Shown in pieces: positions 1-33,111 of a DNA stretch of 33,111 nucleotides. Source of the DNA: Rhodovulum imhoffii (GTDB lineage: Bacteria; Pseudomonadota; Alphaproteobacteria; Rhodobacterales; Rhodobacteraceae); assembly GCF_003046545.1 (NCBI RefSeq), contig NZ_QAAA01000024.1, forward strand, positions 1 to 33,111. Direction: 5' to 3'. The notes below the pieces were generated by a model. That model worked only from the letters and a program-made list of their open reading frames with translations, was not told the origin of the DNA and ran no database searches. A program made the translations under genes and the position numbers. Positions within the stretch are counted from its first letter, which is position 1, and each line of letters opens with the position of its first letter.

Positions 1-332
1 TCAAGGATCTGCGTCGGGAGGCCCGCGATCTGAAGGAGGTCGTGGCCGAGCAGGCCCTCGAATTGCGGCTGCTCAAAAAAAGCATGATCGCGGATTGTTG
101 AGCACTACAACCACCGACGCTACCACGAGAGCCTACAGAACCTCACGCCAGCTGACGTCTACTTCGGGCGCGGAAAGACCATCCTCAAACAACGAGAAAG
201 GATCAAACGAAAGACCATCGAAGCGCGGCGCTTGCTTCACCGAAAATCCGCCGCATAATCAAACCAACCAGATGCGCCAGACCCTCTCTTAGTTCAGGCA
301 GCCATCTGTCCCAAAATCCCTGACGACGGACA
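1..332 (+). mobile_element. IS3-family element, internally deleted, right part only
   Basis: The window opens inside an IS3-family element. An orfA-type C-terminus is followed at once by the last 54 codons of an orfB-type transposase, so most of orfB, including most of the DDE core, is missing. The non-coding tail runs to about 332 and ends in CCCTGACGACGGACA, a plausible terminal inverted repeat. From 332 on, the opposite strand reads as IS66 tnpB, so this element appears to have landed inside that gene. The left end lies outside the window, so the partner repeat and target duplication cannot be checked. The exact right boundary is uncertain by a few bases. Confidence 0.75.
3..258 (+). pseudogene. 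IS3-family transposase remnant (orfA end joined to orfB end)
   Basis: Positions 3-101 read as the end of an OrfA helix-turn-helix protein: a leucine-rich segment ending LELRLLKKSMIA, then a stop at 99-101. In another frame, 94-258 reads IVEHYNHRRYHESL and continues to [10 protein letters not shown] and a stop. This is the usual C-terminus of IS3-family OrfB, including the YNxxRxHxSL block after the last catalytic glutamate. In an intact element the two parts are separated by roughly 700-800 bp of orfB, so a deletion has joined them. No active transposase can come from this copy. Confidence 0.8.
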
Positions 333-466
333 ACGAACAGGTGCCCCGAATACGGATCCTGCTTCAGCACACTCTCCGCCAGAGCCGACAGGCCGTTGAA
401 CTGCTTGCGCATGTCCGTCACACCCGCCGCCAGCCAGATCTTCGTCTGCGCCGGAACCGGGATCAC
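332..466 (-). pseudogene. tnpB: IS66 accessory protein TnpB (IS66 Orf2-like), truncated
   Basis: The reading starts with GTG at 466 and gives [20 protein letters not shown], then a segment ending GHLFV. This is the diagnostic N-terminus of the IS66 Orf2-like protein, normally about 115 residues. After about 45 residues the frame passes into the IS3-family end, where it stays open to 203 but encodes unrelated residues. The GTG start overlaps the tnpA stop by 4 nt (GTGA), the usual IS66 arrangement. TnpB is an accessory factor of unknown mechanism needed for transposition in this family. This copy is interrupted. Confidence 0.85.
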
Positions 467-816
467 GAGGAGAGCTTTCGCAAGAGCGCTGCCAGCGCCT
501 CAGGATCATAGTCCCCACAGATCTTCAGCCGAACCCCGCCATCAATCTCAACTTCAAGCGATCACGCCGTTGTGGCAGGCTGCTCGGGTATGTCTGGTTG
601 CGCAACCTCAATCGGCAGAAAACATGGGGGCGCCACGTCATCCGGCGCAACGTCGAACCGCTCATCCTTCATCCAGTTGAAGACCTGGTTCGCGTTGACA
701 TCGTATCGACGCGCCACCTGCGCCACCGAAATGCCCGCCATCCGCGCCTGCGCGCAGATCATACGCTTCTCAGCATCCGACCAGTTCCGACGACGCCGAC
801 GTCTGCCCATGCTCAA
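463..816 (-). pseudogene. tnpA: IS66 TnpA (HTH protein) with in-frame stop
   Basis: The product begins MSMGRRRRRRNWSDAEKR and carries the HTH segment ISVAQVARRYDVNANQVFNW, matching the IS66 OrfA/TnpA family. Codon 85 is TGA (562-564). Past that stop the same frame continues with the conserved C-terminal block VEIDGGVRLKICGDYD, then [13 protein letters not shown] and the natural stop at 463. So this is a point nonsense mutation (probably CGA to TGA), not a frameshift. The start is TTG at 816 or ATG at 810. Confidence 0.85.
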
Positions 817-875
817 CCTCGCTAATGTCCATTACGTTTTTGATGGACACTAACCCTCACTAACGATCAGCGGCA

Positions 876-898
876 GAGCGGGCACACCGAACGCTTAC
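876..898 (-). repeat. IS66 terminal inverted repeat
   Basis: Read on the minus strand from 898, the sequence starts GTAAGCGTTCGGTGTGCCC, the characteristic IS66-family end. The flank beyond 898 switches to an istB-like reading frame, which marks the insertion point. The 8-bp target duplication expected for IS66 cannot be confirmed because the other end is outside the window. Confidence 0.75.
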
Positions 899-1044
899 GT
901 CTTTACCGCCGGGAAGCCCGCCATGCGGATCAACGTGGCAGCGGAGCGCGCGCGCCGGAAATCACGTTCAGCCGTCAGCGCATTCTCCAGAAAATCGGTA
1001 AAACTTTGCTCCTGCTCGGTCGCGGCGGCGGCCATCCCCCACCA
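899..1044 (-). pseudogene. IS21-family IstB-like fragment, cut by IS66
   Basis: The minus-strand frame reads MAAAATEQEQSFTDFLENAL from an ATG at 1035, then TAERDFRRARSAATLIRMAGFPAVK, and stops being recognisable exactly at the IS66 end (898). The pattern (SFxDFLE, then an ERDxRRARS block, then GFPAVKT) resembles the N-terminal region of IstB-type helper ATPases of IS21 elements, just before the KTLxxFDF motif. Only about 45-48 codons remain and the 5' part is missing. The frame is the same as that of the upstream dehydrogenase and is separated from it only by its stop codon, which I take as coincidence. The identification rests on pattern memory, not alignment. Confidence 0.5.
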
Positions 1045-1047
1045 AAA

Positions 1048-2043
1048 TCAGGGGCTACTCCAATCATAGATAATGAAAGGTTCGGATATCTTCCGGGCGG
1101 CGATGTCCGAATAGACCTGCGCAGGGTTTGCTGGCGACACCGATGTCATCAGCCCCGCCATATCAATGCGCTTTTGGGATAGCCAGCGCAGGGCCCGTGC
1201 GAAACCGCCGAATGTACTGTGAGGGGCGTTGTTGTACCCCTCAAGCAGTTCTTCCCAGACGAAGCCCCTTGACTGTATGGGGACTTCCCATTCCCAGCCG
1301 CCCCGCAAGTTGACGAAGCCGAAGAACACGGCCCGCATGATTTCATGTGCCGACAGGTCTGTGTATTTGCGCCAGGGGACTCCGACCAGCACAACTTCTC
1401 CCATGGGGCGCACGATATGGCAGCCATCCAGCACCGCAGACTCGTGCCCCGAGCAGTCCACTACCAATGCAACTTTCTTCAGATAGGCCGTATCTTCGAG
1501 GGGCATCCTGGCATGGACCGTCCCTATTCCACTTTGCCGTAACTGCGCACGCCGCATGGCGTCGGGTTCCACAACGCTGACATCGTAGCCGCCGATGGCA
1601 AAGTTATGTGCCGCCAGAATGCCAACGGGTCCTGCTCCGCAGATCACCACCTTGTCCCCCGGGCGCGCTTTTGTCGACATGAGGGTTGTCATGGAGACAC
1701 CCATGAGACGCGCAAGAAGAGCCACCTCGGGCGCCATGCCGTCCGGCAGCTTCAGCGTAAAGCGCGCAGCATGTTGTTGCGTCTGGCGATGATAGCCCAT
1801 GCAAAAACGCAACTCGCCAATTTCAACGCCCTCGACGGCGTCGCCAATCTCTTCCACACGAAATACGGCGGCATATCCGGGCCGGATCGGGAAGTCCTCC
1901 CCTTCGGCCCACCCCATCTCTGTTCCTTGACTGATCAAGGTTGCAATCGTGGGGCCACGGATTTCATCCGCACCCAAGGTCTCATCTTCATAATCCTGCA
2001 AAACGAAAGTGGATTTTGCAGAGATGACAACCTCTTTGGCCAT
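1048..2043 (-). CDS. MDR-family (zinc-type alcohol dehydrogenase-like) oxidoreductase
   Basis: This 331-residue protein has the medium-chain dehydrogenase/reductase layout: an N-terminal GroES-like domain, then a Rossmann domain with the nucleotide motif GAGPVG at about 136-141. Glu159 ends the second beta strand, which suggests NAD(H) over NADP(H). The usual first catalytic-zinc cysteine is absent: the equivalent segment is LISQGTE (about 37-42), as in MDR members of the (I/V)SxGTE type such as BchC-like enzymes. Zinc-dependent alcohol oxidation is therefore not assured. A GGAGGT Shine-Dalgarno lies 2050-2055, between the ATPase stop and this start. It is the last gene of the transporter cluster and probably oxidises or reduces an imported polyol, sugar or derivative. 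The substrate is unknown. Confidence 0.85.
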   Translation of the reverse strand: MAKEVVISAKSTFVLQDYEDETLGADEIRGPTIATLISQGTEMGWAEGEDFPIRPGYAAVFRVEEIGDAVEGVEIGELRFCMGYHRQTQQHAARFTLKLPDGMAPEVALLARLMGVSMTTLMSTKARPGDKVVICGAGPVGILAAHNFAIGGYDVSVVEPDAMRRAQLRQSGIGTVHARMPLEDTAYLKKVALVVDCSGHESAVLDGCHIVRPMGEVVLVGVPWRKYTDLSAHEIMRAVFFGFVNLRGGWEWEVPIQSRGFVWEELLEGYNNAPHSTFGGFARALRWLSQKRIDMAGLMTSVSPANPAQVYSDIAARKISEPFIIYDWSSP

Positions 2044-2055
2044 GACCGACCTCCA

Positions 2056-3129
2056 TTATTCCGCCAGTGTTAGGCCTGACTCGGTGTCAAACAGATGTAC
2101 GGCCGTCGTGTTCAAACACACGTGGACGGTTTCGCCCGGTTCCGCGCGTTGGTCGGCCGGCACTTCCGCGACCAGCTCGTGCTGGCCAACGCGAAGATCC
2201 AGAAGCGCCTCGTTCCCAAGATATTCGGTTACCTCGACGCGGGCTTTCATGGCGCCGGGCGTGTCGGCGCCAACACGCTTTATCTCGATTGGCCGCACGC
2301 CGAGAGTTACGGCCTGACCTTCCGACACGCGATCCGCAAAACGTTCCGGGATCGGGACCGACAGGGCATCTGCCTGCAGGCAGCCTGAGATAACGCGGGC
2401 GGCGATCATGTTCATCGATGGGCTGCCGATAAAGGTGGCCACAAACGTACTTTTGGGGGCGGCGTAGACGTCCTCGGGTGTGCCGACCTGTTCTACATGG
2501 CCGTCCCGCATGATTACGATCTTGTCCGCCAGTGTCATGGCCTCGACCTGATCGTGAGTGACATAAAGAACTGTAGTTCCAAGTCTTTGATGGAGTTTGC
2601 CGATTTCCCACCTCACCTGTGTGCGCAGCTTGGCATCCAAATTCGAAAGCGGTTCATCGAACAAAAAGACCTCCGGGGTTCGCACCATCGCCCTGCCCAT
2701 GGCGACCCTTTGGCGCTGCCCGCCGGACAGTTGTGCCGGGCGCCGCTCCAGAAGATCGCCAAGTCCAAGGATACCTGCAGTTGCCGCGATCCTGTTCGCG
2801 ACCTCGGTTTTTCCCAGCTTCATTGGACGCAGCGCAAATTCCATGTTCTGGCGTACTGTCATGTGTGGATAGAGCGCATAGTTTTGGAAAACCATGGCAA
2901 CGCCACGATCCTTGGGCGCGACATCGTTCACGATCTTCCCGCCGATCGAGAGTTCACCGCCTGACACATCCTCCAGCCCTGCAACCATGCGCAAGGTTGT
3001 TGTCTTGCCACAGCCTGAGGGTCCAAGGAGTACGACAAACTCTCCTTCCTCGATTTCAAGGTCGATCCCATGGACAACCTGAACCGCGCCATATGTCTTG
3101 ACGACTTTATTGAGTATGATTGCCGACAT
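2056..3129 (-). CDS. ABC transporter ATP-binding protein, UgpC/MalK type
   Basis: This 357-residue ATPase energises carbohydrate-type (CUT1) importers on the cytoplasmic face. Visible motifs: Walker A GPSGCGKT (36-43), Q-loop FQNYALYPHMT (about 81-91), signature LSGGQ (134-138), Walker B VFLFDEP (154-160), D-loop SNLDA and switch His192. After about residue 235 a C-terminal regulatory TOBE/MalK-like domain follows, with GVRPIEI. The frame stays open upstream to 3360, but that extension has no family similarity. The ATG at 3129, with AGGA just upstream, gives the standard MSAIILNKVVKTYG start. It lies 8 bp after the permease gene and 12 bp before the dehydrogenase, so it is part of one transcript. 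Confidence 0.95.
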   Translation of the reverse strand: MSAIILNKVVKTYGAVQVVHGIDLEIEEGEFVVLLGPSGCGKTTTLRMVAGLEDVSGGELSIGGKIVNDVAPKDRGVAMVFQNYALYPHMTVRQNMEFALRPMKLGKTEVANRIAATAGILGLGDLLERRPAQLSGGQRQRVAMGRAMVRTPEVFLFDEPLSNLDAKLRTQVRWEIGKLHQRLGTTVLYVTHDQVEAMTLADKIVIMRDGHVEQVGTPEDVYAAPKSTFVATFIGSPSMNMIAARVISGCLQADALSVPIPERFADRVSEGQAVTLGVRPIEIKRVGADTPGAMKARVEVTEYLGNEALLDLRVGQHELVAEVPADQRAEPGETVHVCLNTTAVHLFDTESGLTLAE

Positions 3130-3137
3130 CGATTTTC

Positions 3138-3962
3138 CTATTTGACGGAGCCCATGGTCAACCCGCGGACCAGCCACCGCTGGCACGTCAGCACGAAGAT
3201 GACTCCGGGAATGAGAATGATGAACGATCCTGCCATGATGCGGCCCCATTGCACGGCGTCCGACGACCAGAAGGACATGACCGCCACTGTCGCGGTTTGA
3301 GCTTCCGATCCGGTCAGCATCAGCGCGAACAGGAATTCGTTCCAGGAGAAGATGAAGCAAAACACCGCCGAGACCGCGAGGCCGGGTGCCGCCAACGGCA
3401 GCGTCACGCGCAAGAAGGTTTCGATCAGCCCGTAGCCGTCCACTGCTGCGGCTTCTTCAAGCGCCGTTGGCACCTCATCGAAGAACCCTTTCATTAGCCA
3501 AACGGTCAGCGGAATGTTCGCTGTCGAATAGACGATGATCAGCGCCAGCGGCGTGTCCAGCAATCCCGCCGTCTTGAATATGATGTAATATGGGACAACC
3601 ACCGCGATCGGTGGAAACATCCGCATGGACAGGATCCAGAAGGCCACGTCATTCATCCGTTTGTGGCGAATGCGGCTGATGGCATAGGCGGCGAGCGACC
3701 CGATGGTCAGTGAAAAGGCTGTGGAACCCAGTGCAACGATCAACGAATTCAGGATGAACTTTCCGAATGGCCGCATCCCGAACAGGTCTTTGTAATGCTC
3801 GAATGTCGGAGAGAAGAGGAAGGCCGGCGGCTTCTGGAACATGATCGGTGAAGGTTTTACCGACGAGGATGCGATCAGATAAATCGGCGTCATGAAAACG
3901 ATCAGCACGATCGTGAGCGCGATGTAGATCAGAATAGTCTGTTGTGTGGACGGTTTGTTCAT
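3138..3962 (-). CDS. ABC sugar-type permease, MalG family
   Basis: A 274-residue inner-membrane permease with about six helices. The first is at residues 8-30 (ILIYIALTIVLIVFMTPIYL). The ATPase-docking EAA loop reads EEAAAVDGYGLIETFLRVTL (about 190). The protein ends MGSVK, a common ending in the MalG/CUT1 group (RGLTMGSVKG-like). It should pair with the MalF-type permease encoded just before it and with the UgpC-type ATPase after it. An SD-like GAGG precedes the ATG at 3962. Spacing to the neighbours is 8-9 bp, so translation is probably coupled. Confidence 0.93.
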   Translation of the reverse strand: MNKPSTQQTILIYIALTIVLIVFMTPIYLIASSSVKPSPIMFQKPPAFLFSPTFEHYKDLFGMRPFGKFILNSLIVALGSTAFSLTIGSLAAYAISRIRHKRMNDVAFWILSMRMFPPIAVVVPYYIIFKTAGLLDTPLALIIVYSTANIPLTVWLMKGFFDEVPTALEEAAAVDGYGLIETFLRVTLPLAAPGLAVSAVFCFIFSWNEFLFALMLTGSEAQTATVAVMSFWSSDAVQWGRIMAGSFIILIPGVIFVLTCQRWLVRGLTMGSVK

Positions 3963-3971
3963 AACAGGACC

Positions 3972-4856
3972 TCACGCAGCCTGGTCACGATTGAGGGATT
4001 TGAAGAAAAGCGTGATCAGAACGACGATTATGATCAGTGACACAAAGCTGGCGGCCGCTCCGACGCCCATCCGCCAGAATGTAAAAGACTGCCGGTAGAT
4101 GAACATCGAAAGGACTTCGGTGCTGTCGCCCGGCCCGCCCTTGGTCAGCACGAAGATGATGTCGTAAATCTTGAAAGCATCGATGGCACGCAGGAACATC
4201 AGGCTAACCAATACGGGCTTGAGCTGTGGCAGCGTTACGCGTGTGAAGATGTCCCATCGGGAATTGCCGTCGATCATCGCGGCCTCATAGGGTTCGGGCG
4301 ACAGGCTCTGTAGTGCCGCCGCAGTGCCCATCATCACGAATGGTGTCCATTGCCAGATATCGGCAATGGCAATCGCCCAAAGCGCCCAATTGGTCGAGGC
4401 AATCCACGGGATGGAACCGACACCGGCAAAACTCAGGAAATAGTTTAGATAACCAATCTCCGGGAAGTACAGAAACAACCAGACCAGGCCGACAATGACC
4501 GGCGAAATCATCATTGGGATCATCAGCAATGTTCGTGCCAGAGGCATGCCGGGCAGCTTTTGAACCACCAGCAGCGCGATTCCGACACCCAAAACCAGTT
4601 GAACCGACAAAGTCATGGCCATGAGTTTGAAAGTAACAATGAGGGAGTGCAGAAACTCGCTTGAACTCAGGATCTCGCGATAGTTGGCCCCGCCGACAAA
4701 AACACGTGGGACAAAGATTTTGGCCAGATCGTAGGAGCGGAAACTGAGGTAACCCGCATAGATCATCGGATAGATCGTTGTCAGGAACAGAACCAATATT
4801 GCCGGCAACAAGAACATGCCAAAGATGCGTCTGTTTCGTTTTCGGATATAGGCCAT
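3972..4856 (-). CDS. ABC sugar-type permease, MalF/UgpA family
   Basis: A 294-residue inner-membrane permease starting MAYIRKRNRRIFGMFLLPAI, with a first membrane helix straight after a basic N-terminus and about six helices in all. The EAA loop reads YEAAMIDGNSRWDIFTRVTL (about 200), the site that contacts the ATPase. The frame also allows a TTG start at 4886 (ten more residues). I prefer the ATG at 4856 because a GGAG lies about 11 bases upstream and relatives begin close to this point. It sits between the binding-protein gene and the MalG-type permease in the same operon. Confidence 0.92.
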   Translation of the reverse strand: MAYIRKRNRRIFGMFLLPAILVLFLTTIYPMIYAGYLSFRSYDLAKIFVPRVFVGGANYREILSSSEFLHSLIVTFKLMAMTLSVQLVLGVGIALLVVQKLPGMPLARTLLMIPMMISPVIVGLVWLFLYFPEIGYLNYFLSFAGVGSIPWIASTNWALWAIAIADIWQWTPFVMMGTAAALQSLSPEPYEAAMIDGNSRWDIFTRVTLPQLKPVLVSLMFLRAIDAFKIYDIIFVLTKGGPGDSTEVLSMFIYRQSFTFWRMGVGAAASFVSLIIIVVLITLFFKSLNRDQAA

Positions 4857-4939
4857 GAACGAATGGCTCCGGGCTATTGGGTTCAAGGGCGTCGGCCCGC
4901 CCCAGAAGGAAGCTGAGGGGCAGGCCGCAGGATCTCTGG

Positions 4940-6346
4940 TCAGTCGAATATCTCAGCAGGCACGTCGTTGATCCAGCGAAGGCGCATCTCCTCCGGGAAG
5001 ACCTTCAGCCGCGTATTGACCTTGGTGCAGCCTTTGGTCAGAGCTTCCTGTGCGGATTCGGTTTCACCAGCCATGTACTTGTTGAGCTCGACTCCGAAGA
5101 CTTCTTCCACATCAGCATAGAACGGGTGGAAGATTCGGCGTTGCGCGCGCTCTTGGGTTTCCAGAAGTACCTGATAATAAGGGTATTTCTTTTGGAGCTC
5201 CGAGTCTGACAGGATGGATTTGTGGAACTGCGATACGCCAGATCCCTCATTGGCAAAGCGGCGCATCATGTCGCGGGAGGTTCCCCACTTGATGAACTCC
5301 CAAGCCGCTTCCTTTTCACGATCCGATGCCTTCGAATTGATCGCAAAGCTCAGCGCCCCGGTCATGGTATCCGCGGGATTGCCGTCTCCTGTCGGGCTGG
5401 GTGCATACCCGGCTTCGCCGATGGTTGGCAGCACGGCTTCGTCCGGGTTGGTCAGGCGCACTGTACGCACCGACCAATAGCCCGATTGCGCCACTTCGCC
5501 GCGTTCCATGTAGCCGGTGCGGATGTCCCACATCAGACCCAAGTAATCCGGGGGATTGTAGGCAGCGAGTTCTTTCATGACCTCGGCCGCCTTCAATCCG
5601 GGTTCACGGTCAATGGCGCACAAGCCCGTTTGCGGGTCCCAGTATTGACCCCCGAAGCTGCGCATGATCGGAAAGAAATCATGTGTGATGGCACCGGCGA
5701 CGCGGCTATAGGCCTGGGCGTTGCCGTAGAAATCCTTTGCCAGCACCTCGCCCGCCAGGGTTTCACCTGCTTTGCGAGTAAAGAATTCGGCGATGTCAAT
5801 GAACTGGTCCCAGGTCTTGGCCGGAGCGAGATCGTAGCCGTACCTTTTGTTGAATGCGGCCTGTTCCTCTGGATGTTCGAACAGATCCTTCCGGTAGTTG
5901 ATGTGCCAGATCATTCCCGACGCGGGAAAAGCCAGAAGACGCCCCTGCCACGTATTTTCCTGAAGCTGGATCGGAATGATGTCGTCCAGATGGATTTCCT
6001 CGGCATCGCGTTTGACGAGGTCCGTAAGGTCTTCCAGAGCGCCGGATTCGCCAAGAACCCCAACCCAAGGGCTGTCCACCCACATCAACTGATAGCTGGG
6101 GTTGTTGGCGCTCGCCTCGATTACGATCTTATCGATCAGGCCCGGATAGGGAAACATGTCGATCTGGACTTTCGCCCCCGTCAATTCGGTGAACTCATCC
6201 ACAATGGGCGCAAGTCGCGTCACGGAGGTGTCGCCAATGGCAAGCATCTTGAGCTCTACCCCTTCATATTCCTTCTCGGCCCAGGCCGCACCCGTCAGGC
6301 CGGTCGCCAGCGCAGCCGCCAGCGACAGCGTTCTAGACACATTCAT
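4940..6346 (-). CDS. Extracellular solute-binding protein (family 1, sugar type)
   Basis: A 468-residue periplasmic binding protein of the large CUT1 class. The N-terminus MNVSRTLSLAAALATGLTGA is a signal peptide, with likely cleavage after Ala-Trp-Ala near residue 23. The mature part opens EKEYEGVELKMLAIGDTSVT and carries an IVDEFTELTGAKVQIDMFPY-like segment typical of family-1 binding proteins, plus a late WEFIKWGTS segment. A strong SD (GAGGAGGA) lies at about 6350-6357. As usual for binding proteins, this gene has its own intergenic space and a hairpin upstream, which may give it higher mRNA levels. The ligand is not evident from sequence. Neighbouring oxidoreductases suggest a sugar, polyol or sugar acid. 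Confidence 0.92.
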   Translation of the reverse strand: MNVSRTLSLAAALATGLTGAAWAEKEYEGVELKMLAIGDTSVTRLAPIVDEFTELTGAKVQIDMFPYPGLIDKIVIEASANNPSYQLMWVDSPWVGVLGESGALEDLTDLVKRDAEEIHLDDIIPIQLQENTWQGRLLAFPASGMIWHINYRKDLFEHPEEQAAFNKRYGYDLAPAKTWDQFIDIAEFFTRKAGETLAGEVLAKDFYGNAQAYSRVAGAITHDFFPIMRSFGGQYWDPQTGLCAIDREPGLKAAEVMKELAAYNPPDYLGLMWDIRTGYMERGEVAQSGYWSVRTVRLTNPDEAVLPTIGEAGYAPSPTGDGNPADTMTGALSFAINSKASDREKEAAWEFIKWGTSRDMMRRFANEGSGVSQFHKSILSDSELQKKYPYYQVLLETQERAQRRIFHPFYADVEEVFGVELNKYMAGETESAQEALTKGCTKVNTRLKVFPEEMRLRWINDVPAEIFD

Positions 6347-6364
6347 GTTTCGTCCTCCTCTGTT

Positions 6365-6384
6365 GGGTCGCAGTGTGCAGACCC
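6365..6384 (-). other. Intergenic hairpin before the binding-protein gene
   Basis: GGGTCGCA pairs with TGCAGACCC around a 3-nt loop with one bulged base. It lies within the 78-bp gap between the VOC gene and the binding-protein gene, just upstream of the latter's Shine-Dalgarno. No T-run follows, so it is unlikely to be a full terminator. A role as an mRNA processing or stability element that raises binding-protein expression is a guess. Confidence 0.4.
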
Positions 6385-6424
6385 TTGCTGCAAACGGCCT
6401 CCTCCGACCGCATTGGATTTCGGC

Positions 6425-6943
6425 TTATTTTCCTTGGGACGGCGTCCATAACCTTGGTCCGCCATCGGCCTCGTAGCCGAGCGGTCCGTTCTGACTTACG
6501 ATCTCCAGGTATTGCCCCCATGGCGCGCGTAGATAGAGCCAGACGAGATTGTGCATCGGACCGCCTTCGATCAGTGTCGGCCCTTCAAGAAGGTCGATCC
6601 TCGCCGCGCGCATGCGTTCGGCCACCGCGTAAGCGTCATCAACCTCGAAAGCGATATGCATCGCGCCGGCTTCACCATTGTGCTTAAGGTGCTGCTCGCC
6701 TTCGACGCCACGATATTCAAACAGTTCCAGTGATCCGCCACGACCAACCTGAATTACACGTTGATCGGCGATCCTGACGCCTTTGGGCACACCGAGATGC
6801 GTGGACATGAACGCGTCATCCACATCCACCGATCCGCATTCCATAATTGTCACCGCACCAAACACATCCCGGAAGAATGCGACCGCCTCTTCCATATCGG
6901 GGACGGTAAATCCAATGTGGTGAAGTCCAAGAACAGGCGTCAT
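6425..6943 (-). CDS. VOC-superfamily metalloprotein (glyoxalase/dioxygenase-like)
   Basis: A 172-residue protein with two beta-alpha-beta-beta-beta modules of the vicinal oxygen chelate fold. It begins LGLHHIGFTVPDMEEAVAFF. The expected metal ligands are all present: His9, Glu73 (SLELFEY), His96 (MHIAFEV) and Glu147 (GQYLEIVS). That makes an active divalent-metal site likely, as in glyoxalase I, methylmalonyl-CoA epimerase or lactoylglutathione-lyase-like isomerases. It lies 36 bp after the GMC oxidoreductase gene in the same direction, so it may act on the product of that enzyme (for example as an epimerase or lyase). The specific reaction cannot be deduced. Confidence 0.88.
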   Translation of the reverse strand: MTPVLGLHHIGFTVPDMEEAVAFFRDVFGAVTIMECGSVDVDDAFMSTHLGVPKGVRIADQRVIQVGRGGSLELFEYRGVEGEQHLKHNGEAGAMHIAFEVDDAYAVAERMRAARIDLLEGPTLIEGGPMHNLVWLYLRAPWGQYLEIVSQNGPLGYEADGGPRLWTPSQGK

Positions 6944-6979
6944 TTCAAACCCAACCGGTTAGTTAATCCGAGATCAGGA

Positions 6980-8641
6980 CTAAGCGAGCGCATATCGCTT
7001 GTCCGCATTCCGCTCCCAAGAAAAGACGACCGGGGCCAGAGGCTCCAGACCGCGAATAAGATCGGCCCCCTTTTCTCCGATCATGATTGTAGGAGCGTTC
7101 GTGTTCGAGGAATTGATCGTTGGCATGATTGAACTGTCGCAAACCCGCAGGCCATCAATTCCCCGCACTCTCAATTCGGGATCGAGCACGGCCATCGGAT
7201 CACTGTCTGTACCCATCTTGCAGGTGCCGACGGGATGATGATCGGTCTTGGCCATCCGGCAGGCATAGTCGTACAGATCCTTGCGGCTGTTCGTGCCCGG
7301 TCCCGGCAAAACTTCCTTGCGGACGAACTCGCAAAGTGCCGGTTGTGCAAGGATTTCCCGTGCCATTTCCAGGCCTTTGAGCGACATTTCCAGATCATAG
7401 GGGTCTGCCCAGTAATTTGGATCGATCAGGGGGGGCGCCAATGGATCGGAACTGGCCAGACGAACCGTTCCGCGCGACCGCGGTCTCATGAATGCACTGT
7501 TAAGTGTGATGCCCGCGCCATCAATTTTGACGATGCCCTTTTCAATCCCGGAGCCTTGCCCAAGATGAAACTGAATATCCGGCGATCGTGCGGCGGCATC
7601 CGCGTACCAGAAGGCCCCGGTTTCAAAGAGCGATGCTGCCGCCGGCCCATTCTTGAACAGCAAGTACTGCAGGCCCGCCCAAATCGTTTTATCCAACCGG
7701 TCCCATCCGTCATAGCTGTGGGGACCGGTAAGTTCGGAAATCGCACAGATATCGATATGATCCTGCAGGTTGGATCCAACACCGGGCAGATCTTCGACAA
7801 CCTCCAAATCATGACTGCGCAAGTGATCTGCTGGGCCAATCCCTGACAGCAACAACAGCCGAGGGGACCCTATTGCGCCAGACGACACGATCACTTCGCG
7901 TCTTGCGTGGATTGTTTCGATTTTGCCATTGCGCCGCACCGAAACGCCGGTTGCCCTACCTTTCTCAACCAGGATGCGCATGGCCTGGGATTTTATCCAA
8001 ACGGTCAGATTGGAGCGCGTCTCCGCCGGCCTGAGAAACGCAACTGAAGCAGAAGACCGCCTCACATTTTTCTGTGTCAACTGATAGTATCCCGCGCCAC
8101 GTTGATAGCGTCCGTTGAAATCTGGATTGTACGGCATGCCGTACTCCTGAGCGGCCCGGATGAACGCATCACAGACAGGAAGCGTGGCACGCGGCATGGA
8201 AACCCCAAGCGGGCCGTTGATGCCATGGAAGTCGTCGTTGAACCGCTCGTTGCACTCGGCGCGCGTGAAATAGGGCAGGATATTCCGGTAGCTCCAGCCT
8301 TCGCAGCCGTGATCTTCGGCCCAGGAATCGTAGTCCTTTGCATTGCCCCGCGTGTAGATTTGGGCGTTGATCGACGAACCGCCTCCAATAACCTTGGCTT
8401 GGGTGAACCAGATCTCGCGCCCCTGCATGTGCTTTTGTGGCACCGTGGACCAGCCCCAACTGGCAATTCCCTTGGTCATTTTCGCAAAGCCTGCGGGCCA
8501 GTGAAACAAAAGGTTTCGGTCGCGCCCGCCGGCCTCAAGGAGCAACACGGACACATCGGGGTCTTCGCTGAGTCTTGCCGCCAGAACACAGCCGGCCGAC
8601 CCGCCACCTGTGATGATGTAATCGAACTCCCGCATATTCAT
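6980..8641 (-). CDS. GMC-family FAD oxidoreductase (choline dehydrogenase-like)
   Basis: A 553-residue flavoenzyme of the glucose-methanol-choline family. The N-terminal FAD Rossmann motif is DYIITGGGSAGCVLAARLSE (about 7-26), ending in LLLEAGG. GMC signature 1 appears as GGSSINAQIYTRGNAKDYDSW and signature 2 as GAIGSPRLLLLSGIGP. The catalytic histidine region is DHHPVGTCKMG and the partner Asn/His region is NSSNTNAPTIMIGEK. No signal peptide is seen, so it is cytoplasmic or membrane-associated. It would oxidise an alcohol group to a carbonyl, passing electrons to quinone or oxygen. It is the first enzyme gene after the LacI regulator, with a palindromic operator 24 bp upstream of its ATG. 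The substrate is unknown. Confidence 0.93.
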   Translation of the reverse strand: MNMREFDYIITGGGSAGCVLAARLSEDPDVSVLLLEAGGRDRNLLFHWPAGFAKMTKGIASWGWSTVPQKHMQGREIWFTQAKVIGGGSSINAQIYTRGNAKDYDSWAEDHGCEGWSYRNILPYFTRAECNERFNDDFHGINGPLGVSMPRATLPVCDAFIRAAQEYGMPYNPDFNGRYQRGAGYYQLTQKNVRRSSASVAFLRPAETRSNLTVWIKSQAMRILVEKGRATGVSVRRNGKIETIHARREVIVSSGAIGSPRLLLLSGIGPADHLRSHDLEVVEDLPGVGSNLQDHIDICAISELTGPHSYDGWDRLDKTIWAGLQYLLFKNGPAAASLFETGAFWYADAAARSPDIQFHLGQGSGIEKGIVKIDGAGITLNSAFMRPRSRGTVRLASSDPLAPPLIDPNYWADPYDLEMSLKGLEMAREILAQPALCEFVRKEVLPGPGTNSRKDLYDYACRMAKTDHHPVGTCKMGTDSDPMAVLDPELRVRGIDGLRVCDSSIMPTINSSNTNAPTIMIGEKGADLIRGLEPLAPVVFSWERNADKRYALA

Positions 8642-8664
8642 CCCGCAGTAACCATTCAGTTACA

Positions 8665-8676
8665 TGAAACGTTTCA
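8665..8676. promoter_or_regulatory. LacI-type operator O1 (TGAAACGTTTCA)
   Basis: This is a perfect 12-bp palindrome with the central CG step typical of LacI/GalR-family operators. It lies between the regulator gene and the GMC gene, 24 bp upstream of the GMC start, where bound repressor would block transcription of the catabolic/transport genes. A near-identical site precedes the regulator gene itself. Confidence 0.75.
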
Positions 8677-8730
8677 CCAAATTGTCATCTTGTCAACAGC
8701 AATGCGCCGCCGGCTTCCAAAATGCGTGGC

Positions 8731-9732
8731 TCAGATTATCGAAGCTCTTGAGACCAGCTCAGGTTCGATACGATGGACCATTCTAAGGGAACTCCCGGCG
8801 CGAACCATCTCCGCAGCACGTTCCGCCGCCATAGTACCAATCCTCCCGGGAAAGATGTCGACGGTTGTCAATCTCGGGGCCAGAGCTGATGAAATCGGTG
8901 TATTATCAAAGCTGATGACTGAAATGTCTTTCCCGATCCGAATACCAAGCTCGCGTGCGGCCTCATAAATGCCGGTGGCAATATAATCGTTGAAACAGAT
9001 TACAGCAGATTTCGGAACTCCTTCAGCGCAGATTTCCCGAATTTCGGATGCACCAAACTCCATCGACAAGGGGCCGGGCCTAAATGCGCAGGCTGAGTGT
9101 GGCAATCCAGCCTCCGCAAGGGCGCGTTGAACGCCTGCTCGCCGCCCTTCCAATGTCGTCGTCCGCTCGTAGCCGCCCACGAAGACGGCGGATCTATGGC
9201 CCGCGCTCAAAGCGGCGCGCATTGCAAGATAGCCTGATTTATCATCGTCTACGCCGACAAAGCTGACCGGGCATTCAGGAAGGTCTCTTACGCAGGACAC
9301 CACAGGAATCCTGCGGGTGAATGCGACCTGAAGATCCTCCACTTTCGTTTCGTGTACGGGCGACAAGATGATTGCGCCAACCCCCTGAGACACCATCGAT
9401 TCCAGCATTTTGCCCTGTCGCTCAAGATCGTTTTGTGCCGTGGCGAGAATGGTCAGGAAACCTTCCTTGTAGGCGGTACTTTCCAAGTCGGACACGAGGT
9501 GACTGAAGAAGGGGTTCGCGATATTGTTGAGAATGACGCCAATCAACCGCGACTGGCCTGATCGAAGATTGGCGGCAGCCGCGTTGCGGACAAACCCCAA
9601 TTCATCCGCAGCCTTCAGAACGGTCTTGCGCGTGCCCTCCGAAACCCGTCCCCGTCCAGCCATGACATAGGAGGCTGTTGCGACAGACACTCCAGCCTTT
9701 GCGGCGACATCCTTCAACCCAACCCGTTTCAT
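8731..9732 (-). CDS. LacI-family transcriptional regulator
   Basis: A 333-residue DNA-binding regulator. The N-terminal LacI helix-turn-helix is clear (LKDVAAKAGVSVATASYVMA, about 6-25), with the hinge region VRNAAAANLRSG. A periplasmic-binding-protein-like effector domain follows, starting LIGVILNNIANPFFSHLVSD and containing the VGVDDDKSGYLAMRAAL and ISFDNTPISSALAPRLTTVD segments. It probably represses the downstream genes until a sugar-like ligand binds. Palindromes before its own start (9748-9759) and before the GMC gene (8665-8676) suggest control of the operon plus autoregulation. All genes to 1048 share its direction. Confidence 0.95.
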   Translation of the reverse strand: MKRVGLKDVAAKAGVSVATASYVMAGRGRVSEGTRKTVLKAADELGFVRNAAAANLRSGQSRLIGVILNNIANPFFSHLVSDLESTAYKEGFLTILATAQNDLERQGKMLESMVSQGVGAIILSPVHETKVEDLQVAFTRRIPVVSCVRDLPECPVSFVGVDDDKSGYLAMRAALSAGHRSAVFVGGYERTTTLEGRRAGVQRALAEAGLPHSACAFRPGPLSMEFGASEIREICAEGVPKSAVICFNDYIATGIYEAARELGIRIGKDISVISFDNTPISSALAPRLTTVDIFPGRIGTMAAERAAEMVRAGSSLRMVHRIEPELVSRASII

Positions 9733-9747
9733 TGCCTGACTGTGTCG

Positions 9748-9759
9748 TTAAACGTTTCA
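9748..9759. promoter_or_regulatory. LacI-type operator O2 (TTAAACGTTTCA)
   Basis: This differs from the perfect palindrome at 8665-8676 by one base (TTAAAC versus TGAAAC in the left arm) and shares the core AAACGTTTCA. It lies 16 bp upstream of the regulator's ATG, which suggests autoregulation. Confidence 0.68.
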
Positions 9760-9779
9760 GCAAGACAATGCCTAACCAT

Positions 9780-10209
9780 TGATTTGGCCTAACTCAATCA
9801 CGAATCCAGTCACGAATTTCCAGGCTCGGGGCGTGTTCTTGATTCATAGCCAGAAGGCGGCGGCTGCGGCGGGGCGATGGCGGACGGAAAGACCTTTGGC
9901 ACCTGCCGTGCGGGTTGTGCCCGCCGCCGGTCCTTGAACCTGACCGGCAAGTACCTCAACACGCCTGATCGGGCGGAACTGATCATCAGACCGTGAAACG
10001 CGTGCGGGCAGCAGGTCCCCAAATACGGGTATTATCTTTATGACGTAATTATACACCGTATGGGTATTCAATTACGGACTTCACGCAATGGTGTCGATGA
10101 GCCCCGCAGTGAAACTGCGTGCATGATTGAAAACACAAAGATAACCGTTCTTCGGCAGCCGCCAGATCGCAACTTATTTGCGTCGGGAAGGGATCTTTGC
10201 CGGAAGGCT
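9780..10209. other. Gene-poor junction, no recognisable content
   Basis: Several short open frames exist on both strands but none resembles a known protein or has a convincing ribosome-binding site. Base composition is uneven, with an AT-richer patch near 10030-10150. Given the IS3 fragment at its right edge, this is probably decayed insertion or junction DNA between the catabolic cluster and the core block. Confidence 0.45.
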
Positions 10210-10311
10210 CGGGTCAGGCGGTTGATGGCCAAGATCGGTCTGGAGGCGATTTACAAGCGCCCTCGGACCAGCCAGCCGCATCCGCAGCACCCGGTCTATC
10301 CGTACCCCTGA
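10210..10311 (+). pseudogene. IS3-family OrfB transposase fragment
   Basis: The plus-strand frame reads VRRLMAKIGLEAIYKRPRTS and then QPHPQHPVYPYP before a stop. This is the highly conserved block before the DDE domain of many IS3-family OrfB proteins (RRLMxxMGLxAIYxRPRTSxPHPxHxxYPYLLR). Only about 33 codons remain, with no start and no DDE residues. It marks the right edge of the accessory cluster next to trpS. Confidence 0.8.
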
Positions 10312-10315
10312 AGAG

Positions 10316-10352
10316 GCCCGCCCCCATACCGGACCGCGCGGGTCCGGGGGCG
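10316..10352 (-). terminator. Hairpin downstream of trpS
   Basis: CCGGACC (10329-10335) pairs with GGTCCGG (10341-10347) around a 5-nt loop, and flanking C- and G-runs can extend the stem. It lies about 40 bp past the trpS stop. No clear U-run follows in the minus direction, so it is a weak or factor-assisted terminator candidate. Confidence 0.4.
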
Positions 10353-10393
10353 ACAGCCGGTGAAATTCCGGGGATACCCCGAAGAGGTCCCGG

Positions 10394-11410
10394 TCAGGCG
10401 ATCAGGCCGACGATTTCGTAGGTCCGCTTCAGAATCGGGGCGGCAATGGCGTTGGCGCGTTCCGCACCCCGGGCCAGAATGCGGTCGATCTCTGCGGGGT
10501 CCTGTAACAGGCGGCTCATCTCGGATGAGATCGGGGTCAGATGGGCCACCGCCAGTTCTGCCAGCGCGGGCTTGAAAACACCGAACTGCTGGCCGCCATA
10601 CTCAGCCAGGACGGTTTCGGCGCTGGTGCCGGAAAGGGCGGCGTAGATGTTGACCAGATTGCGGGCCTCGGGGCGGTCGGTCAGCCCGTCGACGGTTTCA
10701 GGCAGCGGCTCCGGGTCGGTCTTGGCCTTGCGAATCTTTCTGGAGATCGCATCGGCATCGTCGGTCAGGTTGATGCGCGCCATGTCCGAGGGGTCCGATT
10801 TCGACATTTTCCTCGACCCGTCGCGCAAGCTCATCACACGGGTGGCCGCACCCTCGATCACCGGCTCCGGCACCGGGAAAAAGTCAGCACCGTAGTCGTT
10901 GTTGAACTTGATTGCGATGTCGCGGGTCAGTTCCACGTGCTGCTTCTGGTCCTCGCCCACGGGCACGTGGGTGGCGTGGTAGGCCAGAATGTCCGCCGCC
11001 ATCAGCGCGGGGTAGGCGAAAAGCCCAAGGGACACATTCTCGGAATTCTTGCCGGCCTTGTCCTTGAACTGGGTCATCCGCTTCATCCAGCCCAGGCGAG
11101 CGACGCAGTTGAAGATCCAGGCCAGTTGCACATGGGCCACCACGCGCGACTGGTTGAACAGGATCGACTGTGCCGGATCGACGCCCGCGGCGATGAAGCC
11201 GGCGGTCAGCTCCCGCGTGGCGCGGGTCAGCTTGTCGGGATCTTGCCAGACGGTGATGGCGTGCAGGTCGACGATGCAGAAAATACTGTCCTGCCCTGTT
11301 TTCTGCGATTCGGAAAAGCGCTTGAGCGCGCCCAGATAGTTGCCAAGCGTCAGGTTGCCCGAAGGCTGGATGCCTGAAAAGACGCGCGGTGTGTGGACCA
11401 CCTCCGTCAT
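10394..11410 (-). CDS. trpS: Tryptophanyl-tRNA synthetase
   Basis: A 338-residue class I aminoacyl-tRNA synthetase that charges tRNA-Trp with tryptophan in the cytoplasm. The HIGH-equivalent signature is within [20 protein letters not shown] (11-30), and the KMSKS loop is [12 protein letters not shown] (about 198-209). The length is standard for bacterial TrpS. A GGAG lies just upstream of the ATG at 11410. It is the last gene of the minus-strand group glnD, murJ, trpS, though a plus-strand rhomboid-like gene separates it from murJ, so it has its own promoter. Confidence 0.97.
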
Positions 11411-11488
11411 GGGGTTTCTCCGTCTGGAAATTGCTGTGCGACGGGCTTACCCATGGGAGGGAACCCCGTCAACCAAAGGCCGTGCCGC

Positions 11489-12172
11489 ATGTCTGATCCC
11501 AACGCCCCTCCGCTGAACCCCCTGCCGTCCGTGGTGTGGCTTCTGGCCCTGCCGGTCATCGCGATGGAAATCGTCCTGGGCGCGGGTGCGCAGGGCCTTA
11601 TCGGCGGACCCGAGGCCGTGGGCTGGCGGATGAGGGCGATGGAACAGTTCGCCTTCTCGCCCCGCGTGATGCACTGGATGCTGGGCACCGGGCAGTTCCC
11701 GCCCGGCCACATGGCCCGGATCGTCACCTACCCGTTCGTACATGCCAGCTTTACCCATGCGCTGTTCGCGCTGGTGTTCCTGCTGGCCCTGGGCAAAATG
11801 GTCGGGGAAATCTTCCGCGCCTGGGCGGTGGCGCTGATCTTTTTCGGTTCGGCCATCATGGGGGCGCTGGTCTACGGGGTACTGTTGCCGCAGGCCGCGC
11901 CGCTGGTAGGGGGATACCCGGCAGTCTATGGCCTGATCGGGGCATTCAGCTTCCTGATGTGGGTGCGGCTGGGGCGAACCGGGGCCAACCAGTACCGGGC
12001 GTTCTCGCTTATCGCGATGCTGCTGGGCATCCAGCTCTTGTTCGGGCTGCTGTTCGGCGGCCCGCCCGATTGGGTGGCGGATCTGGCGGGTTTCGTCACG
12101 GGGTTCGTCCTGTCGCTTCTGGTCGGCCCGGGGAGCTGGGGCCGTGTGCTGGCGAAGCTGCGTCAGCGCTGA
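11489..12172 (+). CDS. Rhomboid-fold membrane protein lacking the catalytic residues
   Basis: A 227-residue polytopic membrane protein with the rhomboid helix order. The helix-2 segment reads FVHASFTHALFALVFLLALG, where active enzymes have HxxxxHxxxN: both histidines remain (85 and 90) but Asn becomes Ala94. The helix-4 segment is GGYPAVYGLIGAF, where active rhomboids have GxSGxxxG: the serine position is Tyr143. The helix-6 segment is WVADLAGFVTG, where the catalytic histidine is replaced by Asp198. It therefore has the fold but probably no protease activity, like an iRhom or Derlin-type pseudoprotease. The ATG at 11489 is preferred over an upstream frame extension. It runs divergently from trpS and overlaps the 3' end of murJ by 10 bp. 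Confidence 0.82.
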   Translation: MSDPNAPPLNPLPSVVWLLALPVIAMEIVLGAGAQGLIGGPEAVGWRMRAMEQFAFSPRVMHWMLGTGQFPPGHMARIVTYPFVHASFTHALFALVFLLALGKMVGEIFRAWAVALIFFGSAIMGALVYGVLLPQAAPLVGGYPAVYGLIGAFSFLMWVRLGRTGANQYRAFSLIAMLLGIQLLFGLLFGGPPDWVADLAGFVTGFVLSLLVGPGSWGRVLAKLRQR

Positions 12173-13707
12173 CGCTTCAAGGCGTTGCGAAAATCGGACA
12201 GGTGGAACGCGCCCAGAAGGTGCCCAAATCCGAAGTAGCTGACAATGCCAAGTGCGATCAGCAGGGCCAGCGCCCCGTAGCGCAGGGTATCGGCCTTCAG
12301 CCACGGGGCAAGACCCCACGCCCCGCCCCACAGGCAAAGGCCCATCAGCGCCGAGGCCAGCACAATCCGCGGCGCTCGCCTGATCAGACGCTCATCGAAC
12401 GTTGCAGCCATGCCCATCCTGCGTGACCCCAGCCAAAGCTGCCCCACCATCGCCCACCCCGCCGCCGTCGTGGCCAAAGCCGCCGCGATGAAACCGATGA
12501 AAGGCGCCAGCCCGATGGCCAGCCCCGCGTTCACCCCCATCGCGCCGACAGCGTAATAGAACGGCCGGCGGGTATCGGCGCGGGCGAAGAACAGCGGTTG
12601 CAGAACCTTTTGCAGGACGAAAGCAGGCAGGCCCGCCCCGTAAACCGCCACGGCCAGCGCGGTTTGCGCGGTGTCCTGGGGTCCGAACGCGCCCCGTTCG
12701 AACAATACGGAAACCAGCGGGCCGGGAATAACCATCAGCGCCGCCGCCGCGGGCAGGGTCAGCGCCAGCGCGAATTCCGTCGCCCGGTTGAGCGAAGCCC
12801 GCCCGCCGGCCTCGTCCCCGGCTTTCAGGCGGCGGGACAGGTCCGGCAGCAGTACCACGCCGATGGCGATGGCCACCACCCCCAGCGGCAACTGATACAA
12901 CCGGTCGGCATTGTAAAGCCAGGAGACCGCGCTGTCGAAATAGCTGGCCACCTGCCGTCCGACCAGCAGGTTTACCTGCACCACCCCCCCGGCCAGCGCC
13001 GCCGGTGCGGCGATAATGGCGAGTCGCTTGAGATCCGGTGTCAGCCGGGGCAGATGCGGGACAAGGGTAAAATTCGCACGGCGTGCCGCAATCCAGACCA
13101 GGGCCAGTTGGGCTATGCCTGCCACCGGCACGGTCCAGGACAGCGCCAGGGCCAGATCGCCACCGGTCAGGGCGGCCCCCACCATTGCAGCGATGAACAA
13201 AACGTTCAGCAGCACCGGAGCGGCAGCGGCGGCGGCGAAACGCCCGGCGGCATTCAGAACCCCCGAAAGCAGCGCCGCCAGCGAGATGAACAGGATGTAG
13301 GGAAAGGCGATGCGCCCATACAGAACAGCAAGGTCGAATTGTTCCTGCCCATAAAAACCGCTGGCCATGGCCAACACCATCCATGGCATTGCGGCCATGG
13401 CCAGGAGCGTCAGCACGATGAGAATTCCGCCCAGTGCGGAAAAAGCATCGCGCGCAAAACCCTCCGGATCGTCCCCGGATTCCAGACGCTTGGAGAACAT
13501 GGGAATGAACGCCATGTTGAATGCGCCTTCAGCGAAAAAGCGGCGAAACAGGTTGGGCAGCGAAAACGCCACTACGAACGCCTGGTGCGCCGGGCCCGTG
13601 CCCAGCCATGCGGCGATCAGGATGTCGCGCACAAACCCGAGGATGCGGCTGGCCAGTGTCCAGCCGCCAACCGTCACGAACCCCTTGACCAGACGGATGG
13701 GGCGCAT
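12163..13707 (-). CDS. murJ: Lipid II flippase MurJ (MviN family)
   Basis: A 514-residue inner-membrane protein of the MOP superfamily that flips lipid II to the periplasm for peptidoglycan synthesis. It begins MRPIRLVKGFVTVGGWTLAS, then RILGFVRDILIAAWLGTGP and NLFRRFFAEGAFNMAFIP, which are MurJ hallmarks (the R-rich loop with the RRFFAEGA motif). About 14 helices follow. Its ATG shares one base with the glnD stop (TGATG), so translation is probably coupled to glnD. Confidence 0.96.
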   Translation of the reverse strand: MRPIRLVKGFVTVGGWTLASRILGFVRDILIAAWLGTGPAHQAFVVAFSLPNLFRRFFAEGAFNMAFIPMFSKRLESGDDPEGFARDAFSALGGILIVLTLLAMAAMPWMVLAMASGFYGQEQFDLAVLYGRIAFPYILFISLAALLSGVLNAAGRFAAAAAAPVLLNVLFIAAMVGAALTGGDLALALSWTVPVAGIAQLALVWIAARRANFTLVPHLPRLTPDLKRLAIIAAPAALAGGVVQVNLLVGRQVASYFDSAVSWLYNADRLYQLPLGVVAIAIGVVLLPDLSRRLKAGDEAGGRASLNRATEFALALTLPAAAALMVIPGPLVSVLFERGAFGPQDTAQTALAVAVYGAGLPAFVLQKVLQPLFFARADTRRPFYYAVGAMGVNAGLAIGLAPFIGFIAAALATTAAGWAMVGQLWLGSRRMGMAATFDERLIRRAPRIVLASALMGLCLWGGAWGLAPWLKADTLRYGALALLIALGIVSYFGFGHLLGAFHLSDFRNALKRQR

Positions 13708-16508
13708 CAGCCGTAGGCCCTTTGCGCGCCTTCTTCGATGGCGGTGCGCAGCTTGCGCTCCAGCGCCGTACGTTTGGAGGCGGAATGCAGTTTCAACCCG
13801 AACATGTCCTTCACGTAGAAGCTGTCGACCACCTGTGCGCCATAGGTCGCGATCACGGCGGAGGCAATATAGATATTGCTTTCCGCCAGTACGCGCGTCA
13901 GGTCATACAACAGGCCGGGGCGGTCACGGGTGTCGACCTCGATGATCGTGTATATTTCAGATCCGTCGTTGTCGAAGGTGATCGATGTCGGGAAGCGGAA
14001 GCTGCGCTCCCGCTTTTTCAGCTTGTCGCGATCGGCCAGTTTCTCGCGCGGGCGAATTTCGCCCATCAGCGTTTTCAGGATCGTCTCGCGCAGGCGGGGC
14101 AGGCGGGCGGCGTCGTAGGGCGCGCCTTCACCGTCCTGAACCCAGAACACCGCGGTCGCGTAGCCGTCCTTGGTGGTGTAGGTCCGGGCATCCACCACGT
14201 TGGCCCCCGACAAGGCCAGCGCCCCGGCCAGGCGGGAAAAGATGCCCGGATGGTCGGCCAGAACGAAACAGGCGCGGGTGGCGTCATGGTCGGGGTCGAC
14301 GTCTAGGTCGATGCGGATTTCGTTTTCGCCGATTTCCCTCAGGAGGCGGGCGAATATGACGTGGCTGTCGGTTTGCAGCCCTTGCCAGTACGGGCCGTAG
14401 TGACGCGAGGTTTCGGCGCGCAGGGCTTTCCTGCTCCAGTCCGGCAGGGCGGCACGCAGGGCTTTTTTCGCATCGGCATCATGCTTGTCGCGATTGATGT
14501 CCTCCAACCCGTTTTCCAACGCGTCGGCGGTTTTGCGGTACAAGGTGCGCAGCAGCTGCGCCTTCCAGTTGTTCCAGGTGTCGGGGCCGACGCCACAGAT
14601 GTCGCACACGGTCAGAACAGTCAGCAGATCCAGCCGTTTGCGCGTTTTCACAGCCTTGGCGAAATCGCGCAGGGTGCGCGGATCGGAAAGGTCGCGTTTT
14701 TGGGCCATATCCGACATCAGCAGATGATAGCGTACCAGCCACTCGACGGTTTCGCATTCTTCGGGTCTGAGTCCCAGCCGCGGTGCGACGCGCCGGGCAA
14801 TGCGCGCCCCGACGATGGAATGCTCCTCCGGCCGGCCCTTGCCGATGTCGTGCAGCAGCAGGGCGGTATAAAGCACCTTGCGGTTCACCCCGTCCGAAAG
14901 GATCTGGCTGGTCACGGGCAGGTCGCCTTCCAGTTCCCCCCGTTCGATTTTTGCCAGCGTGGAGATGCACTGGATCGTGTGTTCGTCTACCGTGTAGTGA
15001 TGGTAGACATTGAACTGCATCATCGCCACGATGGGCTCGAATTCCGGGATGAAGGCCGATAACAGGCCCAACTCGTTCATCCGCCGCAGGGAACGCTCCG
15101 GATTCCCGTGCTTGAGCAACAGATCCATGAAGATGCGCTGGGCTTCCCGGTCGGTGCGCATGTCGTCGTCGACAAGGTGCAGGTTGGCCGAGATCAGGCG
15201 CATTGCGTCCGGGTGGATCAGTGTTCCGGAACGCAGGGCCTCCTCGAACAGGCGCAGGATGTTGAGCTTGTCTTCAAGGAACTTCTCCGGGTCGTCCACA
15301 TCCAGCCGCCCGTGGACCAGCCGGCAACCGGGTGTGGCGCGGCGGCGGCGAAACAGGCCCAGCAGGCGCGGTTCCTTCTTGAGGTGGGCGGCCTCGAGCT
15401 TGGTCAGCAGGATCCGGGTCAGGTCGCCCACGGCGGTGGCATGGCGAAAGAAATCCTGCATGAAATGTTCGACCGCGCGGCGCCCGCCATGATCTGTGTA
15501 GCCCATGGCGGCGGCCACTTCGATCTGCATGTCGAAGGTCAGCTGATCCATCCCGCGGCCCGCGATCAGATGCAGATGGCAACGCACGGCCCACAGGAAG
15601 GACTCCGCCCGGTCGAAAGCCTGCCGCTCCTCGGAGCGGAACAGGCCGAGGCGTTCCAGTTCCGCCACGCTTTCGACCCGGTGCACATATTTCGCGATCC
15701 AGTACAATGATTGCAGGTCGCGCAGGCCGCCCTTGCCCTCCTTGACGTTGGGTTCCAGCATGTAGCGCTGCCCGCCCTGCTTGCGGTGGCGCTCGCTGCG
15801 TTCGGTCAGTTTGGCCTCGATGAAGTCGCCCTCCGAGCCGCTGAACAGGTCGTTCCAGAGCCGCTCTTTCAATTCCACCGCCAGCGGCGCATGGCCGCCG
15901 AGAAAACGATGCTCCAGCAGTGCGGTGCGGATCGTATAATCCTCCTGCCCAAGCCGCAGGCAATCCTTTACCGTGCGGCTGGCATGGCCGACCTTCAGGC
16001 GCAGATCCCACAGGATGTAGAGCATGGATTCGATCACGCTCTCGGCCCAGGGGGTAACCTTGTAGGGCGTCAGAAACAGCAGGTCGACATCGGAAAAGGG
16101 CGCCATCTCACCCCGGCCATAACCCCCGACGGCAAAGACGGCCAGCCGTTCGCCCTCGGTCGGATTGGGCAGGGGGTGCAGGCGCTCGGTGCAAAGCGAA
16201 AGCGCCACGGTCACGATGGCGTCGGTCAGGTAGGTATAGCTGCGCACCGTCGCACGGGAGTCGAACGGCCTGGCGCGGAACGCATCGGCAATCTTCGCCC
16301 TGCCGCGTTTTTGCGCGTCGCGCAGCAGGCGCACGATCACAGTCCGCAGGGTGCGGGGGGAGACCTCATCGCCGGCCTCATCCTCCAGCGCCGCGAAAAA
16401 GGCGGTGCTGTCGAAGATGTCCTCCGGCGGGCAGATCAGCTCAGCGAAGGGTCGGGCGGACGCGGGGTCAGAACCCGGCGCCGCCAAAACGTCTTGGGGC
16501 AGGGTCAA
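13707..16508 (-). CDS. glnD: Bifunctional [protein-PII] uridylyltransferase/uridylyl-removing enzyme
   Basis: A 933-residue nitrogen sensor that uridylylates PII proteins when glutamine is low and removes UMP when it is high. Domains in order: nucleotidyltransferase with GGYGRGEMAPFSDVD (128-142, catalytic Gly and Asp pair), the GlnD linker, an HD hydrolase domain with LLHDIGKG (551-558), and two C-terminal ACT domains (about 745-790, and about 855-910 with DTRDRPGLLYDLTRVLAES) that bind glutamine. The start is uncertain. The frame opens with TTG at 16508, which overlaps the upstream gene by 41 bp; a second TTG at 16487 would shorten the overlap. By the general logic of PII/NtrC control, it sets activity of nitrogen-regulated sigma-54 promoters. 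Confidence 0.96.
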   Translation of the reverse strand: MTLPQDVLAAPGSDPASARPFAELICPPEDIFDSTAFFAALEDEAGDEVSPRTLRTVIVRLLRDAQKRGRAKIADAFRARPFDSRATVRSYTYLTDAIVTVALSLCTERLHPLPNPTEGERLAVFAVGGYGRGEMAPFSDVDLLFLTPYKVTPWAESVIESMLYILWDLRLKVGHASRTVKDCLRLGQEDYTIRTALLEHRFLGGHAPLAVELKERLWNDLFSGSEGDFIEAKLTERSERHRKQGGQRYMLEPNVKEGKGGLRDLQSLYWIAKYVHRVESVAELERLGLFRSEERQAFDRAESFLWAVRCHLHLIAGRGMDQLTFDMQIEVAAAMGYTDHGGRRAVEHFMQDFFRHATAVGDLTRILLTKLEAAHLKKEPRLLGLFRRRRATPGCRLVHGRLDVDDPEKFLEDKLNILRLFEEALRSGTLIHPDAMRLISANLHLVDDDMRTDREAQRIFMDLLLKHGNPERSLRRMNELGLLSAFIPEFEPIVAMMQFNVYHHYTVDEHTIQCISTLAKIERGELEGDLPVTSQILSDGVNRKVLYTALLLHDIGKGRPEEHSIVGARIARRVAPRLGLRPEECETVEWLVRYHLLMSDMAQKRDLSDPRTLRDFAKAVKTRKRLDLLTVLTVCDICGVGPDTWNNWKAQLLRTLYRKTADALENGLEDINRDKHDADAKKALRAALPDWSRKALRAETSRHYGPYWQGLQTDSHVIFARLLREIGENEIRIDLDVDPDHDATRACFVLADHPGIFSRLAGALALSGANVVDARTYTTKDGYATAVFWVQDGEGAPYDAARLPRLRETILKTLMGEIRPREKLADRDKLKKRERSFRFPTSITFDNDGSEIYTIIEVDTRDRPGLLYDLTRVLAESNIYIASAVIATYGAQVVDSFYVKDMFGLKLHSASKRTALERKLRTAIEEGAQRAYG

Positions 16509-17643
16509 TCACGTAAACCTGGTTGTCGCGGATCTGGGCCACGGCGAGGCCCCGTTCATTCGTGCCGTCATTATGTAGCCGGAACACACCGTTCACGCCC
16601 ACGAAGCCCGCGCCCTGGGTCAGCCCTGCGGCGGTGAGGGCATTGGCCTTGCCCTGCCGCACCAGCGCCCCGATCGCGGCGATACCATCATAGGCCAATC
16701 CGGATATCGGATGCGGCGCGTGGCCGTAAACGCTCTGGAAGCGGGCTTTGTAGCGGGCGCTCAGGTCCGGGTCCGGCAGGGCGAACCAGCCACCCTGAAC
16801 GCCGGGCAGGGCCACGGTGGCAGGCGGGATGTCCCATCGGGTCAGGCCGATATATTGCGTGACATTGCTCCCCATGCCGTTTTCCCGCAGGAGTTGGGTG
16901 ACCAGCGGCAGCGCCCCGGCGCTGTCGGCGGTCAGGAAGAGGGCTTCGGCCCCGTTTTCACGTGCGGCGGCAGACAGGCGCGGCGCGGCCTGCACGACCC
17001 CGTTTTGGGAAAACTCGTAAGAGCCCACGCCGACAACGCGCCCGCCGCTGCTGGTCACGGCGCGCTCGATCGCGGTGCGGCCGACTTCCCCGGCGAGGTT
17101 CTGGCCATGAATCACCATGATGTCGTCACGCCCCTGCCGAACGGCGAAACGGGCCAGCCGCCGGGCGGTGGAATCGAAGGTCTGACCAAGTATGAAGACG
17201 TTGCCACCCGCGATTTCGGAATTATTGGAGAAACTCAATACATTGACGTTCTTGCTGGCCACGGCCAGCCCGGCGGCGTTGGCGGCCTGGGCATAGACGG
17301 GGCCAAGAATGATTTTTGCGCCCTCCTCAACGGCGGTCTGTGCCACCTGTGCGGCGCGGGCGGGGTTCCCGGCGGTGTTGTAAACCCGCAGTTCGATTCT
17401 GGCGCCGCTGAGATCCGCCATTGCCAGCCGGGCCGCGTTCTCCAGGTCGCGCGCCAGAATGGCGTCTCCCCCCTGTCCGGAGCCGCCGGGCACCAGAAGC
17501 GCCACGGGGACGGGCTTGTCCGTATCGATCCGTTGTCCGCGGCTGGGCAGGTTTACCGTATCGCAGGCGGCCAGACCCAGCACCGAAAGGGCGATCGCCG
17601 TCCCCGCGACCATCTTGCGGGCAGAAGAGAAAAGCGCGAACAT
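16468..17643 (-). CDS. LpoA-like lipoprotein (penicillin-binding protein activator family)
   Basis: A 391-residue lipoprotein with a periplasmic-binding-protein (type 1) fold. The signal sequence is MFALFSSARKMVAGTAIALS, followed by a lipobox LGLAAC with Cys at about residue 27. The mature region opens PVPVALLVPGGSGQGGDAIL, and IILGPVYAQAANAAGL and VLSFSNNSEIAGGNVFILG segments are characteristic of the COG3107/LpoA and LivK-like group. Gammaproteobacterial LpoA activates PBP1A. The alphaproteobacterial members are related in fold, but the function is less certain. A GGGAG lies just upstream of the ATG at 17643; the frame remains open to 18498, but that part is antisense to rsmI. It overlaps glnD by 41 bp and is divergent from rsmI. 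Confidence 0.87.
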   Translation of the reverse strand: MFALFSSARKMVAGTAIALSVLGLAACDTVNLPSRGQRIDTDKPVPVALLVPGGSGQGGDAILARDLENAARLAMADLSGARIELRVYNTAGNPARAAQVAQTAVEEGAKIILGPVYAQAANAAGLAVASKNVNVLSFSNNSEIAGGNVFILGQTFDSTARRLARFAVRQGRDDIMVIHGQNLAGEVGRTAIERAVTSSGGRVVGVGSYEFSQNGVVQAAPRLSAAARENGAEALFLTADSAGALPLVTQLLRENGMGSNVTQYIGLTRWDIPPATVALPGVQGGWFALPDPDLSARYKARFQSVYGHAPHPISGLAYDGIAAIGALVRQGKANALTAAGLTQGAGFVGVNGVFRLHNDGTNERGLAVAQIRDNQVYVIDPAPRRFGGAGF

Positions 17644-17739
17644 GAACAACTCCCAGAAAGATGGGCTCGGGCCCCCTTTGCGGATGGAGCGTAAGCCGAT
17701 ATGCCCGTCAAGTAAATGTCCTGATCCGCTGGAGGCCCC

Positions 17740-18594
17740 TTGCAAGACCCTCACCCTCTTTCCGCCGGTCTCTACCTTGTGTCCACGCCGATTGGCGCTT
17801 CGCGGGATATCACCCTGCGTGCGCTGGACATTCTGGCCGCCGCCGACGTGATCGCCGCCGAAGATACCCGCACTGTCCGCCACCTGATGCAGATCCATGG
17901 AATCCCGGCGGGGGAGCGCCCCTTCGTCGCCTACCATGATCATAGCGGCCCCAAGGTGCGCGCGCGGCTGGTTGAGGATATCGCGCAAGGCCGCTCCGTC
18001 GCCTATGTCAGCGAGGCGGGTACGCCGCTGGTGGCGGATCCGGGCTACCATCTCTGCCGTGCGGTCATCGAGGCGGAACTGCCCGTGACCGCCGCGCCGG
18101 GGGCTTCGGCACTTCTGACCGCGCTGGCGGTGGCGGGGTTGCCCACGGACCGGGTATATTTCGCCGGGTTTCCCCCGGCGCAAGAGGGCGCGCGACGGGC
18201 CTTCCTGCGCGACCTTGCCCGGACACGCGCAACGCTGGTGTTTTACGAATCGCCCCGGCGCGTCGCCCGCCTGTTGGATGAACTGGCCCAGGTGATGGGC
18301 GCCGGGCGCCCCGCTGCGGTCTGCCGGGAACTGACCAAGAAGTTTGAGGAAATCAGCCGTGCGCCACTGGGCGCGCTGGCCGAAAACTATGCCGGGCGTA
18401 CCGTGAAAGGCGAAATCGTCGTGCTGGTGGATCGCCCCGGCGAGGAGGAAGAAGTCAGTGCGGAGACGCTCGAGGCCGCCTTGCGCGCTGCGCTGCAAAC
18501 GCGGTCTCGCAAGGATGCCGTGGCCGAGGTCGCCACCGTGCTGAACCTGCCCCGGCGGCAGGTCTATCAGGCCGCGCTGGAGTTGAAGGAATGA
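17740..18594 (+). CDS. rsmI: 16S rRNA (cytidine(1402)-2'-O)-methyltransferase
   Basis: A 284-residue SAM-dependent enzyme of the tetrapyrrole-methylase fold that 2'-O-methylates C1402 in the decoding centre of 16S rRNA. Visible family motifs: LYLVSTPIGASRDITLRAL (11-29), AAEDTRTVRHLM (about 39-50), VAYVSEAGTPLVADPGYHL, AAPGASALLTALAVAGLP and FYESPRR. The start is taken as TTG at 17740 because GGAGG lies at 17731-17735 and the next family-conserved residues follow at normal distance. Its stop overlaps the yraN start (ATGA). Confidence 0.95.
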   Translation: MQDPHPLSAGLYLVSTPIGASRDITLRALDILAAADVIAAEDTRTVRHLMQIHGIPAGERPFVAYHDHSGPKVRARLVEDIAQGRSVAYVSEAGTPLVADPGYHLCRAVIEAELPVTAAPGASALLTALAVAGLPTDRVYFAGFPPAQEGARRAFLRDLARTRATLVFYESPRRVARLLDELAQVMGAGRPAAVCRELTKKFEEISRAPLGALAENYAGRTVKGEIVVLVDRPGEEEEVSAETLEAALRAALQTRSRKDAVAEVATVLNLPRRQVYQAALELKE

Positions 18595-18935
18595 CCGGCT
18601 ACCATGCCGGACTGGCCGCCGAGGGCATCGCCGCCCGTCATTATGCCGCCCTTGGCCTGTCGGTTCTGGCCCATCGCTGGCGTGGGAAAAGTGGAGAGAT
18701 CGACCTGATCCTGCGCGATGGTGCGGGGCTGGTGTTTGTCGAGGTCAAGCATTCTACCAGCTTTGCCTGGGCGGCATCGCGCCTCTCGCCCCGGCAAACC
18801 CGGCGGATTTGCGCCGCGGCATCGGAATTTCTTGCCACCCGGCCGCGCGGGCAGTTGACGGAATGCCGGTTCGACGTTGCGCTGGTGGACGGGCAGGGTC
18901 GTGTCGAGGTGATCGAGAACGCTCTGATGGCCTGA
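18591..18935 (+). CDS. yraN: YraN/UPF0102 family endonuclease-like protein
   Basis: A 114-residue protein of the UPF0102 family, which has a restriction-endonuclease-like fold. The conserved block SGEIDLILRDGAGLVFVEVKH (about 35-54) supplies the PD-(D/E)xK-type acidic residues and lysine. It begins with the usual AAEGIAARHYAALGLSVLAHR helix. The cellular role is not settled. Its ATG overlaps the rsmI stop by 4 nt, a common rsmI-yraN-gshB arrangement in alphaproteobacteria. Confidence 0.93.
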   Translation: MTGYHAGLAAEGIAARHYAALGLSVLAHRWRGKSGEIDLILRDGAGLVFVEVKHSTSFAWAASRLSPRQTRRICAAASEFLATRPRGQLTECRFDVALVDGQGRVEVIENALMA

Positions 18936-18994
18936 CTTGCAAACAGAGGCGCACCGGGCCATGAAACGGAAACACGCAATAAGGGGCGACGCCT

Positions 18995-19930
18995 GTGAGA
19001 GTTGCAATCCAGATGGACCCGATCGCCGGGATCGACATTTCCGGTGACAGCACCTTCCGCATTGCCGAGGAGGCGCAGGCCCGCGGCCACAGCCTGTTCT
19101 ACTACCTGCCGCAGCATCTGTACTGGCAGGCAGACCGCGTGATGGCGCGCGGTCACGCGCTGGAGGTGCGCCGCATGACGGGCGACCATTACACTCTCGG
19201 CCCGGAGCAGGACGTGGATCTGGCCGGCTTCGATGTGGTCTGGCTGCGGCAGGACCCGCCCTTCGACATGGGATATATTACCACGACCCATCTGCTGGAG
19301 CACCTCACCCCGCAGACGCTGGTGGTGAACGATCCGTTCTGGGTGCGCAATTTTCCCGAAAAGTTGCTGGTTCTGCGATTCCCGGAACTGATCCCGCCCA
19401 CGGTCATCGCCCGCGATCTGGATGTTCTGCGCCGGTTCAAGAACGAACACGGGGATATCATCCTCAAGCCGCTTTACGGCAATGGCGGTGCGGGGGTGTT
19501 CCGGCTGGACCCGAGCGACCGCAACCTGTCCTCGCTGCACGAGCTTTTCACCGGCATGAGCCGTGAGCCCCTGATCGCACAGAAATACCTGCCGGACGTA
19601 TCGAACGGAGACAAGCGGATCATCCTTGTCGACGGAGAGCCCGTCGGCGCGATCAACCGGGTGCCGGCCGTGGGAGAGACGCGCTCCAACATGCATGCCG
19701 GGGGCCGGCCCGAAGCGGCGCAGATCACCGCGCGCGACCGGGAGATTTGCGCCGCCATCGGCCCCACACTGCGCGAGAAAGGGCAAATCTTCGTCGGAAT
19801 CGACGTGATCGGCGACTACCTGACCGAAATTAACGTCACCTCTCCCACCGGGTTGCAGGAGTTGGAGCGGTTCGAGCAAACCAACCATGCCGCCCGTGTT
19901 TGGGAAGCTATCGAGGCACGGTGCGCCTGA
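18995..19930 (+). CDS. gshB: Glutathione synthetase
   Basis: A 311-residue ATP-grasp ligase joining gamma-glutamylcysteine and glycine to make glutathione. It begins [20 protein letters not shown], the typical GshB N-terminus, with [34 protein letters not shown], and the ATP-grasp segment [20 protein letters not shown]. The C-terminal metal and ligand residues sit in [19 protein letters not shown]. The start is GTG at 18995, with AAGGGG about 8 bases upstream. It follows yraN after a 59-bp gap. Confidence 0.97.
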
Positions 19931-19975
19931 CTCCCGCGGCTTTTACCGCACTGCGCCTTTCGCGATCAGAATGGT

Positions 19976-20728
19976 CTACCGGCCTTTACGCAAAAGAACG
20001 CGCCGCGATTTCGGTGGCGAGGGAAGATCGTGCAGACTGCCGAGACGGGCGAGATCTTCACCTTGCTGAGCGGCCTTTGCCTGGCGAAGGTCCAGGATGA
20101 CGGCCCCTGAAGGGGTCACGGACTCCCGGAAGAACTGCATGTACGCCTCTGCGGGATAATGGAAGCCGCAAGACAGGAAACTGACGGCCAGGTCGACCCC
20201 CGTCTCGGTTTCCGGAGCACGAACGGCGGGGTTCAGCGTCATGATCCGGTCGGAGTTGATGCCGTTCGCCTCCAGCAGGCTGCGCGCGGTTGCCAGGCTG
20301 GAATAGGCCGCCCCGAACTGGCGAAAACCGAAGTGTTTCCGGCTGTTCTGCTCAAGATCGATCAGCAGAACGTCGCAGTCCATATCCTGCAATGCAAACA
20401 GGTCGAAGAAAGCATATCCACAGCCGATATCGGCGAGGCGGCGCGGGGCGATTTCGGCCAGAACCGGCGCGATCTCGCGATATTCGCGCAAGATAACCGC
20501 CGCCGCACGTCGGGCGATTTCCTCTCCCAGCCGGGCGACGGCGTCCCGGATCGGGCCTTCGTCATCGTTTTCCCACGCCTTGATGATCCTGCCGGGACGG
20601 GGCAATCCCGCCAGCACTTCGGAGCGTTGCAGCACAAGGTTGACAAGGTCGCCTTCGTCGAGGGCGCTCAGATCCAAACGTTTGATTGCAGGGTCGCAAT
20701 CGTAGCCAGGGGGAAACATGTTTTCCAT
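19976..20728 (-). CDS. SAM-dependent methyltransferase-like protein
   Basis: A 250-residue protein with a class I methyltransferase motif I, RLADIGCGYAFFDLFALQ (about 107-124), followed by an acidic strand end LLIDLEQ (motif II). A later SFLSCGFHYPAEAYMQFF block resembles motif IV and the post-IV region. The N-terminal 100 residues are helical and not recognised. The substrate cannot be inferred. It runs convergently with gshB and divergently from the thioesterase-like gene, with a 44-bp AT-rich gap that probably holds promoters for both sides. Confidence 0.7.
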   Translation of the reverse strand: MENMFPPGYDCDPAIKRLDLSALDEGDLVNLVLQRSEVLAGLPRPGRIIKAWENDDEGPIRDAVARLGEEIARRAAAVILREYREIAPVLAEIAPRRLADIGCGYAFFDLFALQDMDCDVLLIDLEQNSRKHFGFRQFGAAYSSLATARSLLEANGINSDRIMTLNPAVRAPETETGVDLAVSFLSCGFHYPAEAYMQFFRESVTPSGAVILDLRQAKAAQQGEDLARLGSLHDLPSPPKSRRVLLRKGR

Positions 20729-20772
20729 GGGGCACCAAAACTTGATAAGATTCAGAGTAATTAGGATATTTT

Positions 20773-21222
20773 TTGAACCTATGCAAAGATACCCTCAGGG
20801 GCCAGGTCTATCTGGGGCTTACGTTGAACGAGACGACCTTGAAGCTGTTGCGGTCCGGGATCATCCCGATCGGGCTTGGCCAGACGGATCTTGAACGGTT
20901 CTACCGCACATGGGTGGCGAACCACGCCATGTTGCGCAGTGCCTGTGACCGTCCGGTGCTGAACACCAATGCGTTCATCCTGAACGTGACGGAACCGGAA
21001 TGCCCGGCGATCCTGCGCAAGCTGGCAATCAACGACACACCGCCCGCCGCATGGGTGCGCGACTTTGGCGGAACACTGACATCCGACCGGGTGCCCGGCG
21101 ATCACTATACCGCATTCTCGGCGCCGGAAAATGCCGCCGCCGTGGCCCGCAAGTTCCATGCAGCACTGGCGGGGGAAGACCTGTGGACCAAGGCACCGCG
21201 GGTCGCTGAGATGGTAGCATGA
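20773..21222 (+). CDS. Thioesterase/alpha-beta hydrolase C-terminal-like protein, possibly a remnant
   Basis: This 149-residue product is not a clear member of any family by eye. The segment DRVPGDHYTAFSAPENAAAVARKFHAALAG resembles the end of alpha/beta-hydrolase thioesterases (the GDHxxM region carrying the catalytic histidine), and the preceding FYRTWVANHAMLRSACDRPV fits the lid and strand region of that group. The nucleophile elbow (GxSxG) and catalytic aspartate that should precede it are absent, so this may be a 5'-truncated gene. A TTG at 20773 with AGGA six bases upstream could restart translation. Its stop overlaps the next gene's ATG (ATGA), which suggests they are or were co-translated. 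Confidence 0.45.
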   Translation: MNLCKDTLRGQVYLGLTLNETTLKLLRSGIIPIGLGQTDLERFYRTWVANHAMLRSACDRPVLNTNAFILNVTEPECPAILRKLAINDTPPAAWVRDFGGTLTSDRVPGDHYTAFSAPENAAAVARKFHAALAGEDLWTKAPRVAEMVA

Positions 21223-21767
21223 GCGCCACGATGCCCCTTGTCTGGAGCAGCCTTGGCTGTGTCGGTGCATTCTGGCTGCACAATGCCGAAGAATGCATCG
21301 GCATGGAACGCTGGACCTGCGCGCATTTCGCGCCGGACGTTGCACGGCGCTACCGGACACGGGCCTTTGTTCTGGCTGCGGGCCTACTGGCGGTGTCTTA
21401 TACCACCCTTGCGGCGGCCTATCTTGCGAAATGGCAGATCGGGTTTCTGTTCCCATTTGCCACTGGGGCGATTTACGCAAATGCACTGCTGCATGTCTTC
21501 GGGCGGTTCACTGCGCGGATGAAGGACATGCCAGGGTACTGGAGTGCGCTTTTGCTGCTTCTGCCCAGTAACATTGTCTGGGCATGGCAGGCTCAGGCCA
21601 ATGCTCTGATGACCTGGAGCAATTTGAGCCTTTGCCTGTTCGTCGGTGCGTTGTTGCAAGCACCACTGGCGGCAGGAGCGATCCTGATCGCGCATTTTCT
21701 CACTCCTGACAAAAGGATTAGGTGGCCTGCCCCTATCGGGTGGTCCGGTTTCAGTCTTAGTGCATGA
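21219..21767 (+). CDS. HXXEE-domain membrane protein with an IS-derived C-terminus
   Basis: A 182-residue membrane protein carrying the motif HNAEE near residue 21 (GAFWLHNAEECIGMERW), the HXXEE signature, plus a second conserved histidine in ALLHVFGRF. About four or five hydrophobic helices follow. HXXEE proteins are uncharacterised membrane proteins resembling metal-dependent membrane enzymes. From about 21723 the frame runs into the end of an IS3-family element, so the last 15 or so residues (WPAPIGWSGFSLSA) are encoded by the insertion sequence. The native C-terminus is lost or slightly shortened; whether it functions is unknown. Confidence 0.7.
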   Translation: MSATMPLVWSSLGCVGAFWLHNAEECIGMERWTCAHFAPDVARRYRTRAFVLAAGLLAVSYTTLAAAYLAKWQIGFLFPFATGAIYANALLHVFGRFTARMKDMPGYWSALLLLLPSNIVWAWQAQANALMTWSNLSLCLFVGALLQAPLAAGAILIAHFLTPDKRIRWPAPIGWSGFSLSA

Positions 21768-22228
21768 CGGGTCTTGGTGCCAAGGCAGATGCCTGCGGCG
21801 GGGCTGATCCCTGGTCTCGAAACGGTGCCCAGTGAACGGCCTCCGGCGCTGGTGGCCGATAGCCCAGGGACGAGTGAGGCCGCGCCGTGTTGTAATGGAC
21901 CCGCCACGCCTCGATCACCACGCGTGCCTCGGCCAGCGAGTAGAAGATCTCGCCGTTCAGCAACTCGTCCCTGAGCTTCGAGTTGAAGCTCTCGCAGTAG
22001 CCGTTCTCCCACGGACTACCCGGTTCGATGAACGCGGTGTTAGCCCCACCGCGTCGATCCAGTGCCGCACCGCCTTGGCCACCGATCGGCCCTGCGATAC
22101 CAGTACGTCGACCTGCCTCAGCTTCGCGACGATCTCTTCCGGCTTGTGCCTCTTCTGTCCCATTCCTTCGTCCTCCAACTGGCCCGAAAGCCTACTTCAG
22201 GGAGGACCACTTTTCAGGGGGCAGACCA
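21723..22228 (-). mobile_element. IS3-family element, internally deleted
   Basis: Imperfect terminal repeats bound the element. The 22228 end (minus strand) reads TGGTCTGCCCCCTGAAAAG and the 21723 end (plus strand) reads TGGCCTGCCCCTATCGGG, and both continue into GTGGTCC. Length is only 506 bp, against about 1.2-1.5 kb for a full element, because the centre of orfAB is missing. Matching 3-4-bp target duplications are not visible (AGG on the left, GTC on the right), which suggests rearrangement or age. Confidence 0.8.
21757..22163 (-). pseudogene. IS3-family orfA/orfB deletion fusion
   Basis: From an ATG at 22163 (with GGAGGACGAAGG upstream) the frame reads MGQKRHKPEEIVAKLRQVDV and then LVSQGRSVAKAVR, an OrfA N-terminus. 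It then jumps directly into OrfB sequence, HWIDAVG. A one-base loss in a G-run shifts the frame, after which the correct OrfB frame gives FIEPGSPWENGYCESFNSKL, containing the last glutamate of the DDE triad, then HYNTARPHSSLGYRPPAP and a stop at 21757. A large internal deletion plus a frameshift make it non-functional. Confidence 0.85.
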
Positions 22229-22435
22229 GTCACGGCATCACCCCGCCTCAAGGCAATTAACGCAACAGTCCCGGCGTTTATGGGTCTGCCGTCGCACGGA
22301 CCGAGGCCGGATCGGCCAGCCTCCCCTGCCCGCCCAGGGACTGTTCGCATTTGTCTGCCAGCACAGCTTGTGGTCGTCGGCGATGTCCGGGATCCGGTCC
22401 GTCAAGGGTAGTGGGCGTCAGAACTGTCAGAGCCG

Positions 22436-23590
22436 TCATTCGTCATCGGCGGCGTCCTTCGTACTGGCAATGTCGCCAGACCCGCCGAACAATCCGACGA
22501 TGTGTCGCAGCAGACCGGCGCAGGCCAGCGACCAGACCGCAACGGCGGCGATGACTGAGACGGGTGGAATGCGAGCCAGCAGATCCAATTCGGCGGCGCG
22601 CGCCAGTTGTTCGGTCGACAGGGTGTACATTCCGAGCGGAAACACGATGCCCCAGACTTGTACGCCGTAACGCAGGGGCGTGCGATGCACCACATGAACC
22701 CAGATGCCGAGAACCACCAGAAGCGGGATCCACCAGGTTCCCACCGCCCAGAAGAAGAGCGAGAAGCCGAGCAGGAACGGGCGGAACGAGGCCAGGATGG
22801 CGACGTCGCCGGCTTGCTCCGCAAGCATGGCTCCAGACAAGGTCGTGATCGCCGCGGCGCCCATCCCGATCCAGTAAGGCCAGCCGATCTCTGCCGGCGT
22901 CAGCCGGACAAAAACGAGCCGGAAGAAGATCAGGGATATGATCGGAATGTAGAGCATGCAACCGACCAGAAAGAACACCAATGACGCGAGCAGCAGCAAC
23001 TCACGCTGTAGCGGAAACTCAGGCGCCAGCGTCCCACCGAGCGCCGCTACGGCCTGCGCCCCCACGACTGCGAGAAGCCACAGTCCGTTCAGTCCGCGGC
23101 GCAAGGTTGGCTTTGTTCTTGCCGTGATAAGGGCGGCCAGCACGGCGTAGTTCACAAAGAACCATAGTCCCGCCGCGACCACGTAGAACGCGCTCGCGAT
23201 TCCGGGTTGGCCGCCGAGGCGTGCGAGTTGTATGGCGAAGACGCAGACGCCGACGACGGTCGTGAAAAAGCCCATAGCCGCGCCATGATCACGCAGGTCT
23301 GCTGCGGCCCTGCTTCGATGGCGCACCAGGCGCAGTGCAGTCAACCCCAACAGCGCCACGAAGAAGCCCCCGTTGAGCGCGAACAGGGCAAGAGACAACC
23401 GGGTGCCGCCCATCACATGGACGGCCATCGAGACACTTCCCGTCGCCATCACCAGCGCGAAGGACGCCGGCGACAGGTCGGCAGCGGAGCAATCTATGAT
23501 CTGCACGAGCGTGGGGGCTGCGGGCCGCTCTGTCGCGGATGCCTTCGGCGGTTGCGATGGCGTGTCGGCGGGGGGGGGCACGCGGGACAT
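22436..23590 (-). CDS. TDT/SLAC1-family anion channel or transporter (TehA-like)
   Basis: A 384-residue inner-membrane protein with about ten hydrophobic helices. After a proline-rich N-terminus of about 30 residues comes LSPASFALVMATGSVSMAVH, the first-helix motif of the tellurite-resistance/C4-dicarboxylate transporter (TDT) family, whose members include TehA and the plant nitrate/chloride channel SLAC1. Later helices include FRPFLLGFSLFFWAVGTWWI and VFPLGMYTLSTEQLARA, also family-typical. It follows the NarI-cytochrome gene by 75 bp in the same direction, where nitrate reductase operons often carry a narK transporter. I infer that it may move nitrate or nitrite; annotation as a tellurite or dicarboxylate carrier would be only by homology. 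Confidence 0.85.
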   Translation of the reverse strand: MSRVPPPADTPSQPPKASATERPAAPTLVQIIDCSAADLSPASFALVMATGSVSMAVHVMGGTRLSLALFALNGGFFVALLGLTALRLVRHRSRAAADLRDHGAAMGFFTTVVGVCVFAIQLARLGGQPGIASAFYVVAAGLWFFVNYAVLAALITARTKPTLRRGLNGLWLLAVVGAQAVAALGGTLAPEFPLQRELLLLASLVFFLVGCMLYIPIISLIFFRLVFVRLTPAEIGWPYWIGMGAAAITTLSGAMLAEQAGDVAILASFRPFLLGFSLFFWAVGTWWIPLLVVLGIWVHVVHRTPLRYGVQVWGIVFPLGMYTLSTEQLARAAELDLLARIPPVSVIAAVAVWSLACAGLLRHIVGLFGGSGDIASTKDAADDE

Positions 23591-23616
23591 GCTTGCGGAG
23601 TCTCCGTGGCTCCACT

Positions 23617-23646
23617 TCCCGCCCCCCGAAAGATCTGGGGGCGGGA
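23617..23646 (-). other. Strong hairpin between narI-cyt and the channel gene
   Basis: TCCCGCCCCC (23617-23626) pairs perfectly with GGGGGCGGGA (23637-23646) around a 10-nt loop. It lies in the 75-bp gap before the TDT-family gene. No U-run follows on the minus-strand transcript, so it is more likely an mRNA processing or stability element, or partial attenuator, than a full terminator. Confidence 0.5.
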
Positions 23647-23665
23647 GGCTGAGACTACCGCCCGA

Positions 23666-25201
23666 CTACCGGGGGCCGGTTGCGGCGACGAGGGCGCCGG
23701 GTGGCAGAAGTTCGTTTTCCATATAGGCCACGATCGCCCAGATTTCATCGGCTGTAAGCGCGTCGCCGAAAGACGGCATCAGCCAGTGATCGGGGCCGTC
23801 GGGGATCCCGGCAGCGATGCGCCGGTAGAGCGCGGCCGGGCTGGACCCACTGCGCAGCGCATCGCGGCGGAAGTTCCGGGGCGACACCCGCAAGCCGTCC
23901 ACTTCAAGGATGCCGCTGGCGGCTTCGCCATCGCCACGGCCCCGTTCGCCATGGCACGAGGCGCAGCTCAGCTGGTACAGTTCAGTGCCTGCGGCAATCA
24001 GGTCCGGCGTCGTCTCCGGCCGCGACGGCACCTCGATCCGCGCACCGCTTTCGGGCCGGTCGAGCCACAATTCGTCCAGGACTTCTACCAGCGAGGAGAC
24101 CTGCGCCTCGCTGAGCGACGCGAAGCCGGGCATGCCGGAACCCGGCAGACCGGCAACGATCACCCGGCGCAGGTCCGCATCGGTCGCCACGCCGTTGTCA
24201 CTCGAGACATAGCGATAGCGCCCGCTGACGAGATCCCGCGGTGGACCCGAGAAGGTCGGCGAACCCGCCCCCGGTCCGTCGCCCTGTCCCTCCAGCCCAT
24301 GACAGCGCGCACATTGACTGACGAAGAGCGGATAGCCCGTCAGGACGTGCCCGCCGTTCGTCACGGCGACGTCGATTTCATCGGCACTGGTGCGGGCCTT
24401 CGCGGTCGGAACCAGCCCGTTGTCGCCCGGTCCGGGAAGCAGGAAACCGATCGTCAACAGCCCGACCACCGCCACAACCGCCGCATAGGTCAGATAGCTC
24501 TTGTCCGAAACGAGTCCGAACTCCCAGCGATTACGGAACTTCATCGCCGTGGTTCGCAGCACCTGGTAGGGCCGCACGAAGTAATTGATGGGCAGGGTCC
24601 AGGCGTGGATCAGCTTGGTGAAAGGAAAATACGCGGCGAACGTGAAGGCAAGAAACACGTGGATTTTCGTCAGAAGCGGCGCGGAGTCCATCAGCTCCGG
24701 CTGTGGCTGGAATCGCCAAAGGCTGGCAAACCATGGTGCCGCCGTGAAGGAAACCCCCCATATCCTGTGGACGAGGGCCTGGAAGATCGCCACTCCAAGG
24801 ATCGCGATCAGGAAGAGATGCACGATGTAGTCATCCGGCTGGCTCATCGCGCGCATCTCGGGGACGCGGATCCGCCGCACCAGCGCGATCACGGAGCCGG
24901 CTATCGCCGCGAGACCTCCGGCCGTGGCCATCAGGAAGAATGCGCTGACCCATCCACCGGCCCCCATCACGCCGCCGATCACACCGGCAATATGGCCGAA
25001 GAATGTGAGGAAGATGCCCCAGTGGAGGAGATGCGCGGCCAATCCCAGCGTATCGCGCCCGTGGAAGATCCCGCTGGCGCGGGTCGTCAGGCCGAACGGT
25101 CGGTAGATCATCCGCAGAAAGGGAATGACGAAGAACAGCGTCACACAGACGTAGGGAAAGATACCCCAAAGGAAGTAGTTGGAAGTTAACAAATCATTCA
25201 T
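23666..25201 (-). CDS. narI: Nitrate reductase gamma subunit NarI fused to a di-haem cytochrome c
   Basis: A 511-residue membrane protein, about twice normal NarI length. Residues 1-230 are NarI, the quinol-oxidising di-haem b subunit, with five helices. Haem ligands appear as His60/His70 and His181/His199, spaced 10 and 18 residues as in E. coli NarI (56/66 and 187/205). A sixth helix follows (SYLTYAAVVAVVGLLTIGFL, about 235-254). Then come two class I cytochrome c domains: CARCH (297-301) with likely Met357, and CASCH (413-417) with likely Met475. NarI's C-terminus normally lies in the cytoplasm, so the extra helix would place the c haems in the periplasm, where c-type haem is attached. The start overlaps the narJ stop (ATGA). 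The c haems could receive or deliver electrons by a route that bypasses quinol. Confidence 0.93.
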   Translation of the reverse strand: MNDLLTSNYFLWGIFPYVCVTLFFVIPFLRMIYRPFGLTTRASGIFHGRDTLGLAAHLLHWGIFLTFFGHIAGVIGGVMGAGGWVSAFFLMATAGGLAAIAGSVIALVRRIRVPEMRAMSQPDDYIVHLFLIAILGVAIFQALVHRIWGVSFTAAPWFASLWRFQPQPELMDSAPLLTKIHVFLAFTFAAYFPFTKLIHAWTLPINYFVRPYQVLRTTAMKFRNRWEFGLVSDKSYLTYAAVVAVVGLLTIGFLLPGPGDNGLVPTAKARTSADEIDVAVTNGGHVLTGYPLFVSQCARCHGLEGQGDGPGAGSPTFSGPPRDLVSGRYRYVSSDNGVATDADLRRVIVAGLPGSGMPGFASLSEAQVSSLVEVLDELWLDRPESGARIEVPSRPETTPDLIAAGTELYQLSCASCHGERGRGDGEAASGILEVDGLRVSPRNFRRDALRSGSSPAALYRRIAAGIPDGPDHWLMPSFGDALTADEIWAIVAYMENELLPPGALVAATGPR

Positions 25202-25899
25202 GGCTTCTTCCTCCCGTGGGTTTGCTGGGGTGTGGATTCGGGCATCTCGCGACGCTGGGGAATGGTTGCCTCGACTTCGGGAGGCAACCAGATCGGGTCA
25301 TCGGACATGCGCTCCAGGTCCTCCTCGACGACAAGCTGCAACGCGTCGAAGAGCATGTCATAGGCACACTCGTACTTCTGGAGCGCCTTGCGCAGGGGCG
25401 CGATGCCTGGTTGAATCAGTGTGTCCAGCAGCCGCCGGCGCAGGCCGATCCCGTCATGTTCGGAGCGTTCGATGCTGATCGCGAGGAATTCGAGCGCGAC
25501 CGGGACATAATCGGGGAGTTCGCTATCGCCCAATTCGAGACCGAAATGGGCGTACACGGCCGCCAGTTCAATCATGTAGGCATTGCGCCCCGACGCCCCG
25601 GCACCGCGGCATGAACTCGGCTCCTCGTACATGTAGGCGCCGAAATACAACGGACAGGGCGGCGACAGTTCCAGCGTCTGCGTGTACTCGTCCACATCGC
25701 GGGAGGCAGGAGAGGCGAGAAAGTCCTCGATTATCTCGCCTGGCGCGGAGCCGGCGATCTTGCCCCGGTTCAGGTCGATCCTGTCCTTGTCGCGGAACTC
25801 CGGGTTCACGAGCAGTTCTGCAATAAGACCGTAGGCGGCCCCAAGGTCCCAGCACGCCGGGGCTATCAAGGTCTCTACTCTGGTGGGTTCGGACATCAT
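25198..25899 (-). CDS. narJ: Nitrate reductase molybdenum cofactor assembly chaperone NarJ
   Basis: A 233-residue cytoplasmic chaperone of the TorD/NarJ family that binds apo-NarG and guides molybdenum-cofactor insertion and membrane docking. The helical N-terminal half carries the PLYFGAYMYEEP segment. The position between narH and narI is the normal one, and the TGATG and ATGA junctions with both neighbours indicate coupled translation. The C-terminal ~40 residues are charged and proline-rich with no obvious motif. The sequence is divergent, so the call rests partly on gene order. Confidence 0.9.
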   Translation of the reverse strand: MMSEPTRVETLIAPACWDLGAAYGLIAELLVNPEFRDKDRIDLNRGKIAGSAPGEIIEDFLASPASRDVDEYTQTLELSPPCPLYFGAYMYEEPSSCRGAGASGRNAYMIELAAVYAHFGLELGDSELPDYVPVALEFLAISIERSEHDGIGLRRRLLDTLIQPGIAPLRKALQKYECAYDMLFDALQLVVEEDLERMSDDPIWLPPEVEATIPQRREMPESTPQQTHGRKKP

Positions 25900-27449
25900 C
25901 AGCTTCCCACCTCCTCGCGATTTCCGTGGAACTCGGTCCTGCGGTTGGGCGCGCTGCCCGGGTCCATCAGATCGAAACCGGTGAAGCCGCGTTCGAGATA
26001 TGGTGCGTCCGCCGTATCTTCGGAGCGCGCAGTTGCGATCACGAAACGTTCGTGGAAATGCGCCAGAGCGAGCAGACGGTGCATGTGCCGTGCGTCCTGA
26101 ATGGTCAGTCCCACCTGCGCGAGCACCGACTCATCGATGCGGCCCTCCACACGTTCCAGACGCCGGAACTCCCGCACCGCAAGCTGGCGCAGCAGTGCCG
26201 TCTCGACCTGGTCCGTATTGCCCGCCGCCAGAAGCGTCGCGAGATACTCGATCGGAATGCGGAATTCCTTGAGTTGTGGCAGAACGGTACCGCCATCGAC
26301 CATGTCCATGGCGTTCCGCCCGTTGTCGACATGCGACGTTTTCACGGGACTCTCCGGCGGGATGTAGAAGAGGCTCGGAAGGGTCCGGAACTCCGGGTGC
26401 AACGGCAGTGCGATCTTCCATTTCTTGACCATGAAGAACACAGGCGAACGCCTGCATGCCTCCATCCAGTTGTCGGAGATCCCCTGGCGCCGGGCCTCCT
26501 GAATCACTTCCGGGTCGAAGGGATCGAGGATGATTTCACGTTGCAGATCGACAAGCTTGTCCTCTGGGGCATTCGCAACTTCGGCGACGCGATCAATATC
26601 GTAGAGGATCGGTCCGAGATAACGGATGCGCCCGACACAGGCCTGAAAGCACATGGGGGGCTGCCCGGTTTCGATGCGGGGGAAGCAAAGGATGCACTTC
26701 TCCGACTTGCCAGTCCGCCAGTTGTAATAGGTCTTCTTGTACGGACAGCCCGACACGCAGTAACGCCAGCCGCGGCAGCGATCCTGATCGATGAGGACGA
26801 CGCCGTCCTCTTCGCGCTTGTAGTTCGCCCCCGACGGGCAGGATCCGACGCAGGCCGGATTGAGACAATGATTGCAGATGCGCGGCAGGTACATCATGAA
26901 AGAGTCCTGGAATTTCAACAGGGCCTTCTTTGCCGCTTCGCTCATGTCCTTGAAGTTGTAATCGAGTGCGCCGGTGCCCTCGTAATGGGTGCCCGCCGCG
27001 TTATCCTCCCAGTTCACGCCGTAGGTTAGGTCGATGTCTTCCTCGGCGGTGATCTGCGATTTTGGCCGGGCAACCGGCTGGGAGTACTTGGTCGGCGTTT
27101 CCGAGTGGAGATCCTCGTAGGTGAAGGTAAATGGTCCCTTGCCGTAGTATTCATCCATCTGCGGCAGCACAGGATTGTAGAACAGGTTGATCATTTCCCA
27201 GAACTTCGACGCCTGGTTCAGCTTGGGCTGAGCCTGGCCGGGATTTTCCTTCCAGCCGCCCCGATACTTGTCCTGGTTCTCCCATTCCCGCGGATAGCCG
27301 ACCCCCGGCTTGGTCTCCACGTTGTTCCAGAACATGTATTCCGCGCCTTCGCGGTTGGTCCACACGTTCTTGCAGGCGATCGTGCATGTCTGGCAGCCGA
27401 GACATTTGTCCAGGTTAAACACCATTGAAAGTTGTTTCTTGATGCGCAT
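25899..27449 (-). CDS. narH: Respiratory nitrate reductase beta subunit
   Basis: A 516-residue iron-sulfur electron-transfer subunit between NarI and NarG. It holds four cysteine groups, numbered from ATG 27449: Cys16/19/22/26 (CLGCQTCTIAC), Cys192/195/200/204 (CNHCLNPACVGSC), Cys225/231/235 with Trp228 in place of a cysteine (CRGWRYCVSGC), and Cys252/255/267/271. The tryptophan marks the [3Fe-4S] cluster, so the subunit carries three [4Fe-4S] and one [3Fe-4S], as in E. coli NarH. A TTG at 27452 also opens the frame directly after the narG stop; the ATG three bases later is likelier, with GGGAAGGG upstream. It shares one base with narJ. Confidence 0.97.
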   Translation of the reverse strand: MRIKKQLSMVFNLDKCLGCQTCTIACKNVWTNREGAEYMFWNNVETKPGVGYPREWENQDKYRGGWKENPGQAQPKLNQASKFWEMINLFYNPVLPQMDEYYGKGPFTFTYEDLHSETPTKYSQPVARPKSQITAEEDIDLTYGVNWEDNAAGTHYEGTGALDYNFKDMSEAAKKALLKFQDSFMMYLPRICNHCLNPACVGSCPSGANYKREEDGVVLIDQDRCRGWRYCVSGCPYKKTYYNWRTGKSEKCILCFPRIETGQPPMCFQACVGRIRYLGPILYDIDRVAEVANAPEDKLVDLQREIILDPFDPEVIQEARRQGISDNWMEACRRSPVFFMVKKWKIALPLHPEFRTLPSLFYIPPESPVKTSHVDNGRNAMDMVDGGTVLPQLKEFRIPIEYLATLLAAGNTDQVETALLRQLAVREFRRLERVEGRIDESVLAQVGLTIQDARHMHRLLALAHFHERFVIATARSEDTADAPYLERGFTGFDLMDPGSAPNRRTEFHGNREEVGS

Positions 27450-27452
27450 CAA

Positions 27453-30400
27453 TCAGCCCTTCCCGAGTTTGATTTCATGTTCCTGGTAGATGACCTTGCG
27501 TCCGTCCGCCTCGGGCGGCTTCTTCCGGATGAGAACGGCGCAGTCGCGTTCCGATGGGCTCGTGCCTTGGTAGTTCAACCAATACGTCCAGTTGGCATAG
27601 CCGCCGACCATCGTCGCCGGGTTCATCATGATGCGGGTCGTGGCGTTGTTGTTGCCGCCACGAAGATCCGTTGCCCCGCGCTCCCGCGCCAGTGAGGAGA
27701 ACGGCACGTTCACATGGCGTTCGGTCTGATGGTAGACGATCGACATGTCGCGCGGGACTGTGTGGCTGACCACCGCACGCGCGACCTGGATTCCGTTTTC
27801 ATTGAAAATTTCGACCCAGTCGTTGTCCTCTACGTCAATCTCCTTGGCGTCGTCGTCGTTGATCCAGACAGTCGGACCGCCGCGGAACATGTTCATCATC
27901 TGCCAGCTGTCGTGGAACATGCTGTGAATGCCCCATTTCTGGTGCGGCGTGATGAACCTGAACAGTTTTGCCCCTTTCATCTTGAGATCGTCGGCCGAAA
28001 CGTCGCCGATGCAGACCATGTCCACGGGCGGTTTATAGGTCGGAAGGTCCTCGCCAAGATCGCGGAACATCTTGTGGTCGTAGTAGACCTCCTGCCGCCC
28101 GGTCAGGGTGTGGAAGGGCTTGAGCGCCTCGATGTTGAGCGTCCACGGGCTGTAGGTGCGCCCCTTGGTCTCGATCGCCGACCAGTGCGGCGAGGTCAGG
28201 CTGCGCCGCGGCTGCGAGATCAGGTCGGGGAAGTGATAGGCAATCTCGCGATCATGCTCGACCAGATGGGCGAGCGGAACCCCGGTGCGTTTCTCGAGTT
28301 TTTTGAAGATCTGGTAGGACAGTTCGCCATCGCTTTCCGGCGACATGCGCAGGATCGTCTCGCAGACCTGCCGGGCGTTGTGGAGCGAAGGCTTGCCGCT
28401 CTTCTCACCGACGAGATAGCTGTCCTTCAGTTGCTCGTAGACTTCCGCCAGGTCGCTCTTGATGCCCTTTGCGCCATAGCCGTTCGGTTTGGTCACCTCC
28501 GGCCCCAAGGTCGTGTATTTCTCGTGGATCTGGGTGTAGTCACGCTCGATGACCTTCACATTCGGGAAAGTCTTGCCTGGGACCGGCTCGACCTCGCCCT
28601 TCCACCAGTCCTTGAGCTCGCCCATGGGCTGCGCCAGTTCGTCGGGCGTGTCGGTGTTGAGCGCGGTCATCACCAGATCTTCGACCGGCTCGGGCAGGTG
28701 CTCCTGCGCCAGGTCGCTGATCTTCTCGGCGATGATGCGGAATGCCTCCCAGTCATGCTTGCACTCCCACGCCGGGTCATGCGCCGGGGTAAAGGGGTGC
28801 AGGAAGGAATGCAGATCCGTGCAGGTGACGTCGTCCTTCTCGTACCAGTGCGCCGTCGGCAGGACGATGTCGGAGTAGTTCGCAGAAGAGTCCATGCGCA
28901 GGTTGACGTTGTAGATCAGATCCAGCTTGCCGAGCGGCGCCTCCGTGCTCCAGTCGATCTCGTGAACCATGTCCTTGGCGCGCTCGTCCCCGCCCAGGAC
29001 GTTGTGGTGGGTGCCGAGCATGTGCTTGAGGTTGATCTCGTGGCCGCGCATGCTGGTACCGATCAGGTTGCCGCGGTAGATCCACAGAACCTTCGGGTGG
29101 TTCTTCTCGGCGTCCACGTTGGGCAACGCGAACTTGAGCTCGCGATCCTTGAACTTTTTCGCGACCCATTCGCCCACGGCGGTGTCGGAATCCACCCCCT
29201 CGGCACGAGCTTCCTTCATCACGTCGAGCGGGTTCTTCTCGTCGAACTGCGGAAAGAACGGCAGCCAGCCGTTGCGCACAGCCACCGCGTTCATGTCGGC
29301 GGAATGGTTGGCGCGGGACGGCATGTCCGTGGCGCGCGGTGCCCAGAGCGGGTCGAGGCTCATCCCGTCATAGCGCCACTGGTCGGTATGGAAATAGAAG
29401 AATGAGGTCGAGTTCTGTTGCCGGCCCACATTTCCCCAATCCGCCGCGCCGCCGATCGTGCCGATCGCGGCGAAGTTCCGGATTTTCTCCGTTCCGACAT
29501 AATGGGCAAAGCCGCCACCGTTGCGACCCTGGCAACCGGTGAGGATGCCCATGACCGCCTCGGCACGGTAGGTGAGCGATCCGCCATGATACCAGTGCAG
29601 GATGCCCGAGCCGGTGATAAACAGACACTTGCCCTGCGTCTTCTCGGCGGTGTCCGCCCATTCCCGGGCTACGCGGATGGCAAGGTTCCGGTCAACGCCG
29701 GTCTCCTGTTCCTGCCAGGCGGGCGTATAGGGACGCTCGGCGTCGTCATAGTCGGCCGGATAGCCATCGCCGGACAGGCCTCGGCGCACACCGTACTGCG
29801 CCAGGAGAAGATCATAGGCAGTTGTAACGCGGACCTTCGAGCCATCTGCGAGCGTCATCACCTTGCTCGGCACACCGCGCATCGTGGGCGTCGCCTTGTT
29901 GCCGCGCAACTGCGTGGTGCCGAGCTCGACATTGTAGGTGTGGGTGAAGTCGGCGAACTCGACCTGCACCTCCTCGTAATCGCCGTCCATAAGGGTGAGA
30001 CGCGGCTCATAGGCCTCGCCGGTGCGGGCGTCCTCGTTCTTCAAGTTCCAACGGCCGGTGGTCTTCTCCTCCCAGCGGAAGCCGACGGAACCGCCCGGCA
30101 GCCGCAGATCGCCGTTCTTGTCGAACAGCGGGAACTTCCACTCGCCCAACTCCTCGTCGGAGTAGTCGCCCAGATCGCTGGCGCGAAGGAAGCGGCCGCT
30201 GCCGTAGTGGTCGCCCTCTTCCTCGAGGATCACGAGGAACGGCAAGTTGGTGTACTGTCCGACATAGTCGAGGAAGTACTCCGAGCGCCGGTCGACGTGG
30301 AATTCCTGCAAGATGACGTGGATACAGGCCATCAGGAAGGCGGTATCGGTCCCTGGACGAACCGGAACCCAGAGATCGGCGAACTTCGTGACGTCGGAAT

Positions 30401-31226
30401 AGTCGGGCGACAGGTTGACGAGCTTGCCGCCGTTGTACTTGTGCTCCGAGGCGAAATGCGCGTCCGCCGTACGCGTCATCGGCAGGTTCGAACCCATGAC
30501 GATCCAGTAGGCGCTCTGATACCAATCGGCCGATTCATGCACGTCGGTCTGATCCCCCCAGATCATCGGCATGACGTGCGGCAGGTCGTGGTACCACTCG
30601 TAGAAGCTGAGCATCGTTCCGCCCAACAGGTTCGAAAGACGATGACCGGACAGAAAGCTGACCATGCTCATCGCCGGAATCGGCGAAAACGAGGCGAGGT
30701 GATCGGGACCGTATTGCTTGATCGTGTAGATCTTGGCGGCGGCAATGATCTCGGCGGCCTCGTCCCAACTCGTGCGGCGCCAGCCGGCCTTTCCGCGCGC
30801 ATTGCGGTATTTCGCGGATTTCTCGGGATTCTCGACAATCGCCGCCCAGGCTGCGACGGGGTCCTTGCCGGCCTTGCGTTCCTGCCGGTAGTAGTTCAGC
30901 AGAACGCCGCGCACATACGGGAATTTCGGGCGCACAGGGCTGTAGGGATACCAGGAAGAGGAAATACCCCGCTGGCAACCGCGCGGTTCGTAGCTCGGAG
31001 TGTGGTCGTTGATCTGCGGCCAGTCGGTCTTTTGCAGTTCCCAGGTGATCATGCCGTTCTTGACGAAAACCTCCCAGGAACAGGAGCCCGAACAGTTGAC
31101 GCTGTGGCTCGTCCGGACCGACTTGTCGTACTGCCAGCGCCTGCGATAGAAATCTTCCCACTTCCTCGGCTCGTTGAGTTCCCTGAACCACCGGGATGTC
31201 TTCGTGCCTTTGAGTACTTTGTTCAT
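27453..31226 (-). CDS. narG: Respiratory nitrate reductase alpha subunit
   Basis: A 1257-residue catalytic subunit reducing nitrate to nitrite at a Mo-bis-MGD site. The N-terminal FS0 cluster ligands are His41, Cys45, Cys49 and Cys84 (HSVNCSGSCSW and PRGCQRG), the His-plus-three-Cys set of NarG. The probable molybdenum-binding aspartate is Asp228 in WGDQTDVHESADW. Other conserved blocks include LPTAHWYEKDDVTCTD, LTPHQKWGIHS-like FITPHQKWGIHSMF, and a C-terminal GGYANWTYWLNYQGT. The N-terminal YRRRWQYDK is the vestigial twin-arginine remnant seen in cytoplasm-facing NarG. The ATG overlaps the upstream gene's stop (ATGA), with GGAGGA about 10 bases upstream. Confidence 0.98.
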   Translation of the reverse strand: MNKVLKGTKTSRWFRELNEPRKWEDFYRRRWQYDKSVRTSHSVNCSGSCSWEVFVKNGMITWELQKTDWPQINDHTPSYEPRGCQRGISSSWYPYSPVRPKFPYVRGVLLNYYRQERKAGKDPVAAWAAIVENPEKSAKYRNARGKAGWRRTSWDEAAEIIAAAKIYTIKQYGPDHLASFSPIPAMSMVSFLSGHRLSNLLGGTMLSFYEWYHDLPHVMPMIWGDQTDVHESADWYQSAYWIVMGSNLPMTRTADAHFASEHKYNGGKLVNLSPDYSDVTKFADLWVPVRPGTDTAFLMACIHVILQEFHVDRRSEYFLDYVGQYTNLPFLVILEEEGDHYGSGRFLRASDLGDYSDEELGEWKFPLFDKNGDLRLPGGSVGFRWEEKTTGRWNLKNEDARTGEAYEPRLTLMDGDYEEVQVEFADFTHTYNVELGTTQLRGNKATPTMRGVPSKVMTLADGSKVRVTTAYDLLLAQYGVRRGLSGDGYPADYDDAERPYTPAWQEQETGVDRNLAIRVAREWADTAEKTQGKCLFITGSGILHWYHGGSLTYRAEAVMGILTGCQGRNGGGFAHYVGTEKIRNFAAIGTIGGAADWGNVGRQQNSTSFFYFHTDQWRYDGMSLDPLWAPRATDMPSRANHSADMNAVAVRNGWLPFFPQFDEKNPLDVMKEARAEGVDSDTAVGEWVAKKFKDRELKFALPNVDAEKNHPKVLWIYRGNLIGTSMRGHEINLKHMLGTHHNVLGGDERAKDMVHEIDWSTEAPLGKLDLIYNVNLRMDSSANYSDIVLPTAHWYEKDDVTCTDLHSFLHPFTPAHDPAWECKHDWEAFRIIAEKISDLAQEHLPEPVEDLVMTALNTDTPDELAQPMGELKDWWKGEVEPVPGKTFPNVKVIERDYTQIHEKYTTLGPEVTKPNGYGAKGIKSDLAEVYEQLKDSYLVGEKSGKPSLHNARQVCETILRMSPESDGELSYQIFKKLEKRTGVPLAHLVEHDREIAYHFPDLISQPRRSLTSPHWSAIETKGRTYSPWTLNIEALKPFHTLTGRQEVYYDHKMFRDLGEDLPTYKPPVDMVCIGDVSADDLKMKGAKLFRFITPHQKWGIHSMFHDSWQMMNMFRGGPTVWINDDDAKEIDVEDNDWVEIFNENGIQVARAVVSHTVPRDMSIVYHQTERHVNVPFSSLARERGATDLRGGNNNATTRIMMNPATMVGGYANWTYWLNYQGTSPSERDCAVLIRKKPPEADGRKVIYQEHEIKLGKG

Positions 31227-32062
31227 TTGCCGGGTTCCTCCGCAGTTGGCTGTGTGTCCGCCTCGGTTTCCAGAGCAACCGAGAACGCTTTGATGAAGGG
31301 ACGAAAGTCGCGAACGGTCCCGTAGACCGCGATCACGGCGTTGCGCGTCTCGTCGAAGACCAGATTGACCGCCTCTGACCGGCCGACCGGGTGCGGCGAT
31401 GCACCTTCATGGTCGATCCAGTCCTCCCGCATGGCCTGCATCGAGACGTAGAACAGGCCGCCGAGGGGATGGACCTGCCACCAGATGCGGTAATCCCAGT
31501 CTCCAAGCCTGATCTCGTGCTGCCGGGTTGTTTGCGAGGCGTCATGGGGGTCGATGTCCCACTGGAGCACCGAAATCCCGGATGAATAGTCCAGCGTCTC
31601 ACGCGGGCCGGCCAGCGGGTCGGGCCCTCCCGGACGGTAGCCGGCCCGTTCGGCCAGATCCTGGCGGCCAAGCACGGTCGCAAGAAGCTCGTCCTCGGGA
31701 AGCTCATCCATGGAGACCATGCCATCTTCCAGATACTCCGCCTCAAGGGGTGTCATCCGCCGCGCGCGGGGCGTTTCGCAACCGCATCCCTCTTGCTGGA
31801 TCTGGCCATGATCCGGACCGGCGTTGATCCCGTTCATGCGCACGTCGGCGAAACCGGCCTCGCTCAGCACGCCGCGGATGCGGGTTTCGACATCTTCGAG
31901 CGCCCGCCCCTGTCGGCCACTCGGGAGTATCTCGAGTTCCACACGTGGCCAGTTCGTAACGATTCGACCGATCAGCCCTTCTTCGACGATCCCCTGAGAC
32001 GCGCCCGGGAAACGGACTTCGCGCAAAATGTCCCGGACCCGGCTCTCGTTCATCAATTCCAT
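31223..32062 (-). CDS. Nar-operon protein with a MIP18/DUF59-like N-terminus and unknown C-terminal domain
   Basis: A 279-residue protein, first gene of the nar operon. Residues 8-78 (RVRDILREVRFPGASQGIVE, then EGLIGRIVTNWPRVELEILP) follow the pattern of MIP18/DUF59 Fe-S assembly proteins (SufT, PaaD, Mrp N-terminus). A short acidic linker carries the pair Cys93-x-Cys95 in EGCGCETPRARR. The C-terminal half includes LGDWDYRIWWQVHPLGGLFY and a final VRDFRPFIKAF helix; I do not recognise it as a known domain. It overlaps narG by 4 nt, so the two are translated together. A role in Fe-S or cofactor loading of NarGH is inferred. The ATG at 32062 is chosen because GGAGGG sits 8 bases upstream (32071-32076). 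Confidence 0.75.
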   Translation of the reverse strand: MELMNESRVRDILREVRFPGASQGIVEEGLIGRIVTNWPRVELEILPSGRQGRALEDVETRIRGVLSEAGFADVRMNGINAGPDHGQIQQEGCGCETPRARRMTPLEAEYLEDGMVSMDELPEDELLATVLGRQDLAERAGYRPGGPDPLAGPRETLDYSSGISVLQWDIDPHDASQTTRQHEIRLGDWDYRIWWQVHPLGGLFYVSMQAMREDWIDHEGASPHPVGRSEAVNLVFDETRNAVIAVYGTVRDFRPFIKAFSVALETEADTQPTAEEPGK

Positions 32063-32226
32063 CGGTGCAGCCCTCCGTCGGCGCGTGGCTTTGCGGACAA
32101 GGGGTCTCGGGGTGCGTACTTTTTCATTTCCGTCCTCCCGCTTCGTTCGCCGGTTCCTGAGCGCATTCCGGACCCGTGCACTTCCAGGCGTTGGGATCGC
32201 GTCGTGCTACCGCTATCTTCAACCTC

Positions 32227-32242
32227 GCAAATGCCGTGCCAA
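32227..32242 (-). promoter_or_regulatory. Sigma-54 promoter facing the nar operon
   Basis: On the minus strand the sequence is TTGGCACGGCATTTGC, matching the RpoN consensus TGGCACG-N4-TTGC with the invariant GG (-24) and GC (-12) exactly 12 bp apart. Transcription would begin near 32215, leaving a leader of about 150 nt before the DUF59-like gene at 32062. A second copy of the same design points the other way at 32995. No FNR-type TTGAT-N4-ATCAA site was found between 32063 and 32480. Such a promoter requires an AAA+ enhancer-binding activator. Confidence 0.75.
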
Positions 32243-32351
32243 TTCCGCTTTCGAGATCGCAGCACCGCGCATCTTTCTTGCGGAAATGTCCGCAGGAGGC
32301 TGAGAACGCCCGAACCGGGACGCGACAAATCCGTCGTTGCGGCCGCGTCCC

Positions 32352-32377
32352 GGCGGTCGTTGTCAGGGGTGACCGCC
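32352..32377. promoter_or_regulatory. Dyad upstream of the nar sigma-54 promoter (possible activator site)
   Basis: GGCGGTC (32352-32358) and GACCGCC (32371-32377) form a 7-bp inverted repeat with a 12-bp spacer. A second overlapping dyad, GTCA-GGGG-TGAC, lies at 32362-32373. The centre is about 125 bp upstream of the -24 element, the usual distance for an enhancer-binding-protein site. It is not a match to a consensus I can name. Confidence 0.35.
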
Positions 32378-32379
32378 TG

Positions 32380-32990
32380 CAAGGCGCACAAGGGCAGATT
32401 CGATGCGACGCGCGGGCCATCGGCAGAAGCCAATTGGCCGCCCTTTCACGGCATGACCGGACAATCTGACCCACATGCCCCAACTGTCCCATGGGCTGCG
32501 ATCAGATCGTGATGGCGTGTCACGACCGGTCTTGTCCGGAGATTCCGACCCGGCGCCTGACGCCATCATCCTCCGGGCACGCCACGCCTCCATGCCGGAA
32601 ACCGGGAAATTCGCGATCGGGCTGGTCGCGGACACTATCGACCTGTATGGCCGTCAAGCGCATCAAGGGATTGCGCCCCGCTCCGGGCGCTGTACCGCGC
32701 CGGCTCGGGCCGCTCGGATGAATCGGCGATTTCAGAACGCTCCGGGTCCGGCGTGACTTTGGCAACGGAGCGTCGGGCGCCGATGCCGCGACCTCGCGCG
32801 ACGACCTCGGTCCGCGCGGGCAAGCCGCGATGCAAGGCGCGCCCCCCAACGGGCGCGCCGCCAGGAGCGCGCACATGCAAACGCGCAACGGTCCAGTGCC
32901 CCGGAGCGTTGGCCGCACCGCAGCCCGCGGTCCCTGATCGCGACCAGCCGTCTCCGGCGGCTGCTTTTGGCCCGCCCGGACCGGTCAGCG
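32380..32990. other. Intergenic region between divergent sigma-54 promoters, no recognised gene
   Basis: Short open frames on both strands do not resemble known proteins and lack good ribosome-binding sites. Structural features include an 8-bp inverted repeat (CCGGACAA at 32457-32464, TTGTCCGG at 32532-32539) and the palindrome GACCGGTC at both 32524-32531 and 32979-32986. A 9-bp stem hairpin, GGCGCGCCC with GGGCGCGCC, spans 32836-32859. The stretch is best read as a regulatory region, though a decayed gene cannot be excluded. Confidence 0.45.
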
Positions 32991-32994
32991 GTAG

Positions 32995-33010
32995 TTGGCA
33001 CGACTATTGC
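32995..33010 (+). promoter_or_regulatory. Sigma-54 promoter facing the right window edge
   Basis: TTGGCACGACTATTGC matches TGGCACG-N4-TTGC, with GG and GC 12 bp apart. Transcription should begin near 33022. A Shine-Dalgarno AGAGGAG lies at 33094-33100, and the gene's start codon is at or just past the window end. The palindrome GACCGGTC lies 8 bp upstream of the promoter. Confidence 0.75.
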
Positions 33011-33026
33011 GGTCTTCATGCTGGGA

Positions 33027-33087
33027 AAAGTGGCTGCCAAGGGGGGGCGCCGTCTTGCCGAAGCGCGCACTGACGTCCCCCCACTTT
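33027..33087 (+). other. Structured 5' leader with competing pairings
   Basis: Just after the sigma-54 promoter, AAAGTGG (33027-33033) can pair with CCACTTT (33081-33087), while GGGGGGG (33041-33047) can pair with CCCCCC (33077-33082). The two pairings share bases 33081-33082. This could form a leader RNA structure close to the ribosome-binding site at 33094. Function is unproven. Confidence 0.4.
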
Positions 33088-33111
33088 CACATCAGAGGAG
33101 TCGAAACATCA

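Follow-up and report, generated by a model that had tools for sequence, protein, structure and literature searches.

Bacterial enhancer-binding proteins form oligomers that bind upstream of a promoter, loop to the RpoN polymerase and open the promoter by ATP hydrolysis. The purple sulfur bacterium Thiocapsa roseopersicina DSM 217, one of the 12 Chromatiales genomes compared in this report, is said to oxidise nitrite, from work by Schott in 2010. For Thiocapsa sp. KS1, growth by phototrophic nitrite oxidation is reported in the part of PMC4041230 consulted. The portion of PMC8387239 used here assigns the enzyme of KS1 to the nitrite oxidoreductases of Nitrobacter type and treats nitrate reductases (Nar) and nitrite oxidoreductases (Nxr) of the KS1 type as related.

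The window, the whole stretch of DNA analysed here, has 33,111 nucleotides and is the entire contig C24 of Rhodovulum imhoffii (the host; genome of 2.9 Mb, 99.98% complete). Its minus strand carries an operon with the KS1-type gene order, including accA, a NarI-cytochrome c fusion and a SLAC1-type channel. The first gene, accA (31223–32062, 279 residues), has no match in Pfam or NCBIfam and is a paralog of acc2, a gene on contig C35. It is followed by a narG/nxrA-like alpha subunit (27453–31226, minus strand; TIGR01580 over the cut-off), which groups with 12 Chromatiales sequences, and a narH/nxrB-like beta subunit (25899–27452, minus strand; TIGR01660 over the cut-off). The narJ-like chaperone (25198–25899, minus strand) scores below the TIGR00684 cut-off, and its position is conserved. 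By its family matches, the next gene (23666–25201, minus strand) encodes a narI-like subunit with a fused cytochrome c domain. The SLAC1-type anion channel (22436–23590, minus strand) follows narI in the Chromatiales loci too. The N-terminus of acc2 (C35:3014–3868) resembles PF01883 (FeS_assembly_P) weakly. Both accA and acc2 travel with KS1-type nxr and may encode assembly factors.

A search of genome contigs found 71 related loci, 27 of them with best-segment identities of 69–86% and the rest with 43–49%. The nearest are 12 loci from Chromatiaceae/Chromatiales and an unplaced gammaproteobacterial bin nesting among them; Thiocapsa sp. KS1 (85% identity) belongs to this set. NarG of the window is 83–86% identical to the Chromatiales proteins, and each of the 12 Chromatiales genomes has a single NarG match at E ≤ 1e-100. 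The NarG tree has 45 rows (the window, 12 Chromatiales, 12 other KS1-type loci and 20 ordinary NarG, without Nitrobacter, Nitrococcus and Nitrolancea sequences). In it the window and the 12 Chromatiales form a group of 13 rows with an SH-aLRT support of 100. Relatives within the host genus that have a full-length NarG have the ordinary type (46%). The accA gene occurs in two of 394 genomes of the host's family, namely the host itself and one 30% partial match, and no plasmid copy of the operon was found above 60% identity. In the host, two reaction-centre (PF00124) matches lie next to each other. Because of the KS1 clade, the ordinary NarG in the genus, the rarity of accA in the family and the reaction-centre genes, the operon most likely encodes the nitrite oxidoreductase of a phototroph and was gained by transfer; the oxidative direction of the enzyme is suggested by this kinship.

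Upstream of the operon, two divergent sigma-54 promoters with the full -24/-12 layout had been predicted, and both sites proved exact in a consensus search of the window. P1 (TTGGCACGGCATTTGC, 32227–32242, minus strand) faces the accA-narGHJI operon and P2 (TTGGCACGACTATTGC, 32995–33010, plus strand) points toward a DUF2478 gene across the contig end. Each has 0 mismatches to TTGGCACGNNNNTTGC, with GG at -24, GC at -12 and correct spacing; this pattern is what we take to be the sigma-54 consensus, and the scoring matrix used here is likewise presumed. At up to 2 mismatches to TTGGCACGNNNNTTGC the window holds 5 matches versus 4.39 expected from shuffled sequence, and therefore the exact matches alone stand out. 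A window site at 4526, which deviates from the full consensus at one position, falls within an ABC permease gene and was treated as chance. Genome-wide, the 15-mer TGGCACGNNNNTTGC has nine matches versus two for the reversed control pattern. The leading T is also present in four of the nine, which gives the full 16-mer: P1, P2, one site on C1 and C35:1857–1872 (P3, before a formate/nitrite transporter gene). C24 and C35 thus hold three of the four full 16-mer sites on 1.4% of the genome. Matches to TGGCACGNNNNTTGC on C6, C8, C9 and C12 are within long open frames and were set aside. The site on C1 (L001:1500–1515) precedes a small XRE-type gene (121-residue frame), an arrangement reminiscent of xrpA, which RpoN3 targets in Cereibacter sphaeroides according to the part of PMC11999139 used.

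The original prediction had seen no FNR-like dyad in this region. This agrees with a scan of 32063–33111, in which none was found at up to 2 mismatches, and FNR-type control of the operon was rejected on that basis. A perfect 10 bp inverted repeat (CCGGGACGCG / CGCGTCCCGG, 19 bp apart) is located at 32315–32353, 73–111 bp upstream of P1.

A comparison of upstream regions of homologous operons had been proposed as a check, and it separates two sets of loci. For each locus the best plus-strand sigma-54 score was taken from the 500 bp that precede the first gene of the operon. All 12 Chromatiales loci, which are related and hence not independent counts, have a P1-type site with scores of 13.7–19.3, located 118–134 bp before the start of the match to that gene. 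None was found in 12 other, more distant KS1-type loci (best score 9.5); these are the loci with an upstream region among 13, L074 being cut off. L109 and L113 comprise partial narG only and lie outside the upstream comparison. Judged by eye, the DNA flanking the P1-type site is far less alike than the element itself. On these sequence comparisons, P1 is very probably a real sigma-54 promoter.

The same upstream regions share a dyad. GACA-N3-TGTC, at up to 1 mismatch and within 300 bp of the sigma-54 site, is present in all 12 Chromatiales loci (7 of them exact). This is the highest count among 2304 four-base dyads with spacers of 0–8; the overlapping dyad ACAA-N-TTGT ties at 12 and has zero exact copies. 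The background at up to 1 mismatch is 0.40 per kb in 14 sequences scanned. In the window, the dyad scan places a candidate activator site with 1 mismatch at 32460–32470 (no strand assigned), upstream of P1. No copy at up to 1 mismatch was found within 500 bp of P2, and the sole such copy at P3 falls within the activator gene of C35, at a distance of 373 bp upstream. An exact copy is present on C35 between the transporter gene and acc2. Further exact copies are present elsewhere in these loci: some of them lie close to weaker sigma-54 sites, and one within narG is conserved. The dyad is therefore not specific by itself.

The contig could be extended to the right. The last 95 bp of the window (33017–33111, plus strand), the leader of DUF2478, are identical to the reverse complement of C35:8397–8491 and of C15:1–95. 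The join of C24 and C35 is thus a 95 bp overlap that is common also to C15. Judging by orientation, C35 continues C24 rightward, and C15 enters this 95 bp stretch as a second left arm. An IS66 transposase fragment lies on C15, and its likeness to other IS66 copies mostly ends near the junction. A second context of the C35 end and the DUF2478 leader therefore exists, either on an additional copy or in a fraction of the population. At its opposite end C35 overlaps C14. The frames listed there were named by our own reading, made without a family search, and seem to serve ordinary metabolic and transport functions.

Rightward from P2, C35 carries DUF2478 (PF10649), an FtrB-like Crp-family gene (convergent) and RpoN. 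These are followed on the other strand by a SUF-associated PF01883 protein, acc2, the formate/nitrite transporter (PF01226) preceded by the third exact site, P3, and a sigma-54 activator. The extension suggested by the original prediction accordingly reveals a divergent gene with a sigma-54 activator nearby, and RpoN in addition.

The RpoN of C35 has all three domains (PF00309, PF04963 and PF04552), exceeds the TIGR02395 cut-off and has its RpoN box at residue 448. Its identity to the second full-length RpoN of the host, on C21, is 31%; a third, short RpoN match is located on C9. Among the matches listed from 21 other genomes, identity is at most 38% over most of the length (41% over 214 residues), and a vertical origin as a Rhodobacterales gene was rejected on these values. 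The closest RpoN proteins found are encoded on Rhodobacterales plasmids (48% and 45%), each adjoining a sigma-54 activator gene. A tblastn search with the C35 RpoN showed, among the matches listed, none near the activator or the operon in the fetched Chromatiales stretches. The private sigma factor is for this reason regarded as a feature of the host.

The activator of C35 has an AAA+ sigma-54 domain (PF00158) and a Fis-type DNA-binding helix (PF02954), and its loop reads GAFSGA instead of GAFTGA. It has matches of 45–57% in all 12 Chromatiales genomes. In six other KS1-type genomes searched, the E-values were 1e-60 to 1e-70 or there was no match. Activator and narG share one contig in ten of the 12 Chromatiales and are on separate contigs in two draft bins; acc2 adjoins the activator gene in all 12. 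The host activator joins the Chromatiales activators with an SH-aLRT of 93, below the program's mark of 95. A second, more diverged activator paralog is encoded in the Chromatiales bin IP29b_bin.61 (L167:8841–10148), with no kinase gene adjoining.

A canonical receiver is kept in 11 of the 12 Chromatiales activators, the frame in L170 having no receiver. In the host receiver, CNE stands at the acidic pair, the aspartate that is normally phosphorylated is replaced by histidine, and alanine takes the place of the lysine. The host protein has no PF00072 match and lacks a phosphorylatable aspartate. A histidine kinase gene directly follows the activator in all 11 testable Chromatiales loci (L170 is cut). 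In three Thiocapsa loci (L160:15188–16663, L158 and L159) this kinase continues into a MoaB-type molybdopterin protein as a fusion, which may connect the control of nxr with the supply of the cofactor. The MoaB part of the Thiocapsa kinase matches a separate host gene (53%). An ortholog of the kinase was not found in the host genome, where kinase-domain matches reach only 30–32% over longer stretches and up to 47% in short pieces (C8). From these low matches we read the kinase as lost in the host, a diverged kinase being the alternative.

Membership of the regulon has shifted, since none of four Chromatiales loci tested has a sigma-54 site before the transporter and the acc2 promoter scores at least 16 (16.2) in three of 12, all Thiocapsa. 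The candidate of a conserved transporter promoter was rejected on the four loci.

The observed sites, their conservation, the gene neighbourhood and the loss of receiver residues are consistent with the following model. The activator of C35, encoded ~9 kb from P1, most likely binds GACA-N3-TGTC dyads 60–280 bp upstream. Its oligomers would loop from the dyads to the RpoN polymerase at P1 and open the promoter via ATP hydrolysis. The RpoN encoded between P1 and the activator gene is probably the activator's partner. In Chromatiales, activator and kinase form a two-component system in which the kinase would switch the activator on. Because the kinase was not found in the host and the receiver pocket is lost, the host activator is probably independent of phosphorylation; its activity would then be set by its own level or by a ligand. 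Through P3, the uptake of nitrite would be coupled to the enzyme. In this model P3 (transporter) belongs to the same regulon in the host, and P2 (DUF2478) probably does too. We are fairly confident that P1 is a real sigma-54 promoter driving a horizontally acquired KS1-type nxr operon in a rhodobacteral-like phototroph, through the activator and RpoN from C35.

The interpretation that both sites are chance matches and that the operon uses an ordinary promoter is highly improbable. A match to the consensus is by itself no evidence of function, but the position of P1 is kept in all 12 relatives and missing in all 12 outgroup loci. If P1 is sigma-54 dependent, it could still be served by a different activator and a different RpoN encoded in the host, such as the RpoN on C21 or the NtrC-type protein on C6, with the C35 pair serving the transporter alone. 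The second full-length RpoN, several further proteins with sigma-54 activator domains and the position of P3 adjoining the C35 activator gene would fit such an arrangement. It is nevertheless judged quite improbable, as in the 12 Chromatiales genomes the C35 activator type is the only one that co-occurs with a P1-type site, and its gene shares the operon's contig in ten of them. Somewhat less remote, and still unlikely, is the reading in which the sigma-54-controlled operon encodes a genuine respiratory nitrate reductase. NarG and NarH do pass nitrate reductase cut-offs, and direction cannot be fixed from sequence alone; the Nar and Nxr enzymes of this type are related (PMC8387239, as far as consulted). 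Membership of the clade of KS1, a strain for which the part of PMC4041230 used reports phototrophic nitrite oxidation, argues against reduction, as do the fusion of NarI to cytochrome c, the formate/nitrite transporter in the cluster and the phototrophic host. The original prediction had tied nitrate respiration to sigma-54 and an AAA+ activator. Sigma-54 control and the link to an activator find good comparative support in the conserved site, the dyad and the RpoN and activator of C35; nitrate respiration is probably the wrong process for an operon in the nitrite oxidoreductase clade of Thiocapsa KS1.

For P2 the case is weaker, and there is an appreciable chance, though less than even, that it is a chance match or a functionless relic. 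No dyad is nearby, neither a counterpart in the Chromatiales loci nor any other P2 ortholog was found, and C15 gives the same leader a second context behind an IS66 fragment. The expected start codon of DUF2478 (window 33108–33110), after a purine-rich ribosome site, reads ATC; an ATG at 33018 would precede the deduced start of the P2 transcript. On the other hand, the genome has four sites with the full consensus and P2 is among them, lying in the right orientation ~100 bp before this ribosome site and the DUF2478 frame, which runs on into C35. DUF2478 genes on plasmids can adjoin molybdopterin or molybdate-transport genes (H17, H18, H19 and H24). Of the predicted link to a divergent gene beyond 33111, the gene itself is present in position as DUF2478, but comparative support for P2 is missing.

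A wider reading, which we offer tentatively and at slightly less than even chances, is that of a portable, self-contained sigma-54 circuit: a nitrite-oxidation island, together with its promoter, activator and targets, would have passed between the purple sulfur bacteria and a phototroph of the rhodobacteral type, and would have been rewired in the recipient. In this rewiring the sensor kinase would have been lost, the activator would have become independent of phosphorylation, and the recipient would have a sigma factor of its own for the circuit as well as new sigma-54 promoters, one at the transporter and one at DUF2478. If this holds, the recipient would oxidise nitrite phototrophically without belonging to any group that the consulted parts of the papers name, and the host is an example of a regulon travelling with its own sigma factor and losing its sensor. 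Promoter, dyad, activator and kinase are conserved, which makes the circuit testable in cultured Thiocapsa strains. Genes of KS1 type that carry a nar annotation may point to nitrite oxidisers currently counted among the nitrate reducers. The nar-annotated operon of KS1 type at 22436–32062, together with the reaction-centre genes, marks the host as a candidate rhodobacteral phototrophic nitrite oxidiser.

The nxr loci of Thiocapsa sp. KS1 and other Chromatiaceae share with the host the order accA-narG-H-J-I/cytochrome c-SLAC1, the P1-type site, the dyad, the activator and acc2. The host differs in that no kinase ortholog was found in its genome, in its degenerate receiver, in the dedicated RpoN within the cluster, in the perfect consensus of P1 and in the sigma-54 sites at the transporter and DUF2478. 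Nitrospira nxr loci also have sigma-54-type regulators encoded adjoining nxr (PMC6606698, in part), whereas their NXR is of another, periplasmic type (PMC8387239, in part), and the portion of PMC6606698 used describes no promoter or upstream site. The RpoN3-AprX-xrpA module of Cereibacter sphaeroides likewise combines a specialised RpoN paralog with its own activator in Rhodobacterales; what it targets is a ctrA/chpT regulator rather than an island for energy metabolism (PMC11999139, in part). The plasmids pP73A of Celeribacter indicus (48%) and pPABY4 of Salipiger abyssi (45%) carry the nearest RpoN found, adjoining a sigma-54 activator gene, but in catabolic or TRAP-transporter surroundings and with no nxr genes in the stretches examined. 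No description of sigma-54 control of KS1-type nxr was found among the papers listed in searches of open-licence literature. Specialised RpoN-activator pairs and the Nitrospira regulators were already known; new with respect to the literature searched is the combination of a conserved promoter, a dyad and an RpoN-activator pair for a KS1-type enzyme.
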